Source of the DNA: Tissierellales bacterium
Lineage (GTDB): Bacteria > Bacillota > Clostridia > Tissierellales > JAOAQY01
Direction of reading: 5' to 3'
NCBI GenBank assembly: GCA_025210965.1
Contig: JAOAQY010000181.1
Coordinates: 1 to 64,000 of the forward strand
Length of the DNA stretch: 64,000 nt
The notes under the pieces are model-generated. The model saw nothing but the letters and a program-made list of their open reading frames with translations. It made no database searches and was not told the origin of the DNA. The position numbers were made by a program, and so were the translations under genes. Shown here piece after piece: positions 1 to 64,000 of this stretch (its first letter is position 1; every line of letters begins with the position of its first letter).

Positions 1-157
1 ATCCTAAATATCATACTTCCGAAACCCTACACGCAATATGATAAATATCCCCTTCGTTTTTATACTATCCTAAATATCATACTTCCGAAACCCTACACGC
101 AATATGATAAATATCCCCTTCGTTTTTATACTATCCTAAATATCATACTTCCGAAAC
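1..157 (-). CRISPR. CRISPR array of the dead-Cas9 module (continues past the left edge)
   Basis: Three copies of a 36-bp repeat with a 66-bp period: a partial copy at 1-25 and complete copies at 56-91 and 122-157. The 30-bp spacers are at 26-55 and 92-121 and are identical to each other. Read on the minus strand the repeat begins GTTTCGGAAGTATGATATTT and ends GTATAAAAAC, the type II orientation in which the 5' half of the repeat pairs with tracrRNA. It matches the anti-repeat at 4575-4607, so the array belongs to the cas9 at 598-4524. The window starts inside a repeat, so the full array length is unknown. Confidence 0.95.
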
Positions 158-216
158 CTCAAACTATTATTTAAAGGGAAATACTTTTAATCTTACGATG
201 ATTATTACTCAAGATA
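158..216 (+). repeat. Leader-like element, copy A
   Basis: This stretch follows the last complete repeat of array 1. It shares the blocks ACTATTATTTAAAGGGA, TACTTTTAATCTTACGATGA and TTATTA with the elements at 4861-4946 and 5227-5314, which directly precede the arrays of the second module. Conservation next to repeats of two different families suggests a leader or integration-recognition sequence. That role is inferred from position and similarity only. Confidence 0.55.
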
Positions 217-335
217 GTAACCTCTTTATTTATTACTCTTCTATAACTATCTGATATATTAATAAAATCCCTATTAATAATATAAATTTCTCTAAAAAAT
301 ACTGTAATACGAATGCTAATCAGTTGTAAATCAAC

Positions 336-475
336 ATTTGATGCCATCCTAAATCACCATACTTCCAAAACTTCCTCATTCTATAATACATATCATAATC
401 GCCTTTGATACTAATTAAAAATAGTAATAAGTTGGACTCTTTATTCCTATACTATAATATGATGCTTCTAAAATA
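336..475 (-). CRISPR. Decayed CRISPR repeats between array 1 and dcas9
   Basis: A repeat-like sequence at 336-371 keeps ATCCTAAAT and CATACTTCC with small changes. A weaker copy follows at about 404-438, and another at 441-475 (TATACTATAATATGATGCTT). The spacing is roughly that of the array (66-69 bp). They look like old, leader-distal repeats. Whether they are expressed cannot be told. The rest of 217-597 shows no gene. Confidence 0.45.
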
Positions 476-597
476 TCACTATTACCTAATAGCAAAAATC
501 ATTTTTTAATATCCCACATCTTCGTGCTATAAAACATCAAATACTGAAATATCTCATTTATTCTATTTTAACATAAACCATAAATAAATATTATTAT

Positions 598-3500
598 TTA
601 GACAACTTTCCACTTTTTTTCATACAATCCTGTTACAGATCTTTCTACAAATATTAACTCTGATAATTTAATACCTATTTTCGTTTGTCTTCCAACATCA
701 CTAGATAGACCTAGTATTTTAAAATTCGCTCTTGTAGAGTTTGCCTGTAAAAGCTTTAAGATTTCCAATATAATTTGACATTTTTCTATAATACTTAAGT
801 CAATAAATACTCCTCTATTTTCTAACAATTTTCCCCTTATCTTATTATAAACAGGATAAAATCTTTCAATTTTCTCCATAAGAACATCAAATAGTATAGT
901 AACTTCGTCGGATGAAATGTTTTTATACATTTTACGTTCAATATTGTATAAAACTCGCTTTTGTCCTTTTGGCAGAACGATTTGTACTGCATTAATAATT
1001 TCTATATCACTTTTTAATAATTGATACATGCCATCTTTCAATATTAACTGATTCAACATTATCTTATCATTCAATATTTTTAAATTCTCTAATCCCTTGT
1101 CTCTAGAAATATACTCTATTTTTTCTTCCATTGTTCGATTCCTTAAAACAACAGGACAATTTGCTAAAGTAGAAATCACTTTATTCTTCCTTTTCCCTTC
1201 AACTGCTAACAAATAACTTTTACTTATTTGACTAAATCCACCATACAACTCTGTATCTAATCCTTTCTTCAACGGCATTAAATTACCCGAAGATTTAGCA
1301 GAAGGATTTTGGTTATAGAATCCCCCTACTTTTTCTTCTTTCTTATATGAAATGAAGCAGTCATAATAATCTAGACTCTTACTCATTTTTTCTATGATTT
1401 TTTTAGAATTCCATACTAATTCCAGATTATGATTTTTTATATCTTTTCCAAACTCTTCAATTATGAATCCATATTCTGCCCCCGATTCTCTAAAATTAAA
1501 GTTGTCATAGACATCAAAATAAAAACGTTCTCTAAATGTAGGGAATCTTTTCATTAAGAAAGTTCCTAAAAGGCCAGTTAAATATGAATCATGGGCATAA
1601 TGAAAATCATTCAGATTTTGCACCTTAAATAGTTCGTATTTTCTTCTTAGTCTTTCTACTAAAGTAGCTTTTACAGTAACTACATCTGTATCTATATAAC
1701 AATTTCTAAACAAATTAGCAACATGCTTAGTTATTTGTCTAGTTTCTACCAACTCCTTATTCATCAAATTTTCTATGTGTTCTTTTGAAAATTTATATGC
1801 TGTTAAATTCTTATACTTCTTGAAACTAATTAGCTTTACTCTTAACATTTTATCCCACAGAGGCTTCATGTTATTTCTGATATCCTCTTTTATTATTATT
1901 CCGTTGGGCCCCCTATGATTACCTGCGTACTTGACCAAAACCTTATTTGATATACTATTATCTTCAATTATCGACTTAGGAATTATATAACTTATTCTAT
2001 ACTTAGATAAATCTTCTAATACTAAATTTTCACCAGTAAACATACACTTCCCATTTTGCAATAGGTAAAGGTACAACTTATTATCATCTATGTTTCCTTT
2101 ATCTTTCTTTGTCTTATCTATTACCTCTTGGATTTGTTCATCTATATTAAGAATCCTAGATTTTTTTATTTCTTCATATAAGTTATCTACTCTATTTATT
2201 CTTGGAATAGTTCTACGTTTAGGACCTTCCTCTTTATTCACCTTAATAAATATATTTCTTGGTTGATTTTTCATGATTGAAATAATTTCTTCAACCATTC
2301 TTACAGATTGCCAAATTCCTCTCTTGATTGATGGTGAACCATGAAGAGATTCGATATCTTCAATAGTTATTTTTTCAATTACTCTAGAATTTTTCTCTTC
2401 AATAATTTTATTAAATCCTAAATTTTCATCAGATATTATCTGCATGAAATTCATGTTTGAAATTTTCAATATATCTAAAATCGTTCCATTTTCAAATTTT
2501 TTATTAGTTGTAGTAACTCCATCAATTAATTTTTCAGATAAGCTCCCCCAACCTTTAAAATCTCTTTTTAAAATTTTCTTAAGAACTTCATTACTGATTA
2601 ATTCAGAGTTGTAAGTATCTCTAATCTTCTTTTTAAGGATTTTTTTATCAGTGAATAATGTAACCCATCTGATAATATTTTCTACAGTTTCTCTATCCTT
2701 ACCATCTACATCAAAGCCTAAACTTTCAAAAAAGATATGAGATTTCAAATTATTTGCTAACCTTTTTTCTCCCTGCATTCCTTGAATCAAAGGATTATCA
2801 CTTTTTTCAATTACACCTTTATTCTTTAAAAATTTCACAATCATTTTTTCTGTTACATTTTTTTCTTTTCTAAGTAAATCACATAACATCATTAACTTAA
2901 CCTGTGTACTTAGTAATTTCCCATCAATTCTAACTTTATTCAATTCATTCAAAACTTTATATTCCGAATACAACAAAGAGTTATTAGGAAGAACATCACA
3001 ATCAGGAAAATAGCTACACTGATTTGTCATCTTTAATATGAAATTTTCCGCTGACTTCTCCAAATCTACCACTTCTTCGAAGTTCCATGGATAGATCTTA
3101 TCTTTTGACTTTCTTTCCATCCAAGCAAATATTCTCTTGTTATCATTGTTTCTATTAAGTGGCCCCACATAATACGGTATTCTAAACTTCAATATACTAA
3201 TAATTTTATCTTTATTCATTTTTAGTATTGGATAATACTGTCCCTGATTATCTATTATAGATTCTAACTCTGCTAAGTTTAATTGATACGGTACTTGAGC
3301 ATTTTCTGTTGAATTAAGCTTAAGTAAAAACTTCTCATTACCAATTTTATTCAATATCTCTTCTACTTCTGGTTCCTTAATATCAGCTATATCCTTTTTT
3401 ATTGCCTTATACAACTCTTCCCTAGTACATTTACTAATATTATTTATATAAACGTTATAATTTTTAACATTTTTATATCCATTACCATTATCATGCCTAA

Positions 3501-4524
3501 ACATACTGCTGTATCTATGTGGAATAAACTCCTTATATATTTTCTTAAGTTTTACTAAATCATCAGAGTGTTCATTATATTTTTCAATCATAGCTCTTGA
3601 AATAGTATTCTCTTCATCCGAACTATTAGAATTTTTTAATAAATCACTAATGATCAAATATCCATATATCTTCTTAAGTGATTCAAATATATAGAAATCC
3701 TCTTCCAATTTTGACTCTAATAATTCTACTGCTTCATTGTAACCATCATCACCCTCCTCAGAAAATGAGATACTTACTTTATCATTAACATCCTCTATAT
3801 CAAAAATTTTTACAATATCAGCTTTATACCCTAACATCAACCTTATCAAGTTGTTAATTTGTTGGTTCTTCTCTTCAGTAAATAGATTTTTTAACTCTTT
3901 TTCTTTATCTTTTTTACTTAGCTTTTCATTTGTTAAGATGTTTTCAAAATCTTTATATTCTACTTTCTCTATCTTAAAATAACTCACCATATCAAGAAAC
4001 ATATCTTCAATACCACTCGTCACATTAAAACTCTGACCTTCATAAAGGAAATTTCCCCTATATTTTATAATATGATGTATTGCTAAATAAATTAACCTAA
4101 TGTCAATTTTATTATCAGAATTTATTAAATCCTCTCTTAAATGATATATTGTAGGATACTTATCAAAAAAATCTTTGTCTTTAAAATCTTGATCAATGAA
4201 AAGACCGTTAGATACATTTATAGACTTGTCCTTTTTATGCAGAAACGATTCTTTCATGCGTATAAAAAATGAATCATCATTTTTTAATACTTCCTCACTA
4301 AGAAGTTCCTGGAGCAAAAGTATTCTATTTCTTCTTCTAACATATCTTCTTCTAGCAGTTCTAAATAATCTAGTTTGTTCTGCCGTTTCTCCTTTTTGGA
4401 ATAAATTTACCCCCCACATATTCTTACCTTTAAACCTAATAAGTTCTGTATCATTAGTAACTGCATAACCCACAGAATTAACACCTATATTCAAAGAAAT
4501 ATCGTACTCTTCATAATTTTTCAT
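598..4524 (-). CDS. cas9: Catalytically inactive Cas9 (natural dCas9)
   Basis: 1308-residue type II CRISPR effector, full length for the family, with intact Arg-rich bridge helix (residues about 51-67), recognition lobe and C-terminal region. The nuclease residues are gone. The RuvC-I Asp is Asn12 (SLNIGVNSVG, where the sister protein has SLDIGTGSVG). The RuvC-II Glu is Lys761 (IFIKVNKEE). The HNH Asp-His pair is Ser845-Tyr846 (RISYIIP instead of EVDHIVP). The second RuvC-III His is Tyr976 (FHYAHD instead of FHHSHD). Asn869 and Asp979 remain. By SpCas9 knowledge the Asp10 and His840 equivalents alone would abolish both cuts. The frame is uninterrupted and a good ribosome site (GGAAGGAGC) precedes the ATG, which argues against a pseudogene. 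It is likely an RNA-guided DNA binder or repressor. No cas1, cas2 or csn2 is adjacent. Confidence 0.93.
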   Translation of the reverse strand: MKNYEEYDISLNIGVNSVGYAVTNDTELIRFKGKNMWGVNLFQKGETAEQTRLFRTARRRYVRRRNRILLLQELLSEEVLKNDDSFFIRMKESFLHKKDKSINVSNGLFIDQDFKDKDFFDKYPTIYHLREDLINSDNKIDIRLIYLAIHHIIKYRGNFLYEGQSFNVTSGIEDMFLDMVSYFKIEKVEYKDFENILTNEKLSKKDKEKELKNLFTEEKNQQINNLIRLMLGYKADIVKIFDIEDVNDKVSISFSEEGDDGYNEAVELLESKLEEDFYIFESLKKIYGYLIISDLLKNSNSSDEENTISRAMIEKYNEHSDDLVKLKKIYKEFIPHRYSSMFRHDNGNGYKNVKNYNVYINNISKCTREELYKAIKKDIADIKEPEVEEILNKIGNEKFLLKLNSTENAQVPYQLNLAELESIIDNQGQYYPILKMNKDKIISILKFRIPYYVGPLNRNNDNKRIFAWMERKSKDKIYPWNFEEVVDLEKSAENFILKMTNQCSYFPDCDVLPNNSLLYSEYKVLNELNKVRIDGKLLSTQVKLMMLCDLLRKEKNVTEKMIVKFLKNKGVIEKSDNPLIQGMQGEKRLANNLKSHIFFESLGFDVDGKDRETVENIIRWVTLFTDKKILKKKIRDTYNSELISNEVLKKILKRDFKGWGSLSEKLIDGVTTTNKKFENGTILDILKISNMNFMQIISDENLGFNKIIEEKNSRVIEKITIEDIESLHGSPSIKRGIWQSVRMVEEIISIMKNQPRNIFIKVNKEEGPKRRTIPRINRVDNLYEEIKKSRILNIDEQIQEVIDKTKKDKGNIDDNKLYLYLLQNGKCMFTGENLVLEDLSKYRISYIIPKSIIEDNSISNKVLVKYAGNHRGPNGIIIKEDIRNNMKPLWDKMLRVKLISFKKYKNLTAYKFSKEHIENLMNKELVETRQITKHVANLFRNCYIDTDVVTVKATLVERLRRKYELFKVQNLNDFHYAHDSYLTGLLGTFLMKRFPTFRERFYFDVYDNFNFRESGAEYGFIIEEFGKDIKNHNLELVWNSKKIIEKMSKSLDYYDCFISYKKEEKVGGFYNQNPSAKSSGNLMPLKKGLDTELYGGFSQISKSYLLAVEGKRKNKVISTLANCPVVLRNRTMEEKIEYISRDKGLENLKILNDKIMLNQLILKDGMYQLLKSDIEIINAVQIVLPKGQKRVLYNIERKMYKNISSDEVTILFDVLMEKIERFYPVYNKIRGKLLENRGVFIDLSIIEKCQIILEILKLLQANSTRANFKILGLSSDVGRQTKIGIKLSELIFVERSVTGLYEKKWKVV

Positions 4525-4530
4525 TTCTTA

Positions 4531-4559
4531 TTGCTCCTTCCCTTCATTAATGCTATAAT
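4531..4559 (+). promoter_or_regulatory. Promoter of tracrRNA 1
   Basis: TTGCTC (4531-4536), a 17-bp spacer and TATAAT (4554-4559) place a transcription start near 4566. The same arrangement precedes tracrRNA 2 (TTGCTC-N17-TATACT at 9607-9635). The promoter lies within the 5' untranslated region of the divergent cas9, so transcription of the two may interfere. Confidence 0.7.
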
Positions 4560-4565
4560 ACTTCT

Positions 4566-4687
4566 AGAATCTTTTGATTCTATCCTAAGTTATCATACGA
4601 GTCGAAATGAAGTATTTTACTTAAATGTCCTAGGACCATCCCGTAGGGGATGATTAAAGAGTTGCAAATTTGCATCTCTTTTTTTCT
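4566..4687 (+). ncRNA. tracrRNA of the dead-Cas9 module
   Basis: About 120 nt, divergent from cas9. In order: a small hairpin AGAATC-tttt-GATTCT (4567-4582), an anti-repeat (CTATCCTAAGTTATCATACG, then AGTCGAAAT) complementary to the array-1 repeat with the usual internal bulge, a nexus-type hairpin ATCCC-gta-GGGGAT (4638-4652), and a terminator with stem AGAG-t-TGCAAATTTGCA-t-CTCT followed by T7 (4658-4687). The CGAAAT segment pairs with the GTTTCG start of repeat 1 and would pair poorly with GTTTTA of repeat 2, so the RNA appears dedicated to its own array. Confidence 0.88.
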
Positions 4688-4805
4688 TTGTCTAGATTCA
4701 GTTCAAATCGTTAATCTAACTTAATTTCACCATTTAATTATATCACAAAAAATACTGCTTTTTGAAATATAAAACACATGATTTATATAACAAAAGCAGT
4801 ACTAT

Positions 4806-4841
4806 TTATATAACTCTATTCCAAATCCTTCACTCTAAAAC
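4806..4841 (-). CRISPR. Isolated degenerate repeat of module 2
   Basis: CTCTATTCCAAATCCTTCAC followed by TCTAAAAC resembles the module-2 repeat but has several substitutions. It lies between tracrRNA 1 and array 2b. It is probably a remnant of an older array end. The segment 4688-4805 shows no gene. Confidence 0.5.
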
Positions 4842-4860
4842 CACCGTGAGGACTTTTTCT

Positions 4861-4946
4861 AAATATCATAATCCAAACACTAAATTATTATTTAATGGGA
4901 TTACTTTTAATCTAACGAAGATTATTATTTAGTTTTACTTATTTAA
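4861..4946 (+). repeat. Leader-like element, copy B
   Basis: This 86-bp sequence directly abuts the first repeat of array 2b and is closely similar to 5227-5314. Shared blocks include ACTTTTAATCTAACGA and ATTATTATTTAGTTTTACTT. The adjacent repeats are the best conserved and the far-end repeats the most degraded, the polarity expected of a leader. That conclusion is inferred. Confidence 0.65.
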
Positions 4947-5180
4947 CCATTTAGTCCTATTCCATTTTCCATAACTCTAAAACGTCCCGCTAGTTCTTCA
5001 TTTGCCTTTTGATCATTTGGTCCTATTCCATTTTCCATAACTCTAAAACTTGACTTCAAGTGTTAAAATAAATATGCGTCATTTGCTCCTATTCCAAACT
5101 CTATAACTCTAAAACCGATAACTCAACCCACTACATGAAGCTTAATATTTACTCCTATTCCGAAATCAATAAATCTAAAA
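4947..5180 (-). CRISPR. CRISPR array 2b of the active-Cas9 module
   Basis: Four 36-bp repeats at 4947-4982, 5013-5048, 5079-5114 and 5145-5180 flank three different 30-bp spacers. On the minus strand the first copy begins GTTTTAGAGTTATGGAAAAT. Copies diverge progressively to the right, and the last one has lost the GTTATGG core. This is the normal gradient away from a leader and puts the leader on the left, although the tracrRNA-pairing end of the repeat reads on the minus strand. Confidence 0.92.
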
Positions 5181-5226
5181 CTAGTGTTATGATATAAGTG
5201 CCAATACAAAATATTCATTTATAACT

Positions 5227-5314
5227 AAATATCGCTATTCTAAGCACCAAATTAGTATTTGATGGAATTGCTTTTAATCTAACGACGATTATTATTTAGT
5301 TTTACTTATTTGAC
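5227..5314 (+). repeat. Leader-like element, copy C
   Basis: Second well-conserved copy of the element at 4861-4946, directly abutting the first repeat of array 2a. The 46 bp between it and array 2b (5181-5226) show no similarity. Duplication of leader plus array would explain the arrangement array 2b, leader, array 2a. Confidence 0.65.
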
Positions 5315-5548
5315 CATTTAATCCTATTCCGAATTCCATAACTCTAAAACACATACTTTGTATCTGCCTTTTCAATATTTCATTTAATCCTATTCCGAAT
5401 TCCATAACTCTAAAACACCATATGAATATATTTCATATGCTATTTCCATTTAATCCTATTCCGAATTCCATAACTCTAAAACACATAATACAACAAATAT
5501 CGCAATAAATCACGTTTGCTTCTATTCCAAGTTTAATTACTCTAATAA
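5315..5548 (-). CRISPR. CRISPR array 2a of the active-Cas9 module
   Basis: Three identical 36-bp repeats (5315-5350, 5381-5416, 5447-5482; minus strand GTTTTAGAGTTATGGAATTC then GGAATAGGATTAAATG) and a strongly degenerate fourth at 5513-5548. The three 30-bp spacers differ from each other. The repeat pairs with the anti-repeat of tracrRNA 2 (9649-9682). All spacers are 30 bp, as in array 1. Confidence 0.94.
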
Positions 5549-5568
5549 AATTTAGAGTAATTAAACTT
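5529..5568. repeat. 17-bp perfect inverted repeat overlapping the terminal repeat
   Basis: AAGTTTAATTACTCTAA (5529-5545) is followed after 6 bp by its exact complement (5552-5568). The left arm is part of the degenerate terminal CRISPR repeat. No T-run follows on either strand, so it is not an obvious intrinsic terminator. It lies just downstream of the active cas9 stop codon and could fold in the cas9 3' untranslated RNA. Confidence 0.7.
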
Positions 5569-5625
5569 AAATGATTATCCTTCTTATAAACAATCATAAC
5601 ATATTTTCTACAATATATACATTAA

Positions 5626-8600
5626 TTACTTTTCATATACAATTTTATACTTACCCTCTGCATTTTTTACAACGCTCCATCTTTCCTCATACATACCTGT
5701 TACTGAAGTCTCTATAAATATTAGATCTTCAACTTTAACTTTTTTATTCAGTCTCCCTGAACGTTCTTGTAAGCCAATTTTTTTTAGATTTCCTTGTCCT
5801 GAATTAGCTTTTAGCATTTTTAGAAGTTCTAAAATTATATAACTCTTTTCTGAAATAGATAATTCTAAAAATACTTTTCTTTTTCCTAACAATTTTTTAT
5901 GAATATTCTTATATACCGGGTAGAATTGTACAATTTTCTTTAAAATAATATCATACAATGCTTCAAGTTCATGAGCTTGGAGACTGCTATAATTCTCTCT
6001 TTCAATTAAATGTACTATTCTCTTGTATTCTTTATTTAAAAGCAAATTAACTGCATTAGATAATTCTTTATCACTCTTTAGAATCAGTGGCATACCTTCA
6101 CTAATTACTAATTGATTAATCAATATCTTATCTTTGATGATCTCTATATCATCACAATCATTCATTATTTTCAGATATTCGATTTTATCATCAACAGATT
6201 TATTTCTCAAAAATATCGGACACCCGATAAGACACAGATTCTCTTTTCCCTTTTTAACAACTTTAACCACCATAAGATAACTTTTATTTACATTACCATA
6301 TCCACCATATAGTTTTGGATCCAATCCTTTTTTCAAAGGCATTAAATTACCATTCCCCCTTTTAAGAGCATTTTGATTGTAAAATTCTCCTGTGTTCTCT
6401 TCTTTTTTATACGATATATAACAATCATTATAATTTATATATTTCTTCATTTTAATAATAATTGAATCTGGATCCCATACTAAATCTGAATTATGATTAA
6501 ATATAGGTTTTTCGAACTCACTAATTATAAATCCGTACTTTTGTCTATAATCCTTAAAATTATACTTAGACAACATATCATAATAAAATCTATCTTTAAA
6601 AGCAGGAAATCGCATTTTAATAAAGTTCCCTAAAAGGCCTGTTAAATATGCATCATGTGAATGGTGAAAATCATTCAAACTTCTCGACTTAAATAAATCA
6701 TGCTTGTTTCTTAAATTGCTAACAATATTACCTTTCACCATAACTATATCTGTATCAACATAATAGTTTCTAAATAGATTAGCTATATGCCTTGTAATTT
6801 GCCTAGTCTCAACAAGTTGTCTATTAATAAATCCTTCAACTTGATTTTTAGTAAACTCATTTCTATTCAAGTTCCAGTGTTTCTTCTGGCTCATTAGTCC
6901 ACACGCTAGTAGTTTTTCCCAAATACAACTCATTTTATGTCTTACAGTACTTTTAAGTACCAGTGAATCTGATTTGTTCTGGTTCTCTCTTGATGTAACT
7001 AGTACTTTATTGTCTATACTGTCATCTTTAATAATAGTTCTAGGAACGATATGATCTACTTCATATTGTGATAAACTTTTATAATCTAAGTCAACTCCAG
7101 AATACATGCATTTACCATTCTGCAACAAAAACAAATACAATCTTTCATTATCTATCTTTTCATTTTTTTCTTTCTTAATATAGTCCATAGCCTCTTTTAC
7201 ATTCTCAGTTACGATGAAACTACCCGACTTACTAACAGCTTCATATATTTCTTCAATTTTCTTAAATCTTGTATCTTTTCTTTTCTTATTTTCCTCAGAG
7301 CGAGCTACTTCTATGAATATATTTCTAGGAGGTTTTTTCATAATACCAACAATCTCTTCAGTAATTTTTACTGATTGCCATATTGCTCTTTTTATTGCAG
7401 GTGAACCTTGAAGCTCTTGAATATCTTTAGAAGTAATTTTATCTTTAATATTCGTATTTCTCTCTTCGATAATATCTTTAAATCCTAATTCATCATCAGA
7501 TATAATTTGAATGAAATTCAAGTTAGTATGTTTCAATATATCAAGAATGGTACTTTCCCTATATTTTCTACTAGTAGAACCTACTTCATTAATAAGTTCA
7601 TTTGACAATCTCCCCCAACCACTGAAATTACATTTTAAAACCTTTTTCAACACATCATCGCTAATCATATCTTTACTGCAGTTATTTCTTATTTCCTTTT
7701 TTAGAATTTTCTTATCAGAAAAAAGAGTAATCCATCTGATCAGATTTTCAACTAACTCTCTATCCTCTTCATCAACATCAAACCCTAATCTTTCAAAGAA
7801 AATATGAGCCTTTAAACTATTTGAAAACTTATCTTCTTCATGAAATCCTTTAATAATCGGTGAACTACTTCTATCAATGACTTCATTATTTTTTAAAAAT
7901 TTCTCTAATGTCTTCACTGTGATATTTTTTTCTTTTCTAAATAAGTCATTATATATTAAATGTTTCACTTGTTTATTTATAAGCTTTCCATCAATTCTTA
8001 TTTTATTTAACTCATTTAAAACCTTAAACTCAGAGTAAATAAGCGAATTATCAGGTAATACGTCACAATTAGGAAAGTATGTACACTGATTTGTCATCTT
8101 TAGAATAAAGTTAGTTGCTGATTTTTCTAGATCAACCACTTCCTCAAAATTCCATGGGTAGATTTTATCCTGAGCCTTTCTTTCCATCCAGGAAAACACT
8201 TTATTATTATCCCTATTAGCATTTAGTGGGCCTACATAATACGGAATCCTAAATTTGAAAAGACTTATTATCTTATCTCTATTCTCCAATAAGTTTGGGT
8301 AATATTTACTTTGCTTATCTATTATTGATTCTAGTTCAGATAAGTTCAATTGATAGGGAATTTGAGCATTATCCACTGTATTTAATTTCTGAAGAAATTC
8401 CTCATTATCAATTTTGGTAATTACATCATCAACCAAAGTATCATTAATATCAGAAATATCTTTTTTAATAGCCTTATATAACTCATCCTTAGAACACTTT
8501 GAAATATTATTTATATAAACATTGTAATTTTTTACGTTCTTATACTTATCTCCATTATAGTGCCTAAACATTTTATTATAATGATAATCACTAAAGTGTT

Positions 8601-9600
8601 TTCGGTAGATAACTTTCAAATTCTTCAAATCTTCTGCATGAATGTTAAACTTATTTATCATCGCCTTTGAAATTGAACACTCATCACTATTAGTATTACT
8701 ATCATTCTTCATTAATTTTCTAATAATATAGAAACTATAAATCTTTTTCAGAGCTTCAAATAATAAGCCATCTTCATCAGATTTATTTTGAATCAACTCA
8801 ACTGCTTCATTATAGTTTTCATCACCTTCATTAGAAAAGGACAAATTCAGTTTCCCATCTACATGTTCTATATCGAATATTTTTACCACATTAGCCTTAT
8901 CACCCATTATTATTTTAATTAATTGATTTACCCTTTGGTCTTTTGTTCCTCCTGCTAAAAGATTTTGAAGCCTCTTCACTTTCTCTTTTTTATATAACTC
9001 CCAATCTAAAATTATCCTTTCAAAATCTGTATAGCTGATTTCATTCAGACAAAGATAATTTGCTACTACCTCAAAAGATTCCACTATACCACTTGATATA
9101 TCAAAATTTTGTCTCTCATATAAGAAATTTCCTCTATACTTAACTATGTTGTGGATCGCCAAATATACTAGTCTTATATCAAATTTTCTTTCTGAATTTA
9201 CTAATGCATGTCTAAGATGATAAATCGTTGGATAGTTTTTAAAGTATTTCTTATCATCAAAATCTTTATCTGCAAACAAACCATTTAAAGAGCCTAATGA
9301 CTTATGTTCTTTATGCAGAAATGATTCTTTCATTCGAATAAAAAATCCATCATCTATAGCTAGTATATCTTCATTAAAAAGTTCCTGGAGCAAATTTATT
9401 CTATTTCTTCTCCTATCATACCTTCTTCTAGTACTTCTATGGAGTCTTGTTTTTTCGGCAGTTTCACCACTTCTAAAAATACTTACTCCCCACATATTTT
9501 TACCTTTAAATTTAAGCAGGTCAGTTCCGCTTGTAACAGCATATCCTACTGAACCAGTCCCAATGTCCAAAGAAATGTCATATTCGTCAATTTTTTTCAT
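5626..9600 (-). CDS. cas9: Cas9 endonuclease, catalytically intact
   Basis: 1324-residue RNA-guided DNA endonuclease. All expected catalytic residues are present: RuvC-I Asp12 (SLDIGTGSVG), RuvC-II Glu764 (IFIEVARSE), HNH Asp849-His850 (EVDHIVP) with Asn873, and RuvC-III His979/His980/His982/Asp983 (FHHSHDAYL). The Arg-rich bridge helix is at about 51-67. The protein is closely similar to the product of 598-4524 over its whole length, so the two are sister copies. It is served by arrays 2a/2b and the divergent tracrRNA at 9642-9757. A ribosome site (AAAGGAGCA) precedes the ATG. Subtype is uncertain because no cas1, cas2, csn2 or cas4 lies in the window. The arrays may rely on adaptation proteins elsewhere. 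Confidence 0.95.
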   Translation of the reverse strand: MKKIDEYDISLDIGTGSVGYAVTSGTDLLKFKGKNMWGVSIFRSGETAEKTRLHRSTRRRYDRRRNRINLLQELFNEDILAIDDGFFIRMKESFLHKEHKSLGSLNGLFADKDFDDKKYFKNYPTIYHLRHALVNSERKFDIRLVYLAIHNIVKYRGNFLYERQNFDISSGIVESFEVVANYLCLNEISYTDFERIILDWELYKKEKVKRLQNLLAGGTKDQRVNQLIKIIMGDKANVVKIFDIEHVDGKLNLSFSNEGDENYNEAVELIQNKSDEDGLLFEALKKIYSFYIIRKLMKNDSNTNSDECSISKAMINKFNIHAEDLKNLKVIYRKHFSDYHYNKMFRHYNGDKYKNVKNYNVYINNISKCSKDELYKAIKKDISDINDTLVDDVITKIDNEEFLQKLNTVDNAQIPYQLNLSELESIIDKQSKYYPNLLENRDKIISLFKFRIPYYVGPLNANRDNNKVFSWMERKAQDKIYPWNFEEVVDLEKSATNFILKMTNQCTYFPNCDVLPDNSLIYSEFKVLNELNKIRIDGKLINKQVKHLIYNDLFRKEKNITVKTLEKFLKNNEVIDRSSSPIIKGFHEEDKFSNSLKAHIFFERLGFDVDEEDRELVENLIRWITLFSDKKILKKEIRNNCSKDMISDDVLKKVLKCNFSGWGRLSNELINEVGSTSRKYRESTILDILKHTNLNFIQIISDDELGFKDIIEERNTNIKDKITSKDIQELQGSPAIKRAIWQSVKITEEIVGIMKKPPRNIFIEVARSEENKKRKDTRFKKIEEIYEAVSKSGSFIVTENVKEAMDYIKKEKNEKIDNERLYLFLLQNGKCMYSGVDLDYKSLSQYEVDHIVPRTIIKDDSIDNKVLVTSRENQNKSDSLVLKSTVRHKMSCIWEKLLACGLMSQKKHWNLNRNEFTKNQVEGFINRQLVETRQITRHIANLFRNYYVDTDIVMVKGNIVSNLRNKHDLFKSRSLNDFHHSHDAYLTGLLGNFIKMRFPAFKDRFYYDMLSKYNFKDYRQKYGFIISEFEKPIFNHNSDLVWDPDSIIIKMKKYINYNDCYISYKKEENTGEFYNQNALKRGNGNLMPLKKGLDPKLYGGYGNVNKSYLMVVKVVKKGKENLCLIGCPIFLRNKSVDDKIEYLKIMNDCDDIEIIKDKILINQLVISEGMPLILKSDKELSNAVNLLLNKEYKRIVHLIERENYSSLQAHELEALYDIILKKIVQFYPVYKNIHKKLLGKRKVFLELSISEKSYIILELLKMLKANSGQGNLKKIGLQERSGRLNKKVKVEDLIFIETSVTGMYEERWSVVKNAEGKYKIVYEK

Positions 9601-9606
9601 TTAGTG

Positions 9607-9635
9607 TTGCTCCTTTCATTTTTTAATGATATACT
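9607..9635 (+). promoter_or_regulatory. Promoter of tracrRNA 2
   Basis: TTGCTC (9607-9612), a 17-bp spacer and TATACT (9630-9635), equivalent in position and sequence to the tracrRNA 1 promoter. Confidence 0.65.
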
Positions 9636-9641
9636 ATGTAT

Positions 9642-9757
9642 AGAGTTTGATTCTATTCCAAATTCTATAACGAGTTAAAATAAAGTTTTAACTTAAATGT
9701 CTATATGGCTATCCTTTAGAGGATTAGAGAGTTGCTGAAAAGCAACTCTTTTTATTT
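9642..9757 (+). ncRNA. tracrRNA of the active-Cas9 module
   Basis: About 115 nt. The anti-repeat (CTATTCCAAATTCTATAACG then AGTTAAAAT) is complementary to the array-2 repeat. A short hairpin with AAGTTTTAACTT follows, then a nexus-like hairpin around ATCCTTTAGAGGAT (9710-9725), and a terminator GAGTTGC-tgaaaa-GCAACTC plus T5. The layout parallels tracrRNA 1, but the bases facing the start of the repeat have changed with it (TTAAAAT against GTTTTA). Confidence 0.88.
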
Positions 9758-9792
9758 ACTTAAATACTTACGAAAATTAACTAGATATCATA

Positions 9793-9957
9793 TTGTATTA
9801 GTAAGCATTCAGATATATAATATTACTAAGATAACTATTATGAATTCAGAGGACGGAACAGGCATCCGTCACCCTAGTTTGGAGATGTAGGATTGTCACC
9901 CTACCTAATTCATAATTTATAAGCCAAATACGATTTTGTTGTATTTGGCTTTTTTAT
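9793..9957 (+). ncRNA. Unassigned small structured RNA
   Basis: A promoter TTGTAT (9793-9798), 17 bp, TATAAT (9816-9821) is followed by an RNA of about 125 nt starting near 9828. Visible pairing: TTATGAATT (9838-9846) with AATTCATAA (9907-9915) closes a domain holding GACGGA/TCCGTC (9852-9870) and GTAGG/CCTAC (9887-9904). The 9-mer GTCACCCTA occurs twice (9868-9876 and 9895-9903), so TAGG at 9888-9891 could pair with either copy. A strong terminator (AAGCCAAATAC / GTATTTGGCTT, then T6) ends it at about 9957. It has no anti-repeat and no plausible ORF. I do not recognise the family. Confidence 0.65.
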
Positions 9958-9964
9958 GTCCAAA

Positions 9965-10330
9965 TTAAGTATAATCAATATAAACTTTTGACAAACTCGG
10001 TTTACACCACTTTTCCTCTTCTCTACTTGCAACAAATTTTGAAAGACTAGTCATAGCTTTATTTCTCGATACTATGTAACTATCTATTTGTTCTTTGGCA
10101 TCATCAACATCAATATCATCACGAGTTCTCAATATATTTTTCCATATCTGTGCATGCATATGTGATTCAATTGCTACTAAATATAAATCACGACCTATAC
10201 GTAAATCTGTTGCACTAGCAATAAATACATCAGCTGTTATTGTAGCTCCTCCACCACCAGGTATTATTGTTGGTATCTTCTTGAACAATTCATTTATTTT
10301 CTTTAATAAATCAAAGTCCTGTTTATTCAT
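9965..10330 (-). CDS. Hypothetical protein, 121 aa
   Basis: Not recognised. The start is the ATG at 10330, because GGAGGACCAT precedes it. The N-terminus is charged and helical (residues 1-18). A Gly-rich hinge, PTIIPGGGGA, follows at 19-28, and then a mostly helical, soluble segment rich in Arg and Asp. It is the last gene before the structured RNA at 9793-9957, converges with it and shares its terminator region. A separate hairpin terminator lies upstream at 10375-10410, so it has its own transcript. Confidence 0.6.
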   Translation of the reverse strand: MNKQDFDLLKKINELFKKIPTIIPGGGGATITADVFIASATDLRIGRDLYLVAIESHMHAQIWKNILRTRDDIDVDDAKEQIDSYIVSRNKAMTSLSKFVASREEEKWCKPSLSKVYIDYT

Positions 10331-10374
10331 ATGGTCCTCCAATATTAATAACTTTATAATTCTATTATAACATA

Positions 10375-10410
10375 AAAAATACTTCTGAAAGAAGTATTTT
10401 TTTATTTTTT
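10375..10410. terminator. Intrinsic terminator
   Basis: AAAATACTTC-tgaaa-GAAGTATTTT with T-runs on both sides. It can end transcripts from the gene at 10445-10789 (minus strand). Confidence 0.75.
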
Positions 10411-10444
10411 CAATTCACTTTTATTTAAGATATTTATAGTTTGT

Positions 10445-10789
10445 TTAAGCCCAATCCCCTTCTTTATTTAAATTTCTATGTCTCTCCCATCTGATGACAT
10501 ATTTACTTTCATCCAGTAGCCTTGATGCTAATATCTTAACTTTTTCACCATATGTCAATTCGTATTTTTCTGATATTTCATCTAATAATTTTTCTACTTG
10601 TTCCTGGTACTCTGTTTTAATCATCTTATTATCACTATTTAAATTAAGTATGCACTGACTAAGAATTTCTATACACTTATCTAATGTAAGTTCACACTTT
10701 GACCAAACTTCTTTTGAAAGTCTAAATCTAAACTCATTCTCCGCATCTTCAGTTATATCAACGCGTTCATGTAATACCGGTAAATTCAT
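10445..10789 (-). CDS. Hypothetical helical protein, 114 aa
   Basis: Acidic, soluble and predicted helical, with no recognised domain. TTAGGAGGC lies correctly upstream of the ATG. It follows the ParA-like gene at 10841-11857 by 51 bp in the same direction, the position of a small partner protein in many ParA cassettes, but it shows no ParB or ribbon-helix-helix signature. A role as ParA partner is a guess from position only. Confidence 0.6.
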   Translation of the reverse strand: MNLPVLHERVDITEDAENEFRFRLSKEVWSKCELTLDKCIEILSQCILNLNSDNKMIKTEYQEQVEKLLDEISEKYELTYGEKVKILASRLLDESKYVIRWERHRNLNKEGDWA

Positions 10790-10840
10790 TTTTTTAGCCT
10801 CCTAAATTTCCAATCGTATCCCATATTGTTACCATAAAAA

Positions 10841-11857
10841 CTATTCTTTATTCTCAAGTCGTCTTACTAATTCTTCTGCAAAACTTATATAATACTTTTT
10901 AAACTCATTCTTTTTTTCAGATATCTTATCTAATTTATCAATATTTCCCTTTAACATTATGTCTGTGATATCCCAAACAGGACACCTATGAATACTAGAG
11001 ATTGTTATAAGTCTCTCATCAAGCTTATTGTATATGTCATTACCTAGCAACATATCACTATTAGCAAATATGATATTTGAAGAGTTCTCTTTTTCAAAAG
11101 TTCTAAAGTCCTCATATAACTCTACATACTCCTCTATTTTATTGCGTGTATGTATGACAGAATATCCTAAAAAACTTGGGAACTCTGATTTAGAGTCTAA
11201 ACAATCACTCTCAATATTTTTTAATCTTTTATCTAATGAAATCAAGTTCATAAAAGAAAGTCTATTCAGATTGATAGATACATGAAAATTGTCTGAAATA
11301 AGAAGAGCCATTCTTGTTAACTCTGAACTGGTTATTGATGTATCTATTAATACATAATCGTAACTTTTACCATTATCCTCAGCGACACTTCGGATGCTTT
11401 TAGTAACTCTTAGTATTTCTTCTTCATCATGTTTACTAACTCTAAGTCTTGCTTCTTCACAATGTACACTTGTATCATATGAATAATTCAACCTCTCCAT
11501 AAGCATACTACCTGGAATTATATCTAATTTGTTTTTCACATTAAACGGCATTACATTATTGTTCGGGGGCTCCAAACCATCTACTGCATTTTTCATAATG
11601 TAGTAAAGTGTTTTACATGGTCTAGTATCCTCTTCATTTAGATTATCTTTAGTCTTATTATTAGAATACTCTTTCTCTTCAATACACATTCGCTCATACG
11701 AATCTTTATCAATACAATTGTAAGTAAGTGAACATTGCGGATCCGCATCTATCATCAAAACTCTTTTTCCCATTTCACTTAGAATATGTCCTAAATGAAA
11801 AGTATTTATACTTTTGCCTGCTCCACCCATTCCACTTATCATTGAAATTATCTTCAT
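10841..11857 (-). CDS. ParA/MinD-type ATPase
   Basis: 338 residues. A deviant Walker A, GMGGAGKSINT, is at residues 9-19, the Walker A-prime/switch segment VLMIDADPQCSLTY at about 33-46, and a Walker B-like YDYVLIDTS near 166. This is the ParA family of DNA or protein positioning ATPases. No ParB gene follows. The partner may be the small protein downstream. A second ParA with a true ParB partner lies at 19516-20523, so this copy may position something else or belong to a second replicon. A ribosome site (GAAGGAGAG) precedes the ATG. Confidence 0.82.
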   Translation of the reverse strand: MKIISMISGMGGAGKSINTFHLGHILSEMGKRVLMIDADPQCSLTYNCIDKDSYERMCIEEKEYSNNKTKDNLNEEDTRPCKTLYYIMKNAVDGLEPPNNNVMPFNVKNKLDIIPGSMLMERLNYSYDTSVHCEEARLRVSKHDEEEILRVTKSIRSVAEDNGKSYDYVLIDTSITSSELTRMALLISDNFHVSINLNRLSFMNLISLDKRLKNIESDCLDSKSEFPSFLGYSVIHTRNKIEEYVELYEDFRTFEKENSSNIIFANSDMLLGNDIYNKLDERLITISSIHRCPVWDITDIMLKGNIDKLDKISEKKNEFKKYYISFAEELVRRLENKE

Positions 11858-11923
11858 TTTATTACTCTCCTTCAGTTATCAACATTTTAAAGCTCGTATT
11901 ATTTCCATATAGTAATTACCTGT

Positions 11924-12286
11924 CTATTCACAATCCACATCATCTATATCTTGAATTTTATCAATTGTATCCATTCTTATCTTAGGTGGAAGAGGTAGTT
12001 TAAACTTAATATCCACTATGTCTATTTCATTTAGTGTATATAATCTTAACAGCCCCTCTACTGGATTCTTATGTTTACCCTTAACTATGCGGTCTAAGAT
12101 TTTTCCAAATCTATCATTCATAGATTTATCTGTTACTAGCCATGATCTACCGGATTTCCTACAGTAAATAGTGTCGGACTGACACGCTTTTTTTACTGTA
12201 CTTGATTCTAATCCCCATAATATACTTGCCTCTGAGGAAGTGAAAACATAATCTAGTATTTTATTATCATTAATTTTCTTTCTCAC
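11924..12286 (-). CDS. Helix-turn-helix protein of the plasmid/excisionase-like type
   Basis: 120 residues, GTG start with GGAGGCG upstream. Residues about 14-52 (SSEASILWGL, STVKKACQ, then CRKSGRSWLVT) match the small winged-helix proteins in which a helix-turn-helix is followed by a RKSGR-x-WLVT hairpin wing. These are common on Gram-positive mobile elements. It probably binds DNA as a local regulator. It precedes the parA-like gene at 10841 and may control it. Confidence 0.7.
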   Translation of the reverse strand: MRKKINDNKILDYVFTSSEASILWGLESSTVKKACQSDTIYCRKSGRSWLVTDKSMNDRFGKILDRIVKGKHKNPVEGLLRLYTLNEIDIVDIKFKLPLPPKIRMDTIDKIQDIDDVDCE

Positions 12287-12414
12287 TGCTTTATTCGCCT
12301 CCGACTTAATTACATTGTTGACTATATTTTTATGTTCTTCTTAACTCTTTGACTTCATTAATATATAGCTATATAGACTTACACAAATTATCTTATTTCC
12401 TCATAAGATGAATG

Positions 12415-12996
12415 TTAATCTAATAGCTCAATCTTAGCTAATTCTAAAGCCAGAGTATAATTGCTTATGAACTTTGAATCGAATTCAGAATTCTTAATAT
12501 CTCCGAGCCATTCGTCAGACGTTCCAAAAAAAACATCACACCTAACGAAAAGTTCTTTATTTTCATCAGCGAAAAAGTATATTTTTCTCTTAATACCAAT
12601 ACCTTCTACTGCTATATAACTACCGTTCTTTACTCTTCTATTCTCAAAATCACAATTACTACCAAAATTATGATTACTTGCAAACTCGCAAGATACCCCA
12701 AAAGAACCTCCATTTCCAAAGGAACCTCCTAGAGAGAAGTTACAGTTTCTTTCGAAAGTACAATTTTCATCAAATTCGCACCATTGTGCAAAATTTGAAT
12801 AACCTCCGAACTCACATCCACTTCCAAATGTGCATCCGAAACCAAATATAGAATGTTCCCCAAATTTACAACCATCTCCAAATTCACATCTATCAAATAA
12901 TTTTATATTAGAATAATCACCCGTAGGACAAAATCTAATATTGTTAACATCGTCCATTTCAAACTTATTATATTCCTCTTGTGTATATTTTTTCAT
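12415..12996 (-). CDS. Hexad-repeat beta-helix protein (F-G-x-x-C-x repeats)
   Basis: 193 residues. From about residue 33 to 115 the sequence is a run of about 14 six-residue repeats with Phe in position 1, mostly Gly in 2 and Cys or Ser in 5 (FGDGCK, FGEHSI, FGFGCT, FGSGCE, FGGYSN and so on). The N-terminal block (FCPTGDYS) and C-terminal cap are non-repetitive. A six-residue period suggests a left-handed beta-helix resembling hexapeptide-repeat or pentapeptide-repeat solenoids. Similar repeat proteins occur on phages and plasmids, but I know no established function. The ribosome site (GGGAGGG) is good. Confidence 0.75.
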   Translation of the reverse strand: MKKYTQEEYNKFEMDDVNNIRFCPTGDYSNIKLFDRCEFGDGCKFGEHSIFGFGCTFGSGCEFGGYSNFAQWCEFDENCTFERNCNFSLGGSFGNGGSFGVSCEFASNHNFGSNCDFENRRVKNGSYIAVEGIGIKRKIYFFADENKELFVRCDVFFGTSDEWLGDIKNSEFDSKFISNYTLALELAKIELLD

Positions 12997-13044
12997 TATA
13001 TTTCCCTCCCTAATATTACCTATTTTATGCTTATGTTAAGCTTT

Positions 13045-13860
13045 TTACAACTTACCTTGGATTATTTTATTCAAAATTTCTTCTTGTATAGAACATTGTT
13101 CTACATTTTCCCAAGTTTGAAGTTCTCTCTTCTCTCTTCTAACCACATATCCATAATATACAACTTGACGCATCAGCTGTATAAATAAATCTTCTTTTCT
13201 CAAGATCTCGCTAGTCAGATGAAACTTACCTTCTATCAAGTAACTATAATGATCTTTTTTATCTTTATAAATCCATTCTTTAGTCCTTTCCCATATATCA
13301 CTTAGCTTAAATACAAAACCATTAATTTCAACTTCGAACCTCTCTGGAACGTTCGTATATCTTTTCAGTTTTGATTCAAATAGTTTTATTAGATTTTCTA
13401 CAACCTCAGTAACCTCAGTTCTATCTAATGTTTCCAAAGACTCTATAAAAATCTCTAATATTCTAATATATATCGGCAACAATTCCGATTTGAAAGGTTT
13501 TTGTAATCTATATTCGTCTAACTCTATTGAGTTAAATTTTCCGTCCCAAAGTAAATATAATACTTCATCTTGTTCTATAAAGTCCCAATTTAAGTTTATT
13601 ATCCCCCTCGAATATGTGACTTCTAAGAAATCTCTTTCTCCTGGAGTATATATTATTGATCTTTTGATTGCGTGTATAACACTATCGCTTTCTATTCTCT
13701 TTTGTATAATAGAAGCTAGTTTATTAGCTTCTTTTTCTGGCAAAGAATACATTTCTATATATTCTTCTTGATTCATCTCTTCTGAAATATCCATCATTCC
13801 TAGTTTATAGTCAATTCTTTGACTTTGATACGCTTCACAAACTCCGCTTAAATTTTCCAT
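13045..13860 (-). CDS. Hypothetical protein, 271 aa
   Basis: Soluble, mixed alpha/beta and acidic, with no recognised motif. The ATG follows AGGAGGAATAAG. Codon use looks like that of its neighbours. It lies in the run of minus-strand genes behind the palindrome-controlled promoter at 15254-15282. The 159-bp gap upstream contains an inverted repeat, AGCTATAAA...TTTATAGCT, at about 13914-13946 and could hold a separate promoter. Confidence 0.6.
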   Translation of the reverse strand: MENLSGVCEAYQSQRIDYKLGMMDISEEMNQEEYIEMYSLPEKEANKLASIIQKRIESDSVIHAIKRSIIYTPGERDFLEVTYSRGIINLNWDFIEQDEVLYLLWDGKFNSIELDEYRLQKPFKSELLPIYIRILEIFIESLETLDRTEVTEVVENLIKLFESKLKRYTNVPERFEVEINGFVFKLSDIWERTKEWIYKDKKDHYSYLIEGKFHLTSEILRKEDLFIQLMRQVVYYGYVVRREKRELQTWENVEQCSIQEEILNKIIQGKL

Positions 13861-14019
13861 TCTTATTCCTCCTATAAAAATCTATATATACTTACATACT
13901 ACAGATTTAAAGTAGCTATAAACCATTTGTCCATCTTTATAGCTTTCCTAATCCATTTATTTTGAACTTGGTTCAATCTCATCTTTTATTAAACTCTTAA
14001 GCTTTAGTTAGCATTTGGA

Positions 14020-14502
14020 TTATGCTTCGTAAACTTCTGTTACTTTAATTTGACCGTTAGGATCATCGTACTCTACAAAAATTACATACTCGTGTTCATC
14101 AGTAAATACAGCAAAGGATTTCTCTTCTAAAAAATTTTCTTCATAACCCGAACTATCAGAGGGATCTCCAAATCCTAATCTTACTAACTCTGAATGTAAT
14201 TCCACAATATCCGCATGTAATCCTAATAGCTCATGTTCAAAAAGTTCTATCTTATCCATTATTTTAATATCTATAAATGTAATTTCTTCTTGAGGGTCCT
14301 CATAATCAATTGTTACTAAATAATACTCTTCGTCTTTAATTGATATAAATGATTTCTTTTCATGTATATCTGTTGCAAATTCACCGAACTCACTTACTAC
14401 AGTAGGATCATCAAATCCTTTATCTTCAAGTTCTGATACTAGTGCATAAATATTTAAGTATGTTTTTTTAAGTTCCTTTACTATCTTGCTAAGATTCTTC
14501 AT
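14020..14502 (-). CDS. Internally duplicated hypothetical protein, 160 aa
   Basis: Two tandem halves of about 75 residues share the same layout. Half one has LEDKGFDDP then KSFISIKDEEYYLVTIDYEDP, and half two has LVRLGFGDP then KSFAVFTDEHEYVIFVEYDD. This indicates a duplicated alpha/beta domain with a helical start. It is strongly acidic, which would suit a DNA-mimic or binding protein, but function is unknown. GGAGGTACA precedes the ATG. Confidence 0.65.
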   Translation of the reverse strand: MKNLSKIVKELKKTYLNIYALVSELEDKGFDDPTVVSEFGEFATDIHEKKSFISIKDEEYYLVTIDYEDPQEEITFIDIKIMDKIELFEHELLGLHADIVELHSELVRLGFGDPSDSSGYEENFLEEKSFAVFTDEHEYVIFVEYDDPNGQIKVTEVYEA

Positions 14503-14569
14503 ATTGTACCTCCATAATTTAATGTTTTTAAGTTGCGATTTTTAATCTAACTTTTTTATATTCCAAACG

Positions 14570-15007
14570 CTAAAATAATGATTTAATAACATTCATTAAG
14601 TCCCTTGTACCAGGAGTAACCCAATACTCCCACTTCAAACAATTACCTAAATCATAATTTCCGTTCTCTTCTAATTTCTCCTTAGAAAATGGCTCCTCTA
14701 ATATAATCCATTCATTTTTTATACGTTTGAAGGCAATATCATCAATTTTTGTAAAGTCAAATATATCAACAAACATATCCATTATTTCAATACGGTCAAC
14801 CTCTATCGAACGAAAGCTTTTTACTATATCTTTTAAACAGTAACAACCATTTTCATATGTAGTATTGTTATTCAAAATATCAAAGAATGTTTCATCTTCA
14901 AAATACTCCTTAATTCTTTTTGATTCCTTATACACGATATCATTTAAGTATTGTTTAAAAAACTCCAGTACTCGTTGATAATCAGCTTTAGCCCAAACAT
15001 TTTTCAT
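14570..15007 (-). CDS. Hypothetical protein, 145 aa
   Basis: No recognised domain. It is acidic and aromatic-rich, with a C-terminal motif WVTPGTRDLMN. The ribosome site is weak, and the start lies 29 bp after the stop of the small gene at 15037-15186, so translation may depend on that gene. It is part of the operon from promoter 15254-15282. Confidence 0.55.
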   Translation of the reverse strand: MKNVWAKADYQRVLEFFKQYLNDIVYKESKRIKEYFEDETFFDILNNNTTYENGCYCLKDIVKSFRSIEVDRIEIMDMFVDIFDFTKIDDIAFKRIKNEWIILEEPFSKEKLEENGNYDLGNCLKWEYWVTPGTRDLMNVIKSLF

Positions 15008-15036
15008 TTTATATTCTGCTATTTTTTCATCAGGAT

Positions 15037-15186
15037 TTACACAAATTTCAATATCCCTGAAAAATCACTAAACCCTTCAATTACTTTAAAATACTCTCTT
15101 CCATCTACCTTCATAATGATTCCTTTTTCATTTTCAGAAAAACATCCACTTTCTATAGCATATTGTATTAACATTCTTTTAAACAT
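15037..15186 (-). CDS. Small protein, 49 aa, first gene behind the double-operator promoter
   Basis: Start chosen at the ATG at 15186 because GAAAGGAGAAG sits 6 nt upstream. A longer frame exists but would begin inside the promoter. The product (MFKRMLIQYAIESGCF...) is small and amphipathic with no recognised domain. Being first in a tightly controlled operon, it is a candidate small regulator or inducible effector. That is inference. Confidence 0.6.
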   Translation of the reverse strand: MFKRMLIQYAIESGCFSENEKGIIMKVDGREYFKVIEGFSDFSGILKFV

Positions 15187-15228
15187 TAAATCTTCTCCTT
15201 TCAAAATCATCCTTCTAATAATACATTT

Positions 15229-15282
15229 CCCGATATCGGGATTATCTAATTCAATTATATCCCGATATCGGGAAATTGTCAA
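15229..15282 (-). promoter_or_regulatory. Consensus promoter with two identical palindromic operators
   Basis: On the minus strand TTGACA (15277-15282), exactly 17 bp, TATAAT (15254-15259): a perfect sigma-A promoter. The 17-bp spacer contains the 12-bp palindrome CCCGATATCGGG (15261-15272). A second identical copy at 15229-15240 falls just downstream of the expected start (about 15247). The centres are 32 bp apart, about three helical turns. This is the geometry of tight repression by a dimeric repressor binding both sites. The repressor is not identified. Confidence 0.85.
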
Positions 15283-15342
15283 TTGCATTCATAATGTTTT
15301 TTTAACTTCTATTACTTAAATTTAATACTATATATAAAAATA

Positions 15343-15381
15343 ATTTAACCGTATCAGAAATTGATTTCGATACGGTTAAAT
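15343..15381. terminator. Terminator hairpin
   Basis: ATTTAACCGTATC (15343-15355) pairs perfectly with GATACGGTTAAAT (15369-15381). It lies just after the stop of the minus-strand gene 15392-16141. Confidence 0.7.
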
Positions 15382-15391
15382 CTATAATAAA

Positions 15392-16141
15392 CTACTTAAA
15401 ATTTATAATACTATTCAATTTCTTATCACGTTGTTTCAATGTTTCACCAAAGACATTCCATTTATTCTGAGCTAAATTATCCATATCTTCAAGTGAAACA
15501 AAGTCTTTCCATATTTCAGGATATTGTAACTTTATATCCTTCTGCTCTTGATATTTTGCATTAGGACAAAACCAACATCCATTTCTCTTAGTGTATTCAT
15601 ATATTGGACTCAACAAACCATACTTTATACAAAGTTCCCTTGCCATATTTTCTGTTAGATGATACTTCTCCAACAAAGAGATCTTACAATTATCTTTATG
15701 CAGACTTTTTAACCTTCTAGGTTCATTTATTGCAATTCCTACATATTCAATATACTCACTAGCAAGACTTTTATAGTAATTCTTTATAGGTTTTAGCTTA
15801 CAATCTCTTTTTACAGAACATAATCCACTAATCGCAAAACCATATTTCTTACCTTTATGATCCATATGTTTTCTTGGATGTTTTATTATTCTATGAAAAA
15901 CATCTAAATAATCACGTTCTCCTTGTACTATTAAAACTTCATATCCCCAAGACTTAAACAATGGAATAGCTTTATTTTTTACAAAATCCATATGTGCAGG
16001 ATTTTCACCACTTATGTTTTTTTCTTTATCATATAATACTTCTGAAAATATTATAGTATCAAGCGGTTCTTTATTCTCATGAGCTAATATTATACTAGCT
16101 GTGCTATCTTTACCTCCAGACCAACTGCAAATGTATTTCAC
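15392..16141 (-). CDS. PP-loop protein of the PAPS-reductase/DndC-like superfamily
   Basis: 249 residues, GTG start. The PP-loop SGGKDST is at residues 8-14, the signature of ATP-pyrophosphatases that adenylylate a substrate (PAPS reductases, tRNA thiolation enzymes, DndC). Cys pairs LCSVKRDC (about 108-115) and GCWFCPNAK (about 189-197) could bind metal or an iron-sulfur cluster. Plasmid and phage copies of this family are common. No other dnd genes are near, so a DNA phosphorothioation role is not supported. It has its own terminator. The start lies inside a structured segment (16141-16213). Confidence 0.75.
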   Translation of the reverse strand: MKYICSWSGGKDSTASIILAHENKEPLDTIIFSEVLYDKEKNISGENPAHMDFVKNKAIPLFKSWGYEVLIVQGERDYLDVFHRIIKHPRKHMDHKGKKYGFAISGLCSVKRDCKLKPIKNYYKSLASEYIEYVGIAINEPRRLKSLHKDNCKISLLEKYHLTENMARELCIKYGLLSPIYEYTKRNGCWFCPNAKYQEQKDIKLQYPEIWKDFVSLEDMDNLAQNKWNVFGETLKQRDKKLNSIINFK

Positions 16142-16213
16142 GGAGACATGGGTTGAATACCCATGACTGCATCTTGACTACGCTTAAGACTATACTAGTC
16201 TCCCAAGTGCTTC
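16141..16213 (-). other. Structured segment upstream of the PP-loop gene
   Basis: On the minus strand, GGGAGAC and GTCTCC (next to the GTG start) can enclose two hairpins, GACTA-gta-TAGTC and CATGGGT-attca-ACCCATG, giving a compact three-way junction that touches the start codon. Together with the preceding GAAATGCAGAAGCACTTGG it is reminiscent of the right ends of IS200/IS605-type elements, but no tnpB or tnpA is present. A solo IS end or a cis-regulatory RNA are both possible. Confidence 0.4.
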
Positions 16214-16251
16214 TGCATTTCAGTTTTCGCAACTCACCATCATAACCCCAT

Positions 16252-16434
16252 TTAGGATATTTCAACAAGTCTCCTTTTAATTTTTCTCTTTCTTACCTTA
16301 GCTGTTTGTAATGCTCTTCGCCACATACTCAAAAATTCTCGTTCATTGGTCTGAATTGAACGATCAATCATCATAGTATATTCAGCTATTTCTATATTTA
16401 TTTCTGATAGTTCTTCATTGATACTTAACTGCAA
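16252..16434 (-). CDS. Small coiled-coil protein, 60 aa
   Basis: TTG start with a strong AGGAGGG upstream. The product is helical: an acidic N-terminal half (LSINEELSEINIEIAEY) and a basic C-terminus (KVRKRKIKRRLVEIS). No domain was recognised. The basic tail may contact nucleic acid. It is encoded just ahead of the structured segment and the PP-loop gene. Confidence 0.55.
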   Translation of the reverse strand: MQLSINEELSEINIEIAEYTMMIDRSIQTNEREFLSMWRRALQTAKVRKRKIKRRLVEIS

Positions 16435-16511
16435 TACATTCCCTCCTAAGATTATTAATTAAATATAAATTATTTTTGTCTTTTTTAATCTGTTCACATA
16501 TTTATTGTAAC

Positions 16512-16541
16512 AAAAAAATACTTCATTATGAAGTATTTTTA
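16512..16541. terminator. Terminator hairpin
   Basis: AAAATACTTC / GAAGTATTTT with flanking A- and T-runs, same sequence type as 10375-10410. The following stretch to 16778 contains no gene I can support. Confidence 0.65.
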
Positions 16542-16778
16542 TCCGTTTTTATTAATTTTTTATATTTGTCCTATATACATACATCAACAGTGTTACATTG
16601 CAAATGGTATAGTAGTTATCAAATTATGATTTTCAGTAAACTAGTCTTATACTATGAAGAGGTACCAGTTATCACTTCAATACCAGTATATCAAACTAGT
16701 TTGTCCCTTCAGGATTATCACTTGAAACATTAAGTTCTATATTACAAACAACCAATATTTGAATTATTTATAACCCTA

Positions 16779-17411
16779 TTAATATTCAAAACTTCCCCAA
16801 CTGATATAATTGAGAGAAGCAGTAATATCATCGCTAACATTAAAATCTTTTTCTAACACTTCAACAGCTATAGAACTAGCATAACAATTATTATAAATAG
16901 CTAATATCAGCTTATCATCAGTAATAATATTATTTGGCTGAAAAATATCATTAGTAATAAGTTTTGTACTTTCATATGCTTGTATATCAGTATCCATAAT
17001 CAAATCTATATCAGTAGTATTCCATAGCAAATAGTCTGGAAGATTATCAAATATTGATTTTTCAGTAAATTGAGCAGTACTTCCCTCAACATATTTTTTA
17101 TCCTGGTATTTGCTTTTTACGACAAATAAATTCAGATCAATAATATTTCCTTTATACATGTTGTATGCATAAGGAATGGAATAGTTCTTATTATTTTTTC
17201 TAAGGTGAATAAAGCCCTTATGTAATTCAACGTCTATATTTCTTGTTCTACAAATCCTTTGAACTAATCTTGGTATATACTCTTCTCCATATATTGCACG
17301 ACAATTCTTAATCAAGTATGCTGATATATTTTTTAAAAACTTTTCTTCAGATATACTTAATTCCTTCGGAGAGAATAAACTCTTAAACATCCTCTTCATT
17401 CCTTTCTTCAT
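16779..17411 (-). CDS. Hypothetical protein, paralogue of 24943-25545
   Basis: 210 residues. It shares the core AYLIKNCRAIYGEEYI-RLV, NLPDYL and LILAIYN with the protein at 24943-25545, where the sequence is AYLIKNCKAVYGEEYIARLV. Two divergent members of one family on the element suggest a mobile-element function, but no known domain was recognised. The start may be any of three nearby ATGs (residues 1, 5 or 8), and the ribosome signal does not decide. Confidence 0.65.
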   Translation of the reverse strand: MKKGMKRMFKSLFSPKELSISEEKFLKNISAYLIKNCRAIYGEEYIPRLVQRICRTRNIDVELHKGFIHLRKNNKNYSIPYAYNMYKGNIIDLNLFVVKSKYQDKKYVEGSTAQFTEKSIFDNLPDYLLWNTTDIDLIMDTDIQAYESTKLITNDIFQPNNIITDDKLILAIYNNCYASSIAVEVLEKDFNVSDDITASLNYISWGSFEY

Positions 17412-17439
17412 TCTACAAAAACTTTAAATCTCTGCTATC

Positions 17440-17611
17440 AAGTAATTAGCCATATGAAACTACTACTTTTCTGCAGTAAAATTCCTTTCTCTATTAAAAC
17501 ACTATCAGAATGCTTTAATGCCCTATATTCGTTAAAAAACAAATATCCTGACACAAAATACTAAAAGCAAAAACAAAACCACTGTGACTCTTATAATCCC
17601 TTTGCTCATTA
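17440..17611 (-). pseudogene. Possible frameshifted small membrane-protein gene
   Basis: From an ATG near 17611 a membrane segment (GIIRVTVVLFLLLVFCVRIF) reads to a stop in a run of six T. With one base removed there, the frame continues as FFNEYRALKHSDSVLIEKGI and onward to a stop near 17440. Either a broken gene or a homopolymer error in the sequence. No clear ribosome site, so confidence is low. Confidence 0.3.
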
Positions 17612-17660
17612 TAACTTTGTATATTATTTTAATACTTAAGCTTAACAAAATTCACAATTT

Positions 17661-17966
17661 TTATCCTAGAGCAATAACTCTCAAAAGTAAGCTACAAAAA
17701 CAAATAAAATATAGCAACATCATAAATTTATGCTCTGCAATTTTTGTAACCCAACGATAAGAATATACATTATTTGGTGCTTTACCAACCTCTATACTAT
17801 CATCATCCATACTTGCAAAAAATCTTTGTTCATATTCTAATCTTTCCTCATAATTTACTTGAGCATATTTATAATTAACATATTCTCTAATCCCAAAAAA
17901 TCCAAAAAATAGAACAATTAAAATACACAAAATTACAGGAAATGAAGCAAATCCTTTATTGTTCAT
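17661..17966 (-). CDS. Prepilin-like small membrane protein
   Basis: 101 residues from the ATG at 17966 (AGGAGTGGT upstream). The N-terminus MNNKGFASFPVILCILIVLF resembles a class III/type IV prepilin signal: short, Lys-Gly then Phe and a hydrophobic stretch. A second membrane span lies at the C-terminus. It resembles the two proteins at 22966-23187 and 23319-23531 in design. A surface pseudopilin role, perhaps with the TadZ-like ATPase at 53522, is inference. Confidence 0.5.
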   Translation of the reverse strand: MNNKGFASFPVILCILIVLFFGFFGIREYVNYKYAQVNYEERLEYEQRFFASMDDDSIEVGKAPNNVYSYRWVTKIAEHKFMMLLYFICFCSLLLRVIALG

Positions 17967-18063
17967 TTCTACCACTCCTATCTTTCCAAATTAATATTAT
18001 CTCTATATACCATAATCTAAAAATTTTTCTTGCTGACTCCTATCCTCTTCATATTATTCATAC

Positions 18064-18615
18064 TCAATACTTCTCCAACTTTTGAGCATGAATAACCATT
18101 GACGTATCACAGTATTTTTCAACAAATTGCAACTTATCATCTATATCCTTTTGACTATATGAAGAGGTTATTACCTCAACACCAATAGTTAACCCTTCAG
18201 CTGATATATACATTCCATCAGTTGTCTTAGCACTATCTTTATAGATATTAGCAAGTTCTGTCTCTGTCTTCCAGGACTGCTTTTGTTCAAACTTTAAACT
18301 AGTATATATCTTGGTTAAAACATAGTCATGTTCAAGCTGTGATATATCTGATTTGTATGTTCTAATTAGAAACTCACTTCTACATCTTCTCTTAGCCTCT
18401 TCAGAAAGAACGTAAATATTTCTCATAATCCCATAAACTAAATGCGGACCCTTTTTAATAAGGTTTCCGCATTGAATATGTTGTCTTATCCTTTTGTCAT
18501 TCATATCTAGAAGAGGAAAGAACTCTTCAGTTGTAAAGCCAGTCCTTGCAATAGCTTTTAACAACTGAATATCTTTCTCTTTCTCTATCATCCTAATACG
18601 TCCATTTGATCCCAT
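18064..18615 (-). CDS. Winged-helix protein, replication-relaxation-like
   Basis: 183 residues. An N-terminal helix-turn-helix (DIQLLKAIARTGFTTEEFFP) with winged-helix follow-up and a predicted alpha/beta C-terminal part (GVEVITSSYSQKDIDDKL) resemble the Replic_Relax type proteins found beside plasmid partition and mobilisation genes. The family call is tentative. The start at 18615 overlaps the end of parB by 23 bp, and an ATG at 18591, two bases after the parB stop, is equally possible. Translationally coupled to parB. Confidence 0.55.
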   Translation of the reverse strand: MGSNGRIRMIEKEKDIQLLKAIARTGFTTEEFFPLLDMNDKRIRQHIQCGNLIKKGPHLVYGIMRNIYVLSEEAKRRCRSEFLIRTYKSDISQLEHDYVLTKIYTSLKFEQKQSWKTETELANIYKDSAKTTDGMYISAEGLTIGVEVITSSYSQKDIDDKLQFVEKYCDTSMVIHAQKLEKY

Positions 18616-19513
18616 TGGCTTTTTCCCACTCCTTGATCAGCTTCTTTACTTCACTTTTGATAATAGGTGGAATATTTACTGAAAGATACTTTTCTGATTC
18701 ATTTATTTCTTCTACAGGATCAAAGATTTTTTCAATCTGCTCTTTTTCAGTAAATTTTTTTATTTTTTTAGCGGTATCATTTGTTAACTGTTCCTTGAAA
18801 TTTTCAAAAATCCATTGCTGTGTTTCTTTATCCTTACCTGTTATACCTTGGACATGTTTATAATTTAATTCTTCACCAACCATGTCAAATATTTCAGGAA
18901 TCAACTTATCAAGATTAAGAATCCTTCGAATAGTAGTAGTAGTTTTTCCTGTCTGTGCCTCCATTTTTTTATAGTTCTCTTTCTTACTTTCAACATCTTC
19001 AGACTCCTGATTATCTAAGTATATCTTCTTTAATGCTTTAAATGATTCTTTTGTTGTAGAATTTCTTTGTGCTTGATTGGCATAACTAATAGCAACTTCA
19101 GCACTTTTCTTATCAATTTTTTCAGTTCTAAAAATCTTAGCTTCAATACCTCTAAACTCAGTGTGTCCCTCTTCTAGAAGTTCCCTGAATGCTCTTGTAC
19201 GATTATGACCTGATAAAATCATAAAGTCTTTTCCATCTGGATTTTCCCATACCAAAATTGGGTGGAAAAGTCCAAATTTTATCATTGATTCTTTCATTCC
19301 AATAAATTTTTCGTCCGTTATAGGACTATAGAAGTTCCAGTCCTTCGGAGCCTCTACTAGTTTATCTAAAGGAATTATTCTAACATTAGTAGCTACTTCC
19401 AAAGATTTATATAACTCTTCCTCTTCAACTTCTAAACTATCATTATAAGCACCAACTATATTATCTAGTAAGGTATTTGCACCCTTATCTATACTTTCAT
19501 TATTCTTAGACAT
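18593..19513 (-). CDS. parB: ParB-type partition protein
   Basis: 306 residues with an N-terminal ParB/Srx nuclease-like fold: VRIIPLDKLVEAPKDWNFY, then FMILSGHNRTRAF at about 97-109, the conserved CTP-binding box II region. A central helix-turn-helix follows (TTTIRRILNLDKLIPEI). It directly follows parA (19516-20523; 2 bp between stop and start), so this is a standard parA-parB operon for segregation. Candidate binding palindromes lie upstream at 20642-20730. Confidence 0.85.
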   Translation of the reverse strand: MSKNNESIDKGANTLLDNIVGAYNDSLEVEEEELYKSLEVATNVRIIPLDKLVEAPKDWNFYSPITDEKFIGMKESMIKFGLFHPILVWENPDGKDFMILSGHNRTRAFRELLEEGHTEFRGIEAKIFRTEKIDKKSAEVAISYANQAQRNSTTKESFKALKKIYLDNQESEDVESKKENYKKMEAQTGKTTTTIRRILNLDKLIPEIFDMVGEELNYKHVQGITGKDKETQQWIFENFKEQLTNDTAKKIKKFTEKEQIEKIFDPVEEINESEKYLSVNIPPIIKSEVKKLIKEWEKANGIKWTY

Positions 19514-19515
19514 AT

Positions 19516-20523
19516 TTACCCCCTACTATTACTCATAATTTCTTTAGCAAAAGCTTTAAATTGTTTGTCTGCTTTACTCTTTTTATTTTTTCCTTCAATA
19601 TATACATTTAGAGGCATTCTTTCCCACTGTGCTTCTGGAATCTTAGCATCAGTAGGTATGAACGATTTGTATATATTAATATCTACTTTACTAGTAAGAA
19701 GCTCTAGAGTCTCATTAACCTTACTAGTCATATTGTATCGGTTGTCTACTTTTGTTTTGATTAGTCCAGATATCTGTAGATTCTTATTAACTCTCTGAGC
19801 CTTTTTAATAAATCTAATTAATACATCAAGTCCCATGACCCCAAATGGCGAAAGCTCCACCGGGACAATAATATTGTCACTTACTGATAATATATTCTGA
19901 TTTAACAAACCTAACATAGGATTACAATCGAAGATTATATAATCATATACTCCCTTATCAATTAGTGGTCTTATAAGAGTCTCCATCAATGATTCTCTAT
20001 AGCTTTTCAGAGTTAAATCCATCTCTATTGTAGCCATTTCAAAATCACTAATAACAACATCTAGATTTTCATAACCAGTACTTCTAATAAAATCTTCTAT
20101 ATTACTTGGATTTACATCATGGTCAACATCTATTAATGCTTTATAGATACTTCTGCTCATTTCAAAATCTTGACCTAATGAGTATGTTAGATTACATTGT
20201 AGATCTGCATCTACTAGTAACACTCTTTTTCCCATTTTCGATAATTCGTATCCAACATTTGAAACTATACTTGTTTTAGAACAACCACCCTTGCTATTAA
20301 GTACAGTATATATTTCTGTTGGTCTATAATCATCTACATAGATTTCAGCTAGTGGAACATTAAGTGCATCTGCAATTTTTTTTAAATTATCTATTGCAGT
20401 CCCTCTATTCCCTGTCTCGATGTGTTTAATTATGCTTATATTTACTCCTGATATATCTGCTAATTCTTGCTGAGTTAAATTAATCTCTGTTCTAAACTTT
20501 TTGATATTATCACCAAATATCAT
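19516..20523 (-). CDS. parA: ParA ATPase with N-terminal XRE helix-turn-helix
   Basis: 335 residues from the ATG at 20523, chosen because AAAGGGGGAG precedes it. Residues about 3-60 are a lambda-repressor-type helix-turn-helix (LTQQELADISGVNISIIKHI). Residues about 70-330 are a ParA ATPase with Walker A KGGCSKTS (78-85) and VLLVDADLQCNLTYSL. Type Ia ParA proteins use an N-terminal domain to repress their own operon, and here an XRE fold appears to do that. Operator-like palindromes upstream fit autoregulation. It acts with the following parB. Confidence 0.88.
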   Translation of the reverse strand: MIFGDNIKKFRTEINLTQQELADISGVNISIIKHIETGNRGTAIDNLKKIADALNVPLAEIYVDDYRPTEIYTVLNSKGGCSKTSIVSNVGYELSKMGKRVLLVDADLQCNLTYSLGQDFEMSRSIYKALIDVDHDVNPSNIEDFIRSTGYENLDVVISDFEMATIEMDLTLKSYRESLMETLIRPLIDKGVYDYIIFDCNPMLGLLNQNILSVSDNIIVPVELSPFGVMGLDVLIRFIKKAQRVNKNLQISGLIKTKVDNRYNMTSKVNETLELLTSKVDINIYKSFIPTDAKIPEAQWERMPLNVYIEGKNKKSKADKQFKAFAKEIMSNSRG

Positions 20524-20641
20524 AAATTCTCCCCCTTTATAAATAAGATTTATATTTATCCACATTATATTCACAAGATTCTATCTAATATTGTCTTTAT
20601 ACTCATTTTATCAACAGGGAAAACTTTGTCAACGTTTTTTT

Positions 20642-20730
20642 GTAACCAAAGTTGCAATAATATCATAAAAATAGTTTTCTTACTATCACTAATATTATAA
20701 AAGTTACAACATGTGTGTAACAAAAGTTAC
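20642..20730. promoter_or_regulatory. Candidate par operator/centromere sites
   Basis: GTAACCAAAGTTGC (20642-20655) and GTAACAAAAGTTAC (20717-20730, a perfect palindrome apart from its 4-bp centre) flank a half-site AAGTTACAAC (20701-20710). They lie in the intergenic region directly upstream of parA, where a ParA-type autorepressor or ParB would bind. Role inferred from position. Confidence 0.5.
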
Positions 20731-20780
20731 GCATATGTATTTACAAATAGTAAATTATGAAGTAAAATATGTATAGACAA

Positions 20781-20800
20781 ACTAAATATATATATTTAGT
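20781..20800. promoter_or_regulatory. 20-bp perfect palindrome of the shared promoter motif
   Basis: ACTAAATATATATATTTAGT lies between the divergent parA and 20875 operons. The half GACTAAA-TATATAT recurs in promoters at 28057, 39302, 41551 and just before 52321. Likely an operator for a common regulator. Confidence 0.5.
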
Positions 20801-20874
20801 CAAAACATTTATACTATATTTAGTTGTGAAGAGGATACTCTCTTTACATAATATAAAAGAAAGAAGGGGATTTA

Positions 20875-21045
20875 ATGGCACATAGTCAATGGTGTGGTAA
20901 TGATTGTTCAGAATGTACAAAAAACTGTGTTCTAGACAATTCAATACCTTGCTCACCTAACTGCTCAGATTTAGTAGATGATCTACCAATAGGAAAACAC
21001 TGCATAAATTGTGATGCAATTATAGAAAGGAGTGATTCAAAATAA
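20875..21045 (+). CDS. Cys-rich small protein, 56 aa
   Basis: ATG preceded by AAGAAGGGG. Nine cysteines in 56 residues in the pattern WCGNDCSECTKNC, IPCSPNC, HCINCD, which suggests a metal-binding mini-domain. It leads the plus-strand operon that continues into the membrane protein and methyltransferase genes. No known function. Confidence 0.65.
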   Translation: MAHSQWCGNDCSECTKNCVLDNSIPCSPNCSDLVDDLPIGKHCINCDAIIERSDSK

Positions 21046-21071
21046 ATATTCTCTATATAAACATCTTAATA

Positions 21072-21620
21072 ATGGCTATTGTAGGTATACTTTTACTAGT
21101 CATATCTATAAAAGAAACAGCATTTTTTATTTTAGTCTACCTATTTGTTGTAGGACTTACATCATATATGTACATCCAAAGGGGAGAAATTGACCCTAAA
21201 TATTTAGCACTTGTTACTGTAGGACTTTTTATACTATTTGCTTTTGTTATGTGGCTTATCCCGTTTGCAGCCATACCTATAATAGTACTAGTAATACTCT
21301 CTTTACTATTTCAAACATCATCAGTTATTTCACATGAATTATCTTATGAATACTATACTGATAAACCAATATACTGTGCTCACACAATACAAAAGGATGA
21401 CTTAATAATATCCAAAGACACTGGTAAGATTTTCTTTGGTTTTTACATCTGTGATACTAAAGTATACGGAAGGTATTCAAATGATACCGTATATTTCTCA
21501 ATATATGAGAACATACTAACAATTTATAATAATAAGAATATAGCACTTAAGACTTTTAAAAAGGAACACACCTCTTCAATATGGGTAGAAGAGGATGAGT
21601 TAATGGAGGCATTAAAATGA
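21072..21620 (+). CDS. Membrane protein, 182 aa
   Basis: Four hydrophobic segments in residues 1-90, then a soluble C-terminal domain of about 90 residues rich in Tyr and Ile. A ribosome site (AAAGGAG at 21026-21032) fits an upstream ATA or ATT start better than the ATG at 21072, and the upstream codons also encode hydrophobic residues, so the true protein may be about 10 residues longer. It overlaps the methyltransferase start by 4 bp (ATGA), indicating coupling. Function unknown. Confidence 0.65.
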   Translation: MAIVGILLLVISIKETAFFILVYLFVVGLTSYMYIQRGEIDPKYLALVTVGLFILFAFVMWLIPFAAIPIIVLVILSLLFQTSSVISHELSYEYYTDKPIYCAHTIQKDDLIISKDTGKIFFGFYICDTKVYGRYSNDTVYFSIYENILTIYNNKNIALKTFKKEHTSSIWVEEDELMEALK

Positions 21621-22519
21621 GTATTACTGTGAAGAGTTTCTTCAGTGGCATTGGTGGTATGGATCTTGGATTGGCAGAATCTGGATTAGAGATTGTTGAG
21701 TCATATGAGATTGATAAGAAAGCTTGTGAAACACTTAGAAGAAATTTCAAACATACTATCAGAGAATGTGATATTACAAAATTAACTGTTTTAGATCAGC
21801 CTCATGCAGATGTATACGTTGGTACTTTTCCTTGCCAACATTACAGTAAAATTGCAGATATAAATGGAACTAGAAATGGAGATGCTTTATTTTTAGATTT
21901 TTTCCGCCATATAGCTATCGCTACCCCTGAAATGTTTATAATTGAAAATGTTCCCGGAATGTTAAAGTTTAAAGTTGTTATGGAATGTTTTACAAAACTT
22001 CCGGGGTACTACGTAAGAGTAGAATGTCCTATCGATGCAAAAAACTGGCTTCCTCAAAAGAGAGAACGTGTATTTATTATTGGGACCAAGAAACCCTTCA
22101 ACAATATTAGTTACCCGGATAACAATCCAGTGAAAATGAAAGACATAATAGAAGTAGGTGCAAAAGTTCATACTCCTGCTTATGTAAGTAAAAGACTTAA
22201 CGGTAATTATAGAGATCTTCCGATAATAACAGACTTAGAGGGTATAGCACCAACATGTGTTGCACATTACAGTAAAGATAGGTCTACAAGATTAATTAAT
22301 GATGGAATATCTATCAGACCATATTCAAAATTGGAATATGCACGACTACAAGGCTTTCCTGATTGGTTCTCCTTCTATGGAACCGACAATGATGCTTATA
22401 GACAGATTGGAAATGCAGTAGCAGTACCAGTTGCAAGATGGATAGGGAAAAATGTAATTAGATACTTTAACAATTACTTTAGAAACTATAATGATAAAGG
22501 GAGTGTGATTTTACAATGA
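21617..22519 (+). CDS. dcm: DNA (cytosine-5) methyltransferase
   Basis: 300 residues, compact for the family. Motif I FFSGIGGMDLGL (8-19), motif IV GTFPCQHYS with catalytic Cys73, motif VI ENV (110-112), motif VIII QKRERV (147-152) and motif X QIGNAVAVP near the C-terminus are all visible, so it should be active. No restriction enzyme gene is adjacent. Solitary methyltransferases on conjugative plasmids usually protect against host restriction, which is the likely role. The start overlaps the previous stop. Confidence 0.93.
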   Translation: MSITVKSFFSGIGGMDLGLAESGLEIVESYEIDKKACETLRRNFKHTIRECDITKLTVLDQPHADVYVGTFPCQHYSKIADINGTRNGDALFLDFFRHIAIATPEMFIIENVPGMLKFKVVMECFTKLPGYYVRVECPIDAKNWLPQKRERVFIIGTKKPFNNISYPDNNPVKMKDIIEVGAKVHTPAYVSKRLNGNYRDLPIITDLEGIAPTCVAHYSKDRSTRLINDGISIRPYSKLEYARLQGFPDWFSFYGTDNDAYRQIGNAVAVPVARWIGKNVIRYFNNYFRNYNDKGSVILQ

Positions 22520-22827
22520 AAAATGAAAACTCTAAGGAGAAAAAAGAGAAAAAACTAACGAAGGAGTTCACAATCTTATTTGTACAATGTGTAGCATTAT
22601 TATTGATAGATCATTATATAAACATTGGAGCTTTAAGTTATGCACCTGCAGTATATTTTACAACTGAAATAATCAGCAATGTATTTGAATTTAAATATAT
22701 TTCTAACTGGTTATTGCAACTAATTTGTTTACTAATAATATCAATAGTAATCGGTACCTTATTACCATTAGAAATATTTACTGCTATTTCATGTATAGGT
22801 CTAGTAATTTCTATACATAGAAATTAA
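22516..22827 (+). CDS. Small membrane protein, 103 aa
   Basis: The start overlaps the methyltransferase stop (ATGA). It has a Lys/Glu-rich N-terminus of about 20 residues and then three hydrophobic segments. Not recognised. It ends the operon, and a short hairpin (GAAGAGGA / TCCTCTTC, 22852-22873) follows and may terminate it. Confidence 0.6.
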   Translation: MKNENSKEKKEKKLTKEFTILFVQCVALLLIDHYINIGALSYAPAVYFTTEIISNVFEFKYISNWLLQLICLLIISIVIGTLLPLEIFTAISCIGLVISIHRN

Positions 22828-22965
22828 AAACTAAACAAGTAATCAATCAATGAAGAGGATCCTTGTCCTCTTCTAATTTTATATTCAATATGACTAAGGA
22901 AGAAAAAGAAATGCTTGACCTATTTCCCTCTAATTTTTAACCATTTACTACTTAAGAAAGAAGGT

Positions 22966-23187
22966 ATGCATATGAACACATTAAAAAAAGTTTTAAACAG
23001 TTTTAAACCTTTAAAAACGGTTTGTAAAAGTATATTCAGCAATCAAGGTTCAATAGTACTAGAATTTTATGTCTCACTAGCTATAATTCTTTTAATCATG
23101 CTCTTATTTGGTGACAGAACAAATACCTCTTCACTAGATACAGATGTTATAGTCCCATACTTAGTCCCAATGTTTTTAATAAAATAA
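22966..23187 (+). CDS. Prepilin/TadE-like small protein, copy 1
   Basis: 73 residues from the ATG at 22966 (AAGAAAGAAGG upstream). A basic amphipathic leader is followed by SNQGSIVLEFYVSLAIILLI, which has Gly, a hydrophobic residue and the Glu at +5 typical of type IV/Flp/TadE prepilin processing sites. The short tail ends in membrane-like residues. It is a tandem paralogue of 23319-23531: the first 45 codons and the ribosome site are clearly duplicated. A secreted pseudopilin role is inferred. Confidence 0.55.
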   Translation: MHMNTLKKVLNSFKPLKTVCKSIFSNQGSIVLEFYVSLAIILLIMLLFGDRTNTSSLDTDVIVPYLVPMFLIK

Positions 23188-23318
23188 CTACTAATTGTAT
23201 ATAGGAGTAAACTACGATGAAAACTTAGTGTAAAAGATTTTATTTGATTATTATGCAATACTTAATCTATTTCATCTAAAATTGTAATCATTAACTACTT
23301 AAGAAAGAAGGTATGCAA

Positions 23319-23531
23319 ATGTTCACATTTAAAAAAATTATAAACCGTTTTAAAACGTTAAAAACGGTTTATAAAAGTATATTCAATAATCAAGGTTTTA
23401 TAACTCTTGAATTTATAATTATAATCACTCTGCTTGCTTGCTTTATAGGTTTCATTAGTGAAAAGAGTGGTTCGACATCTGGTGAGATGATTGATATAGT
23501 ACCATATATAATACCAATGTTGTTTTTTTAA
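23319..23531 (+). CDS. Prepilin/TadE-like small protein, copy 2
   Basis: 70-residue paralogue of the preceding gene. NNQGFITLEFIIIITLLACF again shows Gly, a hydrophobic residue and Glu at +5 before a membrane helix. The same AAGAAAGAAGG ribosome site precedes it. Its 5' coding region contains a 14-bp perfect inverted repeat (TTATAAACCGTTTT at 23338 and its complement ending 23374), which could double as a protein-binding site or fold in the mRNA. Confidence 0.55.
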   Translation: MFTFKKIINRFKTLKTVYKSIFNNQGFITLEFIIIITLLACFIGFISEKSGSTSGEMIDIVPYIIPMLFF

Positions 23532-23559
23532 TATTTTATACAAATAAAAGGAGATAACT

Positions 23560-24378
23560 ATGAAGAAAGAACTTAATAGAAAAGAGAAGATACTTAACTC
23601 ATACTCTTCTAAAATTGCAAATCTAATAGTCACTGAAACTAACATTAATTCAAGTAATAACGATTGTATAAGTGAACCAAATTCGTTTTTTAATACTGCT
23701 GATGAATCACTTATAACTTTATTCCTCATGTATATTAGATTTCCTGATCTAAACGAACCATTATCTGAAATAATTAAACCGTTAACTTATTTAATCAACT
23801 CAATAAGCAGTATAGACGACCTAGACTCCTTATTTATGAAAAGTGATGATAATCTCAAAAAACTATATATGAGCTCTGAATATTATGCCTCCTATTTAAG
23901 CTATATTGACAATGAAAACTTAGAGGTTCCAGTGAATCACTTATTTGAATCACATCATTTTTTTGGTGTTTTAAATAGTATCAAGGCTCGTCTTACTAAA
24001 TTATCTCAGCCTATAGTAATGAAAAGATTAAATGATAGTATTTGGCTACTCGAATTTGAAGAATACCTATCAACTGATAAATCACTTATTAATCATGTAA
24101 CTAAATCAGAGTTAGAAGATATATTGAGAATGTATGAGTCTAAGAGCAACTATTTAAACTTATCAGGCAATCTAGCGTACTTCATGGTTAATAGACGACT
24201 TTTTGAATTAAGTGAAATATCACCTCAGAAAAAAACACTCAATTACTCCAATATTATAACCCATATGTTCTTGTTTATACTTATAGCTATTATTTTTTGG
24301 CTGATATTTGTCAGATTAAAAATAAATATTGATGAAGTATATCGCGAAACCCCAACAATTGAGAATTTTTTTGACTGA
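23560..24378 (+). CDS. Tail-anchored hypothetical protein, 272 aa
   Basis: A long soluble helical region (1-235) followed by one membrane helix near the C-terminus (HMFLFILIAIIFWLIFVRL) and about 20 residues outside. No recognised domain. It follows the two prepilin-like genes closely (28 bp from the second) with a good ribosome site (AAAAGGAG), so it may belong to the same surface system. Confidence 0.6.
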   Translation: MKKELNRKEKILNSYSSKIANLIVTETNINSSNNDCISEPNSFFNTADESLITLFLMYIRFPDLNEPLSEIIKPLTYLINSISSIDDLDSLFMKSDDNLKKLYMSSEYYASYLSYIDNENLEVPVNHLFESHHFFGVLNSIKARLTKLSQPIVMKRLNDSIWLLEFEEYLSTDKSLINHVTKSELEDILRMYESKSNYLNLSGNLAYFMVNRRLFELSEISPQKKTLNYSNIITHMFLFILIAIIFWLIFVRLKINIDEVYRETPTIENFFD

Positions 24379-24439
24379 TTCTAATTAATTTACTTTCGGA
24401 ATTTAATTAATTATCATCCTTCACGGAAAATTATTAATA

Positions 24440-24490
24440 CAAAAGGCACAATATAAGCAATAGATAATTCTACTGCTATATTGTGCCTTC
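24440..24490. terminator. Strong terminator hairpin between converging genes
   Basis: AAGGCACAATATA pairs with TATATTGTGCCTT. A T-run follows in the minus direction. It separates 23560-24378 from the frameshifted gene 24552-24833. Confidence 0.8.
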
Positions 24491-24551
24491 AGTGATTATA
24501 CAAATTAAATCTACATGTGAAAACCTCAAGCGTTTATAGAGTATTTTAATT

Positions 24552-24833
24552 CTAGTCAATTTTAAAAACTCTGCTTAAATCACCTATATCAAAATCATTT
24601 ATCCTAAAGAGATTTTCAGTATCATTCTTTGTTGCCCACTTACCCTCTTCATTATATGCTTCAACTTCTGACTATTAGATTCTATAGCCTTGCCTTGTAT
24701 AGAATTTTGGTACTTATCACTATTAATATCCTCCCCACTACCAATATGCCTCCATACCAAAATCAATAGTATAGTCAGTACTACATAACTTAATAATTGC
24801 GATTTTTTTATTCTTGCTTGTGTCAATTTTCAT
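24552..24833 (-). pseudogene. Frameshifted gene for a membrane-anchored protein
   Basis: AAGGAGA sits 6 nt before an ATG at 24833, whose frame stays plausible (MKIDTSKNKK) until a run of seven A. Shifting by one base there gives SQLLSYVVLTILLILVW, a membrane anchor. A second shift near 24675 is needed to continue into EVEAYNEEGKWATKNDTENL and on to the stop at 24552. Together they give a coherent 92-residue protein. Two indels suggest decay, or sequencing error at homopolymers. Confidence 0.55.
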
Positions 24834-24887
24834 TTATCTTCTCCTTATTTATATTTCTAAGCTTATTGTACTATCTCTTTAAGACGT

Positions 24888-24938
24888 AAAAAAACACAAA
24901 ATGATAAATACTATTGTATTCTTCATTTTGTGTTTTTA
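24888..24938 (-). terminator. Terminator hairpin
   Basis: AAACACAAAATGA pairs with TCATTTTGTGTTT, followed on the minus strand by T7. It ends the transcript of 24943-25545. Confidence 0.75.
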
Positions 24939-24942
24939 TTAA

Positions 24943-25545
24943 TTAAGACGCTTCTTCTTGTGTCAAATAAGGATAAGTAATTGTGTCGATTTTGGAACGA
25001 ATTACCTCCCTAGATAAATCAATCTTATCAACTTCATCTGATAAATGTAGTGCATAGAGATCATTATAAATTCCTAATATCAATTTATCATTCAAAAACA
25101 ACGAATTTGTCTCAAATTTCACTCCTTCTAAATTTCTACACGGTAAAACTTCATACTTTACATAATCTATTTCTGGAGTTATATTCAATAGTTCATTGTT
25201 TTTTGTGATTAAATAATCCGGTAAGTTCTCAAATTTTGTGACACTATATATTCTTCTCGACTTACCCACTTTCCCCAAATACCTATCAGTAAAAACATGT
25301 CTAAAGACGAATAGACTTAGATCTATTATTTCCCCATCATAGACATTAACAACGTGTGGAACCTTATACATTACATTATCTTTTTTAATAGTCATATGAC
25401 CTTTATAAAGGCCTGTATCTATCCCTTTATGCAAACATATCTGATGAACTAATCTAGCAATATATTCTTCACCATATACTGCCTTACAATTTTTTATTAA
25501 GTATGCAGAAAGTTTTTCTATAAACATTCTTTGCTCTGTATTCAT
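24943..25545 (-). CDS. Hypothetical protein, paralogue of 16779-17411
   Basis: 201 residues from the ATG at 25545, chosen for the GGGGGT upstream. It shares AYLIKNC-A-YGEEYI-RLV, KFENLPDYL and DKLILGIYND with its paralogue. The fold is predicted mixed alpha/beta, with no membrane segments and no known domain. Three GGCACCGTGCC hairpins lie directly upstream and could insulate or attenuate its transcription. Confidence 0.65.
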   Translation of the reverse strand: MNTEQRMFIEKLSAYLIKNCKAVYGEEYIARLVHQICLHKGIDTGLYKGHMTIKKDNVMYKVPHVVNVYDGEIIDLSLFVFRHVFTDRYLGKVGKSRRIYSVTKFENLPDYLITKNNELLNITPEIDYVKYEVLPCRNLEGVKFETNSLFLNDKLILGIYNDLYALHLSDEVDKIDLSREVIRSKIDTITYPYLTQEEAS

Positions 25546-25569
25546 AAACAATACCCCCATTATTCTTAA

Positions 25570-25690
25570 AAAAGGCACCGTGCCTTTTTTTGTTTAACTT
25601 ATTTTTATTCTGAAAAAGGCACCGTGCCTTTTTTGTTCAACTTATTTTCATTCTTTAAAAAAGCACCGTGCCTTTTTATTTCACTATATA
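25570..25690. repeat. Three tandem 44-bp repeats with GGCACCGTGCC hairpins
   Basis: A-run, GGCACCGTGCC, T-run recurs at 25574, 25618 and 25662 (last copy with one change) with a strict 44-bp period, including the linker TTCAACTTATTTT-ATTCT. Another copy is at 36752-36776. The A-stem-T form works as a terminator on both strands. A tandem array of three is unusual. Confidence 0.75.
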
Positions 25691-25733
25691 TACTACTAGA
25701 AAAAGAGAGGATATGCTAGCAATATATATGATG

Positions 25734-26765
25734 CTAATCAGCAAAGATTAAATTATCTGAACAACTTATAGTGAAATTCTTTTTTTCTAAACAATTTGGA
25801 CAATACCATGTATCCTCTTCAATATTAATAGGTACCGGGACTTGATTTAAAAAGAAACTGTCCGTAAATTTTATATTGTTCTCAAAGTAAAATTCAGATG
25901 TTGGGAGTATATTTATGTTCTTCCACAAGCTTTCCTTAAACTCTATAGTTTTCTTATGTACCACTGCTATGTTACCTCCACACTCAGGACATATTTTATT
26001 TCCCATCCTATCTACAATTATGAAAAGATTACTATAGAATTTTTCTGGATCATCTTCACTAAAATTAGTAAACTCACTAGTAAAAATAATAGGAACTGAT
26101 AAATATCCATGCCTATAAACCGATCTAATAAACATTTCATTATTCTTGATAACATCCTTAACCTCCTCTTCAGGAACATGAATATAATTTTCTCTACTAA
26201 TGTACATTCTGTATAGATCCTTATACTTATTCTTTATTGCTAGTCTTATACAGTCAATAGCCACATCCTCTGATATAGTGTTAGGTCCATTAACTAAACC
26301 AATTAGATCAGTTAGTAACTTAAGAATAGTACCAGGGTATTCATTAATTAACTTCCCGTACTCAAAAGTATCTCTTGTTATCTTTCCAATTAGTTCTTTA
26401 TTAAATGTCAGTTGTATACCTATGCGTGGTTCTTTAATCTCAAAGCTAGATATACATGCTAATATTAATCCATTGTTATTATCTATATCTGATAAGAAAT
26501 AAAATAAGTAAGGATGGATATCAATCAACTTATGAATATATTCTCTTATCTCTTCTATTTCATAAATATCTTTAATATCTTCCTCATATCCTTCAAAAGC
26601 TAGCATAAGATTATTTTTTCCCATGATCTTAGCCTTTTTAAAAGTTTCAATTACATCGTTTATTCTTTCATAATCCTTATTAACTACCTCATCCTTTGAA
26701 AATGAAAAATATATTAATTTATTTAATATATCTTCTTGTGTAACTCTATACATTACGTCATTCAT
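25734..26765 (-). CDS. Hypothetical protein with C-terminal zinc ribbon, 343 aa
   Basis: The first 250 residues are helical and unrecognised. Near the C-terminus two Cys pairs, CPECGG and WYCPNCLEK, about 60 residues apart, form a likely zinc ribbon. It follows the XRE regulator (26773-27153) by 7 bp, so the two are one operon. Confidence 0.6.
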   Translation of the reverse strand: MNDVMYRVTQEDILNKLIYFSFSKDEVVNKDYERINDVIETFKKAKIMGKNNLMLAFEGYEEDIKDIYEIEEIREYIHKLIDIHPYLFYFLSDIDNNNGLILACISSFEIKEPRIGIQLTFNKELIGKITRDTFEYGKLINEYPGTILKLLTDLIGLVNGPNTISEDVAIDCIRLAIKNKYKDLYRMYISRENYIHVPEEEVKDVIKNNEMFIRSVYRHGYLSVPIIFTSEFTNFSEDDPEKFYSNLFIIVDRMGNKICPECGGNIAVVHKKTIEFKESLWKNINILPTSEFYFENNIKFTDSFFLNQVPVPINIEEDTWYCPNCLEKKNFTISCSDNLIFAD

Positions 26766-26772
26766 AAGTTAA

Positions 26773-27153
26773 CTACTCCTCCTCATTACCTATGGAATTT
26801 AAATTATTAATTACTGACATACTATCTCTAAGTGTTGAAATGTTCTCATCACGATTATTATTAAACATTGCTTTTAAACCTAGATTGAAATCTAATGAGT
26901 TTAGAGCCATGTCCATTCTTTTGCTTTCGTATTCATCTCTATCCTTCTTACCATGGTAACTAAAGAAATCGACAATAGGAACTTCCAATGCATTACATAT
27001 CTTTTCTAATCTAACGATATTACATGTCCTTTTATTAGCCTCCAGGAGTGACATATATCCGGGAGAAATATCAACCTTCTTTGCTAACTCTTTTGAACTT
27101 AGTTCTTTTTCATTTCTCAGTTCTTTAATTCTTTTACCAATATCTATCACCAT
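26773..27153 (-). CDS. XRE-family transcriptional regulator
   Basis: 126 residues from the ATG at 27153 (GGAGGTGCT upstream). An N-terminal helix-turn-helix of the lambda-repressor type (LSSKELAKKVDISPGYMSLLE), then an acidic helical tail that may dimerise or sense a partner. Its upstream region (27240-27376) carries a cluster of AAAC-N-GTTT type sequences that are candidate binding sites. Confidence 0.8.
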   Translation of the reverse strand: MVIDIGKRIKELRNEKELSSKELAKKVDISPGYMSLLEANKRTCNIVRLEKICNALEVPIVDFFSYHGKKDRDEYESKRMDMALNSLDFNLGLKAMFNNNRDENISTLRDSMSVINNLNSIGNEEE

Positions 27154-27239
27154 AGCACCTCCATATCTAATCAATTTAAAAGTTGCAATCTATCAATATT
27201 TATCTTCTGGCTATAACTAATATAAATAACACAATCAAA

Positions 27240-27376
27240 ATAAAACGTTCTAAACCTTTTTAAACCTTTTATTTTCAAAATTGATTTTAGAACTGCAATT
27301 AAACATTTTAAAACTGTTTAAAACATTTTATTTTGAATAGTGTTTTCAAAACAATTGTAAATACTGGCTTTTATAA
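27240..27376. repeat. Cluster of AAAC-N-GTTT-like sequences
   Basis: ACGTTCTAAACC, TTTTTAAACC, TTTTAAAACTGTTTAAAAC and TTATAAACCGTG lie within 137 bp upstream of the XRE gene, interspersed with CATTTTATTTT. The rest of 27154-27626 shows no gene. Similar clusters occur at 31300-31700. Confidence 0.5.
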
Positions 27377-27626
27377 ACCGTGAACATTTCTGTAGGGAAT
27401 TTCACAGAAATTAGTAAAATAGTAATCACAGAATTATTAAATAAAGCTCAATCATCAGTGTTGTTGTAAGGCTCATATTTCGTTTTTAAGAACATTTAGT
27501 ACTATATATACACAAATCATAAGGCTGTGTCTCAAATCGCTAAACAAGCTATCCTCATAACCCGGTTTTGTAACGTAACAAGAATATTTTACCTAAATTT
27601 AGCAATCTTGTTTTATTACAGAAAAA

Positions 27627-27875
27627 TCACTTACTTTTATTCAAAAGATAATTATCAATTACCTCAAGAGATTTAGTGGAAATTTTAATTCCCTCTCTAA
27701 GAGAGAGCTCTATTGTTTCTTTCAAAATTTTAATAACCTCTTCATCTTGTAAAGAATTTTGATGTTGACTTTGGATTTTACTAAAAATCACATTTTGGAT
27801 TTCTCCAATATACATTTCTATGGCTTCAGCATAATTTATATCAATTAAATTGTCCTCACTATTTTTTACTATCAT
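27627..27875 (-). CDS. Small helical protein, 82 aa
   Basis: Start set at the ATG at 27875, where GGAGGGAAATTA gives a good ribosome site. The frame extends further upstream without support. The product is acidic and helical, with no recognised domain. It overlaps the end of the small zinc-ribbon gene 27859-28017 by 17 bp, so the two are co-translated. Confidence 0.6.
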   Translation of the reverse strand: MIVKNSEDNLIDINYAEAIEMYIGEIQNVIFSKIQSQHQNSLQDEEVIKILKETIELSLREGIKISTKSLEVIDNYLLNKSK

Positions 27876-28017
27876 TAATTTCCCTCCTGGCAAAATTAGA
27901 TTCTTTGATTTGGTTATTACATAATCTACAGCAACTAACTTTATTTCTAATAGGATGATCATAAAATTGTGCTGAACCACATCTACAAACAATTAAATTA
28001 TATATTTTCTTACTCAT
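27859..28017 (-). CDS. Small zinc-ribbon protein, 52 aa
   Basis: ATG at 28017 with AGGAGGAGG 9 nt upstream. CRCG (11-14) and CCRLC (29-33) form a four-Cys ribbon around a Tyr-Asp-His-Pro turn, and the tail is basic. Probably nucleic-acid or metal binding. It has its own promoter of the shared type (28057-28086). Confidence 0.65.
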   Translation of the reverse strand: MSKKIYNLIVCRCGSAQFYDHPIRNKVSCCRLCNNQIKESNFARREINDSKK

Positions 28018-28056
28018 ATATTTTAAAACCTCCTCCTATTAATACTTCACACTAAT

Positions 28057-28086
28057 ATAATACAACATATATATTTAGTCAGTCAA
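28057..28086 (-). promoter_or_regulatory. Promoter with the shared GACTAAATATATAT motif
   Basis: Minus strand TTGACT (28081-28086), 18 bp containing GACTAAATATATATGTTG, then TATTAT (28057-28062). It drives 28017-27627. The spacer motif recurs at 39302, 41551, 20781 and just before 52321. Confidence 0.65.
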
Positions 28087-28644
28087 TTTATATTGCTATT
28101 ATATTTGCTATTTGTAAATAACATACATGAAGAGAACGATCTATATAACTCTATTAGTATTTGTTCCTAATAGTTTTAGAGAGTCACTTATATATTTGAG
28201 TAATTAATTAATACAAGAGTGTGTGTTTACTATATTCATATATAGTTATAGTTCATATATAGATAAGGTATTTATATAGAAGATATTGCAAGTTGAAAAA
28301 TAATCGCTACATTTGTCTAACTAGAACGTGTATAGAGATTTAATAATGCTAAGAAATTAGAACAGTTATCTGTATAGTAGACTTGAAATTAGATTAGATG
28401 ATTGTAATTAAGTTATATATCTAGAATGTTCTCTTATATATAAGTTATGTTTTTAGATTATCAACACTGTATAACATAAATACTTTATAAGTCATAAATT
28501 TGGAATGTAGATAAAGACAATATGTTATTAAGTTCTCATAAAAAAGGTATAACAATCAATCTAATTACGTACTTTAATCAAAATAATGAAGAGGAATATT
28601 AAAAAAGGGTAAAAAAAATAGAACCCTATATAAATTTGAGCACC
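28087..28644. other. Gene-free AT-rich region
   Basis: No ORF with a ribosome site was found on either strand. The sequence is very AT-rich, with many TATATA steps and no clear long repeats. It separates the Rep candidate's terminator from the small zinc-ribbon operon and could be part of a replication origin. No direct evidence. Confidence 0.4.
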
Positions 28645-28670
28645 ACAAAAAGACCTGCATTACGTAGGTC
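28645..28670 (-). terminator. Terminator of the Rep candidate gene
   Basis: Minus strand GACCT-acgtaatgc-AGGTC followed by TTTTTG, 39 bp after the stop of 28709-29647. Confidence 0.7.
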
Positions 28671-28708
28671 ACTAAAATAAATATTTAATTTTTGATGAAA
28701 AAATCTCA

Positions 28709-29647
28709 TCAAGAGTCAGGAATAACAATTGGTAGATCAAGTGAATCATACTCAACAACAACTCCTGGTAATGTTTCACTCAGCTCTAAATTAAAAATAG
28801 TGTCACTCTTGTCCTCTTCTGACATATTGATTAAATGGTTTATAAGTCTAGGTATGATTGATTTCGTAGTAGCCATAACACCGCCAATAATAGAAAATAC
28901 CTTCTTCAAGCCCTTTTTATAATATTGATTAATCAGTATAACAAGGTCGTTTAAGTCCGCAGTTGTATAATTCACATGCTTTTGTCTGCAGATGTGTTTA
29001 ATTTTATGAAGCAGATAATGATTATTAGCGGTATGTCTAAATTCAACAGGATATTTTGCAATAGACATATCGAATTTAACCAGTGGTCCTTTTTTCCCCA
29101 TAACTCTTGTGTTAGGGAAAAAATTACGAATGTTATAGCAGTAGCTATAAATAATAGCCATAGATTGTGATTTGATCCCTAACCAATCTGCAATAGTTTT
29201 AGCACTAGGCATAATTCTCTTGGAAGGGTCATAAATAGATAGAATTTTAAGACAAAGCTTCTTTTCATTAGCTTTAAGTCTCTTAAAATCCCATGTGAAT
29301 AGAACTTTATGGTTTATGTTAAGGTATCCCTTAGCATAATCGCTGTTATCTTTGAATTGGTTATTAAGGATACGGACATCCCAAGCATCTGACTTAGAGG
29401 ATTTAATGTATATAAACCCCTTCTCTTGTAAGCCAGTAAGAGCATTAAGAAAGCTTTGTGTAACTACCCCAAGCTCAAGGCATACATCTTTATAATACAA
29501 ACCATCAACATTACCATAAACATCTTGTTTTAAGGCAATATGAAGTAATAAACTGATCTCAGTAGTTGTCATTCGCTCTGACATGATTTTATTAATTATT
29601 TTCTTTGATAGTTTAGTATTACCTGTAACTCTCTTAGATTTTGCCAT
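28709..29647 (-). CDS. Winged-helix replication initiator candidate
   Basis: 312 residues, ATG with AGGAGGC upstream. The N-terminal half is a winged-helix domain of the RepA/DnaD-like plasmid type (MTTTEISLLLHIALKQDVYGN, DVCLELGVVTQSFLNALTGL, QEKGFIYIKSS). A second winged-helix-like part follows (KIMPSAKTIADWLGIK-type segment, about 145-170). Basic and soluble, it is monocistronic with its own terminator, and bordered by the two largest non-coding regions of the window. These traits suggest the plasmid replication initiator. Without a recognised Rep signature, a transcription regulator remains possible. Confidence 0.6.
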   Translation of the reverse strand: MAKSKRVTGNTKLSKKIINKIMSERMTTTEISLLLHIALKQDVYGNVDGLYYKDVCLELGVVTQSFLNALTGLQEKGFIYIKSSKSDAWDVRILNNQFKDNSDYAKGYLNINHKVLFTWDFKRLKANEKKLCLKILSIYDPSKRIMPSAKTIADWLGIKSQSMAIIYSYCYNIRNFFPNTRVMGKKGPLVKFDMSIAKYPVEFRHTANNHYLLHKIKHICRQKHVNYTTADLNDLVILINQYYKKGLKKVFSIIGGVMATTKSIIPRLINHLINMSEEDKSDTIFNLELSETLPGVVVEYDSLDLPIVIPDS

Positions 29648-29867
29648 ATACTTAGCCTCCTTTCTGGAGGCATAAAAAAATCCACAGTTATATACAACTT
29701 CTATGTATACTTGCAGACCGGGAAAATGTAGTAATTTTAGGGTCTATAGACCAAAAAAACCACGATATTTTATTAACTTTTTTATTGTATAACCCCGATT
29801 TTTATGATAAAATTGGGGTATAAGTTAATAAATAAAAAGTTCTGGATATCCCGTTCTGTTCGATTGG

Positions 29868-29936
29868 TGTTTTATAATATACTCGCCAAAGTAAAAGATT
29901 ATAAAACACAGGGTGCAGGGCTTTTTTTTATGCCGT
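29868..29936 (+). ncRNA. Hairpin plus T-run, possible small RNA end or attenuator
   Basis: GTGTTTTATAAT pairs with ATTATAAAACAC (12 bp, 21-nt loop), followed by AGGGTGCAGGGC and eight T. It lies about 220 bp from the Rep candidate start, on the opposite strand. This could be a counter-transcribed RNA that controls Rep, as in many plasmids. Confidence 0.35.
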
Positions 29937-30181
29937 TTTTTTAAAAAAATGTTTGCTAATTTATCTATAAATTACTAAAATACGAACGATAGTAATTTTT
30001 ATATGTTAATTCCAATTATATTTAAAATATCCATTAAATGAGACAAACCCAAATAATGACAAAATGTAAAAATTAACCACCGTATCGTAGAAGTGGCTTA
30101 TTTCAACTCTTTGAATAAATTGTATCAGATATTATTTAAAAATACAAACAAAAGAAAAAGAAAAATCATAAAAAAAATATG

Positions 30182-30224
30182 AACTCCTAAACCAGAACAA
30201 TAGTTCTGGTTTAGGAGTTTTTTT
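30182..30224 (+). terminator. Strong intrinsic terminator
   Basis: AACTCCTAAACCAGAAC / GTTCTGGTTTAGGAGTT, 17 perfect base pairs with a 4-nt loop, then T7. No ORF precedes it within 500 bp, so it probably ends a non-coding transcript. Confidence 0.8.
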
Positions 30225-30675
30225 ATATTATATGGGAAATTTATAAGCATATCCTATTGTTACAATAATAAAGTATTCTAGGTATAAATTAATAATGAAG
30301 AGGTAAAGTATACTTTCAAGGTTATTTTTGAAATATTTCATTAAGTAGACAATAATGCAATAAATATGATTGTACTACAGTCTATAATATATTTCTTACA
30401 TAATGATATATTAAAGTTCTGAGCTAATAGGTTATATTTTCTGATGTCACTAATAAGTACTTAGCAAATGAAAAGTAATCGATAGTAACTTCACTGAATA
30501 TAATAGTGTTAGAACAGCTAGATAGAATAAAGACTTAATTAATAAATCAAAACTCTGTAATGATATTAGATTTATGGAGACGGTTTTCTGCTTACATTGG
30601 AGAAGGTATATGTATGGATAATAGTATAAGTTGGTTAAGATAGATAGGGTGAGTAAGTATATTAATTCTGAATAT

Positions 30676-30708
30676 AAAAAGCTCGAAAGAATAATAATCT
30701 TTCGAGCT
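30676..30708 (-). terminator. Minus-strand terminator
   Basis: AGCTCGAAAGA / TCTTTCGAGCT followed on the minus strand by TTTTT. No coding gene lies upstream on that strand, so it likely ends a small RNA. Confidence 0.6.
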
Positions 30709-30729
30709 CGTAAAGGTGGTGATCCTACG

Positions 30730-30783
30730 ATGAGTAAGAACACAACTAATTATAACATAAATGGAGATGATAAATACAATAAG
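30730..30783 (+). CDS. Very small ORF with an extended Shine-Dalgarno
   Basis: ATG at 30730 is preceded by AAAGGTGGTGATCC, complementary to the 16S 3' end over 14 nt except one base. This is the strongest ribosome site in the window, yet it opens only a 17-residue peptide (MSKNTTNYNINGDDKYNK). It may be a leader peptide, a decoy for ribosomes, or chance. Confidence 0.35.
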
Positions 30784-31299
30784 TAGATAATTAGATCATT
30801 AAATATGAATCATTGAATAGATACATTTTAACTAAATGTTACCGTGTGTTACTGACATTTATAGACCCTACTATTGAGTTAGAAACACTTAGGATATTTT
30901 ATACGTGTAGCTGTATTTATAAAGAATTGGACTTTTACATTAAGTTACATACTGATTAATCTAGAGTCACTGGATATTATGAATCGATAATACAAGTAAT
31001 CTATTACTGAGCATGGGATGGAGAATAAGTAGAAAGTAGCATACTTATAAATGTATAAGCAATATATACTGAGACACATACTACTACCTTGTGGACTTAA
31101 TTTTAACCCATGATATTACATAGTGTATATTTCTTAATAAAATAATTAATATGTAATATATATTTCCTATCAATACTGAGATACACAAAAAGGCAGGGCT
31201 AGATAAAAAGATATATATAGGAGTTTAAACTATAACGTAAAAATAAGTATATTAATACCTAAATGAATTAATAATTAAGTAGATATGTGGCTAAAACAT

Positions 31300-31700
31300 A
31301 GACTGTTTTAAACTGTTTATAAAAGACATAAATTATGAGATAAGCTAATACCAAGTAATCAGTGTGATGTTTTTAACGGTTTATGTTGTGGGAAAAGCAA
31401 AATTTACAAAATGTGGAACCAAAAAATGCAAAAAATTAAAATAGGTTAAATATGGCTTAATATTGACTAAATTAATAAAACGTATAGAAAGGTATATACA
31501 AACTATATCATTTGAAAGTCAGTCATATCAATGATTACATGAACTGTCATAAACTGTTTATTATAACTGAAAGATAATTACATAGTTTATACTAGTATCT
31601 AATTGAGTTTATAGTGAAAAAAATGGTTTAAAACTGTTTTTAAACTCCAATCAACTTGAAATACAGTATTTTCAATACTTTCATAAACCGTATTAAAACT
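31300..31700. repeat. Second cluster of AAAC-N-GTTT-like sequences
   Basis: TGTTTTAAACTGTTTATAAA (31304), TTTTTAACGGTTTATG (about 31370), CATAAACTGTTTAT (31548), GGTTTAAAACTGTTTTTAAA (31625) and CATAAACCGTATTAAAAC (31682) lie upstream of the coupling-protein operon. They match the sequences at 27240-27376. Confidence 0.5.
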
Positions 31701-31871
31701 TTTATTAGTTCGCAAAATTCAGTAAAAATACTGAAAAATGAAAATTACAATCCCTAAATATTTACAAAAGAGCATATAGATAGTATACTATTATAAGACA
31801 TAATACATTATTATTTTACTACTTACTAACAGAAAAAGTGCTTATACCCAATACAATCATAAGGGGGTATA

Positions 31872-32087
31872 GTGAACGTGAAACTATACAAGTATTTTGT
31901 GAAAGATAGCTTAATCAACATAGTAGAAAATAATCAACTAATTCATAATGCAGACATAAATATAGAGATAGAAGATGTAGAGGAAAAAATCCTTGAATTA
32001 GTTGAAATAGGTATACTTGAACCGTGTGCCTACATGGTAGAAGTTAATTCTTCTATCGTAAGTGTACTCGATACGCTTACTCAATAA
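31872..32087 (+). CDS. Small acidic protein, 71 aa
   Basis: GTG start (31872 or 31878) after AAGGGGGT. It is soluble and acidic, with a predicted alpha/beta fold. Not recognised. A terminator follows at 32212-32245, so it is transcribed separately from the coupling-protein operon. Confidence 0.55.
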   Translation: MNVKLYKYFVKDSLINIVENNQLIHNADINIEIEDVEEKILELVEIGILEPCAYMVEVNSSIVSVLDTLTQ

Positions 32088-32211
32088 GGGTGTTTATTTT
32101 AAGATACTAGAAGTGTTATAAGATTTATAAAGGATTTGGAATAAATATAAGAATTTATAGTTATAAATATTTTTTGAATATTGAAATTAATAGTGTATTA
32201 GTGCGAAAGTT

Positions 32212-32245
32212 ATAGATCAGGATTGTCTCCTGGTCTATTTTTTTT
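32212..32245 (+). terminator. Intrinsic terminator
   Basis: ATAGATCAGGA / TCCTGGTCTAT then T8. The rest of 32088-32529 contains no supportable gene. Confidence 0.75.
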
Positions 32246-32529
32246 TACTATTGTTGAAGTAGCAGTTGCTATAGTATAGCAGAAAAAGTGGAAAAATGGT
32301 AGTAGGTAAGTATATAAGTATGGTACTTTTTATGTTCGACTATTAAACGCTTGTAACTATTAAAAATTCAATGATATAGCTTTAAAAATAGAGCAATATA
32401 ATTGTCACCAGTATTAGCACATATGTTAAGTTGCATAAAGTTATTATAGTAGTTGTCATCTTGAACATGATAGAAGAAAGTGGTAACATAACAATATATA
32501 TATTGTGTAATTGTAGTGGGAGGTATACA

Positions 32530-32883
32530 GTGGAGATGTATTTATTAAATAAGATTATTAAAGAAGGGGATAAGTATATATTTTATTCTAAACAAGAAGA
32601 TCTATTCTTGAAAGAAAGCGTTGAAGAGTATTTATTGACCAATGAAGAAGGTATATTATATATATCAAAAATTTCAAAAAGTAACCTAAGTTCTTCACCT
32701 GTATTTAAGGAAGCTGTTGAAGAATTATATACTATGAGAAACATAAACTATAATTCAATTGAACTTAATCAAATGAGCAGTAGACTAAAAGTACAAATAA
32801 GAGAAAATGGGAAGTTAACAGGAAAATATAAAAATGGTATTGAGTTTGACTATACTAATATTTTTAAGGTGGTGAAGAGTTGA
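32530..32883 (+). CDS. Hypothetical protein, 117 aa
   Basis: GTG at 32530 chosen because GGGAGG lies 6 nt upstream. An in-frame ATG at 32536 is also possible. Soluble alpha/beta, unrecognised. Its stop overlaps the TTG start of the coupling protein, so it is the leading gene of that operon. Confidence 0.6.
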   Translation: MEMYLLNKIIKEGDKYIFYSKQEDLFLKESVEEYLLTNEEGILYISKISKSNLSSSPVFKEAVEELYTMRNINYNSIELNQMSSRLKVQIRENGKLTGKYKNGIEFDYTNIFKVVKS

Positions 32884-35800
32884 TTTTGATTAGTAATAAA
32901 ATTGAAAAGTTAATCGAAAAAATAGTTGACCAAATTCATGGCAAAAAAGTAGATATTTTTTGTTGGGTCAGCTATTTTATTATTAGTATCGCTACATGTA
33001 TAGTAATGTGGATAATAAAAAGGACTATACAATCAGATGATGCATTGATTCCAAATATTATGAACACATACATATATTTATTACTCATTATATATCCTCT
33101 AGGAGTATATTATGTATCATTGATGGGAAAGTTCTTTAGTGCCCCATCAAGAAGAGTTAGTATTTTGGTTTTTTCAGTTTTCTCAACAATGGTATTTGTA
33201 ACAGGTTATATAATTCAGTTAACAAATTTAAGTTTCAGTAACTGGGTGTATAGTATTAATAATATCGATGTTATACCAAGTAGTTTAATGATAGGAAATG
33301 TTAGATTAGTAACTTTTGGAGTGCCACTACTTATTATTTGTCCAATGGCAGGTTTAATTCTTCAGATAATAAGTGATAAAGACATCAAGAAAGAAATAAG
33401 AAAATATGAAGTGGAATTATTATTACCAACTGTTTTTGAGGAGAATGATGTATCCATAGATATAAAACTGTGTAAAGACTTTGATACAGGTAAAGACTGT
33501 ATTGTTCCAGAAAAAAAAATGTTTGAACATGTTTACCTACAAGGTGGCACTGGTTCAGGAAAAACTTCAACTTTTATCATACCATTTTTAGAGCAATTGT
33601 TTTATTTGAAAGCAGAAATAAGAGAAGGTATGAAAAAAATTGCATACTCTTGTTTAGAGGATAATATCGCAATAATAACTAAGCCGATCACTAATAATTG
33701 GTTTAATAAGAATTTTAACATTAATATGATTGAACCAAGAGAAGGAAATAGAGATGAGTTCATTAAGAGATTTGAAAAATATATAATTGGTATAAGAGAT
33801 TATGATGAAAAGATCATTGATAAAAAGTCGTATGGTGGAGTAATTGAATTACCAAAGATATCTAATGATGATAAGTATAAAATAACTATAAATATATTAA
33901 AAAATAATATGGAATTGGAAGAGAAAACAGTAGAATACACAAATAAGTTGTTAAGTCTTGATATATGTTATGAAAGCTCTAAAACAGTTTCTATAATGAA
34001 TAGTCAGATATTAAAAGATATCAAGGATGATAATAAAAAAGTAGATGAAATTTTAAATAATGATATTGTAAATGAAGAATATGATGATGAAAATGTTCTT
34101 ATTACTTTACCAGAACTGGATGATAACAATTTAGTCTATCATGTTATAGTTAATAAACATGGTTCTGGAAAAATTATTTTTAGAAACTTGGGGCTATGTG
34201 TTATAGCTCCAGATGAGGGATTACCTGCAGAGGCAGTAGAGATAGCAAAAAAATACGGGTTTGATATTCATAACATAGATCCTACAATGAGTTCAATTAA
34301 GCGAGGAGTATCTAAGTTCAATCCTCTTAAGGGTGGACGTTCTGACAAAACAGGTGATATTATTTCATCAATTTTTGTTGGTATGGATAATGCAGGGGGG
34401 AGTAATAAAGGCAACTCCTATTTTACAAATGCATCAGTAAGAGCGATTAGAAATACAATTATTTTACTTAAAGAAATGCATCCAATATTATACGGTAATG
34501 AACCAACCCTTAAGGATGTTTATGATTGTATTTCTGATCCAAGTAAGGTTATACCATATGTTGAAGCTATGAAAAATGATAAAAGTAAAAAAGTATTATG
34601 GAGCAGTGTAATATCATATTTCGTTATAAATTTTTATCCTCCTAAGGTAGATGATAAAAATAATGTAATTAGAGGAGCTACTCAAGGTTCGCAAAGAAAA
34701 AAAACCGAAGAGGCTATTGGTGGAATTATAAATCAGCTTGATAACTTTATTACTAGGAAAGAAGTTTCTCATATATTATGTGATAATGACAATAGTATTG
34801 ATTTATACGAAGCTCTTGAGAATGGTGATTGTATTGCTATTGCAACACGACAAAACGAATTAGGTGAAAGGCTAGGCAAGGCATTTGCCATGTTCTTTAT
34901 CTTATCTATACAGAATGTAGTGTTAAGCAGATTTTCTGAAATGGAGAACCCAGAAATTCCTTTTTATTTAATTATCGATGAGTTTGATTTCTATATTAAT
35001 GAAAATACCAAAGTTTTTTTTACTTTTGCAAGAAAATACAAATGCTCTGTGACTATTGCATTACAGGGAATGTCACAATTGGATTCCATATCCGAAGAAT
35101 TTAGAAAGACAATATTCACAAATACAAGTACGAAAATACTATTACCAGGTTCTGAACTGGATGATAGAAAACACTGGAGTGAGTATTTAGGATATTATAA
35201 AAACTTTGAGATGCAGACAGGTATAATGTCTACCTCAGTACTATCTGATAGTCCTAAATATAGTGAGACACACAGAGGGACAATGAAAGAGGAATCTATA
35301 ATTTCAGAGAAAGATATACAAGACCTACATTTCAAGGAAGCTATTTATGTATATACTAACAAGAAAGGTAGATTAAAACGAGGAAAAGGTATTACTGACT
35401 TTGTTCAAATGCGTGAGGACCCTAATAAGTCAAATTTCAATTTTGAAAAATTCAATCCAGTTCATGAGGCTGAAAAATTATTGTCTGATAAGCCAGTACA
35501 GGAAACTATAGAAGAGGTATTAGATATAGAGTTAACACCAAACAATATTAATACAAGTATTGCCACAAATAGTGAAATTCCATTAGAGATTATAGAAGCT
35601 ATTGATAATCAAGAAAAAGAAATTCAAGATTTATCATTAGTTGATGTTAGTAATCTAGAATTATTTATTCCTGAAGAAGAAGGTAGTGAAAATTTCTCAG
35701 ATGAAAACAGTATGGAAATAAGCTTAGATAATGATGTATTGATTTTAGATAGCAGTAATACTGATTCGGATGAAATCATTAAGAAAGAAAATAAGGAAAA

Positions 35801-35987
35801 GAAAAATGTTATAGATAATAGTTTACTATTGAAGGATATAGACAATTTAGTATTCGAGGATAATTTAATAATCAATGAAGATTATGATATACTGAATAGT
35901 GAAAGCGTAAAAAAAGAAGAAATATTGAATATTAACTTAAATAGTATTGATATAACAACAAGTATGGAGGGAAAGAATGAAGTGTAA
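32880..35987 (+). CDS. virD4: VirD4/TraG-type conjugative coupling ATPase
   Basis: 1035 residues, TTG start after AAGGTGGTG. Four membrane segments lie in residues 25-165. Walker A GGTGSGKTS is at 222-230 and Walker B YLIIDEFDFY near 700. The motor domain is interrupted by an insert of about 170 residues and followed by an acidic 150-residue tail that is probably flexible. This is the T4SS coupling protein that links the relaxosome to the channel at the membrane. It is longer than typical Gram-positive homologues. Co-transcribed with the zinc-finger regulator that overlaps its end by 11 bp. Confidence 0.93.
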   Translation: MILISNKIEKLIEKIVDQIHGKKVDIFCWVSYFIISIATCIVMWIIKRTIQSDDALIPNIMNTYIYLLLIIYPLGVYYVSLMGKFFSAPSRRVSILVFSVFSTMVFVTGYIIQLTNLSFSNWVYSINNIDVIPSSLMIGNVRLVTFGVPLLIICPMAGLILQIISDKDIKKEIRKYEVELLLPTVFEENDVSIDIKLCKDFDTGKDCIVPEKKMFEHVYLQGGTGSGKTSTFIIPFLEQLFYLKAEIREGMKKIAYSCLEDNIAIITKPITNNWFNKNFNINMIEPREGNRDEFIKRFEKYIIGIRDYDEKIIDKKSYGGVIELPKISNDDKYKITINILKNNMELEEKTVEYTNKLLSLDICYESSKTVSIMNSQILKDIKDDNKKVDEILNNDIVNEEYDDENVLITLPELDDNNLVYHVIVNKHGSGKIIFRNLGLCVIAPDEGLPAEAVEIAKKYGFDIHNIDPTMSSIKRGVSKFNPLKGGRSDKTGDIISSIFVGMDNAGGSNKGNSYFTNASVRAIRNTIILLKEMHPILYGNEPTLKDVYDCISDPSKVIPYVEAMKNDKSKKVLWSSVISYFVINFYPPKVDDKNNVIRGATQGSQRKKTEEAIGGIINQLDNFITRKEVSHILCDNDNSIDLYEALENGDCIAIATRQNELGERLGKAFAMFFILSIQNVVLSRFSEMENPEIPFYLIIDEFDFYINENTKVFFTFARKYKCSVTIALQGMSQLDSISEEFRKTIFTNTSTKILLPGSELDDRKHWSEYLGYYKNFEMQTGIMSTSVLSDSPKYSETHRGTMKEESIISEKDIQDLHFKEAIYVYTNKKGRLKRGKGITDFVQMREDPNKSNFNFEKFNPVHEAEKLLSDKPVQETIEEVLDIELTPNNINTSIATNSEIPLEIIEAIDNQEKEIQDLSLVDVSNLELFIPEEEGSENFSDENSMEISLDNDVLILDSSNTDSDEIIKKENKEKKNVIDNSLLLKDIDNLVFEDNLIINEDYDILNSESVKKEEILNINLNSIDITTSMEGKNEV

Positions 35988-36669
35988 AAATTGTGGGAGT
36001 TCTGATTTTGAAGAAACTTGGATTGATTACCCGGCGAAGATTTACGATGAAATTGAATATATTGAAACAGAGGGTTTTGAATGTTTAAATTGTGGGGAGC
36101 AAGTTTTAGACAGAAGAAGCGAAGTCGGACTTCTTAGAAAAATTGATAGTTTAAAAATAAAACATTATATAGAGAATAAAGATAAGTTCGTACCAATTAT
36201 TGTGAGTAGCCTTAAGAAAATAAGAATGGGAAAGGAAATTTCACAAAAACTCGTTGGCCAAGCATTAGGTATTACTGAACAGCGATTTGGTTCAATAGAA
36301 CAACCTCTTAATACACCTACATTGAAAACAGTTCTACAAATTGCCGATGTATTAGGAGTAACAGCTGATGATTTATATAAGATTAAACATTTAGAAAAAG
36401 AAGAATACAAGAGATTGAGAGTATTGAGACACACTGTAAACGGTTTTGAAGAAGTTGAGGGATTATCAGAACTGTATGTAATATATGATAAGCTAACAAT
36501 AGACTTGAATAATTGCCATGATAAGAGCGAGAAGAAAGAAATAAATATAAAGATAAAGAAAGCTCTAGCAGATATTCGAGAAGTATCGAAGTTAAATAAA
36601 TGCATACTAAAAAGAGAACATCATATAGATGTTGAAAATTATGAACTTTGGTTAAAATATAATAACTAA
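35977..36669 (+). CDS. MqsA/YgiT-type zinc finger plus XRE regulator
   Basis: 230 residues. The N-terminal zinc finger has CKNC (3-6) and CLNC (about 36-39). Residues about 75-130 form a helix-turn-helix (SQKLVGQALGITEQRFGSIE). A C-terminal helical extension of about 80 residues follows. The domain order is that of MqsA-type antitoxins, but no toxin gene is adjacent, so it is more likely an operon regulator. Its start overlaps the coupling-protein stop. Confidence 0.75.
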   Translation: MKCKNCGSSDFEETWIDYPAKIYDEIEYIETEGFECLNCGEQVLDRRSEVGLLRKIDSLKIKHYIENKDKFVPIIVSSLKKIRMGKEISQKLVGQALGITEQRFGSIEQPLNTPTLKTVLQIADVLGVTADDLYKIKHLEKEEYKRLRVLRHTVNGFEEVEGLSELYVIYDKLTIDLNNCHDKSEKKEINIKIKKALADIREVSKLNKCILKREHHIDVENYELWLKYNN

Positions 36670-36674
36670 AATAA

Positions 36675-36725
36675 AGCATCATACTTTCTTTAATGACAAG
36701 TAAAGTATGATGCTCTATTTTTTTT
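36675..36725 (+). terminator. Terminator of the coupling-protein operon
   Basis: AGCATCATACTTT / AAAGTATGATGCT (13 bp) then CTA and T8. A copy of the A-run GGCACCGTGCC T-run hairpin follows at 36752-36776 and ends the opposing polA-like operon. Confidence 0.85.
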
Positions 36726-36779
36726 GCAGTAAAACGGAAGGTTCGAAAATAAAAAAAGGCACCGTGCCTTTTTTTTGTT

Positions 36780-38330
36780 CTAAAGTATAATATAACAGTC
36801 ATTAGATGTTATAGAACAAGAAGTATTGTTTCTACAAAACTTCTCATATTCAATAGGAAGCACTCTACTTAAAATATCGAAAGCTGTATTAGAACATTCT
36901 GGATCTGACTCTATTATAAAAGTATCATCTTGATAGTGTATTAGTTCTATCAAGTATTTATTTGTAGAGTTGAAATTGATTATATTATTAGCTATATTTA
37001 CTAAAGTTTTCTTTATTATATCTGCTTTAATAAGTTCAATATAGTTGAAAAGTTTTAAATTACCCGAAAATGAATATCTCCCCAAGTAACGTTCTTTAGT
37101 AAAATTTTCAATATTGTAAATAATATCAGGAACATTTTTTACGAATAACTTCTCAATTTCTAATACTTTTTCTTCAGTAATCGAAATTTTAAATTCATAT
37201 AGTAGGAATGAAATCATATCATCAGGTTGCACATATCCCTGAAGTAGACCTAATAAAAAAGCTTCAGTTAGTACTTTATTATAAGTGTTATCCTTATTGA
37301 ATATCTTTTTAGATAAGAATAAAAAAAGGTTTTCTTTTGATGTAAAATCATTTAAATAATCAATATTACTACAAATTATGAAAATATTCCAAAATAAGTT
37401 GTTAAGTTTTCCGCGGACGAATACTTTTTTATCATCTTCTAAAAATGCAAACTCATTTTCCAATTTAATATTATCAATATTATTATACTCATTGAATGTA
37501 TTATAATTTATAAAGACTCTTTTATCATTTTTTATTGCAGTGTTAAAATTATTGAGAGCAGATTTCAATCTATAAGTTTTAACTGCTTCAAGCAATGCTG
37601 TGTCATGTGAATCAAGCAAAATATCTTCATTTATTGAAAGGAGATTACTGTTAGCTAGAAAAATTGATTCAACATCATCATAGTTAGAATTGTAGGATTT
37701 TTCAAAAAATAATTTATTTCTTGAATATTCTTTTTCAATATCAACAACAAATTTGCTGAATCTATCAGGATTGTAGGGTAACCCTTTTGCCATCATATTG
37801 TGTACTAGAATTAATATCTGGTGCTCAAAGTTTACTAAATCGAAAAGTTTATTTTCATACAAAAATTCATTAAAAATATCTTTAATGTCAAATAATAAAA
37901 ATAAGTCGGACTCAATACCTTCTTCTAAATGTTTATTAGCAAATAGACTGAAAAGCTCATCAATACTGCTTGCCGAGAATCCTAGTATAATTTTTGCCAC
38001 TAGTTGTAAATCATATAAACCCTTATGTTTTTCAAAATTAATGAGATGTTTACTGAGATCTGAATAATTAAATATGATTTTTCTGGGCCTTACCATATAA
38101 AACAAATCACTCAGTGAGGTCTTTGAAACTTCATTTAGATCAATTTTATACGCTGTAGAACTTTCAGTAAATACGTAAAGGAGTTCATCGTGTTTAATTA
38201 AGGATATATAATACCCGGACAGTATGTCATATTTATGGTATTTCAATATTTTATCACTATATATATTAACTAACTTTAAATCTACCATTCTGTAATTAAA
38301 TTTATCTCTCAAATTTTCTATAGTAGTCAT
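36780..38330 (-). CDS. Family A DNA polymerase-like protein, catalytically degenerate
   Basis: 516 residues. The C-terminal half follows the PolA layout: YRLKSALNNFN (about 253-263), a motif A-like region (about 302-326), an O-helix-like LLGLLQGYVQPDDMISFLL (359-377) followed by KISITEEKVLEIEKLFVKNVP, and a motif C-like YQDDTFIIE (466-474). Compared with Taq, motif A has no Asp, the O-helix Lys appears as Glu and the Tyr of YG as Gln, while the motif C Asp stays. Polymerase activity is therefore unlikely. It starts at the base next to the stop of the recombinase-like gene, so the pair is one operon. Confidence 0.5.
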   Translation of the reverse strand: MTTIENLRDKFNYRMVDLKLVNIYSDKILKYHKYDILSGYYISLIKHDELLYVFTESSTAYKIDLNEVSKTSLSDLFYMVRPRKIIFNYSDLSKHLINFEKHKGLYDLQLVAKIILGFSASSIDELFSLFANKHLEEGIESDLFLLFDIKDIFNEFLYENKLFDLVNFEHQILILVHNMMAKGLPYNPDRFSKFVVDIEKEYSRNKLFFEKSYNSNYDDVESIFLANSNLLSINEDILLDSHDTALLEAVKTYRLKSALNNFNTAIKNDKRVFINYNTFNEYNNIDNIKLENEFAFLEDDKKVFVRGKLNNLFWNIFIICSNIDYLNDFTSKENLFLFLSKKIFNKDNTYNKVLTEAFLLGLLQGYVQPDDMISFLLYEFKISITEEKVLEIEKLFVKNVPDIIYNIENFTKERYLGRYSFSGNLKLFNYIELIKADIIKKTLVNIANNIINFNSTNKYLIELIHYQDDTFIIESDPECSNTAFDILSRVLPIEYEKFCRNNTSCSITSNDCYIIL

Positions 38331-39221
38331 CTATTCCTCGCTTTCTAGATTCGGATTATTATCATAATATTGTGTAACTTTATCTTGATTTAAAATTTTC
38401 TTTAACTCATCTTCTGAGTTTTCTAAAGCCATATAATAAGCATAGCTATTTTTTAGAGAACTTGGAGTTAAAGTTTTATTAAGTCCTGATATTAATACCG
38501 CTTCTTTAAAGTGTCTTTGAAAAGTTCTAGCACAATATTTATGGCCAGAGTATGACTTAAAGTAATAATTTGATTCATCAGGAAAATAATAAGACATACT
38601 TTCATATTTAAGCAAACTCATCATTAAATTTGAAGATATGTTAACGAATCTATTCTCCCCTTTATAATTTAAACGGATTTTTTTATTAATCAGGGATACA
38701 TCATCTACACGTAGATTTAGAATATCCTTTAATTTAAGTCCCAAGTAAGCCATCATTTGAGAAATTGCTATATCTCTGATACCTTCATCATTGATATTAC
38801 TATTTATGGGACTTTTAGCACGTTCTGATAGAACGCGGATAACCTTTTCTACTTCTTTTCTGGAAATGAATTTAGGGCTAGATGGAGCCTCAATCTTAAA
38901 ATAATATATACAAGAAGTTGGGTTATAGCTCAATATCTGTCTATCATCAATTAGATAGTTGTAAAATTTTCTAATTGTTCTTATTTTCTCGTTTATAGTT
39001 TTCTTTTGAACTCCCTTTTGAATACAAAATTCAATATATCTTTCTATATCATTTTCTTTTAAATTTTTAAATGATTTCTTTGATGAAGTAGTGTATATGA
39101 AATTGAAAAATGCTATGATTTCAAAATTAGAATCTCTTATTGCAGATTGATTTAGTTTTTTCTTGTTTGTTAAATCCCATTTAAAATCGTGAATTAATTC
39201 ATCTAATAAATTAGGAAACAT
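38331..39221 (-). CDS. Tyrosine recombinase fold lacking catalytic residues
   Basis: 296 residues with SAM-like core-binding (about 20-100) and catalytic-like domains. The first catalytic Arg (normally TGLR) is Lys163 (GLKLKDI). The H-x-x-R-H box reads S254-S-L-K257-N258 in TPSSLKNSY. The next His or Trp is Gln279. A candidate nucleophile Tyr285/286 remains. Loss of four of five basic or His residues means strand cleavage is unlikely, so it may bind DNA only. It is coupled to the PolA-like gene and divergent from parM. Confidence 0.65.
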   Translation of the reverse strand: MFPNLLDELIHDFKWDLTNKKKLNQSAIRDSNFEIIAFFNFIYTTSSKKSFKNLKENDIERYIEFCIQKGVQKKTINEKIRTIRKFYNYLIDDRQILSYNPTSCIYYFKIEAPSSPKFISRKEVEKVIRVLSERAKSPINSNINDEGIRDIAISQMMAYLGLKLKDILNLRVDDVSLINKKIRLNYKGENRFVNISSNLMMSLLKYESMSYYFPDESNYYFKSYSGHKYCARTFQRHFKEAVLISGLNKTLTPSSLKNSYAYYMALENSEDELKKILNQDKVTQYYDNNPNLESEE

Positions 39222-39276
39222 CTAAATACCACCTTTCATGAAAGTTTCTATATTAATTATATCAAAAAAACAGAAA

Positions 39277-39330
39277 CTATGCGACAATATTAAAAACATG
39301 TTTGACTAAACATATACATTGTGTTAATAT
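39277..39330. promoter_or_regulatory. Divergent promoters between parM and the recombinase-like gene
   Basis: Plus strand: TTGACT (39302-39307), 17 bp AAACATATACATTGTGT, TAATAT (39325-39330), which drives parM. Minus strand: TTGTCGCATAGT (39288-39277) is the likely -35 region for the recombinase-like gene. The same dodecamer recurs in the promoter at 52321. Both share sequence with other promoters of the element. Confidence 0.65.
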
Positions 39331-39431
39331 TGTTTATATAATATAAAGAATTATCACAGAGAAGTAATCAGAAAGCTTTAAAATAACATAGCTAAACAAA
39401 CAAATAAATTTAAAGAAAAGGGGAAGTAAGT

Positions 39432-40715
39432 ATGGATAACTATTTTAACATAAGCATAGATGGAGGGAACTCCACGATAAAATCTAAAATGCCAGATGGT
39501 ACTATAATGGCATTTGATAATATTGTAGCTAGTGCTTCTAAGGTAAATTATACTCAAGATGAAAATCTGTCAGGAAGCGGATTATCGAAACTTGACATTA
39601 CGGTTATAAGAAATTTCGATAAATTAGATAATAGAAATAGTGATGATTATTCAGAAATAGGTAATAGATTCTTACTTGGAAAAATGACAGCACAAAACGG
39701 TGCATCAAGAAGACCTAGAACTGATAAGATGAAGGGAAATGATCCACAATTGGTAGATTCAATGTTAGGGAGTATTGCGTATAGTATGCTTTACTCATTA
39801 AATAAGCAAAAGAAAAATATTGCTGATATTAAGACTTTAGGTATAAATTTAGGTACTGGTTTACCATTCCATGAATGGATGATACCTGAACAGAGAGAAA
39901 AATTCAAAGAATACTTTTTAGGAAATCATATTGTGAAGTTTAATCATCCATGGTTTGAAAATAATAGATTTCCTACTGAGCTTGAAATCAGAATAGGTCT
40001 AACAAAAGTATTTGTTGAAGGGGAATCTTCAGCAAATTACATTTTAAATAATGTTGAAAATGAATTTCAAAACAAGAGTCCAGAAGAGTTACTCGATACT
40101 TCTATATTCTTTATAGATATGGGAGCGTTTACTACAGAAGTTATTGGAAAAATGTTTTTAGAAGTTATAAACGAAGAAGAGTTTGGGTATGATGACGAAC
40201 CACTAGTGGTAGAGCATAGAACTCTACCTAATTTATCTGATGGAATAAAAAAAGGAATAGGCCATGTTATGAATGACACAATAACTGCTTTAAAAAATAA
40301 GAATCCTAAAATAGATAAGCTTACTAGAAAAGATATTGAAGAAGCATTAAAGCCAAAAGGAAGAAGAGGAGGAAAAGATGGATATATTCCGGGGACAGAT
40401 ATAAACGTCCTAGAAGATTTTAGAAGAAGTGCAAAGGCATATGCAAAAGAAATTGCAGAGAGTCTGCAAGATATAATAAACACCAACGAGATTAAAGGTA
40501 AAATAAGAAAAATTTATCTTCTTGGTGGTGGAAGTATGATTAGGGTTGTAGTTGATGAAGTAAAGAGAGTATTAGCAGAAGATGATATTAATCCTCAGAT
40601 AGTGATAGCTATATCAAAGCCTAATCCTGTGGCTTTGAATGTAGTCGGGTATTATAATGAATTAGAAGACTATTTGGAGTTAGCTGAGGAAGAAGGTGTA
40701 ATTGTCAATGGCTAG
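39432..40715 (+). CDS. parM: ParM-type actin-like partition ATPase
   Basis: 427 residues. Actin/Hsp70 fold with phosphate-1 ISIDGGNSTIKSKM (about 6-20), phosphate-2 FFIDMGAFTTEVIG (about 227-240) and adenosine motif IYLLGGGSMIR (about 361-371). These proteins form filaments that push plasmid copies apart with a DNA-binding adaptor. A good ribosome site (AAGGGGAAG) precedes the ATG. It overlaps the next small gene by 8 bp. Type II partition coexists here with parAB at 18593-20523. Confidence 0.85.
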   Translation: MDNYFNISIDGGNSTIKSKMPDGTIMAFDNIVASASKVNYTQDENLSGSGLSKLDITVIRNFDKLDNRNSDDYSEIGNRFLLGKMTAQNGASRRPRTDKMKGNDPQLVDSMLGSIAYSMLYSLNKQKKNIADIKTLGINLGTGLPFHEWMIPEQREKFKEYFLGNHIVKFNHPWFENNRFPTELEIRIGLTKVFVEGESSANYILNNVENEFQNKSPEELLDTSIFFIDMGAFTTEVIGKMFLEVINEEEFGYDDEPLVVEHRTLPNLSDGIKKGIGHVMNDTITALKNKNPKIDKLTRKDIEEALKPKGRRGGKDGYIPGTDINVLEDFRRSAKAYAKEIAESLQDIINTNEIKGKIRKIYLLGGGSMIRVVVDEVKRVLAEDDINPQIVIAISKPNPVALNVVGYYNELEDYLELAEEEGVIVNG

Positions 40716-40878
40716 AATGAGGAAAAAACCTTATTTTCCCGGTGAAAGAATCAATGTTCAGTTACCAGAAAAAATTAGCTCTGAAGCTTTAACTCTGTTA
40801 AATGAGCAAAAGTATACTTCAAATCTTATCATAAGGCTGATCGAAAGCGAGGCTGAAAAGATATATGGGAAGAAGTAA
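40708..40878 (+). CDS. Small ribbon-helix-helix-like protein, 56 aa
   Basis: ATG at 40708, overlapping the parM stop. Basic N-terminus (ARMRKKPYFPG), then a beta-strand-like RINVQLPEKI and helices (SSEALTLLNEQKYTSNLIIRLIESEAEKI), the size and layout of a ribbon-helix-helix DNA binder. Likely the ParR-type adaptor or autorepressor. It overlaps the next gene by 14 bp. Confidence 0.65.
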   Translation: MARMRKKPYFPGERINVQLPEKISSEALTLLNEQKYTSNLIIRLIESEAEKIYGKK

Positions 40879-41515
40879 TAGGAATGTCAAAAACGGCAAA
40901 AAATATACAGTTTATTTCGACACTAATTTAAGACCTGAAACTGAGCAATGGATAGAAAGCTCTAAGAATGTTAGTGGGTCAATAAATGACTTAGTAAAAA
41001 AATTTACCACAGGTCAACTTGTAGAACTTGAATTACATGAAAAAGAAGTTGCTGATTTAACGTTGTATTATGAAAAAAGAATATCAGATTTAAAGGAGCT
41101 ATTAACAATCTCAATGACACAGCCTAAAATTGCTCAGATACCAACTATTCCATATGTTAACAAAGATACGGTTGTTCAAACTAATACTAATATATCTGCA
41201 ATAAATTCTAAAGTCGACTCGGATAATGTTAGTGATGAGCAAATGGTGGAATCATATTCAGAAGATAAAAAGGAAGTCATTGAAGAGTCGAAAATCACTG
41301 AAGAGGTAAAAAAGTTAGATGATAAAATCGATGAGAGTGTATTAATTAGTGAGCAACTTGAAAATGGAGATGATAGACAACTTAATGTCAGTGGAAGCGA
41401 GGCTATTGATAGAGACATAGGCACCACTTATTCCTCAAACACGAAAACAAAAATAAACATAAAGAAAAGAGGCTATAGAAAAAGCCAAGGGCTTGCATTT
41501 ACGACAGGAAAGTAG
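40865..41515 (+). CDS. ParR-like adaptor candidate, 216 aa
   Basis: The N-terminal 60 residues have a strand (KKYTVYFDTNLRP) followed by helices (ETEQWIESSKNVSGSINDLVKKF), resembling a ribbon-helix-helix. The middle is acidic and probably disordered, and the end is basic (TKTKINIKKRGYRKSQG). Position after parM suggests the DNA-to-filament adaptor. Which of this and the preceding small protein is the true ParR is undecided. A terminator overlaps its stop. Confidence 0.6.
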   Translation: MGRSNRNVKNGKKYTVYFDTNLRPETEQWIESSKNVSGSINDLVKKFTTGQLVELELHEKEVADLTLYYEKRISDLKELLTISMTQPKIAQIPTIPYVNKDTVVQTNTNISAINSKVDSDNVSDEQMVESYSEDKKEVIEESKITEEVKKLDDKIDESVLISEQLENGDDRQLNVSGSEAIDRDIGTTYSSNTKTKINIKKRGYRKSQGLAFTTGK

Positions 41516-41545
41516 AGATTCGATTTTGAATTTCTACTTTTTATA
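41511..41545 (+). terminator. Terminator of the parM operon
   Basis: AGTAGAGATTC / GAATTTCTACT then T5. It begins over the stop codon of the preceding gene. Confidence 0.75.
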
Positions 41546-41550
41546 CGATG

Positions 41551-41579
41551 TTGATTAAATATATATATTGTGTTAAAAT
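41551..41579 (+). promoter_or_regulatory. Promoter of the transfer operon
   Basis: TTGATT (41551-41556), 17 bp AAATATATATATTGTGT, TAAAAT (41574-41579). Nearly the same as the parM promoter, including ATTGTGTTAA, so partition and transfer may share a regulator. Confidence 0.7.
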
Positions 41580-41612
41580 TGTATTAAAATAAGCTTGATT
41601 GGAGTTGATGAA

Positions 41613-41990
41613 ATGAATATTCTTTACAATAAATTATCCTATTCTATTGAGGATAGTAAAAAAAATGGTTTTAGAAAGGAGGACAATATTAAGAGACCCG
41701 TTAAATTATATCGTAAAAAGAGAGTGATTATTTCTTCAGCAAAAGACAAGTATAAGAAACGTGTTATAACACTTGCGGATCTCTTAAAAGCTGAGACAAT
41801 TAATAATAAACTAGTAAAAGTATATGTTGAATCAAGTTGCGGTAATGTGGCAATCGTCAGAGATGAATCTGCGATAATAGAAATAGATATGAATAATACA
41901 TATGCGATTACTGGAAAATTTGTTTTTATACAGATAAGCAAGAAAAAAAATAAAATAAAAGTAAAGAAAATAATTAGGGGGGCAAAATGA
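41613..41990 (+). CDS. Basic hypothetical protein, 125 aa
   Basis: ATG at 41613 selected for TTGGAGTTG upstream. Lys-rich at both ends, with a central beta-rich part (LVKVYVESSCGNVAIVRDES) that could be an OB-like or SH3-like barrel. First gene of the transfer operon. The stop overlaps the pilin start (ATGA). Unknown function. Confidence 0.6.
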   Translation: MNILYNKLSYSIEDSKKNGFRKEDNIKRPVKLYRKKRVIISSAKDKYKKRVITLADLLKAETINNKLVKVYVESSCGNVAIVRDESAIIEIDMNNTYAITGKFVFIQISKKKNKIKVKKIIRGAK

Positions 41991-42370
41991 AACGTTTAAT
42001 AATATTAACAATGATTTTTATGCTATTTACGGGGATTTGTAGTTTGCAGACGTCATATGCTACAAACATAAGTGAAACAGTAGAGAAAGTAATGAATGCT
42101 GATGACACATTAGATAAGAATGACAATTTGAAGAGTACTGTTTATGGTTTGGGAAGAGGAGCTGTTGATCTTATAGTAATAATAGTAACTGTATTTATTA
42201 TGATTAGAGGACCATTCCTTGCTTTAGCTATTGCAGGAGCAGGAGAAAATCCCCAGAAGAAAGCTGTTGTCAGGACACAAGTCGTATTTGTTGTACTAGG
42301 AATATTGTTCTTAGGTAGTTATTTTAAAATGTTTACATTCTTAACTACGAACATAAGTTTATTTAATTAA
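41987..42370 (+). CDS. VirB2/TrbC-like pilin subunit
   Basis: 127 residues: Sec signal peptide (1-26, ending TSYATN), a short polar stretch, then two hydrophobic helices (VDLIVIIVTVFIMIRGPFLALAIAGAG and VVFVVLGILFLGSY) joined by a basic loop. This is the VirB2/TrbC layout just before a VirB3 gene. Expected at the membrane and cell surface. A hairpin follows its stop (42377-42405) and may raise pilin mRNA over the rest of the operon. Confidence 0.7.
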   Translation: MKRLIILTMIFMLFTGICSLQTSYATNISETVEKVMNADDTLDKNDNLKSTVYGLGRGAVDLIVIIVTVFIMIRGPFLALAIAGAGENPQKKAVVRTQVVFVVLGILFLGSYFKMFTFLTTNISLFN

Positions 42371-42376
42371 GTCTAA

Positions 42377-42405
42377 TGGATATAGTTTTTACTATATCCA
42401 ATTTT
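42377..42405 (+). terminator. Hairpin between pilin and virB3 genes (partial terminator)
   Basis: TGGATATAGT / ACTATATCCA followed by ATTTTCTATT. The T-run is weak, so read-through into the transfer genes is likely. Confidence 0.6.
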
Positions 42406-42424
42406 CTATTAAGGAGGAATTTTA

Positions 42425-42742
42425 ATGTATCCGATACCAACTAAAATGGGTGGAGAGGAAAGATTGTTTAGCATTAAGCAATTGAATCTTCATTTCAATA
42501 AAAAATCTTTAATATACTGCGGATGTATGACTCTAGTATGTTCTCTTGTAAGTAAAGCTTTTTCATTATGGTGGTTATTTCCTGTACTAGGACTCCCACT
42601 AAACATTTTAGCGTATATTCTAGCTAACTTTCAATATCCGAAGTATAGATTTGAGGCCGGAGGAATGGATTTGGACAAATATCTATTAAGAAGGATTAGA
42701 TATAATTATAGTAAAAAAACGTATATAAAAGGAAGAAGATAA
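42425..42742 (+). CDS. PrgI/VirB3-like membrane protein
   Basis: 105 residues, two adjacent membrane helices (about 30-70) and a C-terminal YPKYRFEAGGMDLDKYLLRR motif, as in PrgI-family proteins of Gram-positive T4SS. It probably anchors VirB4. The ribosome site is AAGGAGG. Confidence 0.75.
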   Translation: MYPIPTKMGGEERLFSIKQLNLHFNKKSLIYCGCMTLVCSLVSKAFSLWWLFPVLGLPLNILAYILANFQYPKYRFEAGGMDLDKYLLRRIRYNYSKKTYIKGRR

Positions 42743-43747
42743 ATGCTTGAGATGATAAATAAAATTAAAATAGTTGTGATGCTTATTGCTGTACTGTATG
42801 GGATTGTATTTTTAGTTATTTTGTTAAGAAAACAAAATAGACTTTCGAATAAAACTAACGAAAAACAAAATAAAGCAAAATCTAAGCAAAGAAATTTTGA
42901 TGGTCTAGATAAGATGATTGATTTTGATATGATAAAAACGTTTAGCACAGACAATCCCATTGGTGTTGTGATAGAGGATGTAAGGAATGTATATCTTGGA
43001 ATAGTATCAGTAGATGGTATTAATTATAATTTAACAGATGTTAGTGACAGAGAATCATTAGAAAGTGGTTTTCAGACACTTTTAAATGGTTTAGATTATA
43101 AAATAAAAATTGTAGTACAGAGTAGAAAAATTGAAATCGATAATTTTGCAGTACAATATACTGAAAATTTAAAAAGAATTGAAAAATCAATTATGCATGA
43201 ACAATCTAAATTGAATATGTTAATAAGTAAGAAAGATAATACTAAAAAAATTGAAGAAGTAAAAGATAAATTAGATAAGTTGAGAAGTCAATATGAGTAT
43301 GGGATAAAACTTAATAATTATATTTTAAGTAAGTGTGAAAATGAAAATATTCTTGATAAAAAGTATTATATATGCTTTCCGTATTATCATAATGCATCGC
43401 AATATAAAGAAAATCTTACAGATGAAGAAATTTTAGTTAATGCATTCTATGATTTAAGCAATAAAGCGGAGTCAATTATTGGTTCTCTTCATAGATGTGG
43501 TCTAAATTCAAAGGTGTTAACTGGGCATGAAATAGGGGAGCTCTATTATAGAACTTATAATAGAGGTGACAGTGAAGTTTACAAATACAAAAAAGCAATT
43601 GCTAATAATTTCAGTCATTTATATACTTCTTCAGAAGCAGTAGAAGTTAAAGCACTTAAAAGAAGAGTAGATGAGTTACAAAAGTTAGAAGATGGATTAA
43701 ATGAAAAGAAAGGCGAAATTAAGGAAGGAGGATTAATTCTTGATTAA
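42743..43747 (+). CDS. Membrane-anchored T4SS protein resembling the VirB4 N-terminal domain
   Basis: 334 residues. One N-terminal membrane helix (9-29), a domain with IGVVIEDVRNVYLGIVSVDGINY and GFQTLLNGLDYKIKIVVQSRKIEID, a coiled coil (about 135-190), then LHRCGLNSKVLTGHEIGELYYRTY. The second and last blocks resemble the N-terminal, non-ATPase region of VirB4/TraC proteins. It lies directly before VirB4, with an 8-bp overlap. Function is probably structural. Confidence 0.6.
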   Translation: MLEMINKIKIVVMLIAVLYGIVFLVILLRKQNRLSNKTNEKQNKAKSKQRNFDGLDKMIDFDMIKTFSTDNPIGVVIEDVRNVYLGIVSVDGINYNLTDVSDRESLESGFQTLLNGLDYKIKIVVQSRKIEIDNFAVQYTENLKRIEKSIMHEQSKLNMLISKKDNTKKIEEVKDKLDKLRSQYEYGIKLNNYILSKCENENILDKKYYICFPYYHNASQYKENLTDEEILVNAFYDLSNKAESIIGSLHRCGLNSKVLTGHEIGELYYRTYNRGDSEVYKYKKAIANNFSHLYTSSEAVEVKALKRRVDELQKLEDGLNEKKGEIKEGGLILD

Positions 43748-45689
43748 ACTTCGTAAAAAAAGAAAAATTTTCAATCATGCTAAGGAAGAGAAGCTTAAAG
43801 TAGAAGAAAATTCTAAATCAATATTAGAAGAAAATCAAAGGAAGCTAAAAGATTTATTGTCTTCTGATACTATAGATTTTGAGACTGACCCTCGATATGC
43901 TATTATGGGTGATCAATATTATATGAAAAATCTATATGTAGGATTTTTGCCGGAATCAGTACTGTTTGCTTCATTTCTTCATGAACTATACAGTTTTGGA
44001 AACATAGAAACTAGTATTTCAATAGATCCAATAGATACAGAGACAGCCAAGAGAGAACTATCTAAAGCTAGAACAAACTTCGAAACTGAGGTACTCACTT
44101 CAGAAGGAAGTAACCGTACCGATGATATGGCAAGTAAGACTAATGAAGCAAGTAGACTGAGAGCAGAAATAAGGGATGGTCTTAATAAATTATATAATGT
44201 TACTATACTTTCCACGATTTATGATAAAACATTACGTGGATTAAATAATAATGCTGACCAATTAAAGAGCATCATGGGGCAAACTGATATAGGTATTAGA
44301 TCAGCTGTATTTTCACAAGAAGATGTATTCAGGAGTAATAAACCGTTAATGATCAATAAATTTACAGAAAATCATATTTTTGATAAACGTTCATTAGCTT
44401 GTATTTTTCCTTTTACATCTGGAAATCTCAATCACATCGGTGGAGTACCAATTGGAGTTAATAAAGATAATGGTTTACCTGTAATTTACAATAATTTTTC
44501 AGAAGAATTATCAAACTATAACTTTGTTATTTTTGCAGAATCTGGTGGTGGAAAATCTTCTTTTATGAAGGCATTATCATCAAGAAGTGCAACTCTTGAT
44601 GTTATTCAAAACTTTTCTATAGATGTTGAACCTGAATATAATCACACATGCCTTCAACTAGGAGGAGAGATAATAAGAATAGCATATGATACGGAGACTA
44701 TTATCAATTTTTTCGATATTGAAGCAGATGAAATTGAGAATAAAATAACGAAAGTTATAGAAAAGAAAGTCCTGTTGCAAAAGAAAATAGATAGTGTAAC
44801 TGGAATGATAATGACAATGGCTAAAGGACAATCTGGGAAAAATAAATTCTATGATGACACATCAAGAGAATTAATAAGAAATGCCGTTGTAGAGGTTTAC
44901 AGACCTTTACATATAACTGACAAAGTGGAGTCTTTATATGAAGATGTAGATAGTTCTGAAGAAGGATTATCTCTAGGTAAAATAAAGAAGCAAATGCCAA
45001 CCTTTTCAGATTTTTATCGTGAGTTAAAAAGTCATTCAAAAAGTAATGTCACAGATACATTTACACCATATTATGATTACTTACTTTTAATATTAAAGAA
45101 ATTTAGTAAAGAAGAAAATGGTACATTCACATGCTTTGATGGACAAAGCACAGTTAAAATAACTAAGGATATTCCATTTGTAAACTTTGATGTAAGCGAA
45201 TTAAATGAAGAAACTGAGCTTCCAATTGCACAGCATATAATTTGTGAATTTTTATGGGAGCAAGTTATTAAAAAAAATAATAAGGGGCATAAAATCAGAA
45301 TGATAATTGATGAGGCATGGAGATTAGCACCTTATGAAGATTCGGTCAAGTTTTTAGTAAAAGGATTTAGAAGAGCAAGAAAGAAAAATACTAGTTTTGT
45401 AGTGGTTACTCAGCAGTTTGATACATTTTACACTGAGGATACAAAACCAATTATTGAAAACTCTGCTACAAAACTATTTTTACCTCCAGATGATACATCT
45501 CTGGAAAATATTGCAAAAGTATTTAAGTTAAAAAATAGTGAGGCACAATATTTGAAAAACTGTATACGAGGAGAGGGTTTACTAAAAGTTAGTAGTAACA
45601 GTATTAAATTGAAAGTAGAGATACCTGATTTTGAGTGGGAGTTTATCGAAACAAATCAAAACAAGATAAACAAGAGGGTAGGTGCATAG
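43740..45689 (+). CDS. virB4: VirB4-type T4SS ATPase
   Basis: 649 residues, TTG start with AAGGAAGGAGG 6 nt upstream. Walker A AESGGGKSS is near residues 265-274 and Walker B RMIIDEAWRLA near 519-529, followed by FVVVTQQFDTF. The energising ATPase of the conjugation channel, at the inner face of the membrane. Its N-terminal domain is short, which fits the separate preceding protein supplying part of it. Confidence 0.93.
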   Translation: MIKLRKKRKIFNHAKEEKLKVEENSKSILEENQRKLKDLLSSDTIDFETDPRYAIMGDQYYMKNLYVGFLPESVLFASFLHELYSFGNIETSISIDPIDTETAKRELSKARTNFETEVLTSEGSNRTDDMASKTNEASRLRAEIRDGLNKLYNVTILSTIYDKTLRGLNNNADQLKSIMGQTDIGIRSAVFSQEDVFRSNKPLMINKFTENHIFDKRSLACIFPFTSGNLNHIGGVPIGVNKDNGLPVIYNNFSEELSNYNFVIFAESGGGKSSFMKALSSRSATLDVIQNFSIDVEPEYNHTCLQLGGEIIRIAYDTETIINFFDIEADEIENKITKVIEKKVLLQKKIDSVTGMIMTMAKGQSGKNKFYDDTSRELIRNAVVEVYRPLHITDKVESLYEDVDSSEEGLSLGKIKKQMPTFSDFYRELKSHSKSNVTDTFTPYYDYLLLILKKFSKEENGTFTCFDGQSTVKITKDIPFVNFDVSELNEETELPIAQHIICEFLWEQVIKKNNKGHKIRMIIDEAWRLAPYEDSVKFLVKGFRRARKKNTSFVVVTQQFDTFYTEDTKPIIENSATKLFLPPDDTSLENIAKVFKLKNSEAQYLKNCIRGEGLLKVSSNSIKLKVEIPDFEWEFIETNQNKINKRVGA

Positions 45690-45691
45690 TA

Positions 45692-48631
45692 ATGCATAAA
45701 GATAATAAAGTAAGAAAATTTATTTTGAGTAAGAAGTACTTTATAACTTTAGGAATACTGATTCTGCTTTTCATGGATTCAACTCATGCAGGTATAATAA
45801 TGGATGCTACAACTACAGTACTAGATACGGTGTTATCCTTTTTTTTAAGACAATTTGCAACAATTTTAGATGCTGTGTTTTTTGAATCCGGATTAGTAAA
45901 TAGAATAGATTCTGTAGTATATAATCAGGGAAGCGTTCTTACTATGAATAAAGGTCCTGCTGATAGCATTACAAAAACATTGGCTTCGTTATATTTATTA
46001 TTTAATGATATAACTGAAGTTTTCATGATTCCAATAGGATTGTTATTTACTTTTTTCTTGCAAAGAGCAGGTGATAATCCAATCAGAAAGGCTCAAATGA
46101 AAGATTTTGGAACAAAATTACTATTTGTCTTTTTATTACTGACATGTATGCCTAGTATATTAGATGTAATAATTTTAGTTAATAATTCTTTGGTAAAAAT
46201 TATGTATTCAGCAGTTGTAGGAATTATTAATGGAGATCAAGAGTTATTGAAACAAGGCTTAATATTAAATTATATGAAAAAACAAGCCTTTGATACTGGA
46301 ACAACGGTACATGCAGTAACATATTTGATGGCAGTATTTATAAACGTATGGATGGTGTTTTATTACTTTATTAGAGATATATCCATTTCGTTTTTATTTG
46401 TGTGCTTTCCAATCATCTCAGTAATACATCCTTTTAAAAGGGGTGCTGTTGCAATGTGGTTCCAAGAGATCAATAGTAATATCTTTACCCAGACTATACA
46501 TTCTATATGTATGACTGTAGCAATATCAATTGCATATTTTTCTTCTTCAAGTGTAACTGGGCAAGAAATGTCATTTTCTCAAGCGATGTATGTAATGACA
46601 GCATTCGCCTTTGTAATACCATTTACATCTACTTTAAAAGGATTTTTGGGACTTGAAGGAAGAGTTGGTGGTGCAAAAGCTATGGCAGGTATAGGTATGC
46701 TTTATGGAGCGTATAGAGTAGGAACGATGGGTGTCCAAGGCTTAAAAAGAGGAGTGTCAAACTTTAAAGAAGGATTATCTCAAGGTGTTGGAGCATTAGG
46801 TGATTATAAACAATTAAGAGAGTCTGGCAGTATAGATCCTAAAACGGGTCAACTTTCTACAATAAATAATAGAGGGAAAGTTATCACTGAAGCTGATGTT
46901 AAGAATAGATTAAACACTGCAAGAAAGAATACACTAAGGGGATTAGCTTCGACATACACCGGAGTAACCTTTGGTTTAGGTACTACTGCAGGAGCAATGG
47001 CTTTTGGAAACCCATCAACAGCAATTATGATGGGAGCCGGAGCCGGATACTTAGGTAGTCAAATTGGTGATAAAGTGGGCTCTATAACATCAAGTGCGAT
47101 TTCTACTTCAAAAGGAACCTATGATTTAGTTAAATTATCACAATCACATCAGTCAGAAAAAGATAAGAAGCTGGGGATTACGTCACCAGTATTACAGAAT
47201 ACTAAGTATAAAGAAAAAGAACAAAGAGCAAGAATGGCAGAGAAAATATTTGATAACTTCGGGATGCCTAATTTAGGTAATCTTAGTTACTCTTTATTAT
47301 CAAATAATAATTTGTCATCTGAAGAAATTCAAGGTGTTAAAGATGCAGAACTATATATAGACAAAAATCAATCAGTCTTATATAAGAACACAAATGAAGG
47401 TAAAAAAATATTACGTGTAGGAAAAGGTGACTCTACCGTAAGTAAACCTTCCACAAGGAAAGTAACTTTCAATAATGGTGAATTAGCTCTAAGTGATAGT
47501 AGAAAAGATCAGTTAATGAGAAATGCAAATGATTTCGCCCAAGCAGAACTTTCTTCATCTATATTTGATACTGCAAATATGGTTATAGACAAAGAAGGAT
47601 TAAAGACAGGTTCCCTTGAAGCTTCTAATCTATTCGCGGAATTAACAAGTGGTGGACTATTAGATTCAAATAGTCCATATTATAATAAAAATCTGTCTAA
47701 AAATTTTGGTAAAATAAGGGACACTCAATTTAATAGTTTACAGACGAAAGAAATACAGAATATGAGTAATATGAGAAATAATTTAGGTTTGGATAACTTA
47801 GTAGTAAATGGAGCTCAGAAACCATTTGAAGGTACTGATATGTATTTCAATATGGATTCTGAACTACTGAGTATGGCAAGTAAAAGTTCAGAAAATTTAT
47901 CCATGGTAACGAATTGGGATACAAATATGGATCCAAATCAGTTGATGGGATTAAGTGGTTCAGGATATTCATTAGCAAGTGCCACAGGAACAACTTATTT
48001 CAGTTTATCAAATAACGGAGATAGACAAGCAATAGGTTATGGTCCAGGGAAACAAACTTTATCAGGAAATCAACTTGAAATGGCCCCTGTAAAAATTGAA
48101 AATGGAAAAATATTGGAAGATCAGGTGAAGTATGCATTAGAAGGAAATGGATTTTATAATAAAGCACCTTCAAATACTCAATATTTCACCGAACCACAAC
48201 AAAGATTTGGAGAACGAATAGTAGAGAAAATAGAGCCGAATTCACAAATGATGGTTACAGTATCATTAGATAGTTCATCAATGACTGGTGAATATGGAGT
48301 ATACGATGTAAGTAATAATAATTTCCTTGGCAATGCACCTATTCCTGAAAGTTATATTAATAAAGGAATGGAAATGAATGGCCAAGTGTATCATCTCCAG
48401 TCTGATTCAACAGGAGGGATACTACTTAATGGAACTAGAGGTATGACTGATATAGATTTGCATAATGCTTATGCAATTCAAAATAAGCAGTCATTCTCAA
48501 GCTATGAGTTAGAAAAAGCAGTCGAATTTGAAATATCTAAAATTATAAGTGAAAAAAATGATATAAAGAATTTGATTGCACAATTCAATAATACTAACAA
48601 ATATAATTCTAGTATAAACGATATTCAATAA
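45692..48631 (+). CDS. VirB6/TrbL-type channel protein with long soluble tail
   Basis: 979 residues from the ATG at 45692; an upstream in-frame start would lie inside virB4. Six or more membrane helices lie in residues 10-330, the VirB6/TrbL core. A Gly/Ala-rich linker with further hydrophobic stretches (about 420-460) follows, then a soluble region of about 500 residues rich in Ser and Asn, probably outside the membrane. Such tails are known in Gram-positive VirB6 proteins. A strong hairpin follows the stop. Confidence 0.8.
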   Translation: MHKDNKVRKFILSKKYFITLGILILLFMDSTHAGIIMDATTTVLDTVLSFFLRQFATILDAVFFESGLVNRIDSVVYNQGSVLTMNKGPADSITKTLASLYLLFNDITEVFMIPIGLLFTFFLQRAGDNPIRKAQMKDFGTKLLFVFLLLTCMPSILDVIILVNNSLVKIMYSAVVGIINGDQELLKQGLILNYMKKQAFDTGTTVHAVTYLMAVFINVWMVFYYFIRDISISFLFVCFPIISVIHPFKRGAVAMWFQEINSNIFTQTIHSICMTVAISIAYFSSSSVTGQEMSFSQAMYVMTAFAFVIPFTSTLKGFLGLEGRVGGAKAMAGIGMLYGAYRVGTMGVQGLKRGVSNFKEGLSQGVGALGDYKQLRESGSIDPKTGQLSTINNRGKVITEADVKNRLNTARKNTLRGLASTYTGVTFGLGTTAGAMAFGNPSTAIMMGAGAGYLGSQIGDKVGSITSSAISTSKGTYDLVKLSQSHQSEKDKKLGITSPVLQNTKYKEKEQRARMAEKIFDNFGMPNLGNLSYSLLSNNNLSSEEIQGVKDAELYIDKNQSVLYKNTNEGKKILRVGKGDSTVSKPSTRKVTFNNGELALSDSRKDQLMRNANDFAQAELSSSIFDTANMVIDKEGLKTGSLEASNLFAELTSGGLLDSNSPYYNKNLSKNFGKIRDTQFNSLQTKEIQNMSNMRNNLGLDNLVVNGAQKPFEGTDMYFNMDSELLSMASKSSENLSMVTNWDTNMDPNQLMGLSGSGYSLASATGTTYFSLSNNGDRQAIGYGPGKQTLSGNQLEMAPVKIENGKILEDQVKYALEGNGFYNKAPSNTQYFTEPQQRFGERIVEKIEPNSQMMVTVSLDSSSMTGEYGVYDVSNNNFLGNAPIPESYINKGMEMNGQVYHLQSDSTGGILLNGTRGMTDIDLHNAYAIQNKQSFSSYELEKAVEFEISKIISEKNDIKNLIAQFNNTNKYNSSINDIQ

Positions 48632-48633
48632 TA

Positions 48634-48671
48634 AAATCTTTGGGAAGCTATAATGAGCTTCCCAAAGATTT
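48634..48671 (+). terminator. Strong hairpin inside the transfer operon
   Basis: AAATCTTTGGGAAGCT / AGCTTCCCAAAGATTT, 16 perfect base pairs with a 6-nt loop, then CTATC. Without a long T-run it may be a partial terminator or an mRNA-processing barrier. Confidence 0.65.
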
Positions 48672-48689
48672 CTATCATGAGGTATTAGT

Positions 48690-50360
48690 ATGAGTAAAAG
48701 ATTAAAAAATATTGCTAGTGAAGAGACAAAACAATTAATCAAAAATGTAATACTAAAAAAAATATTAGGAAAATTACTAGCTTTTTTAGGTGTAAACGCA
48801 CTACCTATTATTGGGGGCATAATTGTAGTTTCATTAATTATAGGGGGGTCTAGTAGTATATTCACTTGGTTTAGTAATACTTTTAGTTCATCTTTAGTCA
48901 GTGATATAGAGAAAATGCAAGAATGGTCCAAAAACTTAACAGATGAAGAAATAGAAGAAATTATGGCAAGTGGAAGTACAATAAATCCTAGAAAAATTCC
49001 TGATTATATTGATTCTGAAAAGAAAAGTATAGAATCAAACAAAAAAATTAAAATTGAAGTTAAAGAGACTGTAATAGATGATGGAGATAGAGATATAGAT
49101 ACTTGGGAAGAAGATTACGAGCTAAAATTATATAATGCATCATATCCATACAGACTGCAATGGAAATTGATTGCAGGTATAGATATTATTATTGATAATG
49201 ACAATATAATTAATCAAGTAGAAGATTATATGAGTCCTAAATATGAATGGGGATATGATTCATACTCTAAGGATGTTACAAATTCAGAATATCATTATGT
49301 AAAAAGAGTATGTGATGGTGACGAAGATGAAACAATTACAATTACACACACTGAAAAAAGATACCCCCTTCCATATTTAAAGAAAGTAGAAGGTGTTTTT
49401 AATGACTATACTTTTTCATACGATGAAGATGTAGTTACAAAAGATGAGGACTGGAGCGAACCGTATAACGTTACCAGTAGAACTTATAGGCATAGAGTAA
49501 AAATTGGACCAGGTGATTATGAAACTCATACGGATACATATTATTCGTATTATAGAAAAAAACAAAAAATAGTCATGGATATAGCTAAATCTGTTGAACA
49601 AGAACCTAGGATTGATAGAATAACAGGTGTTTTTGAAGAAAATAAAGCAACTGTAGTAGATATAGGCCTACTTTCTTCAGTAGTAAATGCTATGCCAGAT
49701 ACTCAATATCTGGTTGAGGACTTAATAAACACGATAGCTATAATAGGTATAGAAAATGGTGGAATACAAGGTACTCCTTTTAACCCTAACATACCTATTA
49801 TTCAAGGAGATTGGACTAGAGCAGATTTACTTGATACAGCGATGTCTCTATTGGATTTATACTATTTTTGGGGAGGTAAATATCCTAAAAAAGGAGCAAA
49901 TCCTGAATGGGGAAAACCAAAAGTTGTATCAGCTAAGGCAAATTGGGCAACTAATAAAGTTTTACCATATGGTATGGACTGTAGCGGTTTCGTAGATTGG
50001 GTATATTATCAAATGCTTGGTACAGTTCTTGCTAAAGGTGGAGGTACATCCTCTCAGGTAGCAAATACTTATCCAATAACGGAGAGCGAACTAAAAATAG
50101 GAGATCTAGGATTCCTTAATTTAGGTAATAAAGGTTATAATCATGTGGGGATATATGCCGGGAAGGTTAATGGTAAGAATGTTTTTATACATTGTGGGGG
50201 ACGTCATTTTAAGGATTCTACCCATCGAGCCGGAAGAGTTTTAATTTCATACAATGATGGTACATCTTATAAGGGTAATAAATCTACTAACTTTAAGTAT
50301 TTTAGGAGAGTGTATGTAAATTTCAAAGATGATAATGTAGTAGGGAGTGTAAATCAGTAA
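48690..50360 (+). CDS. NlpC/P60 cell-wall hydrolase of the T4SS
   Basis: 556 residues: a membrane anchor at about 30-60, a Tyr/Asp-rich extracellular region, and a C-terminal NlpC/P60 peptidase (about 395-550) with catalytic Cys in GMDCSGFVDW (about 430) and His in NHVGIYAGK (about 485). In Gram-positive conjugation systems such VirB1-like enzymes open the peptidoglycan for the channel. Confidence 0.9.
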   Translation: MSKRLKNIASEETKQLIKNVILKKILGKLLAFLGVNALPIIGGIIVVSLIIGGSSSIFTWFSNTFSSSLVSDIEKMQEWSKNLTDEEIEEIMASGSTINPRKIPDYIDSEKKSIESNKKIKIEVKETVIDDGDRDIDTWEEDYELKLYNASYPYRLQWKLIAGIDIIIDNDNIINQVEDYMSPKYEWGYDSYSKDVTNSEYHYVKRVCDGDEDETITITHTEKRYPLPYLKKVEGVFNDYTFSYDEDVVTKDEDWSEPYNVTSRTYRHRVKIGPGDYETHTDTYYSYYRKKQKIVMDIAKSVEQEPRIDRITGVFEENKATVVDIGLLSSVVNAMPDTQYLVEDLINTIAIIGIENGGIQGTPFNPNIPIIQGDWTRADLLDTAMSLLDLYYFWGGKYPKKGANPEWGKPKVVSAKANWATNKVLPYGMDCSGFVDWVYYQMLGTVLAKGGGTSSQVANTYPITESELKIGDLGFLNLGNKGYNHVGIYAGKVNGKNVFIHCGGRHFKDSTHRAGRVLISYNDGTSYKGNKSTNFKYFRRVYVNFKDDNVVGSVNQ

Positions 50361-51425
50361 ATGGAAAAATTAAAGAAAACGCTATTAGTTTTGTCAATAA
50401 TCTTATTTCTGATTTTTATCATAATGTATACTTTTGGTGATTATTTAGATTTAGAAAAAATATCCGAAGAAAGAGAAATTGAGAATCTAGAAGTCAATAT
50501 TTCAGAAACAACAGATAGTGATGAATTAGCAGAGTTGTACGGGAAAAAAATAGATAAGATATATAAAACAGAAACTGAAAAAAGATACGGTAATAATCTA
50601 GAAAAGTATTCTGATGCCCAAATAATAATAAATCAGTTTGTTGAATATATCAATACTAATGACTATATTAATGCATATAGAATGATAAATAAAAGTTTTT
50701 GTGAAAGAATGGACTATACCATAGAAAAATTCGAAAAAGAATTTTCCTTTGATACTCCTAGAGGGTTTCACATAAATGCTTTTGAGGTTTTAAATGAGAA
50801 AGTATTTATTAGTGTTAATATGTTTGATTACAATTTAGATTTTGAGACTAATATATCTGCAGATGAATATTCTGAGGATATTAGAGATATAAATCTTCTA
50901 ATTGACACAAACAACAAAGTAACCTTAAACGCTGACATAGACTCGGAGAAATTTGCCTTAAAGGATTCTTCGGCTGAGGAAATTTATATAACCGGTTTAG
51001 ATGTGTTTTTTTGGAGATATGATATTACCATCGATGACATAGAAAAAATATCTAATAACTTAAAATTGTCAGTATCTTTAATAGAAACGATTAATAACGA
51101 TATTATTAAGTATGATAATAAATTAGAAGAATACTTTTCTTTAAATCAAGATATATTTCTAGATGTATATGGTATTTTCAGATTTTCAACATTTAATGAA
51201 TTTACAAAGGATATTTCTAAAGTAGAAAATATCAAGTACTGTAAAATAAGTAATAAAGGTATCTTGAGCTTAGGAAATACTATAATAATTCCTTTGGTTA
51301 TAGAAATGGAGAATTCAGAAACAGTAGTGTTAAATTTTAAAATAGTTAAAGAGAAGTTTATTGATGAGACTAAGCTATATTTATATTATTCACCAGGAGG
51401 TGAGAACATAGATGATATCCCATAA
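50361..51425 (+). CDS. Membrane-anchored NTF2-like T4SS protein, copy 1
   Basis: 354 residues; the start directly follows the previous stop. One N-terminal membrane helix (about 8-26), then an extracellular part containing FVEYINTNDYINAYRMINKSF, typical of NTF2-like domains in Gram-positive VirB8/TcpC analogues. The next gene has a similar layout. Probable scaffold of the channel outside the membrane. Confidence 0.6.
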   Translation: MEKLKKTLLVLSIILFLIFIIMYTFGDYLDLEKISEEREIENLEVNISETTDSDELAELYGKKIDKIYKTETEKRYGNNLEKYSDAQIIINQFVEYINTNDYINAYRMINKSFCERMDYTIEKFEKEFSFDTPRGFHINAFEVLNEKVFISVNMFDYNLDFETNISADEYSEDIRDINLLIDTNNKVTLNADIDSEKFALKDSSAEEIYITGLDVFFWRYDITIDDIEKISNNLKLSVSLIETINNDIIKYDNKLEEYFSLNQDIFLDVYGIFRFSTFNEFTKDISKVENIKYCKISNKGILSLGNTIIIPLVIEMENSETVVLNFKIVKEKFIDETKLYLYYSPGGENIDDIP

Positions 51426-52308
51426 AAGGAAAATCATAATTTTAATCTTACCGCTGATTCTCATATTATTAATTTTTGCTAAGCTCAATCAAATGGAACT
51501 AAAGCAACTAGAAAAAGAAAATAGTAATGAATTAAAAATTGAAGAGAGTTATTATGCAGAGGCAGAAGAATTAGGCCTAGAGGGAGATAACCTATTAGTA
51601 AATAAAGTGATAAGAAAAATAAAAATTGTTAGTGATAAAGATAGAAGATTAAAATTATTAATTGGAATACTTCACAACTACGATTCTTATATTTATTCAG
51701 GTCAGTATGAGAAAGCGTATGAAATGTTAGATAAAGATTATACTGATACATTTGGAATGTCGTTTGAGTTATTTAAAAAACTATATTCAAGAAAAAGCAG
51801 AAAAGATTATGTAATATCTAGTATTGATGAAAAAGGACTAGACAAGTACGTCATTACAAGGATAAATATGAATGGAAATAATAGTTATACTCCAGAACGT
51901 TTATCTATAATAAAGAATCAGAATGATGGAAAGTACTTTATCACTCTGAATGGACTAAGTGAAAAGGTAATAGTTGATATGGAGATTGAATGTCAAAGTA
52001 TAAAACTTAATATCATAGAAAGGTATCATATAGGAGATCTTGTAGCATATAAAATTTTAATAACGAATAATAGTTATAAACCACTTATTTTAAAAGGTAC
52101 ACCAGATTCAATTTATGGCTCGTTTAATAAACAAAATGTAACTCACAAAATATTAAATATGCAAAAAACTGATTTTGGTGAAGAGTATACTGTTTTGCAA
52201 GGTCAATCTAAACTTCTGATAGTAGAATTTAATACTAAGAATAATCTTGATATCATTGGATTTAAAACTTTAGATGACGAATTGATAGAATTCAATCTCA
52301 TAAACTAA
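51412..52308 (+). CDS. Membrane-anchored NTF2-like T4SS protein, copy 2
   Basis: 298 residues, ATG overlapping the previous gene by 14 bp, with GGAGGTGAG upstream. N-terminal membrane helix (8-24), then ILHNYDSYIYSGQYEKAYEMLDKDY, the same NTF2-like motif as its neighbour, and a C-terminal beta-rich domain (about 185-298). Probably forms a complex with the preceding protein. Confidence 0.6.
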   Translation: MISHKRKIIILILPLILILLIFAKLNQMELKQLEKENSNELKIEESYYAEAEELGLEGDNLLVNKVIRKIKIVSDKDRRLKLLIGILHNYDSYIYSGQYEKAYEMLDKDYTDTFGMSFELFKKLYSRKSRKDYVISSIDEKGLDKYVITRINMNGNNSYTPERLSIIKNQNDGKYFITLNGLSEKVIVDMEIECQSIKLNIIERYHIGDLVAYKILITNNSYKPLILKGTPDSIYGSFNKQNVTHKILNMQKTDFGEEYTVLQGQSKLLIVEFNTKNNLDIIGFKTLDDELIEFNLIN

Positions 52309-52349
52309 ACATATATATTGTTGTCGCATAGTATAAAATATGATAATAT
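52303..52349 (+). promoter_or_regulatory. Internal promoter with both shared motifs
   Basis: AACTAAACATATATATTG (52303-52320) precedes TTGTCG (52321-52326), 17 bp, TAATAT (52344-52349). The first block is the motif seen at 39308 and 41557. TTGTCGCATAGT is identical to the minus-strand box at 39288-39277. It would drive 52387-55860. Confidence 0.6.
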
Positions 52350-52386
52350 GTAGTTGAATAGGAATAAAATTAAAGAGGGTGAATTC

Positions 52387-52800
52387 ATGTTGAAAATTGT
52401 ACTAACAAGCTTATTTCTAACTGGAACAATATTTATTGTTAAAGAGGTAGTACCAAAATTGAAAATAAATTCTGCTCAAAGAAATAAAATAATTGAAGAA
52501 ATGCAGTCGTTAGATATTAGTTTTGAAGAAGCTCAGAATAATTTGCTTCTAAAGAAACTAGCGGAAAAGTTTAATGTTAATAAGACAAATATAATGTGTA
52601 ATTCTCAGTCCTGTAAATTAGGTGATCGAATAAGCTGTGAAAGTTATAAATATGGTTTCGTATCAGGAAACTTTATTGGTTCAGTAACTTCAGAAGCTGA
52701 AGGTTACGGTGAAATATTGATAATTAAAAGCGAAAACGCTATTTATCAAATGCCAATAGAATATATAAAAAGTGAAACTATATTAGTAATTAAGGGGTAA
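52387..52800 (+). CDS. Small membrane-anchored protein, 137 aa
   Basis: ATG at 52387 chosen for AGAGGGTG upstream. A hydrophobic N-terminus (LKIVLTSLFLTGTIFIV) is followed by a helical stretch and a beta-rich C-terminal part with NIMCNSQSCKLGDRISC, where the Cys spacing suggests disulfides or metal. Unknown role, in the distal transfer operon. Confidence 0.55.
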   Translation: MLKIVLTSLFLTGTIFIVKEVVPKLKINSAQRNKIIEEMQSLDISFEEAQNNLLLKKLAEKFNVNKTNIMCNSQSCKLGDRISCESYKYGFVSGNFIGSVTSEAEGYGEILIIKSENAIYQMPIEYIKSETILVIKG

Positions 52801-52806
52801 TAAGGA

Positions 52807-53502
52807 ATGAAAAAAATACTACTCATAGTTATGATAATGTTACTTTTAACAATGAATACATTTGCTGAGGAATCTATCAATAGCATAGAGGATAAGATTA
52901 GCAATCAGAATATAGAAATAAGAAATAAGATTAAGGAAAGTAAAATTGAAGGAGTGTCAGATGAAGATATAGATGCAGTTGTTAATGCTATACTATCAAG
53001 TACAAGTAGAAGTACTGAAAAAATTAATAGCTTTACAGATATTAAAAAAAATGCTGTCGAAGGACTTTTTAGATTGGCACTGTCGTTTAGAAAATATGCA
53101 GTGCCTTTCTATATGTTTATTTTAATCACTAACATATTCCTAGCAGGAACAATTGGTTCAAAAAGTCTTAGTAGGAGAAAGGCTTACATTATTGGTTCTG
53201 TTATTTTAACTGTGGTATTTATAGTTTTTATGAATGTACCAATATTTATAATTTATTATCAGAATACCCCTAATGCAGGTTCAATTGATTCTTTCTATAT
53301 AGGAATGTACAGATTCATTTTATTCTTAAGGAATAATAGTATAGCCATATGTTCGGTACTATTTATATTAGGAGTTCTGAATAGTATTTTAGGATTAAAT
53401 AATATACCTAGAAAAGTAGCAGGGCAATTTTATAAAAGAGTAGCTATAATTATGTTACTAGTTCTATGGCTACTACCACCTGTTGTTAATTTTATCTTGT
53501 AG
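52807..53502 (+). CDS. Polytopic membrane protein, 231 aa
   Basis: A Sec signal peptide (1-20, ending NTFAEE), an acidic helical stretch (25-90), then four membrane helices. The arrangement is like small TrbL/VirB6 or Tad-type membrane components. It is 6 bp after the previous gene and 19 bp before the TadZ-like ATPase, so probably its membrane partner. Confidence 0.6.
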   Translation: MKKILLIVMIMLLLTMNTFAEESINSIEDKISNQNIEIRNKIKESKIEGVSDEDIDAVVNAILSSTSRSTEKINSFTDIKKNAVEGLFRLALSFRKYAVPFYMFILITNIFLAGTIGSKSLSRRKAYIIGSVILTVVFIVFMNVPIFIIYYQNTPNAGSIDSFYIGMYRFILFLRNNSIAICSVLFILGVLNSILGLNNIPRKVAGQFYKRVAIIMLLVLWLLPPVVNFIL

Positions 53503-53521
53503 AATGGAGTGTAGTAGGAAT

Positions 53522-55153
53522 ATGATAAATATTTTATTTGCTTTAAGTCAAAGTGAAAAAAAATCTAATGAAGAGAGAATTTTAAGCAAGTATAAGGAAA
53601 CAATTGATGACTGTGGGTTTGAATACAGTCGTGAATATGATTATAATGGCATAGAAAGAAAATTAGCTGAAGAGAAATTTGATGTACTAGTTGTAAATGA
53701 TCATTTAGAAGATAGGCAGATGCCATTATTTATATTTGATAGAATAACTGATAAATATCCAAAGTTAAATATTATAGTAGTAGCAAGAAAAGATGAGGAT
53801 ACTAATTATGTACGAGGCTTATATACTTTAGGAATTTACAATATTCTATATGTAGAAAGTACAACTCCGACAAGTGTAGTAAATTTAATTACTAACCCAA
53901 GAGGGAAACTGGATGCTAAGCATTATTTAGATATTGATGACATGGGTACTGCAAATTTTGACATAGATATGTCATTAATACCTGATGAGCAGGTAGAAAG
54001 CATTATTAGGAATTTGAAGAATGATAATAAGGACTGCACAGTTGTATTTGATGAAGTGGTAAGAACATACGATGATAAACAAATAACTTTTTTAGTTTCA
54101 TTGTTAACAGATGATGTAATAGAGAAATTATCAAAATCAGGAAACGATCATTTTGAAAAATATCAAAATAGGATAAGAATCCTGAATGATGAATATGTTG
54201 AAAATAATTCACATAAAGAAAGAGAAGTCGTTGAGAAAGTAAAAACTATAACTAAAATAGAGAAGGAATATATAAATCGTATCCCTTCGGATTATAATAA
54301 AATAGTCGCTTTTGTTGGCGACAGGGGAAATGGAACAACTACTATAGTTGATTTTGTAGCTAGACTTTTTTCTGAAAAAAAGAAAAAAGTTGCTGTTATT
54401 GATTTATCGATGAACAATACTCTATATTACATGAAGTGTTGGGGTAATAGAGATATTACTGAAGATCAGAAAAATTCTTTAAAGAATCTAACCGAAGGGA
54501 ATATAACTCCAATAAAAGTAAATGAATATTATACTTTATATACCAGTGAATATTCTATTATAGATAGCTCAAATAGTAATAGCAATTGGTTAATTGATCC
54601 TGATGTTGATTTATTCCAAGCTATTGAGAAAATAAGATATGATAATGATATAATAATAGTTGATTCTGACTTATCATTAAATGATAAAATAGATTCAAAT
54701 TGGTTAAGCTATGGTTTAAACTCAATTTATTTGGTACATGACTTGAATGTACTCAATATTAAGCAAACTAAGAAAAAACTTCGTGATTTTATTGATAGTG
54801 GAGTAAATCCGATGAGAACGTTTTTGATTACTAATAAGTATATTAAAGGTAAAATTGGTCCTAAAGATATATTAGAGAGTATAATGAATCCTATTCAGTA
54901 TGTTGAAAATGATACTGAAGAAAATAAAATCAATATATCGAAAACACATTTTAAAGTTAATTTTGATTACGAAATGTATCAGGACCTAATTTCATCTTAT
55001 ATGTATGTTGGTGAAAAAATTAGTATACCTGCAGAAGTAAGGGAACAAGTAAATGAAATTTGTTTACATATATATCCCGACACAAGCAGTGCTAAAAAAA
55101 GTGGAATATTTAGCAAAGGAAAACTTAAGAACTTATTGTCGTTCAGGAAATAG
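53522..55153 (+). CDS. TadZ/CpaE-like protein: receiver-like domain plus MinD-type ATPase
   Basis: 543 residues from the ATG at 53522. The N-terminal 125 residues have a response-regulator-like alternation (KFDVLVVNDHLED, LNIIVVARKDED) without a canonical phospho-acceptor set. The P-loop GDRGNGTTT is near 265-274, followed by VAVIDLSMNNTLYY, a MinD/ParA ATPase with an altered Walker A. This is the TadZ/CpaE plan that places pilus machines in the cell. Together with prepilin-like genes elsewhere, it hints at a pilus-like device, though it sits in the transfer operon. Confidence 0.65.
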   Translation: MINILFALSQSEKKSNEERILSKYKETIDDCGFEYSREYDYNGIERKLAEEKFDVLVVNDHLEDRQMPLFIFDRITDKYPKLNIIVVARKDEDTNYVRGLYTLGIYNILYVESTTPTSVVNLITNPRGKLDAKHYLDIDDMGTANFDIDMSLIPDEQVESIIRNLKNDNKDCTVVFDEVVRTYDDKQITFLVSLLTDDVIEKLSKSGNDHFEKYQNRIRILNDEYVENNSHKEREVVEKVKTITKIEKEYINRIPSDYNKIVAFVGDRGNGTTTIVDFVARLFSEKKKKVAVIDLSMNNTLYYMKCWGNRDITEDQKNSLKNLTEGNITPIKVNEYYTLYTSEYSIIDSSNSNSNWLIDPDVDLFQAIEKIRYDNDIIIVDSDLSLNDKIDSNWLSYGLNSIYLVHDLNVLNIKQTKKKLRDFIDSGVNPMRTFLITNKYIKGKIGPKDILESIMNPIQYVENDTEENKINISKTHFKVNFDYEMYQDLISSYMYVGEKISIPAEVREQVNEICLHIYPDTSSAKKSGIFSKGKLKNLLSFRK

Positions 55154-55191
55154 AGATAATAGTGTTTTAAATAATTAAAAGGATAATAATA

Positions 55192-55860
55192 ATGGAAGAA
55201 AAAATATTTGATTATATTAAGAAATACAAATTTATAGAACTAAAAAATTCTGTTGAAGAGTATGATAGTATAGATATCTTTAACTTAGTTAATGAATTTT
55301 GGGAAGATCCAGGTATCAGCCTAAAGTACCTAAAAGATAAGTATTATATTGTGGGTTCTATTTATACAGTATTAAAGAATAATATCTCTGAGCAGTATTC
55401 TTTGTTTCTAAAGATGGTATGGTCACTAGATTTCTCTTCTAAAGAACTTACAGAGTTAACAGGAATCCCTAGCAAGAGGTTGAAAAATTTAATTTTTGAT
55501 ATTGAGTATAGGGATAAAACTTCTATTTGTCCCTTTTGTTATGAATCAGATAGCTATGTGATCAAATATAATTTGAAGTATAGTTCATTTCAATGTGAGT
55601 GTAACATGTGCAAAAAGAATATTACTTATTTCATTACAAAAAAAGAAGCAGAAGAGCTTAGAGAAAAAAACAAATCATTTGAAGAAACGATAGGAATAAT
55701 AAAACAGGGTATGGATATGCATGACTGTCCTAATTGTGACAATAAATTATATTTGTATACAGATTACTTGGATAGTTCATATATAATATATTGCTCAAAA
55801 TGTGATTATTCATCAAATGATCTTGCAAGTTTTATGACAGATGTACAAAAAAGCAAATGA
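55192..55860 (+). CDS. Zinc-ribbon protein, 222 aa
   Basis: The helical N-terminal half includes a helix-turn-helix-like ELTELTGIPSKRLKNLIFD (about 86-104). Two zinc ribbons follow: CPFCYES...CECNMC (about 112-142) and CPNCDNKL...CSKCDYS (about 180-208). A DNA- or RNA-binding role is likely. It is the last gene of the transfer operon. Confidence 0.6.
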   Translation: MEEKIFDYIKKYKFIELKNSVEEYDSIDIFNLVNEFWEDPGISLKYLKDKYYIVGSIYTVLKNNISEQYSLFLKMVWSLDFSSKELTELTGIPSKRLKNLIFDIEYRDKTSICPFCYESDSYVIKYNLKYSSFQCECNMCKKNITYFITKKEAEELREKNKSFEETIGIIKQGMDMHDCPNCDNKLYLYTDYLDSSYIIYCSKCDYSSNDLASFMTDVQKSK

Positions 55861-55868
55861 CATTTAAC

Positions 55869-55901
55869 AACCATAGAGTAATTCTATGGTTGTATTTTTT
55901 T
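55869..55901 (+). terminator. Terminator of the transfer operon
   Basis: CAACCATAGA / TCTATGGTTG then TATTTTTTTT. Confidence 0.85.
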
Positions 55902-55910
55902 TGATTTTAC

Positions 55911-55940
55911 TTGACAATGTATTTTGTAAATCTGTATAGT
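55911..55940 (+). promoter_or_regulatory. Promoter of 56002-56733
   Basis: TTGACA (55911-55916), 18 bp, TATAGT (55935-55940). Confidence 0.65.
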
Positions 55941-56001
55941 ATTGTCAGATAAGAAGTACTAAATTGATTCATAAATAAAGATATTTTAAGGAGGAGTAAA
56001 A

Positions 56002-56733
56002 ATGAAACGAACTATTTTTTTGTTAGCAGGTTTAACTATTTTTATACCGATTGCCTTAGATGTAAAGCTGTATACGTTTTCTAATGTTATTAAGGATACT
56101 ATAAGTAATGCAGACTTAATAGGTTTTTGGGGAAGTTATACTGGAGGGATTCTAGGGGGCTTATGTACCTTAGTAGGAGTAGGATATACAATTAATCATA
56201 ATAAAGAGGAAAAGAAGGAAGAAAAGAAAATAGAACTAAAGAAAGAAAATTATTCTAATGTAATGAAGAGTATTGCAAATGTGATAGTCATTATAGATGA
56301 ACTAAAAATTGTAATTGAAGATTTGAGAAATAATCATATGAGAACAATTAGAGCGTTTTCAAAAGACTTAGAATTATATTCAAAAGAAGGGATTGCCAAA
56401 GAAAGATATGTAACAAGCTCAGGAGTATTGATTCAAGATTCCTTGAGATTATTAAGCATGAATAGTTCTTTAAAAAAAGAATTAGTATTACTTCAGTTGT
56501 TTGGAAAAGCTTTTACGCAATATTGTGAGAAAGATGAAATAGATTCTTGGTCGTTGTTAACTCAAAGTATGGATGGATGTTATAAACAAATTTCAAAAAT
56601 CAAGGATTCCTATAATATAGAAGAAGTGTCTGATGAAGAGATGATAGGTAACTTTAATAAGTTTGATGAATTATATAAATTAGTTAGTATGAAAACAGAT
56701 GATTTTATAGAAAGTATTAATTTGAGATTATAG
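56002..56733 (+). CDS. Two-helix membrane protein with coiled coil, 243 aa
   Basis: Membrane helices at about 5-22 and 40-63, the second with FWGSYTGGILGGLCTLVGV, a motif seen in many small phage and plasmid membrane proteins. A Lys/Glu coiled coil (about 68-85) and a soluble helical region follow. Monocistronic with its own promoter and AAGGAGGAG ribosome site. A defence or exclusion role is possible but not shown. Confidence 0.6.
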   Translation: MKRTIFLLAGLTIFIPIALDVKLYTFSNVIKDTISNADLIGFWGSYTGGILGGLCTLVGVGYTINHNKEEKKEEKKIELKKENYSNVMKSIANVIVIIDELKIVIEDLRNNHMRTIRAFSKDLELYSKEGIAKERYVTSSGVLIQDSLRLLSMNSSLKKELVLLQLFGKAFTQYCEKDEIDSWSLLTQSMDGCYKQISKIKDSYNIEEVSDEEMIGNFNKFDELYKLVSMKTDDFIESINLRL

Positions 56734-56804
56734 GATAGTACTTTGAAAATAATCATCATAGCATGTATGTATAAAAATTTTGCAATGATATTCAGGTAAA
56801 TATT

Positions 56805-56885
56805 ATGACCTGTGAGGAATTTGCACAAAAGTATTTTAAGCAATGGGATAAGTGTAGAAGATTGAGAAAAGGATTAAGGGAATAG
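56805..56885 (+). CDS. Possible 26-residue ORF
   Basis: MTCEEFAQKYFKQWDKCRRL and onward to a stop at 56885, with a weak ribosome site (CAGGTAA). The composition looks protein-like. It may be a gene remnant. The rest of 56734-57225 shows no gene. Confidence 0.25.
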   Translation: MTCEEFAQKYFKQWDKCRRLRKGLRE

Positions 56886-57225
56886 GGATACAAAGGTATA
56901 GTGAAAATTGAAAAAATGAAAAATTAACTTACTTTGAATATTAGGTACTTCATAAAAAAAGTAATACAATGCTGTATTTTTTATGTATAAACTCACGTAG
57001 TGTTTTTATAGTTTTTGATAGGCTTTTTTATATCATGTATTATTTAGACACATAAAAAAACCTAAAATCAGCTTATTATGATAAAATATAAGAAAGTTTT
57101 AGGATTTTATAAATTTTATTTTTTTATGATATACTGTTTAAGAATAAGGACGTGGATAGACAGTATATACTTATAAATAGATTTAAATTACTCTGTTTCA
57201 ATCAAATTATAATGAGGAGAGATTG

Positions 57226-57576
57226 ATGAATAACGTGGAACTTGGAAATACAATATTAATGTATATGAAAGAACAAAAGAAGTCTAGACTTGATTTAGCT
57301 CATGACCTTGGAACTTCAGTAGGAGTCATTAATAAAATTATACTTGGCAAGAAAGCAATAAAAAACACAGAACTAAATAATGTTGCTGAAGTTTTAAAAG
57401 TTAATGTAAATCAATTTTTACAAAAGAATCAAAAAATTGAAATGAATGAATTGGAGATAGAGCACCTGTATAGTAACATTGAGAATAAGGAACTCGCGGA
57501 TTTTATATTTAGTCTTATAAAAAATCTTGCCGAAATGGAGACAGAACTTGATTCACACGGTTTACTAGAGCCTTAA
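57226..57576 (+). CDS. XRE-type helix-turn-helix protein, 116 aa
   Basis: ATG at 57226 (GAGGAGAG upstream; a TTG lies one codon earlier). A helix-turn-helix with SRLDLAHDLGTSVGVINKIILG is at about 18-40, and the C-terminal half is acidic and helical. It converges with the Y-family polymerase gene. Likely a transcription regulator or antitoxin without a neighbouring toxin. Confidence 0.7.
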   Translation: MNNVELGNTILMYMKEQKKSRLDLAHDLGTSVGVINKIILGKKAIKNTELNNVAEVLKVNVNQFLQKNQKIEMNELEIEHLYSNIENKELADFIFSLIKNLAEMETELDSHGLLEP

Positions 57577-57593
57577 AAAATATATTCTAAGAT

Positions 57594-58856
57594 TTATAAC
57601 TCACTTCTCATATTTGGTACTTCACTTCCTCCAGGATTGCCACCAGTCATTGAATGGAATCCTGAATCTAAAATATTTGCTCGCATAATACATTTAGAGC
57701 CAAATCGGTCCCTCAATTCATCAATAACTTTGTCAATAATCTCTCCTTTGTCATCAGGACTATCCTCTTCAAGCAAAAGCATTTGTCTTGGAGTATCTTG
57801 TGGAACTAGTTGAGCAACACGAACTTCGATGTGTCTTATAGGTGATTTATTATCCCATAGTTCATTAAACAGTTTTCGTGCGTATTTAACGATATCACTA
57901 GTAGAAGCTATTGAAAGGTTCAATTTGATTTGTTTTCGAATAACTTTAAAGTCTGAATCTTTAATTGATAATGAAACTAGAAAGGCTCTCATATTTCTGT
58001 TTCTTAACCGTGCTCCAATAGTTTCTGATAATGATGTTATCAAATTATAGGCATCGCGATAGTTAGTTATATCAAAACGGGAAGTTGAACTATTCCCTAT
58101 AGATTCTATTTTTTTATGTTTAGGGTCATTGATAATTGAATGGTCTATACCAAGACAATAGTTATAAAGTTTGACACCATAAGAGTTAAGTATATCTCTC
58201 ATGAACTCAGGACCATAGTTGACAATATCCTGAATTTTATTAATGCCGTATCTTCTAAGCTTCTTCTCAGTGGATGCACCAATACCGTGTAATTCTCGTA
58301 TATCTAATGGAAACATCTTTCTTTTTATTTCCTCTTCATCGAGAAGAGTGTGTACCATATTAGGTTTTTTAAAACCGCTAGAAACCTTTGCAAGTAGCTT
58401 GTTGTAAGATATGCCAATATTAACACTAAAGCCTAATTCATCAAAAATGTGTTCTTTAATTTTGTGTGCTAACTCTATATAGTCATTGTACAAAAGCCCA
58501 TGACCTTCAAAAGAAAGAAAACTTTCATCTATAGAATATGGCTCTACATGAGCACAATAAGATTTAAGAATATCATTCATAGCTCTACTGGACTTAATAT
58601 AAATATCATACCTTGGTGGTATGCAAATTAAATCAGGACATAGATTACGAGCTTCCCATAGAGTCATACCTGTCTTAACTCCTAATTGTTTTGATATATC
58701 GCTTTTAGCAAGGACTATACCGTGTCGTGAGCTTTCCTGACCACCTATTACTGCAGGTATTTTTCTAATATCTATATTATGGCCATGTTGTAGTAGGTAA
58801 ACTGCATGCATTGATAAATAGGCATTATTAATATCAACTAAAAAATAAATAGACAT
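57594..58856 (-). CDS. Y-family DNA polymerase (DinB/UmuC/UvrX-like)
   Basis: 420 residues. The catalytic Asp8 (VDINNAYLS) and Asp110-Glu111 (YSIDESFLSF) are present. A helix-hairpin-helix region (ELHGIGASTEKKLRRYGI) lies at about 186-203 and the little finger domain follows. It is a lesion-bypass polymerase like those carried by Gram-positive plasmids and ICEs. An SOS box lies 39 bp upstream, so it should be induced by DNA damage. Confidence 0.92.
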   Translation of the reverse strand: MSIYFLVDINNAYLSMHAVYLLQHGHNIDIRKIPAVIGGQESSRHGIVLAKSDISKQLGVKTGMTLWEARNLCPDLICIPPRYDIYIKSSRAMNDILKSYCAHVEPYSIDESFLSFEGHGLLYNDYIELAHKIKEHIFDELGFSVNIGISYNKLLAKVSSGFKKPNMVHTLLDEEEIKRKMFPLDIRELHGIGASTEKKLRRYGINKIQDIVNYGPEFMRDILNSYGVKLYNYCLGIDHSIINDPKHKKIESIGNSSTSRFDITNYRDAYNLITSLSETIGARLRNRNMRAFLVSLSIKDSDFKVIRKQIKLNLSIASTSDIVKYARKLFNELWDNKSPIRHIEVRVAQLVPQDTPRQMLLLEEDSPDDKGEIIDKVIDELRDRFGSKCIMRANILDSGFHSMTGGNPGGSEVPNMRSEL

Positions 58857-58894
58857 TGAATCACTTCCGTATAGTAAGAATTATAAGTTTAATG

Positions 58895-58908
58895 CGAACT
58901 TATGTTCT
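58895..58908. promoter_or_regulatory. LexA (SOS) box
   Basis: CGAACTTATGTTCT fits the Gram-positive LexA consensus CGAAC-N4-GTTCG/T. It lies upstream of the Y-family polymerase, next to TATAATA-like sequences. Confidence 0.85.
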
Positions 58909-58978
58909 TATTATAATATATATGTATACTAACAGCAAGTTGTAGTTTTAGTAGATGATGCTTAAAGAACAAAAAAAT

Positions 58979-59010
58979 AAAAAGAGCTCCATATGAAAGA
59001 GCTCTTTTTA
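58979..59010. terminator. Bidirectional terminator
   Basis: AAAAAGAGCTC / GAGCTCTTTTT, perfect 11-bp stem. It ends the minus-strand gene 59061-59744. Confidence 0.75.
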
Positions 59011-59060
59011 GAATAATTAAAGTAGACATTAATTCAACTGCAGTATTAAATTTTTAATTC

Positions 59061-59744
59061 TTAATAAATAATCATTGTATCAGAATCCATTAACCTATAG
59101 ATATATTGTGTTCCGTCATAATACCATATTTTATCATTATTGATGTAAATTAGTTCTACTATTTTACTAGTATTATTTTCTTCAATAGTAACAGTTCTAG
59201 CAGTGTAATATCTGATTGGTGTTCTAAAGAGAACTATAGTTAGAGTTAAGGTTATAATTACATTAATATAATTTTTCCATGAAAACATGATATTTTTCCT
59301 GAAAACTAAATACCGCAATATGAAATAAATTGATATAGAGAAACAGCAAATGTTTAGTAACAAGTTATTTGCATTATTTAAACTGTAAAAAAGCATGTAT
59401 ATTAAGCATAAACATGTAACTAAGTTGATAATGTTTTTATAGATCTTATAATGAATACTTTTTATATTATCTTCTTGTTCAATTTTTTGATTCAGTTTGT
59501 TTAACAGAAGCAAATACATAATCTCAAGAATACATAATAGTGGAAATACTGCACCAGTGATTGCTAATACAATAGTGCCACATAAAAAATAACTTACTAT
59601 TGAATAATTTATAAATCCAAATTCACTTAAGTATGGATATTGTAAAGTTATTGCTCCAAGAAAATATGATGAAGTTATTATCATAGGAAAATTTAATCTA
59701 AAAAACTCTAAGGGGTTTGAAAAATTATCGTTAATGGGATCCAT
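59061..59744 (-). CDS. Polytopic membrane protein, 227 aa
   Basis: Five or six hydrophobic segments between residues 15 and 175, then a small soluble tail (about 180-227) with VTIEENNTSKIVELIYIN. ATG after AAAGGAGG. Not recognised. It lies 11 bp after the acetyltransferase gene, in the same transcript as the recombinase. Confidence 0.6.
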   Translation of the reverse strand: MDPINDNFSNPLEFFRLNFPMIITSSYFLGAITLQYPYLSEFGFINYSIVSYFLCGTIVLAITGAVFPLLCILEIMYLLLLNKLNQKIEQEDNIKSIHYKIYKNIINLVTCLCLIYMLFYSLNNANNLLLNICCFSISIYFILRYLVFRKNIMFSWKNYINVIITLTLTIVLFRTPIRYYTARTVTIEENNTSKIVELIYINNDKIWYYDGTQYIYRLMDSDTMIIY

Positions 59745-59755
59745 AATTGCCTCCT

Positions 59756-60124
59756 TTATACTATATAGTATCTTAATGTCCCAGAACTTTCTTTAAACCC
59801 ACATTGTAACCAAAAAATTTCAGCTTCTGTATTAGCAGGGGTTGCTTCTATTATGGGACCAAAATTTTCTATAATTAATTTAACGGCTTTAGTACCGTAA
59901 CCAGTTCTCCTAAATCCATTAAATATTTCGAAATGACATATTTTATCTATAAATTTGTCCTCTTCTGTATCAATTGCTAAAAAACCAATATCTACATTTT
60001 TCTCAGTAAATAAAAAGTATTGTTCGTACTTTTCACTTCTTCCAGAAGGAAGGTACTCTATATCATTTCTTTTCTCTAAATAGTCATCAACTTCATCAAT
60101 TGATAAACGCTTCATTTCTAACAT
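59756..60124 (-). CDS. GNAT-family N-acetyltransferase, 122 aa
   Basis: ATG at 60124 chosen for AAGGGAG upstream; a longer frame would run into the recombinase. The acetyl-CoA binding signature appears as FRRTGYGTKAVKLIIENFG (about 67-85), followed by ATPANTEAEIFWLQCGF, typical of GNAT C-termini. Small for the family; substrate unknown. Confidence 0.75.
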   Translation of the reverse strand: MLEMKRLSIDEVDDYLEKRNDIEYLPSGRSEKYEQYFLFTEKNVDIGFLAIDTEEDKFIDKICHFEIFNGFRRTGYGTKAVKLIIENFGPIIEATPANTEAEIFWLQCGFKESSGTLRYYIV

Positions 60125-60137
60125 TACAACACTCCCT

Positions 60138-61058
60138 TTAATCCAAGCTAACTTGGACATAATCTACAGATGTATTTGTAAGCCTATCCATGTTATGCAA
60201 ATATCTCTTTGCTACTTTTAAACTACTCCATCCGAAGTTTTCAGTAACCTTTGCAATATCACACCCGTTCTTAATTGAAAGAGATGCAGATGTGTGTCTA
60301 AACCAGTGAGGGCTTACATTCTTATTAATACCTGCCTTAGCACTAGCATTTTTAATAATTTTTCTTATATAGTCTTCAGTAACTCTATTATTAGTTCTTG
60401 TCGTTAAAAGATACTCATTGTTTTTAATATCAGGAATACTTATTTTACGGTCTAATGAGTCTCCATATTCATAAATGTATTCAAATACATCTGGCCTAAC
60501 TTTGATCTCTCTATTTTTCTCACCTTTAGTATCATATATATAAATGCCTATGTTTCCATAGTCATCAGTGAAAAAGTCTTTCATTTTAATATTACATAAT
60601 TCAGCTACTCTAAGTCCTGTAGTAATAAGAAGAGAACCAATGACAGCATTTCTTTTCTTTTCTTTTAATACTTCCCAAATCTTTTTAATTTCCTCTTCAC
60701 TAAGAAATTTTTCTATCGGGCGAGAAGAGGGCTTAGGTTTATTAACCACTAGAAACGGATTGTATCTTAGGTAACCGATTTTTATTGAAAAAGAATACAA
60801 AGAACTAATTGCACTAATCCTTTGACTTTGTGTAGTTTTTTTAGATTCTTTTAGAGTATCAAGGTAATCTTGAATATCATTAAGAGTTATTTCTGCTAAT
60901 GGTTTATCTACGAAATTGAAAAAAGTTGATATAGCAGTTTTATAACTCCTCCTGGTATTCTCAGATTTTAAGTTTCTATAAAACATCTTCAAAATAGCCT
61001 GATCGTTATTACTATACTCATTTTGAACAGACTGAATATTATTAATAGGTAAATTCAT
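60138..61058 (-). CDS. Tyrosine recombinase/integrase, catalytically complete
   Basis: 306 residues. SAM-like N-terminal domain (about 20-105). Catalytic residues: Arg150 (TTGLRVAEL), His251-x-x-Arg254 (PHWFRHT), Trp277 and nucleophile Tyr286 (KRYLH). XerC/D-like size. It could resolve multimers or integrate a cassette; no att sites were identified. It contrasts with the degenerate recombinase at 38331-39221. Confidence 0.9.
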   Translation of the reverse strand: MNLPINNIQSVQNEYSNNDQAILKMFYRNLKSENTRRSYKTAISTFFNFVDKPLAEITLNDIQDYLDTLKESKKTTQSQRISAISSLYSFSIKIGYLRYNPFLVVNKPKPSSRPIEKFLSEEEIKKIWEVLKEKKRNAVIGSLLITTGLRVAELCNIKMKDFFTDDYGNIGIYIYDTKGEKNREIKVRPDVFEYIYEYGDSLDRKISIPDIKNNEYLLTTRTNNRVTEDYIRKIIKNASAKAGINKNVSPHWFRHTSASLSIKNGCDIAKVTENFGWSSLKVAKRYLHNMDRLTNTSVDYVQVSLD

Positions 61059-61095
61059 TAAATATCACCTCATTATTTAAAGCTTATCTTTCTAA

Positions 61096-61443
61096 TTAAA
61101 TGTTTGCTAACAATAAAGCATATGAAATTACCATTGAAAGAAATACAACTAAAGTTGCTATAGAAATCGCCTTTCTATTGTTAGTGATACCTGTAATATC
61201 TATATCACCACTTCCATTACTAGCTAATTTATGTCTCTTAGACAACATTAAGATATTCACCAATCCAAATATCAAATAACTGGCTTCGATATAATATAGA
61301 ACTTTTGATGCTATAGACATTACAATTAATACTATTTCTATACTGTTGTGTATAATTAGTAAGATAATCGCCATATTTATTATAAATAATCCGAAACCTG
61401 CGAAACAGAACGTTTCTGTACTATTTTTATTAATTGTGTTCAT
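61096..61443 (-). CDS. Membrane protein, 115 aa
   Basis: Three membrane helices (about 10-30, 36-62 and 93-113) separated by a short polar loop. ATG after AAAGGAG. Unknown. Part of the minus-strand run 62455-61096. Confidence 0.6.
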   Translation of the reverse strand: MNTINKNSTETFCFAGFGLFIINMAIILLIIHNSIEIVLIVMSIASKVLYYIEASYLIFGLVNILMLSKRHKLASNGSGDIDITGITNNRKAISIATLVVFLSMVISYALLLANI

Positions 61444-61454
61444 ACTTAACTCCT

Positions 61455-62138
61455 TTATTTAGTTAATTTTTCAATTCCGAAGTTTTCAATCAAAAATGGC
61501 TCCATAATTTCTCTTCTATTTTTTGAATCTTCCACTCCCCAATGGAGTATCTGTAAGTCAAACTTCTCTTGTGGAATATAAGTTTGATAATAATTATATA
61601 TTTGTTCAGAGAGAGAACGATATATTTGGCCATCAATTACTTCCATCACTAAATTGTCACCTCTGTCAGTAAATATTACTTTTGTACAATTAGAAGTACG
61701 CTTAATTAGCTCAAACACACTAACATAATCACTTTTAATCTTTATCATAGGTGAATGCATACCATCGGCTCTATATAAATATGCAAATACATATTCCCCT
61801 TCAATGATGTGTTTATCTATATTATTATAAATTCTTTTGCTAAAATCAGATAATATCGGATCCTCTTCGAGACTTGAACTTTTAGAACATCGCTCGCATT
61901 CTCTTATGCACCAGGTATTAAGTTCACTACCGAAATATTGTTTGGCTTCACCGTTCTCGTATGTTCCGGGATTTAATGGTGCTTGGCCTAACTCATCATC
62001 AGTTGCATAACAAAATTCATCTGGATCCTCTTTGTTTAATAGATATTTAGGTCTACTTGATTTGCCCCAGGCCTTATTGCATTTTCTATCACATTCAGCC
62101 CATACTTGCTTTCCGAAGTATGTAATTATTTGCTTCAT
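61455..62138 (-). CDS. Hypothetical protein with Cys-rich N-terminus, 227 aa
   Basis: ATG at 62138 (AGGAGTGAT upstream). The N-terminal 90 residues contain ECDRKCNKAWGKSSRP, DDELGQAPLNPGTYENG and WCIRECERC, a pattern seen in phage and mobile-element proteins with probable metal binding. The C-terminal part is alpha/beta. Function unknown. Confidence 0.6.
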   Translation of the reverse strand: MKQIITYFGKQVWAECDRKCNKAWGKSSRPKYLLNKEDPDEFCYATDDELGQAPLNPGTYENGEAKQYFGSELNTWCIRECERCSKSSSLEEDPILSDFSKRIYNNIDKHIIEGEYVFAYLYRADGMHSPMIKIKSDYVSVFELIKRTSNCTKVIFTDRGDNLVMEVIDGQIYRSLSEQIYNYYQTYIPQEKFDLQILHWGVEDSKNRREIMEPFLIENFGIEKLTK

Positions 62139-62149
62139 TAAAATCACTC

Positions 62150-62455
62150 CTATAAATTGTTATTTTTATTTCTATGTTTTACATCTGTAGTGTTTCTTCT
62201 CACTGAGTAACGAAGTTTTTCCTTATGTAGTTGAGTGTCAACCATTAAGGCCTGTATAGAGTATTCTCTAAATAGAAATATACTGACAACCCATATTAAT
62301 GTTCCACCGATATGCCAATACAAATCATTTTGAATAGTGTCTAAGTGGGAATAACAATATCTTAACCATATAGCTGAAACTCCAATTATCATAGATGGAA
62401 TACATATGATATTTAAAGTTCTCATTAGTTTTTTATATTTTATTAATAGGTCCAT
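62150..62455 (-). CDS. Small membrane protein, 101 aa
   Basis: Two membrane helices (about 12-32 and 43-63) and a basic C-terminal tail ending in a Lys/Asn stretch. Its start overlaps the end of the open frame at 62433-62678. Unknown function. Confidence 0.55.
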   Translation of the reverse strand: MDLLIKYKKLMRTLNIICIPSMIIGVSAIWLRYCYSHLDTIQNDLYWHIGGTLIWVVSIFLFREYSIQALMVDTQLHKEKLRYSVRRNTTDVKHRNKNNNL

Positions 62456-62678
62456 AATTATCTATTTTCAAATACTCCTTTCTACTTAATCTTAATAATA
62501 TAGCATTCATAACAAGTCTAAAATTGTAATCATCTAAACCATCAAAGCAATTGAGTAAAGTATCTGTGGGATAATTATTGAACAGGTTAAAAGCAATTTT
62601 AATTATAGTCTTTGACGATGTACAAATACCGCTATCTAATATTTCCGGTTTTATTGAATGCTCATTAAAATTAAAAAA
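62433..62678 (-). pseudogene. Coding-like remnant without a start
   Basis: An open frame of 81 codons with protein-like composition (IKIAFNLFNNYPTDTLLNCF, DDYNFRLVMNAILLRL) ends by overlapping the next gene by 23 bp, as genes in an operon do. It has no usable start codon upstream before a TGA at a run of six T. A truncated or frameshifted gene is likely. The remaining 62679-63087 shows no gene. Confidence 0.35.
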
Positions 62679-63087
62679 TCACATAATTAGCAATTATCCA
62701 TATATAGAACTATTTTGGAACATTATCATTATAAACCTATATTTAGTAAAATTATGATTAATAATCAATTTATCAGAACTAACGTTCCTTTATATATTAT
62801 TATAACACTAATTTATTGGAAAAACTATAAAACATATTGATAACGGAAATTATCAATATGTTTTGTAAAATTGATTCTATATAGCGAAAGTTAGTTTTAT
62901 CAATGTTTATGGCAAGAATTAAAACTACAACGTTATATATTGACATAATTCGATTTATATCGTAAAATTATATCTGTATAAAACGAAATTATATATATTA
63001 CAAAGTGCAAAAAGGAGGGTGAGGATTTGAAAAACAAAACAACTCATAGGTTATTGATATTAAAGTTTTAAGAAAGAAGGTGATGAT

Positions 63088-63516
63088 ATGGAAGTACTTT
63101 TTCTTATAGTATGTTTATCAGTGGTTTTAATTCTTCTTCTTCTTATTAAGTTCACAAAAATCTTTAATATAGAAAACGTATATTATTTGATAGAACAAAG
63201 TAGGGAGAAAAAACTCAAACCTAATATATCATTATATGATGATTTTGGTGAGTACATGGAGAAATTAAATGAAAGTTACAAAGGTAGATTTTTAGATAAC
63301 ACAATTGTTGAAATATCTATTCTTTTAGCTACGATATTACTTAGTGCTGTATTGTATAAAGTCATAAAGATGCTTTTCGAAAAAATATTTATCAAGTCTA
63401 ATGAAGATTTATCTGATATTATAAAATTTTCTATTGGTGTAGGAGCGGTATTAACTTCTTCATATATTACTACAAATTATTTTGTGTACTTTGTAGTTAA
63501 AATAATTATAGGTTAG
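63088..63516 (+). CDS. Membrane protein, 142 aa
   Basis: Three hydrophobic segments (4-22, 70-92 and about 112-140), with a charged loop between the first two. AAGAAAGAAGGTG precedes the ATG. Not recognised. First of a plus-strand run of small membrane proteins. Confidence 0.6.
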   Translation: MEVLFLIVCLSVVLILLLLIKFTKIFNIENVYYLIEQSREKKLKPNISLYDDFGEYMEKLNESYKGRFLDNTIVEISILLATILLSAVLYKVIKMLFEKIFIKSNEDLSDIIKFSIGVGAVLTSSYITTNYFVYFVVKIIIG

Positions 63517-63575
63517 GCAATGAGTAATAAACTAGTAAAAATGGTTTTCGAAACTAAATAAAGGGAGGAGAATAT

Positions 63576-63767
63576 ATGAATTATAGTTATATTCCAAGTC
63601 AAGGAGCTATAACAACAGCCATATTCATACTTTCATGTATTACATTTATTCTTTTTTGTTATCTAATAGACAAACAACTTATCGGATTTGTTTTATTTAT
63701 CATGGCATTATTTATTTTTCCATATATTGGTTTTGTGTTTTTTATGCCTCCAGGGTTTTTGTTTTGA
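63576..63767 (+). CDS. Small membrane protein, 63 aa
   Basis: Two membrane helices cover most of the protein (about 12-32 and 35-60). AGGGAGGAG precedes the ATG. Unknown. Confidence 0.55.
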   Translation: MNYSYIPSQGAITTAIFILSCITFILFCYLIDKQLIGFVLFIMALFIFPYIGFVFFMPPGFLF

Positions 63768-63848
63768 AGTAGTAAAAGTTCAAGTAAATTAACTTGATAA
63801 AGAAAGATAGTGGTAACAATATAAACTGAAAAGGTGAGGTAGAGTTAT

Positions 63849-64000
63849 ATGAGAAGTTCAAATCAATTATCTATAGAAATGGGTTTAGCGGTGGTAATCA
63901 TTATAGTATCAATTTTATATCATTTTTTTGATTACCAGTCCTCTTCAAATACGGTGATATTTGAAGAAGATATAGAGATAGAATCTATAAATAAGGATAC
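63849..64000 (+). CDS. Membrane-anchored protein, N-terminal part (runs off the window)
   Basis: ATG after AAAAGGTGAGG. An N-terminal membrane helix (MGLAVVIIIVSILYHFF) is followed by an acidic segment. The frame stays open to the window end. Confidence 0.55.
   Translation, partial: MRSSNQLSIEMGLAVVIIIVSILYHFFDYQSSSNTVIFEEDIEIESINKD

Follow-up and report, generated by a model that had tools for sequence, protein, structure and literature searches.

Plasmid-borne CRISPR-Cas systems of types IV-A and V-M (Cas12m) do not cleave their targets, often lack adaptation genes, and carry spacers against plasmids (PMC11656645). Cas9 itself is also known in a partly inactivated form, phage Cas9c, which has an inactivated RuvC domain and its own tracrRNA (PMC11656645). 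Active Cas9 proteins can be used for binding and repression, not cutting, with the help of special RNAs. Examples are the scaRNA of F. novicida and the tracr-L of S. pyogenes, the latter matching the cas promoter over 11 nt (PMC8616872). The TldR proteins are nuclease-dead repressors that descend from TnpB and use a dedicated guide RNA (PMC13418256).

Spacer duplication has been surveyed across CRISPR arrays: 3.3% of the spacers were duplication candidates, and potential duplication was seen in 162 of the 333 array groups and none in the other 171 (PMC11472070). The favoured cause is misalignment of repeats during replication (PMC8047081).

The window considered here is the whole stretch of 64,000 nucleotides that was analysed, which corresponds to C181:1-64000 of a 160,697-bp contig. 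It begins inside a CRISPR array, array B, with two identical copies of one spacer, s4. With a probability of roughly 0.7, the two copies belong to a genuine type II-style array, in which they are the units nearest the leader, the array supplies guides to a dead Cas9 encoded on a plasmid, and the duplication came about by slippage or unequal recombination. The interest of the locus lies less in the spacer pair than in a dead Cas9 that has long been kept with private guide RNAs beside a cutting-competent sister.

Array B and its plasmid

Positions 1-66 and 67-132 of the window are repeat-spacer units that are 100% identical over all 66 nt, and chance identity is excluded. The spacer s4 (CCTACACGCAATATGATAAATATCCCCTTC) is present as the same 30-mer at 26-55 and 92-121, exactly as the original prediction had described it. 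No further occurrence of the exact 66-nt unit exists on the whole contig C181. The array consists of 36-nt repeats (56-91 and 122-157) and 30-nt spacers, all on the minus strand. Its leader (158-235, delimited by a four-way leader alignment) ends in ..TTTGAG against the first, leader-proximal repeat (122-157). This is followed by the leader-proximal spacer B1 (92-121), the next repeat (56-91, crRNA sense GTTTCGGAAGTATGATATTTAGGATAGTATAAAAAC), the identical spacer B2 (26-55, crRNA sense GAAGGGGATATTTATCATATTGCGTGTAGG), and a partial repeat of the dead-Cas9 type (1-25) that is cut at the start of the contig and has its remainder at C181:160678-160697. According to the same alignment, the leader is conserved, with a copy before a second array of dead-type repeats, array A (C181:160026-160250), at C181:160251. 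The motif TTTGAG is a type II-A leader anchor. With crRNAs read from the minus strand and a leader that starts at 158, the duplicated pair is the one nearest the leader. As the TTTGAG leader abuts the first repeat, new spacers would be expected at the s4 end of array B.

Array B leaves the contig at base 1 and resumes in phase at its other end, where the order is repeat, s4 variant, repeat, B4, repeat, B5, repeat, B6, and a diverged terminal repeat. From the leader, the array therefore reads s4, s4, s4 variant, B4, B5, B6. Following the array leftward, a check proposed with the original prediction, thus leads to a variant of s4 and then to three different spacers. The ordinary array of diverse, phage-matching spacers that had been considered as the opposite outcome was found in part: its spacers are diverse, but no match to a known phage was found for any of them. 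The third s4 copy (C181:160648-160677) is identical at 27 of 30 positions, with 3 mismatches. It may go back to an earlier duplication, may have been acquired from a variant of the same element, or may reflect poor sequence quality at the contig end.

Since array B spans the contig ends, C181 is read as a circular plasmid. The conjugation proteins (a TraG/TrwB-like T4SS coupling protein) and ParA-family proteins encoded on the contig agree with this, and, judged from its sequence, the simplest reading is that C181 is probably a circular conjugative plasmid. When C181:159990-160697 is joined to positions 1-600 of the window, three tandem modules, A, B, and E, are seen, with leaders before A and B. 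Their long self-similarity suggests that whole array modules were segmentally duplicated. Elsewhere in the window, a protein encoded at 15392-16141 matches the PADLOC model for SspD (5.1e-10), possibly reflecting DNA modification or another plasmid function.

The position of the array at the contig ends raises the question of an assembly artefact, in which opening of the circular plasmid within the array led to the doubling or misjoining of a single s4 unit. The first s4 copy begins at contig base 1, and the unit at the contig end resembles the first unit at a level of 88%, with most of the changes towards A. However, the second copy (67-132) is wholly internal, with a complete repeat on one side and the leader on the other, and the contig ends share no exact overlap of k-mer size but only 9 nt with 1 mismatch. 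Moreover, assemblers usually collapse tandem repeats and do not expand them. An artefact is therefore unlikely; the copy number of s4 is nevertheless the one assembled and, with its first copy starting at contig base 1, is not proven.

A catalytically dead Cas9 and its active sister

Two Cas9 proteins are encoded on the minus strand of the window. The first (598-4524, 1308 aa) is catalytically dead, with intact REC and PAM-interacting domains, and the second (5626-9600, 1324 aa) has every catalytic residue intact and is 56% identical to the dead copy. The dead Cas9 aligns over its length with Cas9 structures and has the REC, bridge helix, PAM-interacting, RuvC, and HNH domains of the Cas9 architecture. 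In SpCas9 numbering, its changes are D10N, E762K, D839S, H840Y, and H983Y, with N863 and D986 retained. Catalytic residues are thus lost in both RuvC and HNH, and these five changes bear out the original prediction that the Cas9 next to the array is dead. In the sister and 29 other Cas9 proteins, some of which are truncated so that only readable positions were scored, the catalytic positions are kept wherever they can be read, with the exception of one D839E.

In the tree, the dead and the active Cas9 are sisters, with branches of 0.362 and 0.353, respectively. As far as the sequences tell, the dead Cas9 has not evolved at a higher rate than the active copy and the protein is kept under constraint. 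Stops or a longer branch would be the expected marks of a pseudogene. At otherwise conserved columns, the changes of the dead copy tend to fall in the nuclease domains and not in REC: the dead and the active copy have 10 versus 3 changes in RuvC-III, 7 versus 2 in the HNH region, and 4 versus 7 in REC, numbers for which no single domain test is significant in the larger alignment. In a smaller alignment, RuvC-III has 12 changes in the dead copy and 2 in the active one (p=0.013). The domain pattern is compatible with a protein that is kept for guide and DNA binding, an activity that we infer.

The only close relative of the dead Cas9 found in the collections searched is its sister on the same plasmid. 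No relatives were found in IMG/VR, identity did not exceed 38% among genome-collection contigs or 36% in plasmids and phages, and the best value in 391 genomes of the class was 39%. A search for cas1, whose control was positive in 9 of 14 genomes, gave no hit in the 95.8%-complete host genome. The closest outgroup Cas9 (39%), at locus L063 (G619:C32), adjoins ORFs of 289 and 106 aa, which by size are candidates for cas1 and cas2. The plasmid lineage appears to be without cas1 and cas2.

Two orthogonal sets of guides

Both Cas9 proteins are accompanied by a predicted tracrRNA on the plus strand. The tracrRNA 1 of the dead Cas9 (4580-4687) is composed of an anti-repeat (4580-4608), a nexus, and a terminator hairpin, and the tracrRNA 2 of the active Cas9 lies at 9653-9752. 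The active Cas9 has two arrays on the minus strand, array C (4957-5211, repeat GTTTTAGAGTTATGGAAAATGGAATAG..) and array D (5324-5512, repeat GTTTTAGAGTTATGGAATTCGGAATAG..). The dead-type repeats, which on the minus strand read GTTTCGGAAGTATG..., are found in array B, in array A with its own leader, and in a lone unit, E, whose repeat (345-371, minus strand) pairs over its full length with the anti-repeat of tracrRNA 1.

Predicted pairing energies separate the two sets. Anti-repeat 1 pairs with the repeats of array B at -26.9 kcal/mol, of array A at -28.6 kcal/mol, and of unit E at -28.7 kcal/mol, and only poorly with the active-type repeats of D (-6.7 kcal/mol) and C (-5.7 kcal/mol). Conversely, anti-repeat 2 pairs with D at -22.2 kcal/mol and C at -20.7 kcal/mol, and poorly with the dead-type repeats of B (-8.8 kcal/mol), A (-8.2 kcal/mol), and E (-10.9 kcal/mol). 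Because repeat/anti-repeat pairing is orthogonal, the dead Cas9 is not simply borrowing the guides of the active system. The predicted pairing of the array B repeat with tracrRNA 1 also agrees with the original assignment of this array to the dead Cas9.

Two further elements lie among these genes. Unit F (4815-4880, minus strand) is a hybrid relic composed of a leader, a dead-like repeat, an 11-nt gap, and an active-type repeat, possibly a recombinant between dead-type and active-type arrays. Between array D and the 3' end of the active cas9 gene, at 5522-5570, there is a perfect inverted repeat (AAGTTTAATTACTCTAA / TTAGAGTAATTAAACTT) that is partly active-type repeat sequence.

A dead Cas9 could also be an anti-CRISPR decoy that sequesters the crRNAs of a host or rival Cas9 in the manner of phage Cas9c, and a phage Cas9 with a dead RuvC and its own tracrRNA has indeed been described (PMC11656645). 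This role is improbable here: the dead Cas9 has multi-spacer arrays of its own (A and B, plus unit E), which are orthogonal to those of its sister, and the host genome harbours no Cas9 besides these two and no detected Cas1. A dead Cas9 guided by its own arrays remains the preferred reading.

Search for targets

The searches proposed with the original prediction did not reveal a target of s4. None was found in its own genome outside the array at up to 3 mismatches, in phage records, or in plasmid records, and 395 related genomes gave no significant match. On plasmid C181, a whole-plasmid best-match and seed scan found none outside array B, which extends to the entire plasmid the earlier impression that s4 has no match elsewhere in the window. 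IMG/VR contains neither the exact 30-mer nor the exact 20-nt PAM-proximal stretch, and the host genome has no site with the exact 12-nt seed followed by NGG. The s4 guide might act against a competitor plasmid, a phage, or the host.

The other spacers of the dead Cas9 likewise gave no matches in plasmid and phage records, and exact 20-nt searches with E1, A2, C4, and A1 found none in IMG/VR. Seed matches of B4 (16 nt, PAM GTA), D1, and B5 were inspected and rejected as chance-level. Translated s4 resembles a plasmid ORF at 53483 (RNMINI-F), a match equalled by 8 of 60 shuffles, and a 12-nt seed match of D2 at 10306 has no NGG and is one of two such 12-mers among 16 guides.

Two spacers of the active arrays, C1 (5182-5211) and D3 (5351-5380), imperfectly match adjacent stretches of a plasmid gene (C181:137335-137375) for a 503-aa protein related to phrog_11092. 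The C1 match is backed at the protein level, where 0 of 60 shuffles equalled it, whereas the D3 match is not. At the sequence level, the two matches suggest that C1 and D3 were acquired from a related plasmid.

Origin of the duplication

An exact 66-bp tandem unit, bounded by repeats and lying beside its copy, fits a spacer duplicated by slippage. The duplication would have occurred via replication slippage or unequal recombination between adjacent 36-nt repeats. A second independent acquisition of s4 is unlikely at present, because the genome, 95.8% complete, yielded no Cas1. Slippage or recombination is the simplest and most likely origin, and the duplication is probably ordinary and in need of no special explanation. 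The original suggestion that adjacent duplicates can arise by recombination is thus favoured by the exact, repeat-bounded unit and the lack of a detected Cas1, although the mechanism itself is one that we infer.

The original prediction had also proposed selection for the dosage of one guide against a fixed target. On this view, two s4 units would raise the amount of a single crRNA, since a Cas9 that only binds has to saturate its target. The s4 pair does adjoin the leader, next to which transcription is usually highest, and the third, diverged copy implies that s4 was either amplified repeatedly or acquired on two occasions. Nevertheless, this proposal is unsupported and highly improbable, as no target or host seed site emerged from the searches described above, the array is diverse, and spacer duplication is common without such selection (PMC11472070). 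Under an origin by slippage or unequal recombination, the second s4 unit would provide at most one extra template for the same crRNA, and selection for dosage would not be needed.

The lone guide E1 and the possible function of the dead Cas9

By analogy with types IV-A and V-M, the complex of dead Cas9 and guide would bind target DNA without cutting and thereby repress or block the target. It may act mainly against competing mobile elements.

The lone spacer of unit E, E1 (CGATTATGATATGTATTATAGAATGAGGAA, 372-401, minus strand), adjoins a single tracrRNA-1-compatible repeat and matches the host contig C43 at 17561-17590 (L042:9561-9590). The match covers 27 of 30 bases, with 23 contiguous PAM-proximal bases and an adjacent AGG; the chance expectation for 23-nt seeds like this one is 1.4e-6. 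The site lies at about nt 66-95 of an orphan ORF (C43:16798-17655), on its sense strand. The ORF is flanked by PDC-M14A/B on one side and by a region with DarT and PDC-M46A/B on the other. As these are known or candidate defence systems, the E1 site is in a defence island.

The dead Cas9 might therefore be used for native CRISPRi of the host, directed by E1 to C43:16798-17655 and silencing a gene of the defence island. The match and its defence neighbourhood, the predicted full pairing of the E repeat with tracrRNA 1, and the precedent of a type IV-A system on a plasmid with a spacer that targets the host gene pilN (PMC11656645) speak for it. On the other hand, the protospacer is on the sense strand, and targeting of this strand inside a coding sequence gives poor or absent CRISPRi (PMC10256743). 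It is also a single case with an orphan target gene, and unit E looks similar to an eroded array at its trailer end, so that E1 may be a leftover spacer that once served against a mobile island and is tolerated. Silencing of this gene is thus improbable. From its sequence match, E1 may be a self-target tolerated by a non-cutting Cas9, a remnant of earlier defence directed at a mobile island, or a guide with a regulatory role. A native CRISPRi plasmid in the full sense, which keeps a dead Cas9, private tracrRNA and arrays, and a cutting sister, represses host or rival genes including the E1 target, and gains dose from the doubling of s4, is very doubtful.

Comparison with known systems

As a spacer duplication, the s4 pair resembles those attributed to misalignment during replication (PMC11472070, PMC8047081), with an identical, adjacent spacer-repeat unit in one array, and nothing about it is distinctive. 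The system around it shares with type II CRISPR-Cas (SpCas9-like, with a II-A-like leader) the Cas9 architecture, 36-nt repeats, 30-nt spacers, a tracrRNA anti-repeat, and the TTTGAG leader, but differs in its dead nuclease and in the lack of a detected cas1 in the genome.

Like phage Cas9c (PMC11656645), the dead Cas9 is encoded by a mobile element, has lost catalytic residues, and has its own tracrRNA. Unlike Cas9c, it is dead in both RuvC and HNH, has its own arrays, and lies adjacent to an active sister with orthogonal guides. With the scaRNA and tracr-L systems it shares the presumed use of Cas9 for binding or repression in place of cutting, but those systems combine an active Cas9 with special RNAs, whereas here the protein is dead and the guides come from arrays (PMC8616872). 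TldR is a parallel case of independent nuclease loss on a mobile element, in which the ability to bind guide RNA and DNA apparently persists, yet it derives from TnpB, works with a dedicated guide RNA, and is not a Cas9 with CRISPR arrays (PMC13418256). In literature whose coverage is incomplete, no published natural Cas9 was found with both nuclease centres dead, its own arrays, and an active sister beside it. A plasmid-borne Cas9 that would only bind is likely a new form of a known kind of system. If it binds and represses, the reason for which one plasmid maintains a non-cutting Cas9 next to a cutting one would become directly testable.

The closest parallel in lifestyle is offered by types IV-A and V-M (PMC11656645), which are likewise plasmid-borne and nuclease-less, as is the presumed repressor described here, with no cas1 detected. 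The effector is a Cas9 with a tracrRNA and not Csf/DinG or Cas12m, so the system would work similarly to these types without being a member of either. If the dead Cas9 binds and represses, it would represent within type II what types IV-A and V-M are among plasmid-borne systems.
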